NCBI GenBank assembly: GCA_002728755.1
Contig: PBVT01000034.1
Span: 1-55,294, forward strand
DNA: 55,294 nt
Reading direction: 5' to 3'
Origin: Myxococcales bacterium
GTDB lineage: Bacteria; Myxococcota_A; UBA9042; UBA3505
The notes beneath the pieces are model-generated. The model saw only the letters and a program-made list of their open reading frames with translations. It was not told where the DNA came from and made no database searches. Positions 1-55,294 of this stretch are shown piece after piece; position 1 is the first letter of the stretch; every line of letters starts with the position of its first letter. Position numbers and translations under genes: made by a program.

Positions 1-600
1 GTCGTCGCAGGCGTCTCCGAGACCATCCGGGTCGTGGTTGAGCTGGTCTGGGTTGTACAGAGACGGGCAGTTGTCTACCGAGTCCAGGAAGCCATCGTTG
101 TCGTCGTCATTATCGCAGGCGTCACCCATACCATCGCCGTCCTTATCCCATTGGTTTGGGTTCGGATCCGTCGGGCAGTTATCCAGGATGTCGACAATGC
201 CGTCTCCGTCATCGTCGAGGACACATGCATCACCGGTACCATCTCCGTCCGCGTCGGCCTGATCTGGGTTGTAGACGAAGGGGCAGTTGTCCGTGAGATC
301 GTTGATGCCGTCGTTGTCGTCGTCGGCATCGCAGACATCACCGTCGTCGTCATTATCGTTATTGGCTTGTGCTGGATTGGAATCCTCGGGGCAGTTGTCT
401 ACGAAGTCCTCGATTCCATCGTTGTCGTCGTCGTCGTCGCAGACGTTACCCAGGCTGTCCCCGTCGATATTGGCCTGATCGAAGTTAGACAGGTCGGGAC
501 AGTTATCAAACTCGTTGGAGATGGTGTCTCCGTCCCGGTCCCCATCACATATATCCCCGATGCCGTCGCTATCCATATCGGCCTGGTCGGGATTCATAAT
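1..600 (-). repeat. Thrombospondin type 3 repeat region
   Basis: Imperfect repeats of roughly 100-110 bases on the minus strand encode DNCP...D.D.DG.GD.CD units. The Asp/Asn/Cys spacing is the usual calcium-binding TSP3 pattern. The array continues past the left edge, so the total unit number cannot be given. Confidence 0.8.
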
Positions 601-1734
601 AAGTATACAATTATCATCACAGGACTCGGTGTTTCCACCGGCGCAGTAATTGTCTCCAATGCTGCCACTGCCATTTCCGTCATCGAGGATCATATCGTTG
701 TCGTCGTCAGGATCGACACAATCCGCCTGGCCATCAATGTCGGTGTCTATGAAGCCCTCGTCGGTGGCCCCATTGCAGTTGTTGTCAATGCCGTCACAGA
801 GGTCGTCTTTGGGCTCTGCACCGTCGCATTGAATCCCACCGTCTACGCAAATCGTGGTTCCTTCACAGGTACCTAGAGCGTTGGTGACCTCACAGATGTC
901 ACCGATGATCTCGTCATCAATGGCACCGTTACAGTCGTTGTCCAGGCCATCACAGATCTCGGTGGTTGGGGCAGGAGCATCACAGCTGGTCAGCCCCTCG
1001 GACGAGCATTTACGGGCTCCCTCGCAGCCCTGGTTATAACAGAGCGTCTCGGCCGCTTCTTCGATGAAGTGATGGGTGCATGTACACTCTCCATCTTCCG
1101 GCATGCATTGCTGGTAGCTCTCCCCGGTCGTCTCGTCTGTGAGTAGGTCACAGCTATACCCAGGAGGGCAGTCCTCGGTTGCCTGGCAGGCCCGCCCACA
1201 GAAGGATCCCTGGGCATCACCAAAGGAGATACAGCGGTCGTCGGCCTGGCCGCCAATGCCGCTGGAACAGTTGTCATCGGTTATACAGGGGCGACAGAGA
1301 TTAAGAGTGGACTCGAGGCAGATGAGTACCGGGTCGGGTCCAAGGGTATCCACTAGCGTGCACTGCCAGCCATCGGGACAATAGCTTATGCAGTCGATGG
1401 TACATACATTTCCATTCGCCGATGGAACGCAGAACCCACTGAGGCATTGGTCACCATTGATACAGGGATATCCGAAGGCTCCGGGTTCGATACTTGCGTC
1501 GGCGTCGACACCTGTATCTGTTGACGAGTCGGTGCTGGTGTCGACTCCATCCTGGGAAAAACCGTCGTTGGTCGCCGTATCGTTCTGGTCCGCGATGTCA
1601 CTCTTTACATCACTGATTATTTCGCTGCTGCTACCATCCGTGATGGTGTCGCCGGTCGAGCCACTGTCGTCTGAACTACATGCTCCTAGAGCATATATGC
1701 AGAGTACAATAAGTGGCAGACCACTTTTCTTCAT
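1..1734 (-). CDS. Cys-rich lipoprotein with thrombospondin type 3 repeats (C-terminus outside window)
   Basis: Translating the minus strand from the ATG at 1732-1734 gives an open frame of 578 codons that runs off the left edge. The N-terminus is a short lipoprotein signal peptide ending ALGAC, then a long Asp/Ser/Thr linker typical of myxobacterial surface lipoproteins. Cys-rich modules follow, then two CDGxDNxCNG motifs like the putative metal-binding motif family of these bacteria. The visible C-terminal third is a run of Asp-rich repeats (DNCPxxxNPDQxDxDxDGxGDxCD), the calcium-binding thrombospondin type 3 pattern, with at least six units. It is probably an outer-membrane-anchored, Ca2+-stabilised surface or adhesion protein; the ligand is unknown. 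The gene is divergent from the lipoprotein at 1916. The long open plus-strand frame across the repeats is a shadow caused by the biased Asp/Gly codons. Confidence 0.85.
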   Translation of the reverse strand, partial: MKKSGLPLIVLCIYALGACSSDDSGSTGDTITDGSSSEIISDVKSDIADQNDTATNDGFSQDGVDTSTDSSTDTGVDADASIEPGAFGYPCINGDQCLSGFCVPSANGNVCTIDCISYCPDGWQCTLVDTLGPDPVLICLESTLNLCRPCITDDNCSSGIGGQADDRCISFGDAQGSFCGRACQATEDCPPGYSCDLLTDETTGESYQQCMPEDGECTCTHHFIEEAAETLCYNQGCEGARKCSSEGLTSCDAPAPTTEICDGLDNDCNGAIDDEIIGDICEVTNALGTCEGTTICVDGGIQCDGAEPKDDLCDGIDNNCNGATDEGFIDTDIDGQADCVDPDDDNDMILDDGNGSGSIGDNYCAGGNTESCDDNCILIMNPDQADMDSDGIGDICDGDRDGDTISNEFDNCPDLSNFDQANIDGDSLGNVCDDDDDNDGIEDFVDNCPEDSNPAQANNDNDDDGDVCDADDDNDGINDLTDNCPFVYNPDQADADGDGTGDACVLDDDGDGIVDILDNCPTDPNPNQWDKDGDGMGDACDNDDDNDGFLDSVDNCPSLYNPDQLNHDPDGLGDACDD

Positions 1735-1915
1735 CCAGACCGACCCACGAAAAAGAAGAACTAGAATAGCAAGTCTAGGGGGGTCTTGACCAGTGGGTTT
1801 CGAGGATGACCTACAGCATCAGAGCCTGATGTATCTCAGCTTCCGGGGTTTTTCTCTTGTAAATCGAATTTGGAAGCCATAGGTTTCGCGCTCCCATTGG
1901 AGCTTGGAGGATCCG

Positions 1916-3916
1916 TTGCGGCAATTTGTACAAGTCTATCTTTGCACTGTTTTGCTTCTATTTTTGGCCTGTGGTTCGTCGGATACAGGTAGCGTGGACA
2001 CCGTCGCCTCGAATGATATCGCGGCCCCCGAGGATAGTACCGGGGAGGATATCCCCACGACCGGGGTGGACCAGAATGGCTCCGACGTCAGCGCATGTGA
2101 TGAGGGAACCACACAATGCGGGGGTGATGGAATCGTTGAGATCTGTCAGGACGGCGAATGGATCGTTCTCCAGATCTGCGACAGCCCCAACATCTGCCTG
2201 AACGGTCTTTGCCAGAGCAATAATCTCTGTGAGCCGGGAGCTGTTCTGGGTTGTCTGGATGCCATTACCTTGCAGCGATGTGCGGCGGACGGCAGTGGTG
2301 TAGAGAACGAGTCGTGTCCAGAAGGTGAATTCTGCGCGGATGGTGAATGTAGCAATAAGATGTGCGAACCCTTTACCTCCCATTGCAAAGATCTGAACAC
2401 GCGCGAATATTGCAACGCTGAGGGCGACGCCTATGAGAACGCAGAGGCCTGTGATCCCGGGTCCGTATGTATTGATGGCTCTTGCCAGTCGGGCTGCGTC
2501 GCCGACTATAAATTTGGCTCTTATGTGGGCTGTGAATACTGGACGGTAGATCTGGATCAGTACGAAGATCCTTTTGGGGATCCGGAAGTTGTTCCGCACG
2601 CCGTGGTTCTATCCAACCCGGGCGATATTGATGCCAATGTTGTGTTCGAGTCCTATTCCACGACGCCGGTGACGGTTCCAAATGGGGTAGTGCCAGCCGG
2701 TACGGCCGTTGTATTTGAAATGCCCCGTCACGATCTGGACGGTAGCGGAATCTTCAATCGGTCGATTCGTATTCGTGCGGACCATCCCGTGTTGGCGGCT
2801 CAGTTCAACCCCTTCAACAACGAAGACGTCGCCAGCAACGATGGTACGCTTCTATTGCCTCGGGCCGTTCTTGGTACGGAATACTATATTCTGTCCTGGC
2901 CGAGTGGTGCCGACATCAGTGGGGTCATTCCCGGGTTGCCGTCGTTACCGCCGCAAAAAGGCTATGTGACGATTGTGGCTGTAGAAGACGGCGTGACCAG
3001 TGTAGTGGTGCGAGTGACGGGTCCGGTGGAGGCGACTCTGGACGCGGTAGCAAACGATGTGATCGTACCAGTGAGCGAATATCCAGCTCATGCCACGTTC
3101 GCAATGAACCTGGAGAAAGGCCAGGTGTTGCAGCTGATGGCCAAGCCCGCCACCAATCTCTTTGGTCCGGAATCCGATCTCACAGGTACGTACGTAAGTG
3201 CTGATAAACCTATTATGGCGTTTGGGGGGCATGAGGAAGCTGTGATCCGCGGCTATCCACCGCCCGGGGCGGGTGCTGACACTCCGTGTTGTGCCGAACA
3301 TCTGGAAGAGCAGATGCTTCCCACCTACGCCCTGTCTGGACAGGTCCTATGCGGCAAATCGCCACCTCGTGGTAATGATCCCGATCTATGGCGCATTCTG
3401 GCCGTGGATGATGTGGTGGTTTCGACCGATCCTGTTCAGGTGTCTACGGATGGCAATACGGTGACCGGTATCGCCCTTGCGCATGGCACCTATCTGGATA
3501 TCAAAACGGAAGATTCGTTCATGGCGACTGCCAATGGTCGAATCCTTGTGGGACAATACCTGGTCAGCCAGGGTTCTACCGATCAGAATACGGGCGATCC
3601 GGCCTTGATCCACGGTATTCCAGTGGAGCAATGGCGAGACGATTATCCGATCCTTACACCCGATGGGTATAGCCAGGACTGGCTTACGGTTATGAAGCCG
3701 AAAACGGGTCAGGTGACTCTGGATGGCACGCCAATCGATACGTCGGGTTTTGTGTCGGTTGGGACCACTCCCTACGAGGTGGGTTGGGTCGCGGTGACCC
3801 CCGGCCCGCATCTGGTTACCGGTACGGAGCCCTTCGGCCTGACCGAGATCGGTTATAGCAACGCCGTCTCCTACGGCCTGGCGGCCGGCTTGAATATTAA
3901 GGAGCTGGCTCCGTAG
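1916..3916 (+). CDS. Lipoprotein with IgGFc-binding-like domain
   Basis: A 666-residue exported lipoprotein. I place the start at the TTG at 1916 because GGAGG (1906-1910) lies five bases upstream and the resulting N-terminus is a compact signal peptide ending in the lipobox LFLAC. The TTG at 1904 would put the ribosome site inside the gene. Residues about 20-190 hold an acidic linker and three Cys-rich modules (for example ICLNGLCQ, GEFCADGECS). The remainder reads as the IgGFc_binding-type domain seen in many deltaproteobacterial surface proteins, with the stretches VVLSNPGD, HPVLAAQFNPF and DGTLLLPRAVLG. It is probably exposed on the cell surface; in bacteria the family name does not prove antibody binding. 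It is followed by a strong terminator. Confidence 0.8.
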   Translation: MRQFVQVYLCTVLLLFLACGSSDTGSVDTVASNDIAAPEDSTGEDIPTTGVDQNGSDVSACDEGTTQCGGDGIVEICQDGEWIVLQICDSPNICLNGLCQSNNLCEPGAVLGCLDAITLQRCAADGSGVENESCPEGEFCADGECSNKMCEPFTSHCKDLNTREYCNAEGDAYENAEACDPGSVCIDGSCQSGCVADYKFGSYVGCEYWTVDLDQYEDPFGDPEVVPHAVVLSNPGDIDANVVFESYSTTPVTVPNGVVPAGTAVVFEMPRHDLDGSGIFNRSIRIRADHPVLAAQFNPFNNEDVASNDGTLLLPRAVLGTEYYILSWPSGADISGVIPGLPSLPPQKGYVTIVAVEDGVTSVVVRVTGPVEATLDAVANDVIVPVSEYPAHATFAMNLEKGQVLQLMAKPATNLFGPESDLTGTYVSADKPIMAFGGHEEAVIRGYPPPGAGADTPCCAEHLEEQMLPTYALSGQVLCGKSPPRGNDPDLWRILAVDDVVVSTDPVQVSTDGNTVTGIALAHGTYLDIKTEDSFMATANGRILVGQYLVSQGSTDQNTGDPALIHGIPVEQWRDDYPILTPDGYSQDWLTVMKPKTGQVTLDGTPIDTSGFVSVGTTPYEVGWVAVTPGPHLVTGTEPFGLTEIGYSNAVSYGLAAGLNIKELAP

Positions 3917-3926
3917 TTGATACGAA

Positions 3927-3957
3927 AAAAAGGGGTGGAACGAATCCACCCCTTTTT
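3927..3957. terminator. Bidirectional intrinsic terminator
   Basis: A perfect inverted repeat: GGGGTGGA (3932-3939) pairs with TCCACCCC (3945-3952) around a five-base loop, flanked by an A run on the left and a T run on the right. The hairpin therefore ends in U on either strand. It lies between two convergent lipoprotein genes and should terminate both. Confidence 0.9.
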
Positions 3958-3987
3958 CCGTCTAACAAACTACCGGCATTCCGAGCT

Positions 3988-5556
3988 CTACGGTATCTCG
4001 CTTATCGGACAATCGGACCAACAACTGGCGCTATCTTCTGTGTCTTCACAGATGCCGTTACAGTTGCACCATTCACTGGGAACACATGGGTTCTCGGTGC
4101 CCGTATCGGTCTTAACACCGATGTCCTGCGTCGCTCCTGTGATGTCCTGCACCGCGTCATCCGTCTTAATATCTGCGGAGATAGTAGTATCCTGGGTTGT
4201 CGTGGTGTCCTGTTGAATAGGATTGTCCAGGCATTGGCAGTTCACGCAGGTTGCGTTACCTACACAGTCCTCATCTGTTTCACATTGTTCGTTGCATTCG
4301 CCTACGCTCTCGACGGTGCCATTGCCACAACGGCCGATGATGCAGTTACAGGTTTCGTTGAGACAATTCGCCTGGCAGAGCGTGCTATTTGCCTGAACCT
4401 GTTGTGAACAATAATCGTCGCATTTGCCTTCGTTACAGGTACATACGCAGCCGTGACAGTCGGCGGCTAGCGCACCATCCATCCACGGTTCTTTACAATA
4501 CTCACCGCCACCATAACAATCGCTCTCTTCGAATGCATTGAGCCAACTGATGACGCAAGCCATCAAATCGACGACGCTGATGCCAAGCAACCAGGCACAG
4601 GCAGTGCACGCTGAAGCGGGTATCACAGCACCGATACCCGTCGTAGTGGCGGGTGTCGATGCAATACAGGCAGTGCATACGACGCCCGTAGCGCCCGTAA
4701 GCGCACCACCAAGGAAGCCAGAGCAAATGGGCGATTTATGAATGGCCCCATCCTGTTCTCCGAACTCGGAATCCGTGGGATCCGTCGATGCGGCTTTGTC
4801 TTTCTTTGCTTCCGCATTGATTTGTAGTTGGGCTGCGGCATCTAAAACGGTGGTGTCGGTGAAGAGCCGGAAAAGGCGACCAAGTGCGGGGCTGTCTGCC
4901 AGATCGGAAAGCTCGGTCTCTTCGAGCCAGGTGGACAAGTCGTCGCCCGATTTATCTCCACTGTCGTCGCGCGCGACGATGACAAAATATTTCGTGTCGT
5001 CGATCATCTCGACCGTACCCACGGATGGGGTTGGTGTCCCTTCCAATGTCTCGGTCATATAGGTCAACTTTTCGATGGTGTCTCCGAGCGAGTCTTTGTT
5101 CTCGTCGCTGATCGTCTCTATTTTTCCTTCGAGCCTTACCAGTAGAGTTTTCCCTTCCGCTTGAAGGGTATACTTGGATACACGGTGTCCATCGGTGGCC
5201 GCAAAGCCCGGTTCGACAAGGATCGACGCGCTGGTGTTATTGTCGCCTTTGGTTTCAAAGAGCACGTTCCCGCTATCATCCAGTCGGATATTGACGGAAT
5301 AGACAACGTTCTCCGCATCGTCGGTCATATCCATAATCAGGGAGCCATCGCTACCATCGTGTTCCGCGGTGACTTGTTCCACTTCGTCGATGGTATTTAG
5401 AAGGGATTCTTCGGGTGTATCGACGATTGTCTGCTCGGCTACCGTGGTGTTCGTGTCTTCATTAGTATTTACGCTTGTATCGGCCTCATCGTTTGAGGAT
5501 TTGCAGGCGCCAATTGCCAAAACCGCGATCGCTGCCCAGGTCTTCCACTGTTTCAT
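3988..5556 (-). CDS. Cys-rich lipoprotein of unknown function
   Basis: A 522-residue exported lipoprotein. The start is the ATG at 5554-5556, with GGGAGG six bases upstream and a signal peptide ending LAIGAC; a longer frame upstream adds an unlikely Arg-rich tail. Residues about 20-60 are a Thr/Asp/Glu linker. The middle (about 60-270) has no recognised fold but reads as beta-rich. A Gly/Ala/Cys-rich hydrophobic stretch follows, then a Cys-rich tail with paired cysteines (CNCIIGRCGNG, CETDEDCVGNATC, CNCNGICEDTEDSASC). Such tails are typical surface modules of this group. It converges on the 1916-3916 lipoprotein through a shared terminator. No enzymatic motif was seen and I do not assign a function. 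Confidence 0.75.
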   Translation of the reverse strand: MKQWKTWAAIAVLAIGACKSSNDEADTSVNTNEDTNTTVAEQTIVDTPEESLLNTIDEVEQVTAEHDGSDGSLIMDMTDDAENVVYSVNIRLDDSGNVLFETKGDNNTSASILVEPGFAATDGHRVSKYTLQAEGKTLLVRLEGKIETISDENKDSLGDTIEKLTYMTETLEGTPTPSVGTVEMIDDTKYFVIVARDDSGDKSGDDLSTWLEETELSDLADSPALGRLFRLFTDTTVLDAAAQLQINAEAKKDKAASTDPTDSEFGEQDGAIHKSPICSGFLGGALTGATGVVCTACIASTPATTTGIGAVIPASACTACAWLLGISVVDLMACVISWLNAFEESDCYGGGEYCKEPWMDGALAADCHGCVCTCNEGKCDDYCSQQVQANSTLCQANCLNETCNCIIGRCGNGTVESVGECNEQCETDEDCVGNATCVNCQCLDNPIQQDTTTTQDTTISADIKTDDAVQDITGATQDIGVKTDTGTENPCVPSEWCNCNGICEDTEDSASCWSDCPISEIP

Positions 5557-5660
5557 TACAACCTCCCAGAGATATGTTCTTACCCTGCACGGCAGTATAC
5601 CCCGCCTGCTTGAAGAGACAAGGTCTTCAGGCATACAGCTGGTTTCTGTGGCCAGCGCTC

Positions 5661-6968
5661 CTATGCGCCGGGATAGGCCAGCTCTCGCCCTCGTACCCGT
5701 ACGTGTTCCACCAGGCGATCATCGCCCAGGAAGATCAGAGGGGAGAGGAGGTCATCCAATTCCTCGGGGTTCGGATCCCTCGTGGGCATCGAGGGCGCGT
5801 GGACGCCCAGTCGGTCGGGTTGCAGCACCACGAAGTCGGCGTCTTTTCCCGGCGAGAGACAACCGATGGTCGCATCCAGGCCGAGGGCCTGTGCCCCGCC
5901 AAGAGTGGCTCGCCAGAAGAGGTCGGCCGGACGCCAGAAGTAATCGGGCTGAATATTGTAGGCCGAGCGCATAACCGCGAATGGGCATAGCTCTGGACCG
6001 GCCCCGACATCGGTTCCGAGACCAAAGGCGGTGTTAAATTGCAGATAGCGCTCTACGGGAAAGACGCCGCTCTTCAGAAACATATTCGAGGACGGGCAAT
6101 GGGATACGCCGGCTCCGAGAGTTTGAATCTTTTGAAGATTGTGGTCCGCGAGATGAATCCCGTGGGCGAGTAGGGTGCCCTTATGTACCAGACCATGATC
6201 CGCGTAGACCGATAGATAGTCGGAAGCTTCCGGGAAGCGGGCCTGAACCTCTTTGCATTCGGTTTCGTTCTCGGCCACATGGGTGTGCATATGGAGGTCC
6301 GGCATCTGCTGCTGAATACGACCCAGCTCTTGTAGCATGGCTTTACTGCAGGAGAGCGCAAACCTTGGCATGAGCGCGTAGCGAATACGCCCGCCGTCAT
6401 AGTCGTGCCAGCGAGAGGCGAGCTCGGTTGTGGCGTCGATGGCTGGGCCCACATCGAGACAGAGGTCCGCGGGGGCGTCCTGATCCATTTGCACCATTCC
6501 CATGATGGCGCGAAGACCACTGTCGGCGACGACCTGAAAACATTGTTGCGAAGCCTCGGGGTGTGAGGTCAGGAAGATATTCGCCGTGGTAATCCCCGAG
6601 CGGGCACATTCCGATACAAAGGACCGGGCTGCTTTATCGGCGTGGTTTGGATCGGCGAAGGCCTGTTCTACGGGGAAGATGGCGTCGTCGAGCCAGCGGA
6701 GTAGCTCGCCGCGAACACGAGCCCGCCCAAAGATCTGGGATAGGTGAACATGGGTGTCGACGAAGCCTGGCACAATCCAGCCTGATCGGTGGTCGATGCT
6801 CGCTGCTTCCGGGTACTGGGCTTGCAGCTCATCCTTAGGGCCGACCGCCACGATCTGTCCCCGATCGTTGATGGCGAGGGCCCCGTTGGTAAACCATTCG
6901 ATCGTTCCGTCTGGCCTGGGATTTACGATTCGGCCTAGATGCAGTTCGCTCGGTTGTGCATACGACAT
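5661..6968 (-). CDS. guaD: Guanine deaminase (amidohydrolase family)
   Basis: A 435-residue cytosolic metal-dependent amidohydrolase, normal length for the family. It would convert guanine to xanthine and ammonia. Visible motifs are PGFVDTHVHLSQ (metal His73 and His75), HTHVAENE, AHGIHL, HCPSSN and GTDVGAG, the ordered set typical of guanine deaminases rather than of cytosine deaminases or SsnA. The gene is divergently transcribed from the xanthine dehydrogenase-like operon starting at 7074, so product and next substrate (xanthine) match its neighbours. The 105-base gap between them should hold both promoters. The ribosome site is weak (AGGG close to the ATG), but no better start was seen. 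Confidence 0.9.
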   Translation of the reverse strand: MSYAQPSELHLGRIVNPRPDGTIEWFTNGALAINDRGQIVAVGPKDELQAQYPEAASIDHRSGWIVPGFVDTHVHLSQIFGRARVRGELLRWLDDAIFPVEQAFADPNHADKAARSFVSECARSGITTANIFLTSHPEASQQCFQVVADSGLRAIMGMVQMDQDAPADLCLDVGPAIDATTELASRWHDYDGGRIRYALMPRFALSCSKAMLQELGRIQQQMPDLHMHTHVAENETECKEVQARFPEASDYLSVYADHGLVHKGTLLAHGIHLADHNLQKIQTLGAGVSHCPSSNMFLKSGVFPVERYLQFNTAFGLGTDVGAGPELCPFAVMRSAYNIQPDYFWRPADLFWRATLGGAQALGLDATIGCLSPGKDADFVVLQPDRLGVHAPSMPTRDPNPEELDDLLSPLIFLGDDRLVEHVRVRGRELAYPGA

Positions 6969-7073
6969 GCCCTATGAGTACCGCACTTCCGGGGTTCCAG
7001 CCAGAATTCGAACCAAGCCTCGGCCTTGCCGAAGCGGCTCCCATGGGGCAAACTCTAGGTCCTCAGGGCAAGG

Positions 7074-9443
7074 ATGGACAAGCATATGAAGTCAGCATCG
7101 GTAGGGAAAAGCCCCAAAAGACCCGACGGACGTGCCAAGGTCGATGGATCGGCAATCTATCTGGACGACCTGCCCTTTAGTGGGTTTATGGGCACGACGA
7201 TTCGGAGCCCCTATGCCTCGGCGCGAATACGGAGTATCGACGCAGAGGAAGCTCGAGCAGAGCCCGATGTCGTGGTGATTACCGCTGCCGATCTACGGGT
7301 TTCGAACGCGATAAAACTGATCGCAGAAGACTGGCCTGTGCTAGCGCAGGACCAGGTGGATCATGTGGGACAGGCGGTAGTATTGGTCGCGGCGCCCACT
7401 TTGGACCGGGCCCGGGACGCGGCGGCGAAGGTCAAGATCGAGTACGAGGAATTACCGGCCATTTTGACTCTGGATGATGCTCTTCAAGGGGATCCTCGCA
7501 CCGGCGGCGAGCTCAACGTACAGGCCCGTTGCTCCATTGAGAACGGTGATATTGACGCAGGCTTTGCCCAATCCGCGCGAATTATAGAAGGGACCTACGA
7601 GACGGGTCATCAGGAACATATCTACATCGAACCCAATGGAATGATCGCCATCTCTCATCCAGATGAGACCCTGGAGGTTATCGGCTCGATGCAATGCCCC
7701 TACTATGTACATAAGGCGTTGACCCATCTCTTCAATGTAGACGACGAGAAAATACGCGTGCGGCAAACCACCACAGGTGGTGGCTTCGGGGGAAAAGAAG
7801 ATTATCCCGATGTCATTGCGGCCCATGCCTGCCTTCTCGCACAGGCTTGTGATCAGCCGGTCAAGATCATCTATGATCGCCACGAGGACATCATCGGGAC
7901 GACCAAACGACACCCATCTCGAGTGCATCATCGCACCGGTGTCGACGCCGATGGCAAATTGCTCGCCATGGATATCGAGGTGCTCTTCGATGGGGGAGCC
8001 TATGTCACCTTATCACCCGTTGTTCTCTCTCGAGGGGTAATTCACGCCGCTGGCGCCTACTCCTGTCCCAATGTTCGTATTAACGGGCGGGTGCTGGCTA
8101 CCAATACTGCACCGAACGGAGCGTTTCGTGGTTTTGGTGCCCCCCAGACGGCGTTCGCCATCGAACGACATATGGACCGGATTGGCCGCGAGCTGGGTAT
8201 CGATCCCTACACGATTCGACATAAAAACGCCTATCGCGTGGGTGATATCACGCCCACAGGACAACACCTCGACGGCAGCGTTAGCGCGATAGAGTGCCTA
8301 GAGAAAGCCTGTGAAAATTCAGGGTTTTTAGAGAAATGGTTGAAGTATGAGAAGAGGCGTGGGCAGCGTTTCGATAGTGGCGAGCCGTGGCAGGGAATCG
8401 GGCTGTCGTTGTTCTGGCACGGAGCGGGTTTTACCGGCAATGGCGAACGGAATATGTTGGCCCGTGCGGCCCTCCGCCTGGCTACGGATGGAGCCGTGGA
8501 AATTCTGGCTGCGTCCACAGAGATTGGCCAGGGTAAAGATATGGTGTTCAGCCAGATCGTGGCCGACGCCATCGGCGTTCCGGTGAGCCGGGTCCGAATG
8601 GGAGCGTGTGATACATCGGAAGTGCCCGATTCGGGGCCAACGGTAGCCTCTCGTACGGTTATGGTTGTTGGCGGGGTATTGGCCCAGGCCGGACGTAGCC
8701 TCGGCCAGCAGCTCTGCGTGATTCTGGCGGCGAAACATGGACTCGACGCGTCATCGGTTTCCTTACGAGACGATGCCTTCTGGGATGCGCAGGGAAATAG
8801 CCTGGGCTCGTTTCAGGAGGTCACGCGCAGGGTGGTCGATGAGGACGGAGGTCTGCACGTCGAAGAGCAGTTCCAGCCATCGGACGATGATCAGGGCTTT
8901 GATGAAGAGACCTATCGTGGCGCAGCCTATTCGGATTATGGATGGGGCTGTGACGTGGTCGAGCTGGAGGTCGATCCCGACACCCTTACAACAACACCAA
9001 ACCATGTGACGGCGGCGTGTGATGTGGGGCAGGCGATACACCCGATCTTATGTGCGGGTCAGGTCGAGGGGGGTACCCTTCAGGCCGTGGCCTACGGCTA
9101 TCTTGAAGAGGTGAAGATGGAGAACGGCCGGTATCTGAATGACCGGCTGCAGACCTATATCGTGCCGACTACGCAGGATTCTCCCTCCTTTGACACCATA
9201 TTGGTGGAAAACCCGGGGGGCGGACCGTTTGGGGCCAAGGGAGTCGGGGAGCTACCAATGGATGGGGGAGCGCCGGCCGTAGTTGCCGCGATTGAAAACG
9301 CCACGGGGGTCGCCCCGGTGGCGATTCCGGCCACACCCGAGCGTCTTCTCGATGACATCCAGGCGGGGCGCGTTGTGACGGGCTCACCCCAATTTACAGA
9401 GCTGGATACTACGAAGCCTACAGTGGATTATACGGAGATCTGA
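7074..9443 (+). CDS. Xanthine dehydrogenase-type molybdenum-binding subunit
   Basis: A 789-residue molybdopterin-binding subunit of the xanthine oxidase family, the catalytic subunit of a heterotrimeric enzyme whose [2Fe-2S] and FAD subunits follow. The family hydroxylates purine carbons with water as oxygen donor. Visible motifs are TTGGGFGGKEDYPD, AFRGFGAPQ, STEIGQGKD, DVGQAIHP and GPFGAKGVGE, whose final Glu is the catalytic base. The start is the ATG at 7074 after CAGGGCAAGG; a second ATG at 7086 is possible and changes only four residues. The 9446 gene begins two bases after the stop. Substrate (xanthine, hypoxanthine or another purine) cannot be read from sequence, but guanine deaminase next door favours a purine. 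Confidence 0.9.
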   Translation: MDKHMKSASVGKSPKRPDGRAKVDGSAIYLDDLPFSGFMGTTIRSPYASARIRSIDAEEARAEPDVVVITAADLRVSNAIKLIAEDWPVLAQDQVDHVGQAVVLVAAPTLDRARDAAAKVKIEYEELPAILTLDDALQGDPRTGGELNVQARCSIENGDIDAGFAQSARIIEGTYETGHQEHIYIEPNGMIAISHPDETLEVIGSMQCPYYVHKALTHLFNVDDEKIRVRQTTTGGGFGGKEDYPDVIAAHACLLAQACDQPVKIIYDRHEDIIGTTKRHPSRVHHRTGVDADGKLLAMDIEVLFDGGAYVTLSPVVLSRGVIHAAGAYSCPNVRINGRVLATNTAPNGAFRGFGAPQTAFAIERHMDRIGRELGIDPYTIRHKNAYRVGDITPTGQHLDGSVSAIECLEKACENSGFLEKWLKYEKRRGQRFDSGEPWQGIGLSLFWHGAGFTGNGERNMLARAALRLATDGAVEILAASTEIGQGKDMVFSQIVADAIGVPVSRVRMGACDTSEVPDSGPTVASRTVMVVGGVLAQAGRSLGQQLCVILAAKHGLDASSVSLRDDAFWDAQGNSLGSFQEVTRRVVDEDGGLHVEEQFQPSDDDQGFDEETYRGAAYSDYGWGCDVVELEVDPDTLTTTPNHVTAACDVGQAIHPILCAGQVEGGTLQAVAYGYLEEVKMENGRYLNDRLQTYIVPTTQDSPSFDTILVENPGGGPFGAKGVGELPMDGGAPAVVAAIENATGVAPVAIPATPERLLDDIQAGRVVTGSPQFTELDTTKPTVDYTEI

Positions 9444-9445
9444 AC

Positions 9446-9925
9446 GTGAGTGACACAACCCGATTTGCGCTGAATGGAGAGGCCGTAGAGAGCCAGGCGG
9501 GTCCTATGGCCCGTCTTCTTGATGTTTTGCGAACGGAATTCCGGCTCACCGGCACCAAAGAAGGGTGCGGCGAAGGGGAGTGTGGAGCTTGTTCCGTATT
9601 GGTTGATGGTACCGTAGTCTGTGCGTGCCTCGTCCCGATGGTCCAGATAGCCGGCCGTTCGGTGGAGACCATTGAAGGGATCGCTCATGGAGTTGACCTG
9701 GATCCTTTGCAGGAGGCCTTTATTTCAGAGGGCGGGGTGCAATGCGGTGCGTGTACGCCGGGTATGGTACTGACGGCGCGTGCTTTCCTCGACAAGAATC
9801 CGAACCCGGACCATTCCGAGATTCGTGAACATCTGGCTGGAAATCTCTGTCGTTGCACAGGTTATGTGGGAATCTATCGTGCTATGGAGCGTGTGATCGC
9901 CGATATGCAGGGAGACGCGTCATGA
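9446..9925 (+). CDS. Xanthine dehydrogenase-type [2Fe-2S] subunit
   Basis: A 159-residue small subunit carrying two iron-sulfur clusters that pass electrons from molybdenum to FAD. The N-terminal plant-ferredoxin-like cluster has CGEGECGACSV and a fourth Cys in VCACL. The C-terminal helical cluster has CGACTPGM and CRCTGYVGI. The GTG start lies two bases after the molybdenum subunit stop, and its own stop overlaps the start of the FAD subunit (ATGA), so the three are translationally coupled. Length is normal for the family. Confidence 0.92.
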   Translation: MSDTTRFALNGEAVESQAGPMARLLDVLRTEFRLTGTKEGCGEGECGACSVLVDGTVVCACLVPMVQIAGRSVETIEGIAHGVDLDPLQEAFISEGGVQCGACTPGMVLTARAFLDKNPNPDHSEIREHLAGNLCRCTGYVGIYRAMERVIADMQGDAS

Positions 9926-10773
9926 CTCGTGGCCATTCTCCCAGCACCCTGAATGAGGCTCTCTCGATTCTGAACGATCAGGGTGGTAACGCGGTACCGG
10001 TGGCGGGTTGTACCGACCTGATGGTTATCGACTATGCCACAGGCCGCAGCCACGCCGCGGTGGTCAATATCCTTGGCTTGAAGGAGCTTGCGGGGATCCA
10101 TCGCACGGAGGAATGGGTCGACATCGGTGCGGCGTCTACCTTTACGGAGATCCGTAATCATCCCGATGTGCAGTCGGTATGCCCCATCCTGGCAGAGGTG
10201 GCTGCGACAGTCGGTGCCTGGCAGATTCAGAACCGGGCGACGATAGGCGGCAACATCGCCAACGCCTCGCCCGCCGGTGATTCCCTGCCCGTATTATTGG
10301 CCCTGGATGCGCAATGTGTCGTGGCCGGTACCAATGGAGAGCGTGTTGTCGACTATGCCGATATGCATGTGGCCTATAGGAAAACGGCCTTGGCTCCGGG
10401 AGAATTGATCGTGCGCGTTCGTATACCTGTAGGTAACGCGAACCGTATCCAACAGTTTCGAAAGGTGGGGACGCGACGGGCCCAGGCTATCAGTAAGGTT
10501 CTTTTGGCGATGACTGCGGATCGGGATGGCGACCAATTAGCGAATGTCCGTATTGGGGCTGGAAGCGTAGCGGCGATCCCCATGCGTCTCGTCAAGACGG
10601 AAGCGTCCTTGAACGGGCAGGTGCCCGATCTTCGTACCGCCGATGCGGCGGCCGCGGTAGCGCGAGATGAGGTGCAGCCCATCGACGATGTGCGTTCTAC
10701 CGCAGACTATCGCAAGTTTGTTCTCGGGCGGCTCGTACGACGTATGGTGCTGCATTCCGGGACGTCAGGCTGA
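9922..10773 (+). CDS. Xanthine dehydrogenase-type FAD-binding subunit
   Basis: A 283-residue FAD-binding medium subunit of the molybdenum hydroxylase. The start is the ATG at 9922, overlapping the previous stop, with GGGAG about eight bases upstream; a longer upstream frame starts inside the iron-sulfur subunit and is not used. The FAD pyrophosphate motifs are AGCTDLMV near residue 30 and TIGGNIANASPAGD near residue 110, followed by a C-terminal CODH-flavoprotein-like domain. It would take electrons from the 9446 subunit and hand them to NAD+ or another acceptor. The mocA-like gene follows after 11 bases. Confidence 0.92.
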   Translation: MTRGHSPSTLNEALSILNDQGGNAVPVAGCTDLMVIDYATGRSHAAVVNILGLKELAGIHRTEEWVDIGAASTFTEIRNHPDVQSVCPILAEVAATVGAWQIQNRATIGGNIANASPAGDSLPVLLALDAQCVVAGTNGERVVDYADMHVAYRKTALAPGELIVRVRIPVGNANRIQQFRKVGTRRAQAISKVLLAMTADRDGDQLANVRIGAGSVAAIPMRLVKTEASLNGQVPDLRTADAAAAVARDEVQPIDDVRSTADYRKFVLGRLVRRMVLHSGTSG

Positions 10774-10784
10774 GTCGGAGAGCT

Positions 10785-11369
10785 ATGACAGGCATCTATG
10801 GAGTCATTTTAGCTGCCGGACAAGGGAGACGACTCGGGTTGGGGCCAAAGGCGTTTGTAACCTACCAGGGACAGACATTGCTGGAACGGTCACGAGATGT
10901 TCTCGCGGATGCTGGAGTCGAACGGATTCTGGCGGTGACTCCGCCGGGGCTCGGGGCGAGGGTGGAGGGACTCGATATCCCCTTCGTGGAGAACCCGGAT
11001 CCCAATAGCGGCCCATTGGAATCGGTGCGTTGTGCTTTATCGGATTGGAACCAGACCCTTCCAGATCGACTCGTGATCTTTCCTGTGGATCATCTGGCCG
11101 TGGAAGTCGACGAAGTTCGTAATCTTCTGGATCGAGCCCAAGGTGTACAAGATACGGTCTCTCGAGTGATTCCAAGCTGGAATGGGAAGGGTGGGCATCC
11201 GATCCTTTTGACCCGGTCTGGAGTTCGTGCCGTGGCAGATTCCGGGGAGTCTGTAGGCTCTACCTTGCGATCGGTGCTGGTCGAAGCGGGAGAAGCGTTA
11301 TACATTGATGCACTCGGGCCTGCAGTTCTACGCAATGTGAACACGGCCGCGGATCTTCAGGAGCGTTGA
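10785..11369 (+). CDS. mocA: Molybdenum cofactor cytidylyl/nucleotidyltransferase, MocA/YgfJ-like
   Basis: A 194-residue MobA-like NTP transferase. The N-terminal nucleotide-binding loop is ILAAGQGRRLGLGPK, with FPVDHLAVE and GHPILL later. The family transfers CMP or GMP to molybdopterin so that it can be inserted into xanthine-dehydrogenase-type enzymes. Its place between the three Xdh subunits and an XdhC-like gene, ahead of a fused XdhD-type enzyme, matches the YgfJ family that accompanies selenium-dependent molybdenum hydroxylases. A GGAGAG site precedes the ATG. Whether it uses CTP or GTP cannot be decided by eye. Confidence 0.8.
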   Translation: MTGIYGVILAAGQGRRLGLGPKAFVTYQGQTLLERSRDVLADAGVERILAVTPPGLGARVEGLDIPFVENPDPNSGPLESVRCALSDWNQTLPDRLVIFPVDHLAVEVDEVRNLLDRAQGVQDTVSRVIPSWNGKGGHPILLTRSGVRAVADSGESVGSTLRSVLVEAGEALYIDALGPAVLRNVNTAADLQER

Positions 11370-12157
11370 TGAGCCAATCCATCGAGATATTTCGAGAGAT
11401 CGTGCATGCCATCGAGATGGGTCGACCTGGCGTGGTCGCGACCGTATTACGACATCGTGGCTCGGCTCCAGGAAAAGAGTTTCATAAGATGCTGGTCTTC
11501 GAAGATGGCTCCTTTGTGGGAACCATCGGCGGGGGCAAAATGGAAGCGACAGTGTTGGAGCATTGTCGCGAGGTGTTCGAAAGCTCCGAGGGCAAAGTGG
11601 TCGAGGTTCTTATCGCCGAAGAAGAGAAGGGTGGTATTGGTGGCGTCTGCGGGGGGAGAGCAGAGGTCGCCCTGGAGCTTCTACCCTCGGTGCCGCGGAT
11701 TCTACTCTGTGGTGGCGGTCATTGTTCCGTGGAATTGGGTGAGCTGATTCATCAGCTCGGTTATCTACAGGAAGTCCATGAAGATCGGCCTGAGCTGGTG
11801 GAAGCGGATCGATTCCCACATGCGCTGAAAATTCATCTGGGCTCCCCGGAAGATATTGTGGAGACAATGGGAGATGTGGCCCGATTCAGCCATGTATTAT
11901 TGGTCTCGCGAGGGCACGCGACCGATCGGGTATATGCTCGGGCGTTGGCTGCTGCGGGCTATACGGGCTGGGTCGGCATGCTCGCGAGTAAGAAGAAGGA
12001 GCGGTACGTCCGAAAACTCTGGTTGGAAGAAGATGGGCTGGATGCGGAGTTTGTCGCGCGGGTTCAGGCTCCTGTGGGTTTGCCTATTGGCGCGCGTTCT
12101 CCGGCGGAGATAGCGGTGAGTATTATGGCGCAGATCGTGGAGAGCATACGGGGTTGA
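11369..12157 (+). CDS. xdhC: XdhC/CoxI-family molybdenum hydroxylase maturation factor
   Basis: A 262-residue XdhC/CoxI protein, the chaperone that binds and sulfurates (or selenates) the molybdenum cofactor and inserts it into the hydroxylase. The N-terminal part has ATVLRHRGSAPG and GTIGGGKMEA. The middle holds a Rossmann-like loop, here CGGGHCS instead of the commoner GAGHVA, followed by a DRPE motif. The C-terminus has the typical PVGLPIGARSPAEIAVSIMA signature. The ATG overlaps the mocA stop (TGATG). It may serve both the 7074-10773 enzyme and the fused enzyme at 12230. Confidence 0.88.
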   Translation: MSQSIEIFREIVHAIEMGRPGVVATVLRHRGSAPGKEFHKMLVFEDGSFVGTIGGGKMEATVLEHCREVFESSEGKVVEVLIAEEEKGGIGGVCGGRAEVALELLPSVPRILLCGGGHCSVELGELIHQLGYLQEVHEDRPELVEADRFPHALKIHLGSPEDIVETMGDVARFSHVLLVSRGHATDRVYARALAAAGYTGWVGMLASKKKERYVRKLWLEEDGLDAEFVARVQAPVGLPIGARSPAEIAVSIMAQIVESIRG

Positions 12158-12200
12158 GGTACGGGACTACGGGTGATGGGGGTGCACATGCCTACGCCTG

Positions 12201-12209
12201 TGGTATGAT
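12201..12209 (+). promoter_or_regulatory. Candidate extended -10 promoter element
   Basis: TGGTATGAT (TGn plus TATGAT) lies about 20 bases upstream of the xdhD-like start in the 72-base gap after xdhC. No convincing -35 box is visible, which is acceptable for an extended -10 promoter. It could allow the second hydroxylase and ssnA to be transcribed separately from the first operon. Confidence 0.3.
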
Positions 12210-12229
12210 GTCGAGGCAGGAGGCCACCA

Positions 12230-14866
12230 TTGAGTACAGTTGAGTTTACGCTGAATGGACAACATCAACATGTGAAGGCTCGTGAGGGTGAGTCGTTACT
12301 GGCGGTGTTGCGCGAACAATGCGGCATGTTGTCTTTGAAAGATGGCTGCCAGCCCCAGGGGCAATGTGGTTGTTGCCTGGCTCTTATCGATGGCAAACCG
12401 AAAGTCACCTGCGCGATGCCGGCGAGGATGGCAGAAGGCAAAGAAATCCTGACACTGGAAGGAGTGAAGGACGAAGAGCGGAAACTCATCGCAGACTCCT
12501 TCGTGGCAGCGGCGGGGCTTCAATGCGGATTTTGTATTCCGGGTATTGCTCTGCGAGCGAAACAGATCACAGACGCCAATCCCAGTCCCTCACGAGATGA
12601 GATTGCGAAGGCATTGGATGTTCATCTATGCCGTTGTACTGGTTATGTGAAGATCGTGGATGCCATCGAGACCATCGCCCGAGCAAAACGCGGGGAAGGC
12701 TATCCCCAGGTCGAAACCAAAGGTCGGGTTGGAGATCGTCTGGGACGGTATCGAGGGGATCTAATGACCCTCGGCGATCGCCCCTATGTCGCCGATCTTG
12801 TCTTCGCCGATATGCTGCATGGAGCCATTGTATTATCGGAACATCCTCGAGCCATCGTGCGGTCCATCGATACCTCCAAAGCCCTGGAGTATCCCGGGGT
12901 AGAGGCCGTTGTTACGGCGAAGGATGTGCCCGGCAAACGATGGTATGGTCTGATCTACAACGATTGGCCGGGGTTTGTAGCGATTGGCGAAGAGGTCCGC
13001 TGCGTTGGAGATATGCTGGCAGCGGTGGCAGCCTGTGATGAGAGAACGGCGCGGGAAGCAGCCGCTCTGATCGAGGTGGAATACGAGATCCTCGAGCCGA
13101 TGTTGAATCCGCGTGCAGCGATGGCGCCGGATGCTCCACGCGTGAATCCGAGCCACGAGAACATCCTATCGCGAACCGAATTTGTACGGGGTGATATCGA
13201 CGAGGCCCTGGAGGCCAGTGCCCATGTGGTACGTGGCACCTATCAAACCCAACGGATTGAGCATCTCTATCTGGAGCCGGAGAGCGCCGTTGCTGTCCCA
13301 CGTGAAGATGGTGCGATGCACCTCTATACCCAGGGGCAGGGGATATTCGATGACCGTCGGCAGGTCGCGCGTTTCCTCGATATCTCCGAAGAGGAGCTCT
13401 TTGTTGAGCTGGTTCCGAATGGTGGTGCCTTTGGCGGAAAAGAGGATATGTCGATTCAGGCACAGACCGCGCTTCTCTGCCAGGTGACCGGTCGACCGGT
13501 AAAATTGACCTTGAATCGAAGCGAATCCATTCGTATTCACCCCAAGCGACATCCCATTGAGATGGAGTACGAAGTAGGGTGCGATGAATCGGGTCGAATC
13601 ACCGCAGTGAAGGCGAATATGATCGGTGATACGGGGGCGTATGCGTCCGTCGGCGGTAAAGTGCTGGAGCGAGCCGCTGGCCACGCCTGTGGACCCTATC
13701 GAGTACCCAATGTGCATGTGAAGGCTGTCAGCGTACATACGAACAACCCTCCCTGTGGAGCCATGCGAGGATTTGGTGCGAACCAGGCCAACTTCGGTAT
13801 CGAAGGATGTATGGATATGTTGGCCGAGAAAGTGGGGATCGACGGTTGGGAGATCCGTTGGCGCAACGCTGTAGAAGTGGGGGACCTATTCTCCACCGGG
13901 CAGATCCTGGATAAATCGGTGGGTATCCGTAAGACGTTGGAAGCGGTGAAGGACCAATATTACGAAGCCCATGGAAAGGGACAGGCGGTAGGTATCTCCT
14001 GTGGCATCAAAAATACCGGTATCGGAAACGGCGCCCAGGAATGGGGGAAATGTCGTCTCGTGATCGAAACGGATGGCACCATATCCTTGTACAACGGCTA
14101 TACCGAGATGGGGCAGGGCCTTCTGACGGTTCTTATTCAGTTCGCTGTAGAGGTGACAGGCCTCGATCCGGCGATCTTCCGACCGAAGGTAGATTCCACC
14201 TATCAGCTGGCCTGTGGCCAGACCACAGGCTCGCGCGCCACTTTATTCGGAGGGCGTGCAGCGAAGAGCGCGGCGGAACAGTTGAAAGTAGATCTGGATG
14301 CAGGGCATTCTCTCGACGAGCTACAAGGCCGTGTGTACGAGGCCAACATCCTAATCGACGACACCACCTCGCCCGGACAGAAGACCGACAAGATCAAAAC
14401 TCATACAGCGTTCGGTTACGCGACCCAGGTCTGTATTCTTGATGAAGAGGGCAAACTCCAACACTTCATCGCAGCGCATGATGTAGGCCGGGCGGTGAAT
14501 CCAGACCTTTGTGAGGGGCAAATCGAGGGTTCCGTGCATATGGGGCTGGGGTTTGCGTTGACGGAAGATCTACCTTGTAAGAACGGTATGCCGGTGACCT
14601 TCAAGATGCGTGAGATCGGTGTGATGCGAGCACGTCATATGCCGTCGGTGGAAGTGATCCTGGTAGAGGAGCACGAGCCCGAAGGCCCATTTGGGGCCAA
14701 AGGTGTTGGTGAGATCGGTCTGGTGCCTACGGCCGGAGCGGTTGCAGGAGCCTTATACGCCTTTGATGGGGTTCGTCGGTATAAGCTACCGATGAAGGAT
14801 TCCCCCGCGGCCCGCGCGATGAACGTGGGGCGTATCAAAGATAAAGAGCCAGAACGCTGGAACTGA
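12230..14866 (+). CDS. xdhD: Fused [2Fe-2S]-molybdenum hydroxylase, XdhD / selenium-dependent xanthine dehydrogenase-like
   Basis: An 878-residue single-chain hydroxylase with two iron-sulfur clusters fused to the molybdenum domain and no FAD domain. The TTG start is supported by CAGGAGG six bases upstream. Residues about 1-160 carry the first cluster (CQPQGQCGCC from Cys40, plus Cys61) and the second (CGFCIPG, CRCTGY). The molybdenum domain has NGGAFGGKED, AMRGFGANQ, TEMGQGL, QTTGSRATLFGG and GPFGAKGVGE. This layout and the neighbours ssnA, ygeW, ygeY, arcC, mocA and xdhC are those of the selenium-dependent molybdenum hydroxylase group. No selenocysteine codon is involved; in this group selenium is a labile cofactor. 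The likely role is xanthine/hypoxanthine/urate interconversion. Lacking FAD, it must pass electrons to another protein. Confidence 0.85.
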   Translation: MSTVEFTLNGQHQHVKAREGESLLAVLREQCGMLSLKDGCQPQGQCGCCLALIDGKPKVTCAMPARMAEGKEILTLEGVKDEERKLIADSFVAAAGLQCGFCIPGIALRAKQITDANPSPSRDEIAKALDVHLCRCTGYVKIVDAIETIARAKRGEGYPQVETKGRVGDRLGRYRGDLMTLGDRPYVADLVFADMLHGAIVLSEHPRAIVRSIDTSKALEYPGVEAVVTAKDVPGKRWYGLIYNDWPGFVAIGEEVRCVGDMLAAVAACDERTAREAAALIEVEYEILEPMLNPRAAMAPDAPRVNPSHENILSRTEFVRGDIDEALEASAHVVRGTYQTQRIEHLYLEPESAVAVPREDGAMHLYTQGQGIFDDRRQVARFLDISEEELFVELVPNGGAFGGKEDMSIQAQTALLCQVTGRPVKLTLNRSESIRIHPKRHPIEMEYEVGCDESGRITAVKANMIGDTGAYASVGGKVLERAAGHACGPYRVPNVHVKAVSVHTNNPPCGAMRGFGANQANFGIEGCMDMLAEKVGIDGWEIRWRNAVEVGDLFSTGQILDKSVGIRKTLEAVKDQYYEAHGKGQAVGISCGIKNTGIGNGAQEWGKCRLVIETDGTISLYNGYTEMGQGLLTVLIQFAVEVTGLDPAIFRPKVDSTYQLACGQTTGSRATLFGGRAAKSAAEQLKVDLDAGHSLDELQGRVYEANILIDDTTSPGQKTDKIKTHTAFGYATQVCILDEEGKLQHFIAAHDVGRAVNPDLCEGQIEGSVHMGLGFALTEDLPCKNGMPVTFKMREIGVMRARHMPSVEVILVEEHEPEGPFGAKGVGEIGLVPTAGAVAGALYAFDGVRRYKLPMKDSPAARAMNVGRIKDKEPERWN

Positions 14867-14878
14867 TCCGGGGGGGAT

Positions 14879-16078
14879 ATGGCCAATCAGCTTAGTGTCG
14901 GGCCAGACGTAACAGGAACGACAATCGTTTGTTCCGACGGGCGCATTTCCACCGATGGGTCGAACGGCGCAGTAGAGCTCGCCTGTGACGACGGAACGAT
15001 TGAAAAGGGAGGGGTGAACGCCCACACCCATATCTATAGTGGGCTGGCACCCCTGGGGATGCCTGCTCCCGAGCCCGAGCCGGAAAATTTCCTTCAAATC
15101 CTCGAGCGGGTCTGGTGGCGTCTCGACCGGGTATTGGACGAAGAGTCTCTTCGCGCCTCAGCACGCCTCTATGTAGCCGAAGCGTTATGCGCGGGAACGA
15201 CGGCTCTGGTGGATCATCAGGAGTCCCCAAATTTCATTGATGGCTCCCTCGATGTATTGGCGGACGCCTGTCATGAGTTGGGGATGCGCGCGGTGCTCTG
15301 TTATGGGGCGACAGAGCGTAACGGTGGTCTGGAAGAGGCGCGCCGTGGATTGGACGAATGCGGTCGATTCCTTCGTTCTGGGACCTCGGATCTGGTGCGG
15401 GGGTGTATCGGTCTACATGCCAGCTTTACGGTGAGCGACGAGACCATTCGGGCGGCCGCGGATTATTGTGGCAGACACGATACGGTATTACATGTTCATC
15501 TCGCAGAAGATGGTGCGGATGTGCAGGACGCGATTCGACGGGGTTACGAAAGCCCACTGGATCGTATCGTATCCCTGGGAGCCCTGGTCCCCGGTTCTAT
15601 CTTTGCCCATGGTGTGCATCTGACGGGTACCCAGACGGAGCGGGTGGTGGATCAGGGATGTTGGTTGGTACAGAATCCACGTTCCAATGAGGGGAATCGG
15701 GTTGGTTACCCGTCGGAACTGAAAGGTCATGGGCGGGTCGCGCTTGGTACCGATGGATATCCTGCGGATATGCGTGAAGAAGAGCGCGCGTTATGGCGGA
15801 TCGGTGGTGACCATGGGGAACTTCCGAATTGGATTCAGGCTCGGTCGGCCGCTAGTGCGATGCTGGTATCGGAACGCTTTGGGATATCGGCGCGACCGTT
15901 ACGCGAAGGAGCTCTCGGCGATTTGGTGGTGCGCCGTGATGACGAAGTGCAACATGTGGTGGTCAATGGACAGGTCGTGGTGCGCGATGGTGTCTTGCAG
16001 ACGGGTGACATAGAAGCCATTCGAGCAGAGGCTCAGACGGTCGCGGAACGGCTTTTTACGCGCATGCGTGCGCTCTAG
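14879..16078 (+). CDS. ssnA: SsnA-like aminohydrolase
   Basis: A 399-residue amidohydrolase beginning 12 bases after xdhD behind a GGGGGG ribosome site. Metal-site motifs are NAHTHIYSGLAPLGMP, HVHLAED, AHGVHL, NPRSNEGNRVG and GTDGYPADM. The NAHTHIYSGLAPLG and NPRSN blocks are characteristic of SsnA, distinguishing it from guanine deaminase (compare the gene at 5661) and from SAH/MTA deaminases. In characterised gut-type purine clusters ssnA is one of the core genes; the exact hydrolytic step is not settled. The N-terminal segment is shorter than in many family members. Confidence 0.85.
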   Translation: MANQLSVGPDVTGTTIVCSDGRISTDGSNGAVELACDDGTIEKGGVNAHTHIYSGLAPLGMPAPEPEPENFLQILERVWWRLDRVLDEESLRASARLYVAEALCAGTTALVDHQESPNFIDGSLDVLADACHELGMRAVLCYGATERNGGLEEARRGLDECGRFLRSGTSDLVRGCIGLHASFTVSDETIRAAADYCGRHDTVLHVHLAEDGADVQDAIRRGYESPLDRIVSLGALVPGSIFAHGVHLTGTQTERVVDQGCWLVQNPRSNEGNRVGYPSELKGHGRVALGTDGYPADMREEERALWRIGGDHGELPNWIQARSAASAMLVSERFGISARPLREGALGDLVVRRDDEVQHVVVNGQVVVRDGVLQTGDIEAIRAEAQTVAERLFTRMRAL

Positions 16079-16160
16079 GCTCTGTCGGTAGGACTGTACA
16101 GCCCCGGGCCTGATATGGCACAGTCCACAAGCGAATACGGGACCAAGGATACTAGGGCAT

Positions 16161-17657
16161 ATGGCAAAACTGGGGCTAGAGAAAGCAATTATAGATTCTG
16201 ATGTGTACGCGAATACGGTTCGCCGCTTCCGTGAGGAAGGGATCGTATTACCGACCTTTGCACAGCTGGGCGATCCATCCCAGATACCAGACAAGATCCT
16301 CGACCGATTGGAAGATGTGGGGCCGGATGATCCCGATCCATTGAATCTATTTCGTGTGCATTGGTTTCTAGATGCGGATCGTAAGAGCCGCACCACGGTA
16401 CCTGGTTATGTGGAGCTGCCGTCCTCTTTGACCGGTGTTGATGCTCGTATTGTCGTTCTTCTTGGGGAGCGGTTCCCGATGATCACCGCACATAAGGTCC
16501 TCGCGGCCTACGGCTGTATTGTGCCGCGGGTGATCACGGGGCAGTTTGATCCAATTCATAATCGGGCGGTTTGGCCGTCGACGGGGAACTATTGCCGCGG
16601 TGGCATCGCCATCTCGAAGATCCTTCAATGTCGAGGAGTCGCGGTGCTACCGGAAGGGATGAGCCAGGAGCGTTTTGATTGGTTGGAGAAATGGGTGAAT
16701 GACCCTTCGGATATCATTCGCACCTTTGGTTCCGAGAGCAATGTGAAAGAGATCTATGACGCCTGCAATGCCCTCGACGAGGACCCCCAGAACATTATCT
16801 TCAACCAGTTCTGTGAGTTTGGAAATCACCTGGTGCATTACCATTGCACAGGGCTGGCCTTTGAGTCGGCTTTCGAAGACCTGAACACATCCGGCAACCT
16901 CAATCTCGCGGCCTTTGTCTCGGCGACGGGATCGGCCGGAACCATCGGGGCTGGCGATCGTCTGAAGGACTCCTACGGGACCAAGATTGTAGCGGCCGAG
17001 GCGCTGGAGTGTCCCACAATGCTGTACAACGGTTTTGGTGAGCACAATATCCAGGGGATCGGGGATAAGCACATTCCATACATCCATAATGTGATGAACA
17101 GTGATTTCGTAGCGGGTATCAGCGACGCGGCCTGTGACAGCCTCTTCCTCGTGTTCAACCAATCGGAAGGACGCCAGATGCTGGCAGAAAAGCACGGCAT
17201 CTCCGCCGCAACGATCGAGAGCCTGGCCTCCTTCGGCTTGTCGAGCATCTGCAATATTCTTGGAGCGGTGAAGACGGCCAAACATATGGGCCTGGGTTCG
17301 GACGATGTCATTATGACGGTGGCCACCGACGGGGCGGCTATGTACGCCACGGAAGGTCCCAAAGCCATGAACAAATACTACGAAGGTACGTTTGATTCGA
17401 CCATCGCAGAGCAGGCCTTCTCCAAATATATGTTGGATCAGGATCTGGAACATCTTCTCGAGCTGTCGACCATCGATAGAAACCGGGTCTTCAACCTGGG
17501 ATACTTCACCTGGGTGGAACAGCAAGGCGTATCCCTGGAAGACTTTGAAGCCCGGCGGGATCAGGACTATTGGCGTAATCTGCGCACGTTGATTCCCGCG
17601 TGGGACGAGCTGATCGAACAGTTCAACGCCGAAACGGGAGTGTTGGAGGCCCTGTGA
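16161..17657 (+). CDS. PLP-dependent fold-type II enzyme (cysteine synthase-like superfamily)
   Basis: A 498-residue protein of the tryptophan-synthase-beta / cysteine-synthase fold. The central block reads TAHKV ... [15 protein letters not shown] ... [13 protein letters not shown], matching the order Schiff-base Lys, Asn loop and MS-x-ER loop of this fold. Further Gly-rich segments ([16 protein letters not shown]) fit the PLP-phosphate cup. It is longer than cysteine synthases (about 310 residues). The next PLP gene overlaps its stop (GTGA), so they are co-translated. In E. coli the equivalent position is held by ygeX (2,3-diaminopropionate ammonia-lyase), whose FGLNAFK-type Lys motif I do not find here. 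A lyase or deaminase acting on an amino-acid-like product of purine breakdown is an inference. Confidence 0.7.
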
Positions 17658-18985
17658 CCAGAGCCAATGTCCAGAGCCGATGCCGAGGCTGCGGTACAGT
17701 TGTCGACGCCAATGTAGACTTTGGTTTCGCCTGTCCCAACCGTGGAGACGGGGATGTCGAACATATTCTCGTACCCACCTGGTCGCCCGATATATGGGAC
17801 CGGGGCGAGGGCGACAATCCGTTTGTACGTTTTCGTGATGTGCTTACGGCCTACCAGATGGCCCGAGTCCTTGGATTAGCCGACGAGGACTATGTGGAAC
17901 TGGCGACGCAGCTGAACGAGGCGATAGCCCGTGTCGATGGGTCCGGCTTTTCCATCACCCCCCTCGCACGATGCGCCGATTTGGAGGCGTCTCTGGGCTT
18001 GGATACACCCGTCTGGGTGAAGAATGAGACCGGCAATGTTTCGGGCTCGCATAAGGCTCGGCATCTAGCCGCAGTGATGCTTTTATTGTTGGTCGTGGAG
18101 CGTGCTGGATCGCCCCTCGCACAAGGGCTGCGCGACCGGCGATTGGCGATCGCCAGTTGCGGCAACGCGGCGTTGGCCGCGGCCGTAGTGGCACGGGCCG
18201 CCGATTGGCCAATCGATGTCTTCATACCGGTGGATGCTGGGGCTGCGGTTGTCGCCCGGTTAACGGAGCTCGGAGCAAATCTTGTGATCTGTGAACGAGA
18301 CCCCTCCGAAACAGGGGACCCCTGTGTGATCTCTTTTCGCCGCGCGGTGTGCGATGGGTCCTTACCCTTCAGCGTGCAGGGGCCTGATAACGCGATATCG
18401 GTAGAGGGAGGGCTGACCCTTGGCTGTGAATTTGTGGCGGGACTCAACGCCGTGAACGAATCCCTGGACTCGGTCATTGTACAGGTCGGGGGAGGGGCTC
18501 TGGCCAGTAGTCTCTATGGGGCCTTTGCTCGTATCCACAGCTTGGGCGATATCCCCAACATTCCGCGTCTCTATACTGTACAGACCCAGGGGGCGTATCC
18601 GTTGCAGCGCGCCATGGAGCGAGTGCAGGCACATCATGCCGATGCTTCGGCCCATCAGATTGTATCTACGGTCAGTCAACACCGGTCGGACTATATGTGG
18701 CCCTGGGAGGACACACCCAGCAGCGTCGCTCATGGCATCTTGGACGACGAGACCTACGACTGGCTTGCTTTGATCGAAGGAATGGTATCCACGAGCGGCG
18801 AGGCCCTCGTTGTATCCGAAGCAAGATTGCACGAGGCGAATGTTCTCGGGCGTCGCGACAGTGGCATTCGTGCCTGCCATACGGGGACAAGCGGCCTTGC
18901 CGGTCTGATAGAGCTATTGGCTCTGGGTCGAAATCCGGGCCGAACGGGCGTAATCTTTTCTGGAATACACCGTCAGGATTCCTAG
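17654..18985 (+). CDS. PLP-dependent fold-type II lyase (threonine synthase/dehydratase-like)
   Basis: A 443-residue fold-type II PLP enzyme. The GTG start overlaps the previous stop and has GGAGG about five bases upstream. The N-terminus carries a small zinc-ribbon-like CRGC ... ACPN segment as in many threonine synthases. The Schiff-base Lys is expected in [11 protein letters not shown], the Asn loop is ASCGNAALA, and the phosphate cup is VGGGALASS. Near the C-terminus [10 protein letters not shown] is also typical. Together with the 16161 protein it forms a tandem pair, perhaps two subunits or two sequential lyases. It converges with ygeY nine bases away. The substrate is unknown; a diaminopropionate-lyase-like role is possible from context only. 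Confidence 0.7.
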
Positions 18986-18994
18986 CGCTTTCGT

Positions 18995-20545
18995 TTAGCC
19001 GTTGCGACTGGCGAAGGCACTCGGGAAGCGGGCGAGGAAAGAGATGGCGTGGCGCAGCTCACGCTGGTCGACACATTCCCCGATCTTATGGGTGTTCTGC
19101 TCGATGCCTGGCCCAAAGCCGAACATGGCGGGGTGCTTAAAGCCGCCCGCATGTACCCAGTCCTTGGTCGGACCGACCTGTATCCCATTATCGTCTTCGG
19201 GCACCGGGAAGCCCACACCATCCGTAGAGAAGATCCATCGATCGACCCGCGGATTCTGTTGGAGCGTTCCGGGTTCGTTCGTTGCAGTTTCCGTGGGGAG
19301 ATTCGGACGCACGACACCTTCGTAGACATCCACCGCGGTCTGGATCGCGCGGTGGTCTTCGGGTGTGGCCCAACCCATGTAGATCTGGGCGTTGCCTGGC
19401 AGATACCCCCGCCAGGTGGGTTCCTCATATACCGGCACCGAGATCTGTACATCTAGACCGGCTTCACGCGCTGCTGACACCGCATCGAGGGCCTCCATAT
19501 CGGCGACGGCCTGGTCGGGTGTTTCGCCGACGGTCAGGCGACGGTCAAAGCGGACAGTAAACTTATCCGGTACAGCGCAATCACTGGGGGTCTCCAGCTG
19601 GGACCAGGAAGCCGTACGAGTACCATGACCTAAGAAGGGATCATCGAGAAACCCGTCTCGTGCGTCGTATCGCTTGGCGGCTTCCAGGACGATGGCCGAG
19701 CCAAATTCCAGGGGGTTCAATCCTTCCCAAGGCATGGAGCCATGGCAGGAGCGTCCGGTGACCACTAATTCGATCTGCATACGACCGCGTTGGCCGCGGT
19801 AGATGCCCAGAGCACCTTTTTGGGCGTCTCCGGTGCCTTCCGTCAGAATCACCACGTCGGGAACCAGCTCCTGGCCTGCGCCCGGGAGGACCTTACGCAT
19901 AAGGTACATGGGACCTGCACCATCGTTATCTTCTTCAGCGGTGGTCGCATAGGCGCGGATGATCACGCCTTTCAGCGCTCCTTCGGGGGCTAATTCCAGG
20001 GCGATCTTTGTTGCAATGATTTCGGCTATGACACCACTGAGTTGGTCCGCGGCACCACGCCCAAAGATCAGGTTTTCCCATTCTTCGTCGGGGGGAAGGT
20101 GGCCCAATTCTCGGCGTAGGAAATCCTTGTCGACCTTATTGGGGTCCACCATGCCGTCGTAGGCGTCGATACCGCCTCCGATCTTGTCGATCCACTGGCT
20201 GCGAAGGGCTTTTACAGTGTCGGTATGACCATCCATATAGACGACACGCTTTTCGCTTTCGGGAATACCATCGTCGGGATCTTGCACACTCCACACCAGA
20301 TTGCCGTATTCGTCGAAGCCGACATCGTCCGCCGAGCGGACCGCCTTATGCTCGATGATACAGCGCTTCATATACTCAAGTCGCGGTCCTTCATGGTTGC
20401 TCAACCCGCAGCTTGGATCTCCACCCGATTCCGGAGAACGGTCCACATAGTCCGCAGGAATCCGAATGGATTCACTCAGGATCTGACGTGCGAGTGGCAG
20501 GTATTTTTCGCTCAGTTCGGCGATACGGCTATCAAGTGTATTCAT
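18995..20545 (-). CDS. ygeY: YgeY-family M20 hydrolase
   Basis: A 516-residue M20-type metallohydrolase. I prefer the ATG at 20543-20545, with GGAG seven bases upstream, over a GTG 15 bases earlier. Motifs are YMDGHTDTV (metal His/Asp), GRGAADQLSG (bridging Asp), TTAEEDNDG (catalytic Glu) and SCHGSMPWEGLNP in the lid domain. These fit the YgeY family, which accompanies YgeW and the molybdenum hydroxylases, rather than ordinary peptidases. It probably hydrolyses a ring-opened purine intermediate or carbamoyl/acyl amino acid. The ygeW stop is 16 bases upstream, so the genes form one operon with carbamate kinase. Confidence 0.88.
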   Translation of the reverse strand: MNTLDSRIAELSEKYLPLARQILSESIRIPADYVDRSPESGGDPSCGLSNHEGPRLEYMKRCIIEHKAVRSADDVGFDEYGNLVWSVQDPDDGIPESEKRVVYMDGHTDTVKALRSQWIDKIGGGIDAYDGMVDPNKVDKDFLRRELGHLPPDEEWENLIFGRGAADQLSGVIAEIIATKIALELAPEGALKGVIIRAYATTAEEDNDGAGPMYLMRKVLPGAGQELVPDVVILTEGTGDAQKGALGIYRGQRGRMQIELVVTGRSCHGSMPWEGLNPLEFGSAIVLEAAKRYDARDGFLDDPFLGHGTRTASWSQLETPSDCAVPDKFTVRFDRRLTVGETPDQAVADMEALDAVSAAREAGLDVQISVPVYEEPTWRGYLPGNAQIYMGWATPEDHRAIQTAVDVYEGVVRPNLPTETATNEPGTLQQNPRVDRWIFSTDGVGFPVPEDDNGIQVGPTKDWVHAGGFKHPAMFGFGPGIEQNTHKIGECVDQRELRHAISFLARFPSAFASRNG

Positions 20546-20561
20546 ATTCAGCTCCGTCACT

Positions 20562-21704
20562 TCAGGGGCAGAAACCCCGAAGTCTCTGGGTCAGGTTGGG
20601 TACTTTTGCACAGGCCAGCATGGACATGATCACATAGACCTTCCAATTGGCTTCTCTTGCTACATTTACGCGGTGTTTTTCCATGATGGCTGGGCTGACC
20701 TCGTCGCCGATGTCAGCGGGCAGGCAGTGCATATATAATGCGTCACCACCGCGGGTTTTTGCCATCTTTTCTTCGTCGCAGATCCAGTCGGTGAATTGGG
20801 CGTTAAGGGATAGGCAACGGCCTTCAATTTCGCCCATGGCCTGCTGGTCTCCAGCACGGTTCGCCTGGACACGCTCCAGCATCAGATCGTAGGGGCCCCA
20901 GCTCTTGGGATATACGATATCTGCGTCTTCGAAAGCGGCGTCCATACTGTCGACTACGGTGAAGCTTCCCCCGGATTCGGCCGAGTTCTTCTTGGCTGCG
21001 TCCATGCAGTCGTCGATCAGCTGATAGCCAGGCGGGTGGGCCAGCCGGAGGTCGGCGCCATAGCGCGACAGCAACATAATGAGGCCCTGGGGGACCGACA
21101 GGGGTTTCGCGTAGGATGGCGAATACGCCCAGCTGACGGCGATCTTTTTACCCTGGATGCCCTCGGGAAAGTACTCTCGTAACCATAGGAGGTCGGCGAG
21201 AGTCTGGGTTGGATGGTCTACATCGCATTGAAGATTGACGATGGGTACCTGGCGGGAGTCGTTGGTCGCCTGTAGATAGTGGTCGATTCCCCCTTTCAGG
21301 TCCCGTATGAAGGCGTTTCCTTCTCCCAGGATGAGATCGTGGCGAATTCCCATCGCGTGGGCGTTCATTCCAAGCATGGCGCCCGTCTCCGCGGCGGTCT
21401 CGCCATGGGCCACCTGGGTGGACGATCCATCGACGATGACCGGTTGCATCCCAAGCCGTGATGCGGCCCCGGCCCAGGCGCTCTTGGTCCGCGTGGAGTT
21501 GTCGAAGAAGACCGCATAGGCCAACTCGTTTGGACAAAGGGGGGTCTTGACTCCCACCCGGTCTAAAGCCTGGAAGGCTGCCGCCACGGAGGTGAGGGCG
21601 TCGAGATCGGCGGTGCTCCAATCCTGGGTAGAGACCAGACTCCGGCTATAGAGCGCGTTGATGGTGTTGGTATGCAGGGATTCGAGCTGTGGTGGTATGC
21701 TCAT
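20562..21704 (-). CDS. ygeW: Knotted carbamoyltransferase YgeW
   Basis: A 380-residue carbamoyltransferase of the aspartate/ornithine transcarbamylase superfamily. Carbamoyl-phosphate motifs are FFDNSTRTKSAW and DVDHPTQTLADL; the second substrate loop region has MHCLPADIG. The long insertions and overall length match YgeW rather than anabolic OTC. The ATG overlaps the carbamate kinase stop (ATGA). In the pathway it would run in the phosphorolytic direction, turning a carbamoylated intermediate into carbamoyl phosphate for the kinase next door. The natural carbamoyl acceptor is not established. Confidence 0.9.
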   Translation of the reverse strand: MSIPPQLESLHTNTINALYSRSLVSTQDWSTADLDALTSVAAAFQALDRVGVKTPLCPNELAYAVFFDNSTRTKSAWAGAASRLGMQPVIVDGSSTQVAHGETAAETGAMLGMNAHAMGIRHDLILGEGNAFIRDLKGGIDHYLQATNDSRQVPIVNLQCDVDHPTQTLADLLWLREYFPEGIQGKKIAVSWAYSPSYAKPLSVPQGLIMLLSRYGADLRLAHPPGYQLIDDCMDAAKKNSAESGGSFTVVDSMDAAFEDADIVYPKSWGPYDLMLERVQANRAGDQQAMGEIEGRCLSLNAQFTDWICDEEKMAKTRGGDALYMHCLPADIGDEVSPAIMEKHRVNVAREANWKVYVIMSMLACAKVPNLTQRLRGFCP

Positions 21705-22732
21705 GATCGTTCCTTTTGTATACGAGTACCTGTCGTTCGTTGCAGAGCACCCACGAGATCCTCTGGTTTACAGACGATCACCTCACCAGGGTTTCGATTG
21801 CAGAAATAGACTGCTGCTTCCATCTTTGGGCGCATACTTCCCGGTGGGAAGTGACCCTCTCGTGCGAGGGCTCGCACTTCTTCTACATCCATCTCTGGAA
21901 TGCGAACGGGTTGGTCCGTTAGAAAATCTTTATAGACCGCATCGACTCCAGTGGTGATGACGAACCGTTTTGCGTTGAGCTCAACCGCGAGAAGTGTGCT
22001 GGTACGGTCCTTGTCGATGACCGCTTCCATGCCGTCGATATCGCCGTCTGGTCTACGAACAACGGGGATTCCACCACCGCCGCAGCAGATCACGACTACC
22101 CCCTGTTCAACCAGAGACTCAATGATGTCGATCTGGACGATCCGTTTCGGGGAGGGGGAGGGAACCACCCTTCGATATCCCCGGTTGGAGTCATTGATCA
22201 TCTGCCAGCCACGCTCCGCTTCCAGCCGCTCGACTTGTTCTTTGGTATAGAACCTCCCGATAGGTTTGGTGGGTTCTTCAAAGGCGTGGTCTTGGGCGCT
22301 GACCTCTACCTCGGTGATCACTGTGGCCACTTTCTTCATCAGGCCACGGCGACGAAGTTCTTCGCGCAAGGCGCGTTGGATCATATAGCCTATAGAGCCT
22401 TGCGTGTCGGCGACTAGAGAATCCAGGGGTACCTCGTGAATTCGATCACGGCTCAGTTCGGAGCGCAGCTGTAGGAACCCCACCTGTGGGCCGTTGCCGT
22501 GTACGACGACAAGATTTTCGCCTTGCTCGATCAGATCGACCACGGGGCTCAAGGCCTGTGCGGTCACATCAAACTGATTGGCGACTGTCGGTGGGCGTGA
22601 GGCGTCGAGAAGGGAATGTCCCCCCATAGCCAACACCGTAAGATTCTTAAGCTCCGGCACCGTGATTCCTATCCGATTAACGAGTTGTCCATCGCACATA
22701 CTGTGTTGCTGTCTCTCGTCCGTCAAGATCAC
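21701..22732 (-). CDS. arcC: Carbamate kinase
   Basis: A carbamate kinase of about 330-343 residues that would make ATP from carbamoyl phosphate and ADP. Motifs are VVHGNGPQVG, GSIGYMIQRAL, GRGYRRVVPSP, CCGGGGIPVV, DGMEAVIDKD and GSMRPKMEAA. Two starts are possible: GTG at 22732 or ATG at 22699; the latter gives a more usual N-terminus, and neither has a strong ribosome site. The usual N-terminal GGNAL motif, whose Asn contacts the substrate, reads MGGHSLL here, an Asn to His change. The stop overlaps the ygeW start, giving an arcC-ygeW-ygeY operon. Confidence 0.9.
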   Translation of the reverse strand: MILTDERQQHSMCDGQLVNRIGITVPELKNLTVLAMGGHSLLDASRPPTVANQFDVTAQALSPVVDLIEQGENLVVVHGNGPQVGFLQLRSELSRDRIHEVPLDSLVADTQGSIGYMIQRALREELRRRGLMKKVATVITEVEVSAQDHAFEEPTKPIGRFYTKEQVERLEAERGWQMINDSNRGYRRVVPSPSPKRIVQIDIIESLVEQGVVVICCGGGGIPVVRRPDGDIDGMEAVIDKDRTSTLLAVELNAKRFVITTGVDAVYKDFLTDQPVRIPEMDVEEVRALAREGHFPPGSMRPKMEAAVYFCNRNPGEVIVCKPEDLVGALQRTTGTRIQKERS

Positions 22733-22783
22733 AAATTAGCCTGGGGAGAGTGTAGAACTCTGCGGCCATCCGTGGTGTGCAGC

Positions 22784-23320
22784 CTAGTCGTGGGCAGGTT
22801 CCGCAAAGTGGACCTGCGTCACCGTGGCCCCTTGTGCCTCCATGAAGCGGAGAAGATCGTTCGAGGTCAAGCGGAGTGTCGCCATATTATGTAGCGGATG
22901 GGCGTTAACCTGATCGTATTGAAGAATGTCCTGGTCGAGGAGCACGTTTACATCCTCCGCGGACTCGTTCATCAGCGCGAAGGGGGTAACAGCCCCGGCC
23001 TGTACACCTAGCATCTCTTGTAGGTGATCTACATTCGCAAAGCGGAGTCCCCGGGGCTCTCCAACGGCGTTGCCCAGCTCTCGTAGGCGTACGACCTTAT
23101 GTTCCAGGGCGACAATAAGCCAAAACCGTTCCTTTTTTCGATCGCATAAGAAGAGGTTCTTGAGGTGGGCGCCGGCCCATTCCCCCCGAACGGCTTTGGC
23201 TTCTTCTACGGTAAAGACGGCTGTGTGGTGATCGATAGTGAATTCGATCGCCAATTCGTCGAGCACGATCGCTATGCGGTCTTCGCACGCCTTTCGTTCG
23301 ACTTCATTCATCACTGTCAT
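22784..23320 (-). CDS. YbaK/ProXp-ala-like aminoacyl-tRNA deacylase
   Basis: A 178-residue YbaK-family protein resembling free-standing prolyl-tRNA editing domains (ProXp-ala, PrdX). Motifs are the early HHTAVFTVEEA, GAHLKNLFLCD containing the catalytic-type Lys, and GAVTPFALMN. The family hydrolyses mischarged Ala-tRNAPro. It lies 51 bases upstream of carbamate kinase on the same strand and may lead that operon, although it has no obvious purine role. An ATG nine bases downstream is an alternative start. Confidence 0.82.
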   Translation of the reverse strand: MTVMNEVERKACEDRIAIVLDELAIEFTIDHHTAVFTVEEAKAVRGEWAGAHLKNLFLCDRKKERFWLIVALEHKVVRLRELGNAVGEPRGLRFANVDHLQEMLGVQAGAVTPFALMNESAEDVNVLLDQDILQYDQVNAHPLHNMATLRLTSNDLLRFMEAQGATVTQVHFAEPAHD

Positions 23321-23472
23321 AATTGAATCCCCCGACTCCCCGAGATCTCGGACCTTATGGTATTCCGCCAGGGTTGTCGCGGTGAATCTCGAAGATCAAA
23401 TAATACCTGTCGGAATCGCCAAGTTGGTAAGGAGTTGGTACATACCATATGGTGTATTTGGGGGGACTGGTG

Positions 23473-24672
23473 ATGAAAGGTGGATTCGGGGCATTGCTGT
23501 TTTTTCTCGGGTTGACTCTCGGCTGCGGCGGCGATGGGGACAGGGTGGATCTGACGGGTACGGAACCGGGCGACGTTACGACGGATACAAGCCAGGATAT
23601 AGGTGCACCGGACGCAAAAATATCATCGGTCAGCCTTACCCATCTGGGCACGACCGAGATGGTGCAGGGGACCCATCGGCCTGAGATCTTCACTACAGCA
23701 CAGGGTGCTCTTCTCTTAGCGGTAGTGCACCCCGATGGCCCATCCATGACCGAGGGCAGCATCAAGCATAAGGCCTACCATTTAAACGCCGATTTGGAGA
23801 TACAGGGGGAGGGCTTTGCCCTGACCACCTATACGGAGGCCTATGGTGATCCCGCGGATCATCGCGTTCTTCTTGTGGACGACGAGATTGTGGTTGTGTA
23901 CCAGGCGATCGTTCTGGACCCAAACGCAGGGCCAGCTGGCGGTGGTCCGGCCGAAAACAACGCCATCAGCCAGTCCTTGATGCTTGCACGCTTTAGTCAC
24001 GACGGTACCGAGCTCTTCCGGGGGGCGATCGTAGACAACATCACGGACTTTGAAGAAGACAACTTCCCGGATCATTGCATGGCCTGGGATGGCGCATCGC
24101 TAATCGTAAGCACCGGCTCTAAGGATAGCGCGAAGGTCCGAGTCGTCGATCGGGAAGGAAATATCGAAAGCACCCATTCCATTTCCATAGGACCGGACAG
24201 CATTGGTGCGAATATTGGAAATAGTCTGTTCTGGAAGGAGGGTGGTCTTCATATCGCTTCCGGAGGCCTCATGGGCCCGGGAGTCGAGTCGGTGCCACTC
24301 ATCTTTGGTGAACTGTCGAGTACGTTTGGTCTGACGATCCTGGACACCCATTATCCTGATGGTGAGGACGCGATCTTTCCTACGGGTACGCTCGTACATG
24401 GTGGCGTCACGTACATAGCCTATTCGGCCCACGCGATTGGTTCGTCTCCGGATATCCAGATCGATCCCTATGAACCGCGCCTGGCGGCCTTTGATGGGGA
24501 CTGGAACCTACTGCTGGACACGAAGATCAGCACCGAGGCTGGAGCCGGCCATGTGCATCCGACTGTGGCCGTGATAGAGGATACGCTCTACTATGCCTGG
24601 AGTCGTAAGGACCCCGCTGGTGGGCCGGCCCCCCAGGTCTTAATCGAGCGATATACGATCGATACCGACTAG
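23473..24672 (+). CDS. Lipoprotein of unknown function, possible beta-propeller
   Basis: A 399-residue exported lipoprotein. I choose the ATG at 23473, with a GGGGGG ribosome site and a signal peptide ending LTLGC; a frame starting 24 bases earlier adds residues before the signal. After an acidic linker the body alternates short beta-like strands with repeating themes such as LVDDEIVVVYQ, MLARFSHDG, WDGASLIVSTG and TPVLVHGGVTYIAYS-like segments. This suggests a sialidase- or WD-type beta-propeller, judged by eye only. No catalytic motif was recognised. It is divergent from the ProXp-ala gene and converges on the fibre cluster 35 bases away. Confidence 0.7.
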   Translation: MKGGFGALLFFLGLTLGCGGDGDRVDLTGTEPGDVTTDTSQDIGAPDAKISSVSLTHLGTTEMVQGTHRPEIFTTAQGALLLAVVHPDGPSMTEGSIKHKAYHLNADLEIQGEGFALTTYTEAYGDPADHRVLLVDDEIVVVYQAIVLDPNAGPAGGGPAENNAISQSLMLARFSHDGTELFRGAIVDNITDFEEDNFPDHCMAWDGASLIVSTGSKDSAKVRVVDREGNIESTHSISIGPDSIGANIGNSLFWKEGGLHIASGGLMGPGVESVPLIFGELSSTFGLTILDTHYPDGEDAIFPTGTLVHGGVTYIAYSAHAIGSSPDIQIDPYEPRLAAFDGDWNLLLDTKISTEAGAGHVHPTVAVIEDTLYYAWSRKDPAGGPAPQVLIERYTIDTD

Positions 24673-24707
24673 GGCCGAACGGTTCGAAAGCGTTTCGTGG
24701 ACGCCCC

Positions 24708-26270
24708 TTAGAGTTTCATGATGAATGCGAGGGTGTAGAAGAGTGGGCGGTTGTCGATGGAACCACCCCCAGGCGTAGTTGTGCCGCTGAAGGAGTGGCT
24801 ATGCCCTCCGACGAAATTGGGGCTTGGGTTGTTGCAAGCGCCACAGCCAGAAGGGCCAACGGAGCTGGTCCCTCCACTGAAAGTGTGGGTATGGCTGATA
24901 TCCAATACATTCGCGCCACCGGTTGCGCCTGGCGGGTTGGCTACGGCCGGCACGGATTGAATGAATCGGCCCAACAAGTCTGGTGTGCCATTGGTGCCGT
25001 CGCATAGAGCCCACCCGTCGGGAATATCGGTCGCTAGCCCCGACCACATGGCGATCATGCCAGTGGGAATACCCGCCGCGTCGATGGATGCCTCGAGTGT
25101 GAGAACGTCGTTCTGTCGTGCGGCTGTTTCTGCGTCGATATTCGCCTGAAGATCGGTATCACCCGCAGCCCTGTTGGTGATTTCAAGGTTGATATTCGTT
25201 TGTAGGCCGTTATCACCCGCGACTCGATTGGCGATCTCCACGTCCAGGTTGGCCTGGGCCTGGTCGTCGCCCACCGTTCGATTCGCGCTCTCCGTATCAA
25301 GATTCGTCTGTAGAGTCGTATCGGCTGCGGCGCGGTTCGCGGTTTCGGTGTTAAGATTTATTTGTAGCGTGTCATCGGCTGCCCCACGGAGTGCTGCTTC
25401 TGCGTCCAGATTGGTCTGCACGGCCGTATCGCCTGTTACCCGAGCGTTGGTCTCGTTGGTGAGATCGTTCTGGAGGGTGTTCAGATTATTTTGCAGATTC
25501 GCGAGGGTGTTTTGTGCCAGCCCGATACTGGTCTGTAGAGAGGCGATCCCATTTTCGAGGTTCGTGATGTCTTCTTGCAGAGGAGACAAACTCTCTTCGG
25601 AGGCAAAGCCATTATCCGCCACGAAGGCATCGACCTCTTCTGCGCTGAGCTGGGTGTCTACGTCGTCGGCACAAGCCCAGGCGCTGCCATTCCATTTGAG
25701 TAATTGGCCCGTCGTGCAGGTCGTAAGTCCCGCCAGGGAGTCGCTGTCCCCTGGAAGAAAGCCAAGATCCGAGAGGGTGGTCTCCAATTCGGATTCGGTC
25801 AGAAACGCGTCTGTGTCGGTGAATTGCACGAAGTTCTCGACACCAAGGCCCGCAAAACTCACCGCGTTCTCGGATTCAATGGCCTGATCGGCGATGGCGG
25901 CGCGAAGAGCGAAAGGAACCGATACGAGACTTTGACGTGGCGCCATCGGAGTCTGTTCATTTACTTGTATTTCCAGCCATCGTTCGCCGGAGAGAGCCTC
26001 TGCGCTGAGGGGCTCAAAAACGCCCAACTCCAGCCGGAACATACCATTGACGACGTCCACGGCCGGATGGGTTTCGGACCAGAGCAGAGTCCCATCGGTC
26101 ATCGAATCATAGAGCGCAAACTGGAAGGAGTATGGCGTCGCACAACCCTGGCAGTCGATGGGCGTTCCTACCACATCGGTGAGATAGCCCTGGTACTCAA
26201 GGCGCGCCGGTACGTCGGCAAAAGCCGTCGAAGCAAGAAAGCAGAAGAGGAACAATATCCCGAGTCGCAT
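24708..26270 (-). CDS. Secreted fibre-like protein 1: coiled-coil repeats and tail-collar tip
   Basis: A 520-residue protein with a Sec signal peptide ending AFA. Residues about 20-120 are the shared module of this locus (LEYQGYLTD, PIDCQGCATPY, WLEIQVN, SVPFALRA). A linker with LTESEL and LKWNGSAWAC follows. Next come seven 18-residue repeats (pattern E-x3-R-x5-LQ-x3-D), predicted to form a long trimeric coiled coil. The C-terminus has IPDGWALCDGTNGTPDL and LLGRFI, the phage tail-collar fold, then a His/Gly-rich tip and a terminal FIMKL. It is probably a trimeric surface fibre or adhesin. It is the first of four paralogues and is not part of a visible prophage. Confidence 0.8.
   Translation of the reverse strand: MRLGILFLFCFLASTAFADVPARLEYQGYLTDVVGTPIDCQGCATPYSFQFALYDSMTDGTLLWSETHPAVDVVNGMFRLELGVFEPLSAEALSGERWLEIQVNEQTPMAPRQSLVSVPFALRAAIADQAIESENAVSFAGLGVENFVQFTDTDAFLTESELETTLSDLGFLPGDSDSLAGLTTCTTGQLLKWNGSAWACADDVDTQLSAEEVDAFVADNGFASEESLSPLQEDITNLENGIASLQTSIGLAQNTLANLQNNLNTLQNDLTNETNARVTGDTAVQTNLDAEAALRGAADDTLQINLNTETANRAAADTTLQTNLDTESANRTVGDDQAQANLDVEIANRVAGDNGLQTNINLEITNRAAGDTDLQANIDAETAARQNDVLTLEASIDAAGIPTGMIAMWSGLATDIPDGWALCDGTNGTPDLLGRFIQSVPAVANPPGATGGANVLDISHTHTFSGGTSSVGPSGCGACNNPSPNFVGGHSHSFSGTTTPGGGSIDNRPLFYTLAFIMKL
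25077..25454 (-). repeat. Seven 54-bp (18-residue) coiled-coil repeats
   Basis: Seven in-frame 18-residue units, for example ETANRAAADTTLQTNLDT. Leu/Ile and Asn/Asp positions recur every 18 residues while the DNA has diverged, so the periodicity is kept by protein structure. Confidence 0.85.
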
Positions 26271-26312
26271 TCGGTTCTCCTTAGAGCGAGTGCCAGGTAT
26301 AAGCGTAGGTGT

Positions 26313-27197
26313 CTAGGGTGCGTTCAAACAGGCTGATTCACTGGTGAAAGTTTCCCAGGAAGGCGGTTGGGCGCAGAGGTGTTGGTACTTACAACATTTT
26401 CCAGTTTGGGGATCTTTCGCCCACCAGTTGGCGCTCGAGGGGCAGCCAAACTCATTATCCAATGGCAGTGGGCAGGTCCCTTCCTGGCAGGGCGCCGTGC
26501 CACATACCCAGAAACCTTCCGTGCTACATGCGCAGATGTTGCAGCCATCCCCGGCGGGCATGCTGTCTCCGGGCGTGCATTCTGTGGAACAGTTCTCTTC
26601 GGTACAGGCCCAGCTCCCGTCGTTGGTGCAGGTGCAGGTGTTGCAGCCGTCTCCTGCGTCCTGGGTAGCGCCTGGTGTACAGGTTTCGGAACAGTCCATA
26701 GCTGTGCACGCCCAGCTCCCGTCCAGCATACAGGTACAGGTGTTGCAACCGTCACCAGCGGGTTGGGTCGCTCCTGGAGAGCATGTCTCGGAACATACTT
26801 CCTCTGTGCAGGCCCAGCTCCCATTGCTGGTACAGGTACATGTATTGCAGCCATCACCGGCTGGTTTGGTATCCCCGGGGGAACACGTCTCGGAGCAGTT
26901 CATATCGGTACAAGCCCAGCTCCCGTCGTTGGTGCAGGTGCAGGTATTGCAGCCATCTCCCGCGGGTTGCGTCGATCCCGGTGTACATGTCTGTGAACAC
27001 GGATTTTGGGAGCAGGCCCACTCCCAGACCCCCGTGTAGATACAATTGCATGTGTTGCAGCCATCACCTGCGGGCATTTGTTGTCCTTCCTGGCAGACGC
27101 CCGGAGAATCTCCTTCGTTCGCGCAACCCATAAGGGTTATACCCAGAATCAGGACCAGCCAGCCGATGGGTTTATGGACGAAGTTTGTGCCCGTCAT
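26313..27197 (-). CDS. Lipoprotein with six pacifastin/VWC-like Cys-rich repeats
   Basis: A 294-residue lipoprotein. The ATG at 27195-27197 gives a signal peptide ending TLMGC; an upstream extension of 36 residues is not signal-like. Six tandem units of about 34 residues follow, with the core PAGDGCNTCTC, GSWACT and a closing Cys. The spacing resembles the small disulfide-knotted pacifastin inhibitor or a VWC domain. The tail (NWWAKDPQTGKCCKY ... ESAC) loosely recalls a Kunitz-type segment. A surface protease inhibitor or a protein-binding domain is possible, but inhibitory residues cannot be judged. It sits between fibre paralogues 1 and 2 on the same strand. Confidence 0.75.
   Translation of the reverse strand: MTGTNFVHKPIGWLVLILGITLMGCANEGDSPGVCQEGQQMPAGDGCNTCNCIYTGVWEWACSQNPCSQTCTPGSTQPAGDGCNTCTCTNDGSWACTDMNCSETCSPGDTKPAGDGCNTCTCTSNGSWACTEEVCSETCSPGATQPAGDGCNTCTCMLDGSWACTAMDCSETCTPGATQDAGDGCNTCTCTNDGSWACTEENCSTECTPGDSMPAGDGCNICACSTEGFWVCGTAPCQEGTCPLPLDNEFGCPSSANWWAKDPQTGKCCKYQHLCAQPPSWETFTSESACLNAP
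26487..27078 (-). repeat. 102-bp tandem repeats encoding CNTCTC modules
   Basis: The DNA around the PAGDGC codons recurs at steps of about 102 bases (for example near 26748, 26850 and 26952). The first and last units are diverged; the four middle ones are close copies, which points to recent duplication within the gene. Confidence 0.85.
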
Positions 27198-27301
27198 ATT
27201 GATGTCTCTCCCCCGATGCTTCGGGCACCACCCAACACGATGCCACGTTCGTAGAGTGCCAGACTCTTCTCCGAAATGCACCTGCCAGCGATTCGATCTC
27301 G

Positions 27302-28846
27302 TCATAACTTCATGATGTAGGCGAGAGCGTAATAGGGTGGGGTGTTTCCATGACTCACCCCGGTGACCACTGAAACACCGTTACTTCCGAACCCCGCACA
27401 GTAGGCTTTGGAGACACCCGGTCCGCCAAAAGATCCGCCGGTATTTCCAGGGCTGTACGAATCGCCCGCACCCATGACGAAGCGGTTTCGTAGATCGGGC
27501 GTGCCATCGCTGCCGTCGCAAAGACCCCATCCAGTCGGTATCGAGCCAACACTGCCAGACCATAGAATAATCGACCCGGTCGGGAGACCTGCTGCGTCGA
27601 TGTCGGCTTGGAGCGCAAGATCCGATGCGGTGCGATCGACGATCTCCAGATCGATACTTGCTTGTAAGGCCGTGTCTGTGTCGGCCCGTGCGACCTTCTC
27701 CACGTCGATGTCGTTTTGCAAGAGGTCGTCTGCAGCGACTCTCGCTAGTGTTTCCTCGTCAATCTTCGTCTGAAGTAATGTGTCTGCGTCGCTACGACTC
27801 AAGATTTCTGCGTCGATATTGGTCTGCAATAGAGTGTCTGTAGCGGCTCGAGTTGCTGATTCATTATCGATCTGTGTCTGAAGTAGGGTGTCGGCGTCGC
27901 TTCGATTCAAGACCTCTGCGTCGATATTGGCCTGCAATAGAGTGTCTGTAGCGTCCCGGTTTAGTGCCTCTGCGTCGATATGGGCTTGAAGGTTTGTGTC
28001 GGTGGCGGTTCGTGCCGCGGTCTCTTCCGCTATACTGGTCTGCAATAGTTCAGCGTTGGTCTGCAGGCCGACCAATGTGTCTTCAGCCGTACTGATCGCG
28101 TCTTGTAGGCTGGTGATATTCGCCTGAACCGTGAGGAGCGTGCTTTGCAGGGTCTCCAGATCGGTTTGGCTGGCCAACCCATTATTATCCACCATCGCAT
28201 CGACCTGGGATTCACTGAGCTGACTGTCATTGTCCAATCCGCATGTCCATGCGGAACCATCCCAGCGAAGAATCTGATTCACCTCACAACTTATCATCTC
28301 GGCCAGGGTGTCGTTGTCGCCCGGTATATACCCCAGATCGGCGAGTATGGTTTCCAATTCACTTTCCATCAAGAAGGGGGCCGTGTCGGCGACCTGCACG
28401 AAACTGTCGACGTCCAGGCCTCCAAGGCTCACTGCATTTGTGGCTTCGAGAGCTTCTTCGGCTACTGCGGCTCGTAAGGCATATGGAACGGACACCAGCT
28501 CCTGGCGTGGGATCATTGGCGCCTGCGAGTTCACTTGAATCTCCAGCCATCGAGTTTCTATTAGGTGCTCGGGGCTCAATTCCGCATTGGAACCCAACGC
28601 GACCCGAAACATTCCATTCACGATGTCGACTCCCACATGACTCTCTGTCCAAAGCGGTTCACCCGTGATGGCGTCATCATATAGAGAGAAATGAAAGGTA
28701 TAGGGTGTAGAGCAACCCTGACAATCGATTGGTGTACCAGCCACATCCGTTAAATACCCCTGGTATTCAAGCTGGGATGGAACGGCGTAGAGTGTTGCTG
28801 GCAACAGGAGTGCAATGAGAAAAAGCACGTCTCGAAATCGCTTCAT
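27302..28846 (-). CDS. Secreted fibre-like protein 2: coiled-coil repeats and tail-collar tip
   Basis: A 514-residue paralogue of the 24708 protein. The start is the ATG at 28844-28846 with GGAG upstream and a signal peptide ending LYA. The shared N-terminal module (LEYQGYLTD, PIDCQGCSTPY, SVPYALRA) is followed by the LTS/ME-SEL linker (FLMESELE, LRWDGSAWTC). Eight 18-residue coiled-coil repeats rich in ADTLLQ lead to the collar segment IPTGWGLCDGSDGTPDL. The tip differs in sequence from paralogue 1 and ends LAYIMKL. The expected product is a trimeric surface fibre with its own receptor-binding end. Confidence 0.8.
   Translation of the reverse strand: MKRFRDVLFLIALLLPATLYAVPSQLEYQGYLTDVAGTPIDCQGCSTPYTFHFSLYDDAITGEPLWTESHVGVDIVNGMFRVALGSNAELSPEHLIETRWLEIQVNSQAPMIPRQELVSVPYALRAAVAEEALEATNAVSLGGLDVDSFVQVADTAPFLMESELETILADLGYIPGDNDTLAEMISCEVNQILRWDGSAWTCGLDNDSQLSESQVDAMVDNNGLASQTDLETLQSTLLTVQANITSLQDAISTAEDTLVGLQTNAELLQTSIAEETAARTATDTNLQAHIDAEALNRDATDTLLQANIDAEVLNRSDADTLLQTQIDNESATRAATDTLLQTNIDAEILSRSDADTLLQTKIDEETLARVAADDLLQNDIDVEKVARADTDTALQASIDLEIVDRTASDLALQADIDAAGLPTGSIILWSGSVGSIPTGWGLCDGSDGTPDLRNRFVMGAGDSYSPGNTGGSFGGPGVSKAYCAGFGSNGVSVVTGVSHGNTPPYYALAYIMKL
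27594..28025 (-). repeat. Eight 54-bp (18-residue) coiled-coil repeats
   Basis: Eight consecutive 18-residue units, such as EILSRSDADTLLQTKIDE. Some neighbouring units are near-identical in DNA (gtctgcgtcgcttcgattc-like blocks recur), indicating expansion by duplication. Confidence 0.85.
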
Positions 28847-28931
28847 CGAAATCTCCAACAAATATGCATGGAACGATTGTAGCGACATGCGTTATTTATG
28901 GCGAGAGCGAGTCGAAAAAGTGATCTGTTGC

Positions 28932-30305
28932 CTAGGGGGCGGGGCCAATGGCAATCCAGTCTACATGATAGGGGGTTGCAGGGTGGTAGTTTCCATTCGT
29001 TCGGCGTAGTCGCACAGTTGTTCCCGTTGTACCGATTCCTAGGATCTGTAATTTGGGAAGCTCGTCGTAGTTCACGCCATTAAATGTAGGTGATGCAACG
29101 ACAAAAGGTACACCACCGAAGGTAATTCCAAAGTCCACGGCGATATCCATCTGCCCGCCACCATTTCCGTTTTGAGCGGTACGGCCTGCCTTGATGATAA
29201 AGCCCTCCATACCGGTCCCTGCGCCAAGATAGCCAGCACCGCTTACGATATTGAGTACGTCGGTATTGGTAAGGGTGTCGTCACCATCGGCAAGGCTCGC
29301 AGGGACGTCGGTCAGGTCACCCCAGCTGCCCGAGAAGTGATCCCCTGTGATGTAGCCGGCACCTGCCACCATGGCCAGAACCTCGGCCTCGGTGAGAACG
29401 TCGTCACCATCGGCCAGTGCTGCCGGGAGACCGTCTTTTGCGATGGGATCCAGGCTGGCGTCCAGGGCATCCACATTCGCCTGCACGGTATCGACATTCG
29501 CCTGCACGGTATCGACATTCGCCTGCACGGTATCAACATTCGTCTGTACGGTATCGACATTCGCCTGCACGGTATCGATATTCGCCTGCAAACTGTCCAG
29601 AGCCGCGGAACAGCTCCACGTAGTGCCGTTCCATTGGGCGATCTCGGACGAGGCGCATAATAGGGAGGAGAGGGTGTCGGTATCGGCGTTTACAGCGCAG
29701 ACCCAGGCGCTGCCGTCCCATTTGAGGATCTCGTCCACTGCGCAGCTGGTAAGGTCCCCCAGAGTGTCGTTATCCCCGGCGACATAGCCCAGAGACTCCA
29801 ACACGGTATTAAGCTCCGATTCGGTTAAGAATACATCGCTATCGGTTACGGTTACGTAACTGTCCGCGCTATGTCCTCCGAGGCTGACCGCGTTCTCGGA
29901 TTCTATAGCGTGCTCGGCTATGTGCGCCCGCATAGCATAGGGAACGGATACGATGCGCTGTCTAGGTACCATTGGGCCCTGGGCGTTGACGGTGATCTCC
30001 AGCCAACTGTTCCCCTCGAGGATGGCAGGGTCGATCGTTTCCTGGACGCCCAATTCCACATGGAATACGCCCTGCATAATAGGGACGCTTGCGTGGACTT
30101 CCGACCAGAGTACAGCGCCCTCGACCTGTTGGTCGTAAATAGAGAACTGAATAGTGTACGGGGTTGCACAGCCCTGACAGTCAATCGGTGTCCCCACCGC
30201 GTCTGTTAGATAGCCCTGGTAATCCAGTCGCCCCGGAACCGAGCCGTAGGCCACCGAAGACAAAACTAAAAACAATAACGCTACAAAACCTGCCGTCGTA
30301 CGCAT
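28932..30305 (-). CDS. Secreted fibre-like protein 3: heptad stalk and H-type-lectin-like tip
   Basis: A 457-residue paralogue with a signal peptide ending AYG and GGGGAGG upstream of the ATG. The N-terminal module (LDYQGYLTD, PIDCQGCATPY, SVPYAMRA) and linker (FLTESEL, LKWDGSAWVC) match its neighbours. The stalk is a run of seven-residue units (VDTVQAN) encoded by 21-bp repeats. Unlike the other three, it has no tail-collar domain. Its C-terminus (VDFGITFGGVPFVVASP ... ILGIGTTGTTVRLRR ... YHVDWIAIG) resembles an H-type lectin domain, which binds carbohydrate in other proteins. This would be a stalk module with an exchanged head. Confidence 0.75.
   Translation of the reverse strand: MRTTAGFVALLFLVLSSVAYGSVPGRLDYQGYLTDAVGTPIDCQGCATPYTIQFSIYDQQVEGAVLWSEVHASVPIMQGVFHVELGVQETIDPAILEGNSWLEITVNAQGPMVPRQRIVSVPYAMRAHIAEHAIESENAVSLGGHSADSYVTVTDSDVFLTESELNTVLESLGYVAGDNDTLGDLTSCAVDEILKWDGSAWVCAVNADTDTLSSLLCASSEIAQWNGTTWSCSAALDSLQANIDTVQANVDTVQTNVDTVQANVDTVQANVDTVQANVDALDASLDPIAKDGLPAALADGDDVLTEAEVLAMVAGAGYITGDHFSGSWGDLTDVPASLADGDDTLTNTDVLNIVSGAGYLGAGTGMEGFIIKAGRTAQNGNGGGQMDIAVDFGITFGGVPFVVASPTFNGVNYDELPKLQILGIGTTGTTVRLRRTNGNYHPATPYHVDWIAIGPAP
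29473..29598 (-). repeat. 21-bp tandem repeats encoding heptads
   Basis: Six 21-bp units starting at 29473, 29494, 29515, 29536, 29557 and 29578. The first five are nearly identical (acattcgcctgcacggtat core) and the sixth is diverged. Each encodes one VDTVQAN-type heptad, so copy changes stay in frame and lengthen or shorten the coiled coil. Confidence 0.92.
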
Positions 30306-30369
30306 CCAAACCTCCCCGTCGGTTTTTGTATGGATATACTACGGCTTTCCAGAAGATCTGGCGAGTACG
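30306..30369 (-). promoter_or_regulatory. Promoter and 5' leader of fibre gene 3
   Basis: The leader is nearly identical to that of fibre gene 4 (31944-32007). Conserved parts, read on the minus strand, are TACTCGCCAG, then GAAAGCCGTAGTATATCCA, then CCGACGGGGAGG. About nine bases between the first two blocks differ completely. This looks like a -35 region, a -10 region (TAGTAT) with a 16-base spacer, and a strong ribosome site. Confidence 0.5.
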
Positions 30370-30431
30370 ATGTTTAGGAGTCGTTATTACATTCCCAATT
30401 AGACGAACGTGATGTCAGGCTCGATTTGCCC

Positions 30432-31943
30432 TCAGAGTTTCATGATGTAGGCCAGGGCGTAGTATTTTGGCGTCGGGACTCCGGCGGACACGGATCTGAC
30501 TACAGAAACATCCCACTCGCCACCGTGGACCCCGTTTCCAGTTACGGCCGCGGTAGAAATACTCAGCGCGTGCGTTCCATTTCCGGACGCACCGACTCCG
30601 TACGAGGCCCCAGCGGCGACAATGAAACGATCGATGAGGTTGGGTGTGCCGGACCCTCCATCGCATAAGGCCCAGCCGCTCGGAATATCCGAGATGGACC
30701 CCGACCACATGAGGATGGCTCCACTGGGCACGCCGGAACCTGTCGCGAAGGTCGCCCCATCTATGGTTGAGCCTGGCGCCAGATCAATACTGCCGTTGGT
30801 GATGAAGGTCTCTACCTCGGCCTCAGAGAGGACTGTATCGGTGTTGTCATCAATGCCATCGGCTAGACCGGGCGGAACGCCAGTCAGATCGGACCAATCC
30901 CCGGAGAAATGGTTTCCTACGACGTAGCCTCCTGCGCTTACGACAGCCAGGATCTCAGCGTCTGTTGCTTTATCGTCTCCATCGGCGAGGTCTGCGGGAA
31001 CGCCACTCAGATCAGCCCAGCTGCCCGAGAAGTGATCCCCTGTGGTATGGCCGGCTCCAGCGACCATGGCGAGGACCTCTGCCTCCGTCAGTTGTGTGTC
31101 TGCGTCGCCATCTGCGAGATCCGCCGGTAGCCCATTTTTCGCTATCGGATCCAGGCTGGCGTCCAGGGTGTCTACATTGGTCTGCACGGCATCCACATTG
31201 GCCTGCACGGCATCCACATTGGCCTGCAAGCTATCCAGAGCCGCGGAACAGATCCACATAGTGCCGTTCCATTGGGCGATCTCTGTTGAGGCGCATAATA
31301 ATGAGGAGAGGGTATCGGTATCGGCGTTTACAGCACACACCCAGGCGCTTCCATCCCATTTCAGGATCTCGTCTACGGCACAGCTTGTGAGATCTCCGAG
31401 GGTGTCATTGTCGCCGGGTACAAAGCCCAGAGTCTCAAGAATGTCACCAAGCTCGGTTTCGGTGAGGAAGACATCTGTATCCGTTACGGTGACAAAGCTC
31501 TCGGCACTCTGTCCGCCCAGACTGACCGCGTTCTCCGATTCGATGGCGTGTTCTGCAATGTTAGCCCGTAAGGCGTAGGGAACGGATACAATACGCTGTC
31601 TTGGCACCATAGGATCCTGTGTGTCGATCTGAATCTCCAGCCAGCTATTTCCCGCAAGAAGGGCTGCGTCGATGGCCTCTTCGGCCCCAAGTTCTACCCG
31701 GAACACTCCGCCAATTACGTCCGTATCCACATGTACTTCAGACCAGAGGAGGGTACCCCCGACCTGCTGGTCGTAGATGGAAAAAAGGAAGGTATAGGGC
31801 GTAGCGCAGTTGTCGCAATGGATCGGTGTTCCCACCGCGTCCGTCAGATAGCCCTGGTAGTCCAATCGCCCTGGAACCGCCGCATGGACTATCGAGGACA
31901 AAATAAGAAAGAGAGACGCCACCATAGCTGCTGTCGTACGCAT
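30432..31943 (-). CDS. Secreted fibre-like protein 4: beta-rich stalk and tail-collar tip
   Basis: A 503-residue paralogue, closest to fibre 3: the N-terminal half is almost colinear, including LTETEL and LKWDGSAWVC. The signal peptide ends VHA. It has three 21-bp heptad units where fibre 3 has six. These are followed by several GAGxxxGDHFSGxWxDLxxVPxxLADG repeats shared with fibre 3. The C-terminus has the collar segment IPSGWALCDGGSGTPNL and ends LAYIMKL as in fibres 1 and 2. The pair therefore differs mainly at stalk length and head, consistent with recombination between paralogues. Confidence 0.8.
   Translation of the reverse strand: MRTTAAMVASLFLILSSIVHAAVPGRLDYQGYLTDAVGTPIHCDNCATPYTFLFSIYDQQVGGTLLWSEVHVDTDVIGGVFRVELGAEEAIDAALLAGNSWLEIQIDTQDPMVPRQRIVSVPYALRANIAEHAIESENAVSLGGQSAESFVTVTDTDVFLTETELGDILETLGFVPGDNDTLGDLTSCAVDEILKWDGSAWVCAVNADTDTLSSLLCASTEIAQWNGTMWICSAALDSLQANVDAVQANVDAVQTNVDTLDASLDPIAKNGLPADLADGDADTQLTEAEVLAMVAGAGHTTGDHFSGSWADLSGVPADLADGDDKATDAEILAVVSAGGYVVGNHFSGDWSDLTGVPPGLADGIDDNTDTVLSEAEVETFITNGSIDLAPGSTIDGATFATGSGVPSGAILMWSGSISDIPSGWALCDGGSGTPNLIDRFIVAAGASYGVGASGNGTHALSISTAAVTGNGVHGGEWDVSVVRSVSAGVPTPKYYALAYIMKL
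31174..31236 (-). repeat. Three 21-bp heptad repeats
   Basis: Units start at 31174, 31195 and 31216 with the core acattggcctgcacggcat. They are homologous to the six-unit array in fibre gene 3 at 29473, so copy number differs between the two paralogues. Confidence 0.9.
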
Positions 31944-32007
31944 CCAAACCTCCCCGTCGGTTTTTGTCTGGATATACTACGGCTTTCTACCCGAGCTGGC
32001 GAGTACC
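31944..32007 (-). promoter_or_regulatory. Promoter and 5' leader of fibre gene 4
   Basis: Near-copy of the leader of fibre gene 3, with the same TACTCGCCAG block, GAAAGCCGTAGTATATCCA block and GGGGAGG ribosome site. The spacer between the first two blocks has diverged at constant length. Conservation of the boxes with a free spacer supports a functional promoter. Confidence 0.5.
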
Positions 32008-32047
32008 ATCCCCAGGATGCGTCCCAGCACCGACCGAACACCTGGCC

Positions 32048-33694
32048 TCAGGAATCGCCCTTTTTCAGGTCGTCGAGCTTCGCGCTTAGGAGTTGCCCGA
32101 GAATCCCCATGGGTTTTTCGGCTTCTTCGTTCGCAGAAGACAGCTGCCGGTACTCTTTGAGGTTTTCGCGTTCGTCGACCTCGGCTACGGCGGTCATACT
32201 CAAGCTGATGCGACGTTGGGCTGTGTCGATGGATTGAACCACGACACGGACCTCCTGTCCGATCTCGTAGAATTTGTTGAAATCCGCACCGCGCTCTTTG
32301 CCGGTAGCGTGCCCGGGAACAAGACCGGTGACACCCTCGGATAACTTTACGAATACACCGTACCGTTCGATTCGCTCGACGGTTCCCTCGATGAGGGCTC
32401 CCTCTTTGATGTTGCTGTCTACGGCCGCCCAGGAGGTGTCGCCTGTTTCGGTCATGCCGAGGCGGATACGCTCGGTTTTCTGGTCGACCTCAAGAACGTT
32501 TACGCTGATCTGTTCGCCGACGGAGAGAACTTCTCGTGCATGTTTAATGCGTCGACTGCTCATCTCGGAGACGTGCAGGAGCCCCTCGACCCCTGGCTCG
32601 AGCTCGACGAAGGCACCATAGGATTCCAGGCGTCGGACCGTACCCTTACGCACAGAGCCTTCCATGGAGCCGGCGCTCATGGCGGCCCAGGGATCCTTTT
32701 GTGCTCGTTTTATGCTGAGGGAGATACGATTGGCCGCTTCGTCGATACGGACCACCTGTACCTTCACCGTCTCCCCCATCTTTACGAGCGAGGAGGGGTT
32801 GGCCACCGCCTCCCAGCTGATCTCCGAGGTGTGTACCAATCCTTCAATCCCACCGAGATCAACGAAGACCCCGAAGTCCTGAATATTACGTACACGGCCT
32901 TCGAGAATAGCTCCTTCAGCCAACTTCGCTCGTGTCTCTTCGGCCAACTCGGCAGAGGCTTCCTCAAGGAGTATGCGCCGTGAGACCACCAGGTTCCGCG
33001 TGCCTTCCATCTGCGTGATACGAAAACGGAGGACTTGTCCGATATAGCCTTCCAGCTCGGAAGCGAATCCGATGTCGATCTGGGAACGAGGGCAGAAGGC
33101 CTTCTGGTTTCCAATCTTGATCTCAAGGCCACCCTTATTCACCGCAACGACTTTACCCTCGACGGGTATCTTGGAGGCGAAGGCGTCCCGTAGTTGCTCG
33201 TTACCATGTTGGCCACTGCCCACCACAGTCGAGAGCTCAATTCCGTTTCGAAGGCTCATTACGAAGGCTTTGATCTCCGCGCCAGGCTCGATCGTAAGTG
33301 CACCGTCGGAGTCTTCGAATTCACGACGACTGATCACGCCTTCGGATTTACCACCCAGGTCCACAAAGACAGAATCTTCCGTCATGGCGACAACGGTTCC
33401 CACGACAGAGTCGCCGGGCTCTAGATCACCTCGCGGTTGATTCTGGCTTTTCTCGCTCTCCTCAAAGAGAGCCCCAAAGTCTTCATCCGTCTCTTCGGCC
33501 GGTGGGGCCTCGGGCTCGGGCTCGGCTACAACGATGGGAGCTTCTACGGCCGGGGGTGGGGTCGCGGGTACGCCGACCTCCGGTTGGGGTAGGGGTTGGG
33601 CTTCCGTCACCGTGTCCTGAGAGGCTGCCTCGGGTTTCGATGGGGTCGTTTCGTCGGGTTTTTTATCACCCGGTCTGCGTCGTCGAATAGTCAT
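32048..33694 (-). CDS. S1-domain RNA-binding protein, five S1 repeats
   Basis: A 548-residue cytosolic protein resembling ribosomal protein S1. The first 85 residues are a Pro/Glu-rich low-complexity tail. Five S1 domains follow, recognised by GDSVVGTVVAMTEDSVFVD, GKVVAVNKGGLEI, GRVRNIQDFGVFVDLGG, GTVRRLESYGAFVELEPG and GTVERIERYGVFVKLSEG, with H(T/V)SE motifs in repeats 3 and 4. It may be this organism's S1 or a paralogue that binds mRNA; the extended acidic N-terminus is unlike E. coli S1. It is divergent from the kinase at 33844. There is no cmk or ihf gene beside it, the usual rpsA company, so I leave the symbol blank. Confidence 0.85.
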   Translation of the reverse strand: MTIRRRRPGDKKPDETTPSKPEAASQDTVTEAQPLPQPEVGVPATPPPAVEAPIVVAEPEPEAPPAEETDEDFGALFEESEKSQNQPRGDLEPGDSVVGTVVAMTEDSVFVDLGGKSEGVISRREFEDSDGALTIEPGAEIKAFVMSLRNGIELSTVVGSGQHGNEQLRDAFASKIPVEGKVVAVNKGGLEIKIGNQKAFCPRSQIDIGFASELEGYIGQVLRFRITQMEGTRNLVVSRRILLEEASAELAEETRAKLAEGAILEGRVRNIQDFGVFVDLGGIEGLVHTSEISWEAVANPSSLVKMGETVKVQVVRIDEAANRISLSIKRAQKDPWAAMSAGSMEGSVRKGTVRRLESYGAFVELEPGVEGLLHVSEMSSRRIKHAREVLSVGEQISVNVLEVDQKTERIRLGMTETGDTSWAAVDSNIKEGALIEGTVERIERYGVFVKLSEGVTGLVPGHATGKERGADFNKFYEIGQEVRVVVQSIDTAQRRISLSMTAVAEVDERENLKEYRQLSSANEEAEKPMGILGQLLSAKLDDLKKGDS

Positions 33695-33843
33695 GACGGC
33701 GCACCTTATCTATGAACGCACCCAATCGCAATACTGTTCTGTTTTGATGGAGTAATTACAGGCGGCGTTGGGTTCGTTTGAAGGTGATCTGGCACGTGTG
33801 TAATACTGATGCCCCTGTAGTCTATTCGGGAGTCGAGTGGGGA

Positions 33844-35913
33844 ATGATCGTCTGGTACTGTCCTGCGTGCGATCGCAATTACGAAGAAGAGGCGGACCTG
33901 TGTCCGGTACATGGTGTCGCTCTTCACCGTATTCACGAGCTCTCCGATACAGAGCTTTCTCCTAGCCCCGATCAATTTGTCGGGAAGATCCTGAACGATC
34001 GATTTGAAATACGTCGGCTTCTGGGAGAGGGAGGGATGGGATCGGTCTATGTGGCTTTTCAGCGGAGCACTTCTCGCGAAGTCGCCGTGAAGGTTGTCTC
34101 CAATCGCCATCTGGAAAATCCTGTCTTCAGAAAACGCTTCCTTCGAGAAGCCTATATGTCGAGTCAGCTTAAGAGCCCCCATACGATCACGGTGATCGAT
34201 TTTGGAGAAACGGATGATGGCTTGATCTATCTCGCCATGGAGCTGCTCGAAGGGACACCCCTGTCGAGTCTTCTGCACAGTGAAGGGCGACTTCCGCTGG
34301 ATCGAGTGATTCATATTCTGATGCAGGTTTGTCGGTCCCTGATGGAAGCCCATGATAAGGGCATCGTACATCGGGATCTGAAGCCCGATAATATCTTCGT
34401 CCTACAGACCGAGGGGACGACAGATTTTGTGAAGGTCCTCGACTTTGGAATTGCGCGGAATGTGGCGACGTCGGAGGCAACGCGGTTGACTGACACCGGA
34501 ATGTTGGCGGGCACCCCGTACTATGTAGCCCCCGAGCTTATTGTGGGTAAGGAGCCAAGCCCTGTCTCGGATGTCTATGCGCTAGGGGTTATCTTCTACG
34601 AGCTTCTTACGGGTGATGTCCCCTACGACGGATCGACCCCGGGGCAGGTCCTGTTGGCCCATTGCAACCAGCCCGTCCCTGCTGTTGATGCGACCATCGG
34701 AGGAGGGCGACAAGAAGGAGTCCAGGCCTTATTGGGGCGCCTGCTGCATAAAGATCCCAAAACCCGGGTTTCCTCCATGGAGGAGGCCTTAGCGCTGTTT
34801 TCTCAGTTGAAAGATACGGGGACTGTGGCAAGCCTTCCGGTACAAGAGCCGTCCGATTCCACGCCACGGGATGGCGGTTCTTCGGTCCAGGCCCGCCCGA
34901 GACGTAGTGGGTTGCGGCGTTGGATACCGCAAGATCGACGATTCCAGGTTCTGGTCATCGGTCTGATCTTTGGCCTGATTTTCGTATTTCAACGTGACGA
35001 TTCGCCCCGAAAGGAACCAATCCCCGATCCTCTAGAGACAGCCCAGGCTCTGGTAGAGGAAGGAAACTATCGCTCTGCTTTAGAGGCTGTGCGGCACCAG
35101 CTTCGTAAGGATCCGGGGAATAAGGCCTTTACGGCCGTCGGTGTAGATGCGGGCAATAAGGAATTGGACCGTCTGATTGCAACAGGAGAAAAGGCCGACG
35201 CCTTGCAGTGGTTGAAGGAGGTTCTCGCCAAAGAGCCGAATATTCAGGGCCTTGATGCGCGCCTACCCGCTCTGGACGCCGAAGTGACCGTGAACGCGAT
35301 CCGTCGCAATACCAGTGGGAGCCGTGCGTTCTGGACCAAACTGCGATCGGAGCTGCTGGTACGATATCCGAAGAACGCCGAGGTTCATTATATTGCCGGG
35401 CGTGAGACCCGGCGTTGGATGATCCCAACCAGTGTTCTCTGGTTATATAAGAAGACATTGGAGCTTGGTTGGCCCCGTGGAGATGAGGAGATCTTTGCGA
35501 CCCTTGTGGCGGTTTGGACCGAATATCTTCCAGATGATGATGGCTCGATTGAGGCACACTCTCTGGCGGACACATATTTCGAGAAGGAACGCCTTCAATG
35601 GGCCGAGAAGAATCTAAATGGTAGAGATGCTGTGCCTTTCCTTCATAGTCGCCAGGTTCTACCCGAGCGACAGATCGTCGACCTGGACGAGAGTTTCCTT
35701 TCGGCAATGAATAAGATGGTGAGCCACGATCATATAGAAGAAGATTTGCAGCGTCTGATGACACCACGAAATATGCGTGAAAGAGCTCTTGGTCGATCCT
35801 TGATCGCGCATCTGCCGGAGAGTCGCCTCTGGTATAAGTTGGAGAGCTCCCAAAAGGAAGCGATACGAGCGGCCAACAAGCAAATCCAGGAACAGGATCC
35901 GAAGCGCGAATAG
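33844..35913 (+). CDS. Membrane-anchored Ser/Thr protein kinase with N-terminal zinc ribbon
   Basis: A 689-residue kinase. I choose the ATG at 33844, which starts just before a compact zinc-ribbon-like CPAC ... CPVH segment; a TTG at 33778 is possible but has no ribosome site. The kinase domain has GEGGMGSVY (61-69), VAVKVV (Lys83), HRDLKPDN (176-183), DFGIARN (from 200) and GTPYYVAPE, so all catalytic residues are present. After a Ser/Pro/Arg-rich linker there is one hydrophobic segment (about 368-383, VLVIGLIFGLIFVF). The C-terminal 300 residues are helical and TPR-like. The kinase should face the cytoplasm and the helical part the periplasm, as in other myxobacterial PknB-like kinases. Confidence 0.9.
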   Translation: MIVWYCPACDRNYEEEADLCPVHGVALHRIHELSDTELSPSPDQFVGKILNDRFEIRRLLGEGGMGSVYVAFQRSTSREVAVKVVSNRHLENPVFRKRFLREAYMSSQLKSPHTITVIDFGETDDGLIYLAMELLEGTPLSSLLHSEGRLPLDRVIHILMQVCRSLMEAHDKGIVHRDLKPDNIFVLQTEGTTDFVKVLDFGIARNVATSEATRLTDTGMLAGTPYYVAPELIVGKEPSPVSDVYALGVIFYELLTGDVPYDGSTPGQVLLAHCNQPVPAVDATIGGGRQEGVQALLGRLLHKDPKTRVSSMEEALALFSQLKDTGTVASLPVQEPSDSTPRDGGSSVQARPRRSGLRRWIPQDRRFQVLVIGLIFGLIFVFQRDDSPRKEPIPDPLETAQALVEEGNYRSALEAVRHQLRKDPGNKAFTAVGVDAGNKELDRLIATGEKADALQWLKEVLAKEPNIQGLDARLPALDAEVTVNAIRRNTSGSRAFWTKLRSELLVRYPKNAEVHYIAGRETRRWMIPTSVLWLYKKTLELGWPRGDEEIFATLVAVWTEYLPDDDGSIEAHSLADTYFEKERLQWAEKNLNGRDAVPFLHSRQVLPERQIVDLDESFLSAMNKMVSHDHIEEDLQRLMTPRNMRERALGRSLIAHLPESRLWYKLESSQKEAIRAANKQIQEQDPKRE

Positions 35914-36040
35914 GGCACCTTGGCCTGTTTCGCCTGGGAACGTATCTGAATAAATGGTGTTTTCTCCCGTCGGTAGTATGGAATTGCCAGCCGCCTGTGT
36001 TGGCGGTGCCGTTTCATTCTTTCATTCATGGAGTTGTTGT

Positions 36041-36532
36041 ATGCGTAAGAGCCTTGCCGCCCTTTGTGTTCTGATTTTTGTTGGATTGCCCGGTACCTCT
36101 TTTGGGCTTGGTGTGGATCTTGGAGCTGAAGCCATCGTGCTGCAGCCAGGTGAAAACCTCGGTACTGGCATTGGAGCGGGATTACGGGCGAACGTAGATC
36201 TTGGTGTTGTGGTTCTGACCGGCCGGGCGGGCTATATCCGCCATCTTGAAAAAGGAGGCAGTAGCCCAGACGAGATGCCTATTATGTTTGGACTGCGCTA
36301 CCAGCTGCCGATCCCCGCGTTGGCCCTATACGCGGGTGTAGAGGGTGGCCCCATCACCATCAAGAACGGAAGCTCGGACACCAATATCGGCATCTATCCC
36401 CATATCGGGGCCGGCATCGGTAAGCTTGACGCCACCCTGGGTTATTATGTGCCCGACGCGTCGGAGTTTAGCGGTGGCGACGCCAACGCCGTGATGCTCA
36501 CGGTGGGGTATAGCTTTATCTCTCTGCCCTGA
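36041..36532 (+). CDS. Small outer-membrane beta-barrel-like protein
   Basis: A 163-residue exported protein. The ATG at 36041 follows GGAG and gives a clean signal peptide ending SFG; an upstream frame of 29 residues is not signal-like. The mature part alternates short amphipathic strands with Gly-rich turns (VDLGAEAIVL, GIGAGLRANVDLG, TGRAGYIRHLE, HIGAGIGKLDATLGYY) and ends in an aromatic/hydrophobic strand. It is a paralogue of the next gene: both have TGxAGYIxHLE and end with a SLP tripeptide. Function unknown. Confidence 0.75.
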   Translation: MRKSLAALCVLIFVGLPGTSFGLGVDLGAEAIVLQPGENLGTGIGAGLRANVDLGVVVLTGRAGYIRHLEKGGSSPDEMPIMFGLRYQLPIPALALYAGVEGGPITIKNGSSDTNIGIYPHIGAGIGKLDATLGYYVPDASEFSGGDANAVMLTVGYSFISLP

Positions 36533-36648
36533 GAGCGCCGCCTTTCTGAACGACGCTCTATAGTATCTAGTGCGATCGGGCGTGGTCAGCACGCCTTTAC
36601 CCCCTGCCGGTTATGGTAGTATCATTTGATGATTGGTAGGGGGATCGC

Positions 36649-37368
36649 ATGGGAAAGAGACTGGTCATACTTCTGGTTCTGATTGGACTGCCCGTGGTGT
36701 CCTTTGCCGGCGATGTAGAGGACAAAGAGGCCGCAAACAGCGCAGAAGAGACCAAGTCGCCAAAGGTTGAATATCGCGATCGGACGAGCATTGATCTGGG
36801 TATTGGAGCCATCACAACCACGGAGACCCCTGATTGTCTTGATGATGGTTGGTTCAGCGATTGCCCCTCGGACATAGATGGCTTCGGGACCGGTTTAGGG
36901 CTCGGGCTCCGTGGGAATATTATTCTTAGTGCCAAGATGTTTCAATTTATGGTTACGGGCCATGCTGGCTATATCCATCATCTGGAGTCGAGTCGGTATC
37001 CGGAGCGTGGTTCGCACGAGCAATTCTTTATGCTTATTGGGGTGCGTTTCCAGTGGGAAATACCAAAAGGTTATAGCGAGCGACGTTTTAGCGAGCGACG
37101 GGGAGGATGGTTACGAGAGGAGGACACTGACATGGGGTTACGACGAGGGTACCCCTTGGCACTTCGGTGCTTTATCGGATTTGAGGGGGGGATCTTTTTC
37201 TATTCGGGAAATGATTATGAATCGGTTGATGTTCGACATCTCTATTTCGGGGGCGGGATAGGGAACTTTGATCTAACCCTTGGATTATATAATACCGGTG
37301 GCGGTATACTTTTTGGGCAGACCGCTTTGATGGCTAACCTGACCTACACCGTTCTTTCTCTGCCCTGA
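36649..37368 (+). CDS. Outer-membrane beta-barrel-like protein, paralogue of 36041
   Basis: A 239-residue exported protein with AGGGGG upstream of the ATG and a signal peptide ending SFAG. After an acidic linker it has barrel-like strands (IDLGIGAIT, GTGLGLGLRGN, TGHAGYIHHLE, FGGGIGNFDLTLGLY) and ends VLSLP. An Arg-rich loop (SERRFSERRGGW) separates strands and is lacking in the shorter paralogue. It converges on the ygfK-like gene with three bases between stops. Function unknown. Confidence 0.75.
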   Translation: MGKRLVILLVLIGLPVVSFAGDVEDKEAANSAEETKSPKVEYRDRTSIDLGIGAITTTETPDCLDDGWFSDCPSDIDGFGTGLGLGLRGNIILSAKMFQFMVTGHAGYIHHLESSRYPERGSHEQFFMLIGVRFQWEIPKGYSERRFSERRGGWLREEDTDMGLRRGYPLALRCFIGFEGGIFFYSGNDYESVDVRHLYFGGGIGNFDLTLGLYNTGGGILFGQTALMANLTYTVLSLP

Positions 37369-37371
37369 GTG

Positions 37372-39414
37372 CTACAGACTGTTGACGTAGTTTACCCGGC
37401 TGGGGTCTAGAACGGCCGTTCGGACCAGCGCCATGATGTGGTAGTAGGTCAGATCGACGGTGGTAGATGCGTTCCCCTCGATGGTTCCTGTGGGGTCGTC
37501 CTCGGAGAATCGCACCCGGAACCCCATCCCCGAGTAGGTGACCTGGCCGTCGTTGACCTCAACCGTATATTGGTGCTCGTCGAAGCGGCCATAGATACGT
37601 TGCTTTTGCGGAGTCGGATCGACGAAAAAGCCGTCGAGCTTTCGATGGTGTTTGAACTCTTTCAGGCTACCAAAGAATCGGGGCTTGAGGACATATGGTC
37701 CGCCATGCTCGGGACAGAACACATCGCAGTTTCCGCAGTCGTTACAGAAATCCGCGAAGTTGGCGATCTGATGCTTTTGTTCGATCCGCAGGATGCCATT
37801 CTCTTCCGTCTTCCAGCCCTTACCCGCGCGCCGTAACTGAAGTATGGGGATCTCAGTTGGTGGAATCACGAAGGTGAAGTTCGCATCGTTCGGGCAGACC
37901 GGAATACACTTATCGCAGGTGATACAGTCGAAGAGCTCCAGTTTACTGTCGATTTTACGTGGCAGTTTACTGTTTTTACGTTTGCTGTAGCGGGGGTTGT
38001 CCACAAGAGTGGAGACATAGCTCTCGGTATTGCGAACCCGGCAGGCTCCGACCCAACTCTCAAAGAGAGCGGCACCTACATCCCCTGGAAGATCCGTGCT
38101 GCTGGAGAGCAGCCCCAACAGGCGCTTCGCCTCGTCGGCTTCGATGTCGAGATCGTCCAATGCGGCCTCGGCGTTTCCGTAGGCCTTGAGCACAAACGCA
38201 TCCACCGTGCGCGCTTCGACGGCGTCCATTCGGCGGATCAGATCTTTGAAGTAGCCATGGGTGCGGGCGTATCCACCGGGCTTTAGCAGATCGCTGCATA
38301 CGGTCACGGGAACGAGCCCAATGGCCACCGAGTCCGGGAAGTTGTTTCGGTCGATGCCAGCCGAAAAAGAGATCGGGTAGCGGTCTCCGAAATGCCCTCG
38401 GAATCGACGGACAAGCTCCATCGCCAGAACATGGAGGGGCGGTCCCGATAGATACATCTCCTTCTCGGACTCAGCGAAGAAATCCCGTCTGTTCTCGACG
38501 ATCAAGGTGTTGGTGAATTTGACCCCGAAGCCCAACCCTAATTCATCGGCCGTATTTCCAAGGCGTTCCACAAAGCCACATGCCTGGTCCCAGGTAGTGT
38601 CCCGCTCGAAGGCGGACTCCGGCACACGAATGTCCCGGTAGCCCAGGGCGTCGTTCAATATGCTGCGGGTGTCGGCGCTTCCCAGAAGCATGGGGTTGAG
38701 CTTTACGATGCAATGGAGCCTGTTCTCCCGCAGGAGAAAGTCGATGATGCTCTCAATCTCGTCGGGTGGGCAACCATGGAACGTACTCAGAGTGAGGGTG
38801 TCGGACAGACGCGTGTTGAAGTCGAGATCCCGGTATTGGCTGAACTCGTCGGGGATCTGAGCCCGCAGCTCCTCCACAATCGCGCTGGCGTCGAGCATTC
38901 CCTTGATGAAGGCTTGAACCTCCTCGGTCTGGATCCCCTGGAGATCATAACCGACGCTCATATCGTAGATGACGTCTCCATAGCCGGGCTGTACGGGTAG
39001 GGCACCGCTGGCTTGCAGGATCTCTACGAGCATCGATCCCTTCACATATTCCACCAGAGATTGGGGCAGCTTCAGCTCCTGGGACCATTCAATATTATAG
39101 CCGACGGTCTGCATATCGATGCAGGGTCTTGGGATACTAAGCTCATCCATGATCTGCACGGTCTTGAGCTCCATGATGCGGCAACCCGATAGCCAGGACA
39201 GAACGATATTCTGCGCCATCTGGGATTGGGGGCCGGCGGCCGGGCCGAGAGGTGTCGAGGCCCGTGCCCCATGGAAGTCGACCGATAGATCTATATTCTC
39301 ACTTCCAAAGAAGCATTTTCGAATGGGTAGATCGAAGATGGATTCGGAGCGTTCAAGCTCCCGAAACATTCGACGGATCAACGCCGCGAAGGGATATGGT
39401 GAGAGTTCAGCCAT
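37372..39414 (-). CDS. ygfK: YgfK-like iron-sulfur protein lacking the FAD/NAD(P) domain
   Basis: A 680-residue protein. I choose the ATG at 39412-39414 because MAELSPYPFAALIRRM resembles family N-termini; a TTG 45 bases upstream is the alternative. The first 450 residues form the YgfK/dihydropyrimidine-dehydrogenase-like barrel (TPLGPAAGPQSQ, ELKTVQIMDEL, STFHGCPPDEIE, VKLNPMLLG). The C-terminus has two [4Fe-4S] motifs, CITCDKCIPVCP from Cys497 and CNDCGNCDVFCP from Cys557. E. coli YgfK is about 1030 residues with a Rossmann FAD/NAD(P) domain before the clusters; here the chain goes almost directly from barrel to ferredoxin. It probably reduces a purine or pyrimidine-like ring with electrons from a separate donor. 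The rest of the purine genes lie 15 kb away. Confidence 0.82.
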   Translation of the reverse strand: MAELSPYPFAALIRRMFRELERSESIFDLPIRKCFFGSENIDLSVDFHGARASTPLGPAAGPQSQMAQNIVLSWLSGCRIMELKTVQIMDELSIPRPCIDMQTVGYNIEWSQELKLPQSLVEYVKGSMLVEILQASGALPVQPGYGDVIYDMSVGYDLQGIQTEEVQAFIKGMLDASAIVEELRAQIPDEFSQYRDLDFNTRLSDTLTLSTFHGCPPDEIESIIDFLLRENRLHCIVKLNPMLLGSADTRSILNDALGYRDIRVPESAFERDTTWDQACGFVERLGNTADELGLGFGVKFTNTLIVENRRDFFAESEKEMYLSGPPLHVLAMELVRRFRGHFGDRYPISFSAGIDRNNFPDSVAIGLVPVTVCSDLLKPGGYARTHGYFKDLIRRMDAVEARTVDAFVLKAYGNAEAALDDLDIEADEAKRLLGLLSSSTDLPGDVGAALFESWVGACRVRNTESYVSTLVDNPRYSKRKNSKLPRKIDSKLELFDCITCDKCIPVCPNDANFTFVIPPTEIPILQLRRAGKGWKTEENGILRIEQKHQIANFADFCNDCGNCDVFCPEHGGPYVLKPRFFGSLKEFKHHRKLDGFFVDPTPQKQRIYGRFDEHQYTVEVNDGQVTYSGMGFRVRFSEDDPTGTIEGNASTTVDLTYYHIMALVRTAVLDPSRVNYVNSL

Positions 39415-39495
39415 GATCTGCGTAGCCCCAAGTGTGACGCAGGTTGAGCCAAACGCCAAGTTCCCATCGAGTTTTCACTCGAAATAGCGGCCGGA

Positions 39496-40014
39496 TCAGG
39501 GGGTAGAATCGTCGCTGGATTCCGGGGTGATATCGATCACGTTCCCATCGTCATAGGGACTTTGGGGTTGTCCCCAATGGGCGTCTTCGACGGTCGGCTG
39601 CGGATCGAAATTCGGAGCCACATGAATATGGGATACATGCACTTGTTGGCGTTCGATCCATGATCGGCATCGTCGTATGAAGAAGGCCTTGATGATCGCC
39701 CGGCTCAGGGGGAATAGCATAATGAGGGCGATCCCATCGGTGATGAACCCGGGGGTCATCAAGAAGGCCCCACCCAGCATGATGGCGATCCCATCGAGCA
39801 TCGCGCTAGCGGGAACGCGACCCATGGAGAGTTCCTTTTGAATCTTTATTAGGGCGCGGGTTCCCTCGTTACGAACCAGGGAGGCTCCAACGAACGCCGT
39901 CAATAATACCAGCCCCAGAGTCGACCAGAAGCCTATCAACCCGCCGACGTAGATAAGCAATGCCAACTCCCCGATGGTGAACAGGGTGATTGTAAGGAAC
40001 ATATAGCCCAGCAT
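39496..40014 (-). CDS. fxsA: FxsA-family membrane protein
   Basis: A 172-residue inner-membrane protein. The ATG at 40012-40014 has GGAG six bases upstream; the longer frame adds a non-homologous tail. Hydrophobic segments at the N-terminus (FLTITLFTIGELALLIYVGG) and around LGLVLLTAFVGASLVR match FxsA. The conserved central piece GIAIMLGGAFLMTPGFITDG is the family signature. The C-terminus is polar. The family is known for relieving F-plasmid exclusion of T7 when overproduced; its normal job is unclear. Confidence 0.88.
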   Translation of the reverse strand: MLGYMFLTITLFTIGELALLIYVGGLIGFWSTLGLVLLTAFVGASLVRNEGTRALIKIQKELSMGRVPASAMLDGIAIMLGGAFLMTPGFITDGIALIMLFPLSRAIIKAFFIRRCRSWIERQQVHVSHIHVAPNFDPQPTVEDAHWGQPQSPYDDGNVIDITPESSDDSTP

Positions 40015-40181
40015 GACGGCTCCGCAGACAGGAAAGGCGAGAATAAGGTTTCTGTGGGTGCAAGATAAGCACCCTTTTGAATTAGGAAAGAAAAAAAATG
40101 TGTAGACCGTTAAAATTACCCGCTGGTGTCGCGGTACCATTCGTTGACGTTTCCCTATAGAGCACCTATGACCACAGGACG

Positions 40182-41189
40182 ATGATGCCTCTGTTTATGC
40201 TGTTATTTTTTCTGGGATCCCAGCCGGGCTGGTCTGACGGGGATCTGACGGACGCTCTCGAGCGGGCACGTTCCCGAGACCAGGCGGTGTTGATGGTGGT
40301 CCATGCCCATTGGTGTGGCCCCTGTCATCAGCTGGCCAAAGATGTGTTGAACGCAGAGTCCGGGTCGGAGTTGCTGAAAGACCATGTGGGGGTGCGTATT
40401 GATTTTGATTCGACCGAGGGGCAACGCATCACGGCACAATACGCGGTATTGAACCTGCCCAGTGTATTGGTTCTGTCTGCCGACGGCACCGAGCTGGGAC
40501 GCGTGGAGGGCTATATGCCCGGCCCAGAGTTTACCAGGGCTGTGGCGAAGGCTGAGGCCGGTGGACAGGACCCCAAGGTTCTGGCGTCTCTGGCCGCCCA
40601 ATCGCCGGATGACCCGAAGATCAACCTGGAATATGCGCAGCTACTTCTTGTGAAGAAGAGAGAAAAGGAAGCCTATGCCATTCTAAAGCGCTTTATGGAT
40701 ACGGGCGGATCCCATGGGGCGGCAGCGTATCGTATCTGGGGACGTTGGTTGGTCCGTATACAGCGAAAAGGGCTGGAGGGGGCCGAACACTTCTTGAAGG
40801 CCTATGACCAGTACAAAAACCAGAACTATGCTCCGGGATTCCTATATTGGGCCGCCAAGGGCTACCATGTGGCGGGACGTGACGATAAGGCCATCGCTCT
40901 TTTTGATGACTGGTTGAAGAGGCAGCCTGCGCATCGTATGGCGATGCTGTTGAAGATAGATTTCCTGGTGCATTATGGCATCAAGACGAAACTCGCGGAG
41001 CGCCTCCTGCGGAAGGTGTTGAAAAAAGAGCCTCGTAACGCGAGCTACCACTATATGTTGGCGCAGCTGATGCGGAAGACAGGAAGGCTCGACGAGGCCG
41101 AGAAGGAAATTCGTTTGGCCTTGCGTTCTCAACCACATCGGGCCATGTATCAGAGTTTCCTGAAGTCATTACAGGCTGCCAAGAAATGA
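40182..41189 (+). CDS. Thioredoxin-fold protein with TPR repeats, exported
   Basis: A 335-residue protein with an N-terminal hydrophobic segment (MLLFFLGSQPGW) followed by a thioredoxin domain. The active site is WCGPC at residues 44-48, and the cis-Pro is in NLPSVLVLS. Residues about 130-335 are helical repeats of TPR type (KINLEYAQLLLVKKREKEAYAI, YHYMLAQLMRKTGRLDEAEKEI). It would act as a periplasmic disulfide reductase or chaperone with a protein-binding tail. The following lipoprotein starts inside its stop (ATGA), so the two are co-translated. Two adjacent ATGs are possible starts. Confidence 0.8.
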   Translation: MMPLFMLLFFLGSQPGWSDGDLTDALERARSRDQAVLMVVHAHWCGPCHQLAKDVLNAESGSELLKDHVGVRIDFDSTEGQRITAQYAVLNLPSVLVLSADGTELGRVEGYMPGPEFTRAVAKAEAGGQDPKVLASLAAQSPDDPKINLEYAQLLLVKKREKEAYAILKRFMDTGGSHGAAAYRIWGRWLVRIQRKGLEGAEHFLKAYDQYKNQNYAPGFLYWAAKGYHVAGRDDKAIALFDDWLKRQPAHRMAMLLKIDFLVHYGIKTKLAERLLRKVLKKEPRNASYHYMLAQLMRKTGRLDEAEKEIRLALRSQPHRAMYQSFLKSLQAAKK

Positions 41190-42304
41190 AGAGCATCCGC
41201 CCCATACAGATTTTTGTCGGCGTTATCTTTCTGATGACGTCGGGCTGGGGTTGTTCCGGCTCTTCGAAAAAAACGGAACCGTCGGACGATACAGGGACCA
41301 CAAAACCGTCCATACGGAAAATGGCCTCAAAACGTGTGAATGACCGCTTGAACCCCGAAATGCTTATGGGGCCACCTCTGGATCTTCGACCGAAGAAGAC
41401 GCTGACGACGGCGGAGCTCTCGCGCCAGATGGAACGATGTCTTCTCGCGGTCACCGAAAAGGACGAAAAGGTTCTGAAGAGTTGCTATGACGATGGAGCG
41501 GTCGCGATGCAGCCCTTTGCCGACACGAAATTCGAAGGGCCTGAGTCTATCGTATCGAAGTTATATCGACCGGCCTGGGTTGCATTTCCTGATTTGAAGG
41601 GAGGCACGGAGCTCGTCCTGGTGCATGGGCGAGAGGTCGTGGTGATGTCCTGGGGCATTGGTACAAACACAGAACGTCTACGCGGTTTGGCTCCCACCAA
41701 AAAGGCCGTCGGCGTACGGAGTCTAAAGTTCTGGACCTTCACGGCAGAGGGGCGAATTCGTTCCGACATCAGTTTTTCGGATCGATTTACTGTCTTGGGG
41801 CAACTGGGACTTCATAGTGGCCCCCATCGTGCAGCCATACGTAAGCCACCGGCCTCCAAAGGGACCATTGTGGCCGCCAATAGCGATAAGGAACGTATCA
41901 ACCTTGGGGTGGTACAGTTGGCGGCGGACGCCTGGAATCAGCACGATCTGCCACGCTACCTGGGCTATCTGGCTCCCAATATGGTTCTTCATGATATGAC
42001 TCGGCCGGACGATATCGTGGGGCTCGATGCGATCGAACAGAACGCTGTCGAGGTGCTAGCGGCGTTCCCGGACACCAAGACGACTCTACTGCGTACCTGG
42101 GCGGCCGGAGACTATGTGGTGAGCGTGGCCGAATTGTCGGGCACCAACTCCGGCGCGTTGCCGTCCACGGGTTTGAAGGCGACGGGACGCAAGTTCCGGG
42201 TTCTCGCGGGTGTTATCGATCGTATCGAGAACGGTAAGATCGTAGAGGAGTGGTTGTACTGGGACCTTCGAAGCCTGTCGGAACAGCTCGGCCTTATGCG
42301 CTGA
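41186..42304 (+). CDS. Lipoprotein with two SnoaL/NTF2-like domains
   Basis: A 372-residue lipoprotein with a signal peptide ending SGWGC. The body has two domains of the SnoaL / nuclear transport factor 2-like fold. The first covers about residues 70-205 (CLLAVTEKDEKVLKSCYDDG, ending FSDRFTVLGQLG). The second covers about 235-370 (AADAWNQHDLPRYLGYLAPN, then DRIENGKIVEEWLYWD). This duplicated NTF2-like layout is seen in polyketide-cyclase-like and ligand-binding proteins; an enzymatic role cannot be read. It is coupled to the thioredoxin-TPR gene. Its last 11 bases overlap the convergent AGMO-like gene. Confidence 0.72.
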   Translation: MKSIRPIQIFVGVIFLMTSGWGCSGSSKKTEPSDDTGTTKPSIRKMASKRVNDRLNPEMLMGPPLDLRPKKTLTTAELSRQMERCLLAVTEKDEKVLKSCYDDGAVAMQPFADTKFEGPESIVSKLYRPAWVAFPDLKGGTELVLVHGREVVVMSWGIGTNTERLRGLAPTKKAVGVRSLKFWTFTAEGRIRSDISFSDRFTVLGQLGLHSGPHRAAIRKPPASKGTIVAANSDKERINLGVVQLAADAWNQHDLPRYLGYLAPNMVLHDMTRPDDIVGLDAIEQNAVEVLAAFPDTKTTLLRTWAAGDYVVSVAELSGTNSGALPSTGLKATGRKFRVLAGVIDRIENGKIVEEWLYWDLRSLSEQLGLMR

Positions 42305-43514
42305 ACTTCTGTTCCAGGCGTTGAACCCAGAACGCCATCGCCACCGCGATTAAGGCGATGACCGGCGTGACCTCGGCCACGCTCGGATGATCCCGCAGGA
42401 ACCAGATGGCCAACGTGGTGCCATAGAGGAGACGAGCGTGCTCGAAGGGGACGGCCCACGTCCGTCGCTCAAAAAGACCCGCCGTAACGACGACTGAGAT
42501 CGTGATCAAAAGCGATAAGGCGATCATAAAGGCTACGGAGATATGTTGTTCCGCCAGGACCATGGCGAAGAAAACCACCCCGGTGATGATGTATTGCAAT
42601 AGGACGTAGTTCTTGATCGCCCCGGACACCGGTGGGTCGAATTTCTCAAAGGTGTCGGGGGATACTTCGGGGGGAGGCGGGTAGGAGGGAACGCCAGGTG
42701 GCGTCCATTGGGGGCCTTTCCAGAAGACCAGGATTTTATCCTTAAGCCGTGGTGTACTCTTTGCGGTCCGTATCAGATAGGTCCAATAGTCGAAGTTGGC
42801 CCAGAGGGGGTTGAGGCTCTTGAACGGCTTCACGGTGCCGTAGACGGGAGGCTCCGTCTCATCCATATAGGTTCCGAAGAGTCGATCCCAGACGATCAGC
42901 GTGGCGGCATAGTTCTTATCGAGATACTTCGGGTTGATGGCGTGATGGACTCGATGGTGGGAAGGAACGTTAAACACCCAATCGATGACCGGAAGCTTTG
43001 GTACCAGCTCCGTGTGAATCCAGAACTGATAGAGAGTGCTGAAGGAGACGATGGGGAAGAAGATCTCCAGCGGAATCCCAACGATCGCGAGAACCAAATA
43101 AAAGGGCAGGGTGGTGAAGGAGCTGAATAGAGCCTGCCGTAGCGCGACGGCCAGATTGTAGTCCTGGCTCTGGTGGTGCACTACATGAATCGCCCATAAG
43201 GCGTTCTTTTCGTGGCTGAGGCGATGCCACCAATAATAGAGGAAATCCACGCCCAGAAAGGCGAGGATCCAGGCGGGCAGCGAGGTTGCCGAGAGGTTCC
43301 AGACACCGTAGGCCCGCTCTACGGCGAAGTAGATGCCGAAGATCAAAACCTTATAGAAGATCTCAAAGACCTGCTGCGTCACACCGCAGTTGAGGTCGGT
43401 GATGGCGTCATGAAATCTATATACACTACGCCCCAGGACGCGGGCGGAGATAAGTTCGATTCCGATCAGGATGAAAAAGACCGGAATCGCCAGGGCGATA
43501 TAGTTGATGTCCAT
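42294..43514 (-). CDS. Alkylglycerol monooxygenase-like membrane di-iron hydroxylase
   Basis: A 406-residue polytopic membrane protein of the fatty acid hydroxylase / sterol desaturase superfamily. The His boxes are HRLSH (97-101), HVVHH (110-114) and HHRVHH (186-191). Several longer stretches match AGMO/TMEM195 as I know it, rather than sterol desaturases: AFLGVDFLYYWWHR, DYNLAVALRQ, LYQFWIHTEL, PSHHRVHH, LDKNYA, IVWDRLFGT and KGPQW. AGMO uses O2 and tetrahydrobiopterin to hydroxylate the O-alkyl bond of ether glycerolipids, releasing a fatty aldehyde. I prefer the ATG at 43512-43514 over a TTG 57 bases upstream. An alkyl-DHAP synthase 6 kb away makes the assignment more meaningful. Substrate remains inferred. 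Confidence 0.78.
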   Translation of the reverse strand: MDINYIALAIPVFFILIGIELISARVLGRSVYRFHDAITDLNCGVTQQVFEIFYKVLIFGIYFAVERAYGVWNLSATSLPAWILAFLGVDFLYYWWHRLSHEKNALWAIHVVHHQSQDYNLAVALRQALFSSFTTLPFYLVLAIVGIPLEIFFPIVSFSTLYQFWIHTELVPKLPVIDWVFNVPSHHRVHHAINPKYLDKNYAATLIVWDRLFGTYMDETEPPVYGTVKPFKSLNPLWANFDYWTYLIRTAKSTPRLKDKILVFWKGPQWTPPGVPSYPPPPEVSPDTFEKFDPPVSGAIKNYVLLQYIITGVVFFAMVLAEQHISVAFMIALSLLITISVVVTAGLFERRTWAVPFEHARLLYGTTLAIWFLRDHPSVAEVTPVIALIAVAMAFWVQRLEQKFSA

Positions 43515-43733
43515 GGTCCACTCGGAAGAAATACCTGGTCCATGAATGGGAGATTCAAGGGGCGACTTCAAGAAAAAAAATAGACCGCCGTCCGGGATGA
43601 GGCCGCAGTCCAGCGTATGGCGCCCGCCTTAATCCATGAATTCGAAGAGTACGTTAGGAACTCCCTTCGGAACTCTTGTCATCTACGTCCTACCAGGGTA
43701 ATTCCTGCCGAGAAACCCCGCAGGAGAACTTGG

Positions 43734-44219
43734 ATGGCAAAACGATATTGGCTAATGAAGAGCGAGCCCGATGTATATGGCTTCGATGATCTTCTCGCGG
43801 AACCGAACCAGACCGACCATTGGGATGGAGTGCGGAATTACCAGGCACGAAATATCATGCGGGATGAGATGAAGGTCGGCGATGGGGTGCTCTTCTATCA
43901 CTCGAACACCAAGCCGCCCCATGTGGTGGGTGTAGCCGAAGTGGTGCGGGAGGGTTATCCCGACCATACGGCCTTCGATTCGAATGAGAAATACTATGAT
44001 GCCAAGTCCGACCCAGACAACCCACGTTGGTATATGGTGGACATCCGCGCCGTAGAGAAACTACCCGCCATTGTTCCCCTGGACCAGTTGAAGAGTGACG
44101 AGCGCCTGGTCGATATGAAGGTGACGCAACGCGGCCAGCGGCTCAGCGTGCAGCCTGTGACTGCAACGGAATTTCAGGTGGTCGTCGAGCTGGCCAAAGC
44201 CAACGCAGACGCCTCTTAG
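43734..44219 (+). CDS. EVE-domain protein
   Basis: A 161-residue EVE (PUA-like) domain protein. The ATG at 43734 has AGGAG seven bases upstream. Family motifs are YWLMKSEPDVYGFDDL, WDGVRNYQARNIMR, GDGVLFYHSN and VGVAEVVREGYPD. These domains bind modified bases in DNA or RNA. Nothing in the neighbourhood shows which modification is recognised. It converges with the acyl-CoA dehydrogenase; the two stop codons overlap by four bases. The 219-base gap upstream holds no other gene that I can see. Confidence 0.9.
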   Translation: MAKRYWLMKSEPDVYGFDDLLAEPNQTDHWDGVRNYQARNIMRDEMKVGDGVLFYHSNTKPPHVVGVAEVVREGYPDHTAFDSNEKYYDAKSDPDNPRWYMVDIRAVEKLPAIVPLDQLKSDERLVDMKVTQRGQRLSVQPVTATEFQVVVELAKANADAS

Positions 44220-46042
44220 AAGCGAACGTCGATCGCGCTACGATCTTCGGACTGAATACGCGAAGCGTGGCCATGTACCCGGGGAAGGATTTGCGAGGTA
44301 TAGAACTTCGCTCCGTGCACCTTGCCATCGTAATAGCGGTATTCATCATGGTTGTCGGCGGTACGAGTCTCGTCTTCCTGCTTGAGCACCTGTAGCTTGT
44401 CGAAGGCGATCAATCCCTGTTCGATAAGGAGCCAGCCGATAAGAACGTCGGAGAACATCTCCTGGTATTGCTTACAGATCATGACCGGATAGGCGATGTC
44501 TTTCTTCATCTGGTAGCCCATCAAGGCCATGGTCGTGGTCGTAAGGGCGTTCTTGGCCTCTTTGAACGCGGCGATTGGAGCCCCAAGCTCGGGATGGTCT
44601 TCATTACCCTTCATGGTCTTATCCATCTCGGCCAATAAGCCCATGAAGTCTTGTCCGTTATTTCTCGGGAGCTTACGAGCGATGAGATCCAGCGCCTGGA
44701 TACTGTTCGTGCCTTCGTACAGAGAACAGATCTTCACGTCGCGCATCTGTTGTTCAATGCCATATTCCCGAATATAGCCGTAACCACCAAAGACCTGCAT
44801 CGCCACATTGGTGATATGAAAGGCCTGGTCTGAGGAATGGGCCTTGACCATGGGTGTGATGATCTCGAGGAGCGACGTATACCGAACCTTCTCTTCTTCG
44901 GTCTCTGCGCTGTGGATCCGATCGAGATAATACGCTGCACGATAGACCAACGCCCGGATACCTTCCGCCAGAACCTTGCATTCCATCAGCATGCGCCGAA
45001 CGTTTGGATGGTTGTCGATGGTCACGCGGGGGGCGTTCGGATCTTTGAAGTTATCAATATGCACCCCCTGCACGCGTTCTTTGGCGTAATATAGAGCCAT
45101 TTGATAGGAGGCATTCGCGGTGCCACAGGCCTGAACCCCGACCTCGACACGGGCCTCATTCATCATCTGGAACATATGGCGCATACCTTCGCCTTCCTCG
45201 CCGATGAGGAAGCCCTGGCAGCGCTCATCGTCACCGAAGGACATGGAGCAGGTGGAGGAGGCGTGGATACCCATCTTCTCTTCGAGGGATGTACAGCGTA
45301 CGTCGTTGAATTCACCAATGCTGCCGTCTTCGTTGATCCGATGTTTCGGAACGATGAAAAGAGAGAGACCCTTGGTGCCCGCGGGGGCTCCGGGTGTACG
45401 CGCCAGCACCAGATGAATGATATTCTCTGACAGGTCGTGATCGCCCTGGCTGATAAAGATCTTATTACCGGTGATTAGATAGGTGCCATCATCCTGCTTT
45501 CGACCCATGGTGCGAACATCGCCCACAGAGCTTCCAGCCTGTGGCTCCGTCAGACACATGGTCCCGGACCATAATCCGGCATGCATATTCGGTACGAACT
45601 TTTCTCGGAGATCGACCGATGCTCGTTCACAGATGACGCGCGCGGCGGCTGTGGTCAAACCAGGCGTGAACAGGAAGGATACGCAGGCTCCTACGCATAA
45701 TTCTCCAAGACAGGCGCCGAGCAGTGTTGGCAAGCCCATACCACCGTGTTCTTGTGGTGCCGTCATGGCCAACCAGCCACCATCGACGAATTCCTGGTAG
45801 GCTTCTTTCCAACCGTCCGGCATGTAGACCTGGCCGTCTATTAGACGGGCACCTTGTCGGTCCCCGGGCTCATTCAGCGGAGCAAGTCGGGTCGCGGTGA
45901 ACTTGAACGCTTCCGCTAAAACCATCTCGTACATGTCCTGGTCCTGGTCGGGAAAAGCCGGTTTCTCGGTTAATTCCTGCAGGTTCAGTTGCTCGAAGAG
46001 TACAAAACGGATGTCGCGAAGATCAGCGTTGAATTCAGTCAT
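44216..46042 (-). CDS. Acyl-CoA dehydrogenase, DmdC-like long form
   Basis: A 608-residue flavoprotein acyl-CoA dehydrogenase. It has the N-terminal extension and C-terminal helical domain of the 600-residue forms related to 3-methylmercaptopropionyl-CoA dehydrogenase. Motifs are CLTEPQAGSSVG, LITGNKIFISQGDHD, QVFGGYGYIREYG and SLYEGTNSIQALDL, where the Glu of YEGTN is the catalytic base in most members. It would oxidise an acyl-CoA to the enoyl-CoA and pass electrons to ETF. Chain-length specificity cannot be read. It stands alone, with no thiolase or hydratase beside it; a role in using the fatty chain released by the AGMO-like enzyme is only a possibility. Confidence 0.88.
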   Translation of the reverse strand: MTEFNADLRDIRFVLFEQLNLQELTEKPAFPDQDQDMYEMVLAEAFKFTATRLAPLNEPGDRQGARLIDGQVYMPDGWKEAYQEFVDGGWLAMTAPQEHGGMGLPTLLGACLGELCVGACVSFLFTPGLTTAAARVICERASVDLREKFVPNMHAGLWSGTMCLTEPQAGSSVGDVRTMGRKQDDGTYLITGNKIFISQGDHDLSENIIHLVLARTPGAPAGTKGLSLFIVPKHRINEDGSIGEFNDVRCTSLEEKMGIHASSTCSMSFGDDERCQGFLIGEEGEGMRHMFQMMNEARVEVGVQACGTANASYQMALYYAKERVQGVHIDNFKDPNAPRVTIDNHPNVRRMLMECKVLAEGIRALVYRAAYYLDRIHSAETEEEKVRYTSLLEIITPMVKAHSSDQAFHITNVAMQVFGGYGYIREYGIEQQMRDVKICSLYEGTNSIQALDLIARKLPRNNGQDFMGLLAEMDKTMKGNEDHPELGAPIAAFKEAKNALTTTTMALMGYQMKKDIAYPVMICKQYQEMFSDVLIGWLLIEQGLIAFDKLQVLKQEDETRTADNHDEYRYYDGKVHGAKFYTSQILPRVHGHASRIQSEDRSAIDVRF

Positions 46043-46192
46043 TAGGAGTCGTCCCCATCGTCGTGTCGGTAGACAGAGTAAACTGCCGAAGCAGGCCTGT
46101 TATATGGCGCGAGAGCACCAATGAGCCGCAGACGTTAGCACACAATTTCTGGACTGCAAGCCAAAAATGACGCACCGCGTTGGGGGGGGCGG

Positions 46193-48052
46193 TTACTGGA
46201 GCGGTGTGAAGAACAGTGGTTTCTTCACAGGTGTCAGCTCCAGGTTTTCGGTATGGCCAAGGCGTCGCAGATTCTTGAGGTTCCCAATGCATGCATGAAG
46301 GTTCTGACAATCGTTCGTCAGACAGGGCATGGTGCCCGCTGTGAACGCACTGCCAGGAGCTTTCAGGCTTAAATGCATATGATGATGATGGAACCGGTAC
46401 CAGCCCATACCCTCGTCTACGACTTCATAGGCGATGGGAGCTGAGTTGCAGTTGCTGTGTGGGAACCAGCCATCAGCGCATAGGATAGAGACGGCTTCGG
46501 AGACCAGGGGGCCGATCTTACCGTCAACACCGATAACACGGGTACGTGGGCTGGAGCCGAGCACACCGATAAAGAGGGCAGTTCGCCAGATGTCCAGGAT
46601 GTTGGGCTCACTTACGCAGTGGTATTGATCTGCACCACCAGAGTAGTGGTCGCAGACAGCGCGTAGATAGTTATCCGGACCCGTACTCTGAAAATAGGCC
46701 ATATCGATGTCGAAGCCATTTTCATGGGTATTGGGTGGGTGACCGGGGGAATTGATCGATGTGCCGGGAATACTTCCATCGGCTTCACTCATATCCCCCA
46801 TGCCGAGAGCATGGCCGTTTCCCCCAATCCAGGCTTCTGCCTTGCAGGAGACGTAGGCGGCGGCGTATTTGATTAGCATAATCGCATCGCGCCGCAGGTA
46901 GCTACGATACTGGTTGGTCGGGGTCTCACCATTGATGGGGTAGTCGTCGTAGCCATCACCCACTCTTGGATCGAAGACGATCACTTCACCACAATAGGAT
47001 TCGCCGCCGACGCAGTCACGCTCCGGAAGATTTGGGCAGGTGGGGCCCGGTCCCGGTCCGGGTGTGGTTCCAAGATCGGGGCCGCAGTTGCCGGTGCTCG
47101 TATTGCATATCAGACCCGCTGGGCAGCTACCCACGGTACAGGGAGGATCGTGGCATAGGCCATCCTCACCGCACACCTTATCTGGACCGCAGAAGTCGTC
47201 GGTACATGCCGGTGTGCAGTAGGCGTCGTCGCCACAGGCGTAACCGGCGGGGCAGGTGGAGTCTTGTCCACAGCCACGGAAACAGAAAGCGCTCCCTCCA
47301 GCGGTCATGGATACGCATTGGTATCCCTCAGTGTTACGACATTCTGGGGTGCCCTGGCATGCGTCGACACAGGCCGTGCCTCCACCTACGAAGATTGCTT
47401 CACAGATGGAGCCCTCGGGACAGGAGCCAGCCGTACAGTCGGAGATGAGGCAGTAGCCATTGATGAAGCCGGTGGGTTCCCCGCCATTATTCTCCTGGAA
47501 ACATTGGGCTCCAGCGTCTTTGCAGTCCGCGTTACTGGTGCAGGGACCGCCGATCGGGCTGGCGCCACCAGAGGGCGCGCCACCCTGCATGGGCCAACAC
47601 GTTCCAAATTGATCGCATTCGTAGCCTTCATTGGTTCGACATTCGTCGTCGGAAAGGCAGGATTTCAGGCAGTAACTCCCATTGTTCTGAAAGTTTGCAT
47701 CACAGATAGCGCCCGAGGGACAAGCGGCTCCACCCTGACAATCGGGTATCGCGCAATAGCCACCTGGCTGTTCCATACATATTGCACCCGGATCCGTACA
47801 GTCGGTGTCGGCTGTGCAGGCATCACCTACGTTCCCACTGCTCTGCAGGATAGGTCCATTGTCTACCGTTCCCGAACCCGTATCCACACTTCCAGAGTTC
47901 GTGTCGGCTGCGCCGGTACCGGTATCAGAACTGGTTGTATCCGAATTCGAGAAGTTCGTATTTGTATCGTCGTTAAGACTGGACTGGTTCGTGGATGGAA
48001 TACAGGCGAGGCAGAGTCCAAAAACGAGACATAAGAGACTTAAATTCTTCAT
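46193..48052 (-). CDS. Cys-rich lipoprotein with MepA-like (M74) peptidase domain
   Basis: A 619-residue lipoprotein with a signal peptide ending LCLAC. Residues 20-340 are a Ser/Thr/Asp linker and about eight Cys-rich modules (DADCTDPGAIC-like, CPSGAICDAN, CPEGSIC, CPAGLICN). The C-terminal 270 residues resemble the penicillin-insensitive murein endopeptidase: GMGDMSEADGS, HENGFDID (His443, Asp450) and HHHHMHLSLK (555-560). These reproduce the MepA order of GDMS, SHQxGxDxD and HxHxHxxL zinc ligands. It may cleave peptidoglycan cross-links or another peptide at the cell surface. No other family with this combination comes to mind; activity is inferred from motif order. Confidence 0.78.
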   Translation of the reverse strand: MKNLSLLCLVFGLCLACIPSTNQSSLNDDTNTNFSNSDTTSSDTGTGAADTNSGSVDTGSGTVDNGPILQSSGNVGDACTADTDCTDPGAICMEQPGGYCAIPDCQGGAACPSGAICDANFQNNGSYCLKSCLSDDECRTNEGYECDQFGTCWPMQGGAPSGGASPIGGPCTSNADCKDAGAQCFQENNGGEPTGFINGYCLISDCTAGSCPEGSICEAIFVGGGTACVDACQGTPECRNTEGYQCVSMTAGGSAFCFRGCGQDSTCPAGYACGDDAYCTPACTDDFCGPDKVCGEDGLCHDPPCTVGSCPAGLICNTSTGNCGPDLGTTPGPGPGPTCPNLPERDCVGGESYCGEVIVFDPRVGDGYDDYPINGETPTNQYRSYLRRDAIMLIKYAAAYVSCKAEAWIGGNGHALGMGDMSEADGSIPGTSINSPGHPPNTHENGFDIDMAYFQSTGPDNYLRAVCDHYSGGADQYHCVSEPNILDIWRTALFIGVLGSSPRTRVIGVDGKIGPLVSEAVSILCADGWFPHSNCNSAPIAYEVVDEGMGWYRFHHHHMHLSLKAPGSAFTAGTMPCLTNDCQNLHACIGNLKNLRRLGHTENLELTPVKKPLFFTPLQ

Positions 48053-48190
48053 GTTTTACTCAGACAGAGATAGGTAGGGTAGGTGCGAAGTCGGGGCACC
48101 TTAAACAACCACTATGGTCCACACAAGGAAAAAACCCGGAAAACCACCGTGGATGCGGTTCTTGCACTGTTTTAGGAAGAGAAATCTTGA

Positions 48191-49045
48191 ATGGAACAAA
48201 AGGGTTGGTATAGACCTACCTGCCATCTCCTACGACTTGAGCTTAACTACGGTAGAAGTATCGTCTCCGGCATGCTGTTTTTTCGAGCCATACGCCAATA
48301 TATCCTCGGGTGGGCCTTCAATATGGTCTATTGCCCCTACCTATGTGTGGTATCCATCCTCACATTGGGGCGGCTGAATAATGTCTGGGGACGGCCTGCG
48401 ATCCGGTTCTGGGGACGGGCCATGCTCTGGATTACCGGCACGAAAGTCCAGGTCATTGGCCGTGAGCATCTCGATGGGCGCACTCCGCGAGTTGTCGCCT
48501 ATAATCATCAATCCACGAACGATCTCTTTGTGATGACATTGCTCCTGCCCGAAGGTGGGACGATGGTCGCGAAAAGGGAACTGCTCTTTGTGCCGCTCAT
48601 CGGTTGGGCGGTCTATTTCATGGACTTTGTGATCCTGGATCGGAAAAATCGTGAACGAGCCCAGCTCTCTCTCAAGCGCGCTGCGGATCGGATTCACGAC
48701 GAGAAGCTCTCGGTTGTAATCGCGCCGGAAGGGACGCGAACGGAAGTCGAGACCGTGGGGCCGTTTAAGATGGGTCCATTCCATCTGGCCCAGGATTCGG
48801 GAGCGCCCATCGTTCCCATGATACTGCATGGGGCCGCGAAGTTATGGCCGCGCAGTAGTTCTTTTTCGGTGCAGGATGGGACGGTTCTAGTCGAGATCCT
48901 ACCGCCGTATTCCGTGGAGGCGTCCAACAAAGAAGAACTTCGGGAATGTTGCGACGAGGTGCGCGAGATGTTTGTTACGGCAATGGAAGATCGTAAATAC
49001 GATCCAAGCCAACAAGATCTGGTCCCCGGCGCTACCCGCGTATGA
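48191..49045 (+). CDS. plsC: 1-acyl-glycerol-3-phosphate acyltransferase (PlsC family)
   Basis: A 284-residue membrane acyltransferase. The hydrophobic N-terminus (FNMVYCPYLCVVSIL) is followed by the catalytic NHQSTND (the H-x4-D box), a central hydrophobic VPLIGWAVYFMDF, the substrate motif APEGTRT, and PIVPMILHG. PlsC adds an acyl chain to the sn-2 position of lysophosphatidic acid. Next to the alkyl-DHAP synthase it could equally acylate 1-alkyl-glycerol-3-phosphate. GGAAGAG lies upstream of the chosen ATG; an internal ATG at 48272 is less likely. A 250-base gap follows before agpS. It contains no gene, and only a weak promoter-like TTGATC-N17-TGTACT pair is seen. Confidence 0.85.
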   Translation: MEQKGWYRPTCHLLRLELNYGRSIVSGMLFFRAIRQYILGWAFNMVYCPYLCVVSILTLGRLNNVWGRPAIRFWGRAMLWITGTKVQVIGREHLDGRTPRVVAYNHQSTNDLFVMTLLLPEGGTMVAKRELLFVPLIGWAVYFMDFVILDRKNRERAQLSLKRAADRIHDEKLSVVIAPEGTRTEVETVGPFKMGPFHLAQDSGAPIVPMILHGAAKLWPRSSSFSVQDGTVLVEILPPYSVEASNKEELRECCDEVREMFVTAMEDRKYDPSQQDLVPGATRV

Positions 49046-49295
49046 CAATTTATAGCTGAGCGAATTAGTGGTTACGAACACCATGACATGCTCCCCCCCT
49101 TGGAAATCGGGCATGACCGGGCTTTTGGTTGACTTCAGGACGCGAAGCTGGCATCCCGCCATGCCAAAGCGCGGTGTTGAATTAAGGGGCCCTGGTTTGG
49201 AGAGAACGCGCCCCCGAATAGAGTTGAACCGATACAGAACGCTGGTTTTGATCCGATCCTTTGTTGAATCTGTACTGTGATGAGTTTTTTGAATT

Positions 49296-51179
49296 ATGAA
49301 GAAATTTGATTGGAAACGTGTGACTGGGGCGAAATCGATCGCGAATTATCTGGATCGAGTTCGTCGTCTTGGTTCGTCGACGGCGAAGGATGCTCCCCTG
49401 GGGCTGGAATCCGAGTCGGTACGAATTGTGCCCGATCCTCCGACATCTTCGCCTTTAGATGTAGAGAGCCTGGATGTCTGGGGTTTTCGTGATACGGGCT
49501 TCGCGTTGGATGACCGGCGAATCGTGATGTTGAAAGGAAACCGCTACGCCTTGAGCGGTGTGGAGCTGCCCAACCTACTTCCGTGGGTGGAAGATGTGAT
49601 GGGTGTAACCATTGAACCAAGAGACATCCACGCTCCGAGTTATCCTCCGCAGATACCGGCACCCATCAAGAATGACGCGTTTCTTGCGGCCATCGAGGAT
49701 GTTCTGACCGAGGACACCATGACGGAGGATGCGGAGATCCGATTACGTCATGGGCATGGACACACCCAGGAAGAGATGTATTCCATCAAGTATGGCTCGA
49801 TGCCCCGGGTACCCGATCTGGTGGTGTATCCAACCGCAGAAGAGCAGGTTACATCGTTGGTGTCTCTGGCGATGGAGCATAATGTCTGCCTCATCCCCTA
49901 TGGTGGGGGGACCAGTGTTACCGAGGCGCTTGTTTGCCCCGAGAATGAAAAACGCATGATCGTGTCGGTTGATATGCAGCGCATGAATCGGATTCTCTGG
50001 ATTGATCCGGTGAATCGAATGGCGCGTATCGAGGCCGGCGCTGTGGGGCGTAAGATTGTGGATCAATTGGCGTCCTATGGGTTCACCATGGGCCATGAGC
50101 CCGATAGTGTTGAGTTCTCTACACTTGGAGGCTGGATCGCGACCCATGCCAGCGGTATGAAAAAGAACCGCTATGGGAATATCGAAGACCTGGTCCTCGA
50201 TGTGAACGTTGTGACGGCGGATGGTCTTTTAGAGCGTTCCGGCGTAGCTCCTCGTGAGTCGGTAGGGGCGGACCCGCGTCTGTGGGTATTTGGTTCCGAA
50301 GGGAATTTTGGAATTATTACGAGCGCTGTTGTGCGCCTCTTTCCGTTGCCTGAAGCACAGGAATATGGCTCGGTGTTATTCCCGAGTTTTGAGAAAGGCG
50401 TTGCGTTTATGTACGAACTGTCGCAGGTACCCAGCCTACCGGCGAGTGTTCGCTTAGTGGACAACGAACAGTTCCAGTTCAGTATGGCTTTGAAGCCACG
50501 ATCCGAGGGGTGGCGTGCGAAGAAGAGTAAACTGGAGAAGTTCCTTGTAACGAAGTTAAAGGGCTTCGACCCGTATAAGATGGTGGCCTGCACGCTGGTC
50601 TTTGAAGGGACCAAGCTGGAAGTAATGCTCCAGAAGCAGGAGGTTTATAAGCTGGCAAAGAAACATGGGGGCATGAAGGCCGGCTCCGAAAACGGAGAGC
50701 GTGGATACCAGTTGACCTTTGGGATCGCCTATATCCGCGACTTCGTAATGAACCATTATGTGCTGGCTGAATCCTTTGAGACGTCCGTACCCTGGACGGA
50801 GACGCTTGCCTTATGTGAGCGTGTTAAGCGTCGGGTGAAAGACGAGCATGCCAAAATGGGCTTACCTGGCACGCCGTTCATTACCTGTCGCGTAACACAG
50901 GTCTACAATACAGGGTGCTGTGTCTATTTCTACCTGGCGTACTACTACAAAGGGGTAGAGAATCCGACCGAGAGTTATAACCAACTGGAGATAGCTGCTC
51001 GCGAGGAGATCCTATCGGTGGGTGGTTCTCTTTCTCATCATCATGGGATTGGGAAGATTCGCCGCCGATTCCTTCCGGACATTATGAGTGAGGCAAGTCT
51101 GGAGTGGAACCGGAAAACCAAATCAGCCGTTGATCCCAAGAATGTCTTTGGGTCGGCTAATCAGTTGATGAATTCGTGA
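49296..51179 (+). CDS. agpS: Alkyldihydroxyacetonephosphate synthase homologue
   Basis: A 627-residue FAD protein of the vanillyl-alcohol-oxidase fold. It matches AGPS in blocks I know from the animal enzyme: HGHTQEE, PYGGGTSV (FAD loop, from about residue 202), GHEPDSVEFSTLGGW, ASGMKKNRYGNIEDLV, TCRVTQVYNTG and SLSHHHGIGK (active-site His581-583). AGPS replaces the acyl chain of acyl-DHAP with a fatty alcohol to form the ether bond. The eukaryotic peroxisomal targeting sequence is absent, as expected. The next gene supplies both substrates by prediction. The ribosome site is poor, and a plain glycolate/lactate oxidase is less likely because of the AGPS-specific blocks. Confidence 0.88.
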   Translation: MKKFDWKRVTGAKSIANYLDRVRRLGSSTAKDAPLGLESESVRIVPDPPTSSPLDVESLDVWGFRDTGFALDDRRIVMLKGNRYALSGVELPNLLPWVEDVMGVTIEPRDIHAPSYPPQIPAPIKNDAFLAAIEDVLTEDTMTEDAEIRLRHGHGHTQEEMYSIKYGSMPRVPDLVVYPTAEEQVTSLVSLAMEHNVCLIPYGGGTSVTEALVCPENEKRMIVSVDMQRMNRILWIDPVNRMARIEAGAVGRKIVDQLASYGFTMGHEPDSVEFSTLGGWIATHASGMKKNRYGNIEDLVLDVNVVTADGLLERSGVAPRESVGADPRLWVFGSEGNFGIITSAVVRLFPLPEAQEYGSVLFPSFEKGVAFMYELSQVPSLPASVRLVDNEQFQFSMALKPRSEGWRAKKSKLEKFLVTKLKGFDPYKMVACTLVFEGTKLEVMLQKQEVYKLAKKHGGMKAGSENGERGYQLTFGIAYIRDFVMNHYVLAESFETSVPWTETLALCERVKRRVKDEHAKMGLPGTPFITCRVTQVYNTGCCVYFYLAYYYKGVENPTESYNQLEIAAREEILSVGGSLSHHHGIGKIRRRFLPDIMSEASLEWNRKTKSAVDPKNVFGSANQLMNS

Positions 51180-51193
51180 TTCGGGAATCATGA

Positions 51194-51208
51194 GACAAAA
51201 GTTTTGTC
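51194..51208. promoter_or_regulatory. Perfect 7-bp inverted repeat before the FAR-GNPAT gene
   Basis: GACAAAA and TTTTGTC flank a single G in the 48 bases between the agpS stop and the next ribosome site. The one-base centre is too tight for an RNA hairpin, so a dimeric regulator operator is more plausible than a terminator. No second copy was noticed in the window. Confidence 0.35.
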
Positions 51209-51227
51209 GCATTATCGGGAGGCAGAC

Positions 51228-53942
51228 GTGAATTCAAATACAGGTGTCAATACAGGGGCCGCTCCAAAAGGGGCGAAAGTCTTCTTGACCGGTGCGACCG
51301 GTTTCGTTGGCAAGGTCGTTCTTGAGGAGCTTCTACGTCGTCGCGACGAGCTTGGCTTACGGCAGGTCTACCTGCTGATCCGTCCGACGCGGCACGAAGC
51401 ATCTCCGGAAGCACGCTTCCAGAAGGAATTGGTTCCTTCCCCTTGCTTCTCCAACCTTGATGAGAATTGGCCGGAGTACGTTACGGTGGTCTCCGGAGAG
51501 CTCACGCAACCGGCGTGTGGTCTGAGTCCAGAGGACCAGGCGATCATTGCGAACAACGTGACCCATGTCATCAATTGCGCGGCATCAATCGAATTTGATC
51601 TGCCCCTCCCAGAGGCGGCGGCCGCGAATATTACCAGCAGCCTGAACGTACTCGAGCTCGGTAAGACATGTACGAACCTCAAGTCATTTGTTGGTGTATC
51701 GACTGCCTATGTGACACCACATGTCAGTGAGGATATGAGCATCCATGAGGATCTCATACCTTTGCCGCGCCCCGCCGCAGAGATCTACCAGTCTATTGAG
51801 GACGGGACCGCAATTTCACAAGAATTGCTGGCAGAGACTGGCCATCCCAACACCTACACCTTTACGAAATGTCTGGCGGAGCACCTGTTGACCGAGCGTC
51901 GCGGTGACGTACCTCTGACGATCGTTCGACCAAGTATCGTATCGGCCACATGGCAGTATCCGTTCCCTGGCTGGATTGATAGCCATGCAGCGTTTGCTGG
52001 ATTCGTGGCCTTAATTGGTGCGGGTCGCCTTCGCGCTCTCGCAGCCAAGTCGGACACCCTCCTGGATGTAATGCCCTGTGATGAGATCGCCTTGCGTGTC
52101 ATCAACGCCTGCTTCGCTGAAAATACCGATACGGCGACCACGCGAATCGTACATGCAACGGCCGGTAAAGATCGGGGCCTGCAGATTGGCCCATGTGTCG
52201 AAGTGATCACTGATTACTTCAAGCGTCATCCATTTGATCGGGTACCCGGTGTTCATTACGTTGGTCCACGTGGCATGAAATTGCGAATGCGTGAACTGCG
52301 GCACCATCGAGCCCCGGGATTCGTTGCGGGCACATTGCTAGCGGTAACCGGCAAGCAAAAGACGCGGAAACAGGTGAAGCGGCTTGTAAACCGATTGGAT
52401 TATCTCAACCAGGCCTTCCCGTATTTCACCCAGAATACATTCGACTTCCGCTCTTCGATGCCTTTTGAGACCGACGGCTTTGAGGATATTCAATATGTGG
52501 AGACGATCTGCCACGGTGTGTATCAAAATCTTTTGAAGAAGGATGCACGAGAGATGCCCTTCGCGGGTCGTAAGCACCGACCGGAGAAGACGGATTTGTC
52601 GTGGACGTTCTCCCAACCAAAAGGGAACTGGGCCATTCGTTCCTCGGCCTATCTGGTGCGAAAGACACTGCGTCGATTCACGGAGCAGGTGACCTTTGAT
52701 CGCCCGTCCTTCGAGGAAGCCGCCCAGAAGGTGGATCCGGATAGCCTGGTGGTGCTGATTCCGACGCACCGGAGCTATATGGATTTCGTCCTCTGTTCCT
52801 ATCTCTTCTTCGCCAAGCCGGATATGGGGATTGCGATTCCGCGTATTGCGGCGGCCGATGAGTTCTCACGCATTCCATTGCTGGGGTGGCTCTTTAAGCA
52901 GACCCACGCCTTCTATATTAAACGGGGGCTCGGCCGGGAAGATCGCGAGTTGACCGAAAAGATCCAGAATCTGGTCGAAGAGCGTGAGACCTTGAAGTTC
53001 TACATAGAAGGTACGCGGAGCCGTTCACGGAAATTCCTGCAGCCTCGCCGTGGTCTTTTGAAAGCGATTCATGCTACCGGGCAGAAATGTACAGTGCTTC
53101 CCATCTCTATCACCTACGATCGTGTGCCCGAGGAAGAAGCATTCCTTCGTGAATTGGGTGGCGGTGATAAGCCAAAAATGAAGCTTCGTTCGCTCTTGGC
53201 GTGGGCCTCCCGCGTTGCTGTGGGTCGGGTCGACGTTGGTCGTGTCCATATGGTCTGTGGTGAGCCCCAGCTAATGGACACGGATACGGATGTGTACCAG
53301 TTCAGTCGTGATGTCATGACCGAGCTTCAGAAGAACACATTCCCCACCAGCCATCACCTTCGCTGCTTCGTCGAAAAGAACCCGAAGCTTGGGCTGGACG
53401 TCCAGTGGCTCCAGGATCAGATTGAGAGCCGGGGCGGCCGGGTCGTGGATAGTAATCTAGGAGAAGAGGAGCAGGTCGATCCGATGGCGGAACGATGCAT
53501 GCGCTATAACTGGTCCTATTTCTTCTACCAGGAAGTGGCCGAACTTTGCCCCGATAATCCTGCGATTCAACAACATCTGGCCCAGAACAGTTATATCCCA
53601 CCGCGCCTGAGCGAAGGGGCGGCGAATGATCCCAAGATTCAGGCATTGGTTCGTGCTCTGTTTGAGCCGGTATGTCGTGACTATGCAACGACGGCCGAGC
53701 TGCTTGGAAACCCATCGAGTCCGTTGGTAGTAACGGAACCCAGAGAAGTGGTTCGTAGAGTGCCGAGCGCACATCTTCCCAATGTGGAGATGGCCTTCAC
53801 CGACCTTATCGATCGCAAGATCCTTATTCGTGACGATGAAGATTCATCCCTCTACTGGGGGCCAAATGCACGAGAAGTGACGCATTATCGAATCCAATGT
53901 CTCTGGCCCGATAAGAAACGAAAACTGACAGCCCTTGGATAA
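51228..53942 (+). CDS. Fusion: fatty acyl-CoA reductase plus GNPAT/PlsB-type acyltransferase
   Basis: A 904-residue two-enzyme polypeptide. The GTG at 51228 has GGGAGG five bases upstream. Residues about 15-440 form a fatty acyl-CoA reductase of the FAR (male-sterility) type, with TGATGFVGK (NADPH loop, 21-29) and Y210-TFT-K214. Residues about 470-700 form a glycerol-phosphate/DHAP acyltransferase: HRSYMDF (H514, D519), DEFSRIPLLGWL, IEGTRSRSRK (E594-R597) and LPISITYDRV. These resemble GNPAT more than short PlsC proteins. A helical GNPAT-like tail follows. Together the halves would make a fatty alcohol and 1-acyl-DHAP, exactly the two substrates of the AGPS homologue encoded 48 bases upstream. 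Confidence 0.88.
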   Translation: MNSNTGVNTGAAPKGAKVFLTGATGFVGKVVLEELLRRRDELGLRQVYLLIRPTRHEASPEARFQKELVPSPCFSNLDENWPEYVTVVSGELTQPACGLSPEDQAIIANNVTHVINCAASIEFDLPLPEAAAANITSSLNVLELGKTCTNLKSFVGVSTAYVTPHVSEDMSIHEDLIPLPRPAAEIYQSIEDGTAISQELLAETGHPNTYTFTKCLAEHLLTERRGDVPLTIVRPSIVSATWQYPFPGWIDSHAAFAGFVALIGAGRLRALAAKSDTLLDVMPCDEIALRVINACFAENTDTATTRIVHATAGKDRGLQIGPCVEVITDYFKRHPFDRVPGVHYVGPRGMKLRMRELRHHRAPGFVAGTLLAVTGKQKTRKQVKRLVNRLDYLNQAFPYFTQNTFDFRSSMPFETDGFEDIQYVETICHGVYQNLLKKDAREMPFAGRKHRPEKTDLSWTFSQPKGNWAIRSSAYLVRKTLRRFTEQVTFDRPSFEEAAQKVDPDSLVVLIPTHRSYMDFVLCSYLFFAKPDMGIAIPRIAAADEFSRIPLLGWLFKQTHAFYIKRGLGREDRELTEKIQNLVEERETLKFYIEGTRSRSRKFLQPRRGLLKAIHATGQKCTVLPISITYDRVPEEEAFLRELGGGDKPKMKLRSLLAWASRVAVGRVDVGRVHMVCGEPQLMDTDTDVYQFSRDVMTELQKNTFPTSHHLRCFVEKNPKLGLDVQWLQDQIESRGGRVVDSNLGEEEQVDPMAERCMRYNWSYFFYQEVAELCPDNPAIQQHLAQNSYIPPRLSEGAANDPKIQALVRALFEPVCRDYATTAELLGNPSSPLVVTEPREVVRRVPSAHLPNVEMAFTDLIDRKILIRDDEDSSLYWGPNAREVTHYRIQCLWPDKKRKLTALG

Positions 53943-53956
53943 ACGGTCGTTCTGCG

Positions 53957-55054
53957 ATGGGTCCCATACTTGTAACCGGCGCGTCTGGATTTCTGGGACG
54001 GCATCTTTTGACGACATGGAAGGAGCAGGGCGGGGACGTGCCCTGTTACGCGCTGGTTCGTGATGTACAGGCCTGGGACAAGATGGATTGGGTACAAGGT
54101 CTATCCCACGTACAAGCTGTAAAGGGTGAGATTACGGACTCGGAGAGCCTGGGGCAGGTTCCCGAGAAGCTGTCGGGTATCTTTCACCTGGCAGGCCTGG
54201 TGCGGCATAGCAAAACGGATCGTGCCGAAGTGTTTCGCATCAATGTTGATGCAACCCTCAATATGGTACGACTGGCAGCAAAGACGGGCGCGCGTCTGGT
54301 GTTTGTGTCGACGTCAGGCACGGTAGGTGCCTTTGATTCTCCCGATGGGTGGGCCGATGAGAACTCGCCCTTCCTTGAGGACACCATCGGTGGTTGGCCG
54401 TATTACGCATCCAAGTTGGAGGCGGAGATCCAGGGGCGTGCTCTTGCCGATGAGCTTGGTGTGGAATTTGTTGTGATCCGGCCACCCGTTATGTTGGGCC
54501 CCGGGGATCACCGCTTTCGTACTACCGACAAGGTCATCCGTTTTCTGCGCAAAAAATTCCCCTTTCTCCCTCTGGGAGGGATCAACTTTATCGATGTACG
54601 TGATGCCGCCCATGCGCTGGTACAGGCGATGAAGATATCCACCCCGAAAACGGTTTATCATTTGCCAGGAAAAGCCTGTTCAATCGAAGAGTTCTACGCC
54701 ATGATAGAGGCTATCTCTAATGTGCCTTTACCGCGGTTTCGACTCTCGCCGGGCTGGGCCCAGGTGATCGCGCGAACGGGGGTTTTTGTAGACCGATTTC
54801 GGCCCTGGAAGAAATCGTCCCTATTGCCGGACCCGGTGGTTTTTGAGATGGCCTCGAAGTTCTGGGGGCTACGTTCTCTGTATGCAGCCGACGATCTTGG
54901 CTTTATAAGCCGTGATCCTCGAGTGACCCTCTATGACACGGTGCATTGGCTTAAAGAACATTACGCGGGTCTGGAGCATCTTGAGCTCGTACAGACTTCG
55001 GAGGCACCGGCGGAAGAACGAGAGTCAGAGAAGGGTGTTGTCGTCCAGAGCTAA
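53957..55054 (+). CDS. Extended SDR / NAD(P)-dependent epimerase-dehydratase family reductase
   Basis: A 365-residue extended short-chain dehydrogenase. The N-terminal TGASGFLGRHL loop binds the dinucleotide, and the active site is in WPYYASKLEAE (Tyr-x3-Lys), with the preceding Ser in VSTSGTVG. IRPPVMLGPGDHR and FIDVRDAA are family blocks shared with 3-beta-hydroxysteroid-dehydrogenase-like and dihydroflavonol-reductase-like proteins. It starts 14 bases after the fusion gene with no clear ribosome site, so coupling is likely. Reduction of alkyl-DHAP to 1-alkyl-glycerol-3-phosphate would fit the operon, but this is inferred from position only. Its end overlaps the convergent gene by 30 bases. 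Confidence 0.8.
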   Translation: MGPILVTGASGFLGRHLLTTWKEQGGDVPCYALVRDVQAWDKMDWVQGLSHVQAVKGEITDSESLGQVPEKLSGIFHLAGLVRHSKTDRAEVFRINVDATLNMVRLAAKTGARLVFVSTSGTVGAFDSPDGWADENSPFLEDTIGGWPYYASKLEAEIQGRALADELGVEFVVIRPPVMLGPGDHRFRTTDKVIRFLRKKFPFLPLGGINFIDVRDAAHALVQAMKISTPKTVYHLPGKACSIEEFYAMIEAISNVPLPRFRLSPGWAQVIARTGVFVDRFRPWKKSSLLPDPVVFEMASKFWGLRSLYAADDLGFISRDPRVTLYDTVHWLKEHYAGLEHLELVQTSEAPAEERESEKGVVVQS

Positions 55055-55294
55055 TCGAGCCAGCTCAAGGCGATCGTTACCCCAGAAGACTCCGGATTTG
55101 TTTTCTGGGGTGGTAATCACGGTTGTGGGGGCGCCAAATACGTTGGCCGCTACCGCGGCCGCAGTAGACTCCCGAAGGGCATTCTTAATGTCGGGTTGGG
55201 TGGCGGCCTGTAATAATGCCTTACCATCGAGCCCGACCTCTTCGCAGAGCCCCTGGATTACATCGGCGTCCATGATGTCCGCATCTTCACCCCA
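55025..55294 (-). CDS. DsbA-fold 2-hydroxychromene-2-carboxylate isomerase-like protein (N-terminus outside window)
   Basis: Ninety codons of the C-terminal part are visible and the frame stays open to the right edge. The segments AANVFGAPTTVI and GVFWGNDRLELAR match the C-terminal helix-strand region of HCCA isomerase / DsbA-like thioredoxin-fold proteins, where the Pro of GAPT is the cis-proline. The catalytic N-terminal residues lie outside the window. Function in this organism is unknown. Confidence 0.75.
   Translation of the reverse strand, partial: WGEDADIMDADVIQGLCEEVGLDGKALLQAATQPDIKNALRESTAAAVAANVFGAPTTVITTPENKSGVFWGNDRLELARLALDDNTLL

What the first reader, a model, noticed from the sequence alone, without database searches (positions are those of the whole stretch)
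49296..55054. Eukaryote-like ether-lipid operon with FAR and GNPAT fused in one protein
The window encodes an AGPS homologue (AGPS-specific blocks and HHH active site), then a 904-residue protein joining a fatty acyl-CoA reductase to a GNPAT-type acyltransferase, then a reductase. In animals GNPAT, FAR1 and AGPS are three separate peroxisomal proteins. AGPS needs acyl-DHAP and a fatty alcohol, and the fusion would make both. This gives a compact, aerobic-type bacterial route to alkyl ether lipids, distinct from the anaerobic plasmalogen reductase (PlsA) route. An AgpS homologue is known in Myxococcus; I do not know of a described FAR-GNPAT fusion.
Basis: partly seen in the sequence, partly recalled or inferred. 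Interest (0 to 1): 0.93.

Follow-up and report, generated by a model that had tools for sequence, protein, structure and literature searches.

The report
Bacterial operon for ether-linked membrane lipids
A Myxococcota genome carries three adjacent genes, one coding for two enzymes joined in a single protein, that likely make ether-linked membrane lipids by the route animals use; the same gene set is already described in Myxococcus and the joined enzyme in protists, so this is a well-supported new example and not a new kind.

The parts
49296..51179 (+). AGPS homologue (alkylglycerone-phosphate synthase), 627 aa; Arg386, Tyr544 and His581-583 at 50451, 50925 and 51036-51044
   Evidence: 588 bits to guinea-pig AGPS 4bby; residues that differ in the PDB variants 4bc7 (R to H) and 4bca (Y to F) are R and Y here
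51204..53942 (+). FARAT: fatty acyl-CoA reductase fused to GPAT/GNPAT-type acyltransferase, 912 aa from TTG (904 aa from ATG 51228)
51267..52538 (+). FAR half (residues 22-445): TGATGFVG at residue 29, NTYTFTK at 216
52545..53915 (+). Acyltransferase half (residues 448-904): HRSYMDF at residue 522, EGTRSR at 602
53957..55054 (+). Extended SDR, ElbE-like, 365 aa; likely alkyl-DHAP reductase; TGASGFLG at residue 7, YYASK at 149
   Evidence: Pfam Epimerase; 32% to M. xanthus ElbE; SDRs 42-51% identical fused behind FARAT in P0244-P0246
48191..49045 (+). PlsC-like acyltransferase, 284 aa, 250 bases upstream of AGPS; possible sn-2 acyltransferase of the pathway, link unproven
   Evidence: PF01553 102 bits; TIGR00530 104.4 bits, cut-off 102.95; a PlsC-like hit in only 2 of the 48 FARAT-family loci (L027, L046), downstream there

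Best explanation
Three tightly spaced genes encode an AGPS homologue, a single protein joining a fatty acyl-CoA reductase to a GPAT/GNPAT-family acyltransferase (FARAT), and an extended SDR, and together they likely make 1-alkyl-glycerol-3-phosphate, the precursor of ether phospholipids. Inferred steps: the FAR half would reduce acyl-CoA to fatty alcohol with NADPH; the acyltransferase half would acylate DHAP; AGPS would swap the acyl chain for the fatty alcohol; the SDR would reduce alkyl-DHAP to alkyl-G3P; a PlsC-type enzyme would then add the sn-2 chain. Elsewhere in the genome a CarF/PEDS1 homologue is predicted to desaturate the product to plasmalogen. Shown: the genes, their homology, predicted folds, spacing and co-occurrence. 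Inferred: every reaction.
For: AGPS: the four AGPS sequences lead at 588 to 290 bits, best non-AGPS 97; Tyr, Arg and HHH kept. FARAT: model pLDDT 89.5, pTM 0.85; the halves match FAR and GPAT1; both halves align with Paramecium (29%, 35%) and Balamuthia (30%, 34%) FARATs; HRSYxDF in 118 of 120 bacterial and 21 of 21 classical eukaryotic FARATs tested against HRSHxDY in the two solved GPATs. Linkage: of 377 phylum genomes 38 have a FARAT-family match (27 spanning the joint, 11 FAR-only or acyltransferase-only); 35 of the 38 have AGPS, against 8 of 339 others; 30 of the 35 adjacent on one strand. The genome has another acyltransferase (549 aa, PlsB-like, 57 bits) overlapping a G3P dehydrogenase gene (gpsA, 376 bits), so FARAT need not be the housekeeping GPAT. 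SDR fused to FARAT in P0244-P0246. No full ElbD match in the genome. CarF: PF10520 187 bits, nine of nine essential histidines.
Against: No activity or lipid data for this organism. GPAT versus DHAPAT is unresolved by the tree (root 59/12). GPAT_C and FAR C-terminal (Sterile) Pfam models hit only 17 and 23 of 35 family members at E <= 1, best 7.6e-4 and 2.1e-4. NCBIfam's best profile for the AGPS gene is glcD (153 bits, cut-off 568). The SDR lies downstream in only 26 of 42 testable loci. Half of the FARAT-family carriers lack PF10520 (19 of 38), and the own CarF is under NCBI's CarF cut-off (216 against 500 bits). In M. xanthus, disrupting the AGPS gene costs only a minor part of the ether lipids (PMC9131029).
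Confidence: 0.82

Rival explanations
1. The operon makes the alkyl ether part of specialised lipids (in M. xanthus linked to homospermidine lipids) and not bulk membrane phospholipid.
For: PMC9548883 (passage) says MXAN_1675/1676 are upregulated in predation and seem also involved in homospermidine lipids, citing Hoffmann 2018 (not read).
Against: The chemistry would be the same up to alkyl-DHAP (inference); co-occurrence with PF10520 in 16 of 18 FARAT carriers of the own class favours a phospholipid end product. No homospermidine lipid genes were searched for.
Confidence: 0.12
2. FARAT is a wax-ester or ester-lipid enzyme: the acyltransferase half is an ordinary G3P acyltransferase and the FAR half supplies alcohol for something else.
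For: The closest solved acyltransferases are GPATs, and the tree does not separate DHAPAT from GPAT.
Against: AGPS, whose substrate is acyl-DHAP, is next door in 41 of 45 family loci with room upstream; loss of the same fusion in Dictyostelium leaves about 13% of its ether storage lipid, and the Tetrahymena protein is reported as bifunctional (PMC7375469, citing Dittrich-Domergue 2014).
Confidence: 0.08
3. The SDR is not the alkyl-DHAP reductase but reduces the fatty aldehyde made by FAR, or has another role.
For: It scores as HpnA-like (136 bits, below the 367.65 cut-off). The known enzymes of this step, Ayr1 and Dhrs7b, are also SDRs (PMC13256971, passages), but of the classical and not the extended type as I recall; they were not compared here. 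It is absent downstream in 16 of 42 loci.
Against: FARs usually make alcohol without a partner (recalled); an SDR is fused behind FARAT in three proteins; inactivating its M. xanthus relative elbE lowered ether lipids (PMC9131029).
Confidence: 0.25

Closest known systems
Myxococcus xanthus MXAN_1676-1675-1674 operon (PMC9131029; Curtis 2006 cited there, not read)
   Same: Same three genes in the same order: AGPS, FAR1-like + GNPAT-like fusion, NAD-dependent epimerase/dehydratase; L022 (M. xanthus AM003) gives 59%, 43% and 42% identity to the window's proteins.
   Different: M. xanthus also has ElbD, which dominates ether-lipid synthesis there; no full ElbD match was found in the window's genome.
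FARAT of Tetrahymena (TtFARAT) and Dictyostelium (fatA)
   Same: FAR then acyltransferase in one chain; loss of Dictyostelium FARAT cuts its ether storage lipid to about 13% (PMC7375469).
   Different: Dictyostelium FARAT is peroxisomal (PTS1) and 1279 aa; two classical eukaryotic FARATs tested score strongly for GPAT_C and Sterile, bacterial ones barely. These two proteins themselves were not compared here; Paramecium and Balamuthia relatives were.
Animal FAR1, GNPAT and AGPS
   Same: Same three reactions expected (PMC9131029).
   Different: Separate peroxisome-associated proteins; GNPAT and FAR1 were not compared here.
ElbD (M. xanthus ether-lipid enzyme)
   Same: Carries an N-terminal FAR domain and a C-terminal acyltransferase; ElbE resembles the window's SDR (32%).
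   Different: Also has AMP-binding and PP-binding domains, 1474 aa; FAR 27% identical over one stretch; no match to the FARAT acyltransferase profile at E <= 1e-10 in 10 of 10 ElbD-like proteins tested.
CarF / TMEM189 / PEDS1 plasmanylethanolamine desaturase
   Same: Genome copy L093:6760-7581 keeps nine of nine essential histidines and is 39% identical to M. xanthus CarF.
   Different: On another contig; 216 bits to NCBI's CarF model, cut-off 500; activity untested.

Membership tests
AGPS (alkyl-DHAP synthase) | Full-length similarity to AGPS above other FAD-linked oxidases | tested here: met
   588 bits over residues 58-623 against 97 bits for the best solved non-AGPS; glcD profile 153 bits, cut-off 568
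AGPS (alkyl-DHAP synthase) | Tyr, Arg and HHH residues of the guinea-pig enzyme | tested here: met
   R386, Y544, H581-583 align with R419, Y578 and H615-617 (alignment; Tyr number and roles recalled)
AGPS (alkyl-DHAP synthase) | Exchange of acyl for alkyl on DHAP | not testable with these tools
   needs assay
FAR (alcohol-forming fatty acyl-CoA reductase) | NAD_binding_4 with TGxxGFxG and YxxxK | tested here: met
FAR (alcohol-forming fatty acyl-CoA reductase) | FAR C-terminal (Sterile) domain | tested here: inconclusive
   16.7 bits, cut-off 35.4; 23 of 35 members at E <= 1
GPAT/GNPAT acyltransferases | HX4D and EGTRSR motifs in a GPAT-type fold | tested here: met
GPAT/GNPAT acyltransferases | GPAT_C domain | tested here: inconclusive
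   17 of 35 members at E <= 1, best 7.6e-4; window protein itself not hit
GNPAT (DHAP acyltransferase) rather than GPAT | Groups with DHAP-using enzymes | tested here: inconclusive
   HRSYxDF shared with classical FARATs, but root 59/12; no animal GNPAT in the tree
GNPAT (DHAP acyltransferase) rather than GPAT | DHAP as acyl acceptor | not testable with these tools
   needs assay
FARAT | FAR N-terminal to acyltransferase in one chain, both homologous to eukaryotic FARAT | tested here: met
   alignments to P0293 and P0257 over both halves
CarF/PEDS1 | PF10520 with nine essential histidines incl. H113 | tested here: met
   187 bits; 9 of 9, the nine taken as the columns conserved in 22 sequences; H113 and the count are from PMC9131029
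CarF/PEDS1 | NCBI CarF equivalog model NF045946 over its cut-off | tested here: not met
   216.5 bits, cut-off 500, over 2-262 of 273; so it is a PEDS1-type homologue and not a named CarF by that model
ElbD route | FAR-ACS-ACP-AT protein in the genome | tested here: not met
   only two partial matches at E <= 1e-20, both within the ACS part (572-1031, 712-1089), in ORFs of 605 and 647 aa; genome 93% complete
PlsA/PlsR anaerobic plasmalogen route | plasmalogen synthase genes | not tested
   not searched for
Alkyl-DHAP reductase (Ayr1/Dhrs7b) | Similarity to Ayr1/Dhrs7b | not tested
   no such sequence in hand; the SDR scores as HpnA-like below cut-off

The most novel reading that the evidence does not exclude
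The AGPS-FARAT-SDR operon plus CarF is a complete, self-sufficient aerobic plasmalogen pathway in a Myxococcota lineage without ElbD, the bacterial counterpart of the protist peroxisomal route (FARAT, AGPS, PEDS1). The FAR-acyltransferase fusion moved between bacteria and eukaryotes as a unit: both halves of the bacterial protein are sister to the corresponding parts of giant algal fusions.
Probability: 0.35. Interest if true: 0.75.

Novelty: new member of a known kind. Interest (0 to 1): 0.5.

Why it matters
In M. xanthus FARAT-AGPS contributes little next to ElbD. A genome with FARAT, AGPS and CarF and no detected ElbD would let one ask directly whether this route alone supports ether lipids and plasmalogens in an aerobic bacterium. 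FARAT-SDR fusions nominate an enzyme for the alkyl-DHAP reduction step. The sister relation to algal giant fusions bears on how eukaryotes and bacteria came to share ether-lipid genes.

Tried and rejected
Rejected: AGPS as a glycolate/lactate oxidase. Rejected: a chance or assembly fusion (all 120 listed of 1031 homologues carry both domains). Rejected: a novel fusion. Rejected as a general rule: FARAT always with CarF (19 of 38).

Led nowhere or limited: the ElbD survey of the phylum failed twice by machine error, so whether CarF carriers without FARAT have ElbD is open. No animal GNPAT or FAR1, TtFARAT or Dictyostelium FARAT entered the trees. The AU test (bacterial + algal-type acyltransferases as one clade, p 0.0165, that is rejected) included a row, P0315, that I had misfiled: it groups with classical FARATs. 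Without it the 39 rows are one clade at 99/100 in the same tree. The AU test was set after I had seen the quick tree, so its p is only indicative. Choice of rows: of 120 proteins listed I drew domains for 20 classical, 21 algal-type, 10 ElbD-like and 3 SDR-fused; the FAR tree used 18, 12, 7 and 2 of these, the acyltransferase tree 20, 14, 0 and 2. Of the 120 bacterial proteins listed, 10 went into each tree, and of 79 loci, 25 were considered (L002, L005 and L016 dropped as near-duplicates; L033 also from the acyltransferase tree). Most algal-type rows are unnamed; four tree rows have organism names. Literature: nine searches; the giant algal fusion and FARAT-SDR fusions were not seen in the listings, but most subscription papers are not held. 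Lorenzen 2014, Curtis 2006, Dittrich-Domergue 2014 and Hoffmann 2018 were not read. Papers opened were seen as passages found by search terms, none in full.
Full report
What is there. Three ORFs follow each other on the + strand: AGPS 49296-51179, the fusion 51204-53942 and an SDR 53957-55054, with 24 and 14 bases between them. A PlsC-like gene ends 250 bases upstream of AGPS. The window is contig C132 of a 4.14-Mb, 93%-complete assembly. Genomes of its class are exact matches of records titled uncultured Myxococcales or Myxococcales bacterium (L004, L006, L029, L007), so I take the phylum as Myxococcota; the class is unnamed, and I did not test whether it is M. xanthus's.

AGPS. The four PDB sequences called alkyl-DHAP synthase lead at 588, 587, 586 and 290 bits; the best other FAD oxidase has 97. 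NCBIfam gives no AGPS hit; its best is glcD, 153 bits against a cut-off of 568. In the alignment, the residues that differ in 4bc7 (R to H) and 4bca (Y to F) are R386 and Y544 here, and HHH 581-583 aligns with the enzyme's HHH.

DHAP or G3P? The two solved GPATs read HRSHxDY; 118 of 120 bacterial and 21 of 21 classical eukaryotic FARATs read HRSYxDF, but only 2 of 20 algal-type proteins do, and EGTRSR itself is in 73 of 120 bacterial ones. The genome has another, PlsB-like acyltransferase (57 bits) overlapping gpsA (376 bits). These point to DHAP, but the tree root between FARATs and GPATs is weak (59/12), so this stays inferred.

Operon and distribution. In one genome collection, 48 of 79 fetched loci are family members (best match >= 39% identity, >= 150 bits); AGPS is directly upstream in 41 of 45 with room, the SDR downstream in 26 of 42. 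Record titles include Myxococcota, Pseudomonadota, Actinomycetota, Bacteroidota, Gemmatimonadota, Spirochaetota, Binatota (acyltransferase-only), Sericytochromatia and Nitrospira; most are MAGs, so some labels may be wrong. In 377 genomes of the own phylum 38 have a FARAT-family match at E <= 1e-60: 27 span the joint, 11 are FAR-only or acyltransferase-only. AGPS is in 43, both are in 35 (26 of the 27 spanning ones). Of the 35, 30 are adjacent on one strand with 12-279 bases between matches; in the other 5 the two lie on different contigs. Kinship between genomes is not corrected for in the Fisher tests.

The SDR. It is 32% identical to M. xanthus ElbE (163 bits) and 26% to ElbA (68 bits). Three proteins carry an SDR 42-51% identical to the window's behind FARAT: P0244, P0245, and P0246, the last named partial and with an incomplete acyltransferase domain. 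I read this as the alkyl-DHAP reductase; untested.

Plasmalogen end step. PF10520 hits one ORF on contig C52 (187 bits). Its 273-aa product keeps nine histidines conserved in all 22 sequences aligned, matching the eight universal ones plus H113 that PMC9131029 lists as essential in CarF, H113 being absent from plants and Alphaproteobacteria; the motifs HWGCDT and FREHH, which I take to hold the Asp and Phe also reported as needed, are in the sequence. Against this, NCBI's CarF model gives 216 bits, under its cut-off of 500. PF10520 is in 95 of 377 phylum genomes, one a 33-bit fragment; only the 20 highest-scoring loci were examined for histidines, and all 20 keep the nine. PMC9131029 and PMC9304148 call CarF largely confined to Cystobacterineae, with Nannocystis exedens, Leptospira and non-complementing Alphaproteobacteria beyond; public records already name CarF in a Labilithrix MAG. 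Of 38 FARAT-family carriers 19 have PF10520, against 76 of 339 others (p 4e-4); in the own class 16 of 18. M. xanthus ElbD (FAR, AMP-binding, PP-binding and acyltransferase domains, flanked by SDR genes) has only two partial, ACS-region matches in this genome.

Relation to eukaryotes. A length-shifted search brought two-domain proteins of Balamuthia, Paramecium, Moneuplotes and Thraustotheca, and longer ones from diatoms (Seminavis, Thalassiosira), Triparma and the dinoflagellate Prorocentrum; P0247 and P0267 read ACBP, DegT-like, FAR, acyltransferase, AGPS in order. In the FAR tree 30 bacterial rows form one clade (100/97) and join 11 algal-type rows (10 with AGPS domains) at 100/99.6; holding all 30 eukaryotic rows together is rejected (AU p 0.014). 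In the acyltransferase tree 26 bacterial rows (95/94) join 13 algal-type rows (12 with AGPS domains) at 99/100. FAR proteins without the acyltransferase, from Spirochaetota and Deltaproteobacteria, nest inside the bacterial fusion clade (quick tree, fork support 86), so splitting of a fused ancestor is likely. AGPS parts of 14 algal-type proteins are 42-46% identical to the window's AGPS. Direction of transfer is not shown.

Known or new. The operon is in print for M. xanthus (PMC9131029, passages read): MXAN_1676 AGPS, MXAN_1675 FAR1-like + GNPAT-like, MXAN_1674 epimerase/dehydratase; disrupting 1676 caused a minor loss because ElbD dominates. FARAT is in print for Dictyostelium and, cited there, Tetrahymena (PMC7375469, passages). 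So this is a new member of a known kind; the added value is context: no ElbD found, a CarF-type desaturase present, SDR fusions, and the algal sister group.

Searches were made while re-reading: they confirmed gpsA and the ElbD domains and added the CarF cut-off result.

Noticed in passing
G000:C52:15957-16478 (L093:6760-7581): CarF/PEDS1-type desaturase with all nine essential histidines, on another contig of the same genome; named eukaryotic hits in the list include Planoprotostelium and Dictyostelium at 40%; under NCBI's CarF cut-off.
   Followed up: yes
P0244, P0245 (contig length as L016's), P0246: FARAT and the SDR in one polypeptide; the match to the acyltransferase half ends early.
   Followed up: partly
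P0247, P0263, P0267, P0290, P0310: Algal or algal-type proteins of 1.8-2.5 kilo-residues joining FAR, acyltransferase and AGPS (three of the five also ACBP, four also DegT-like); algal-type rows are sister to bacterial FARAT in both halves.
   Followed up: partly
L032, L040, L044, L033, L034, L037, L039, L041, L043: AGPS followed by acyltransferase-only (Binataceae), FAR-only, or 630-760-aa FAR frames without the HRSYMD motif (Spirochaetota).
   Followed up: partly
L049, L057: Gammaproteobacterial AGPS (46% identical) preceded by a different FAR protein, open frames of 830 and 775 aa, that groups with ElbD FARs: a second AGPS-FAR arrangement.
   Followed up: no
377 genomes of the phylum: PF10520 is in 95 of 377, wider than the near-restriction of CarF to Cystobacterineae in the papers read; 76 of the 95 lack a FARAT-family match.
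   Followed up: partly
46193-48052 (-): 619-aa protein rich in Cys with an HHHHMHLSL tail and no Pfam or NCBIfam match at E <= 1e-3; resemblance to a murein endopeptidase active site is recalled, not tested.
   Followed up: no
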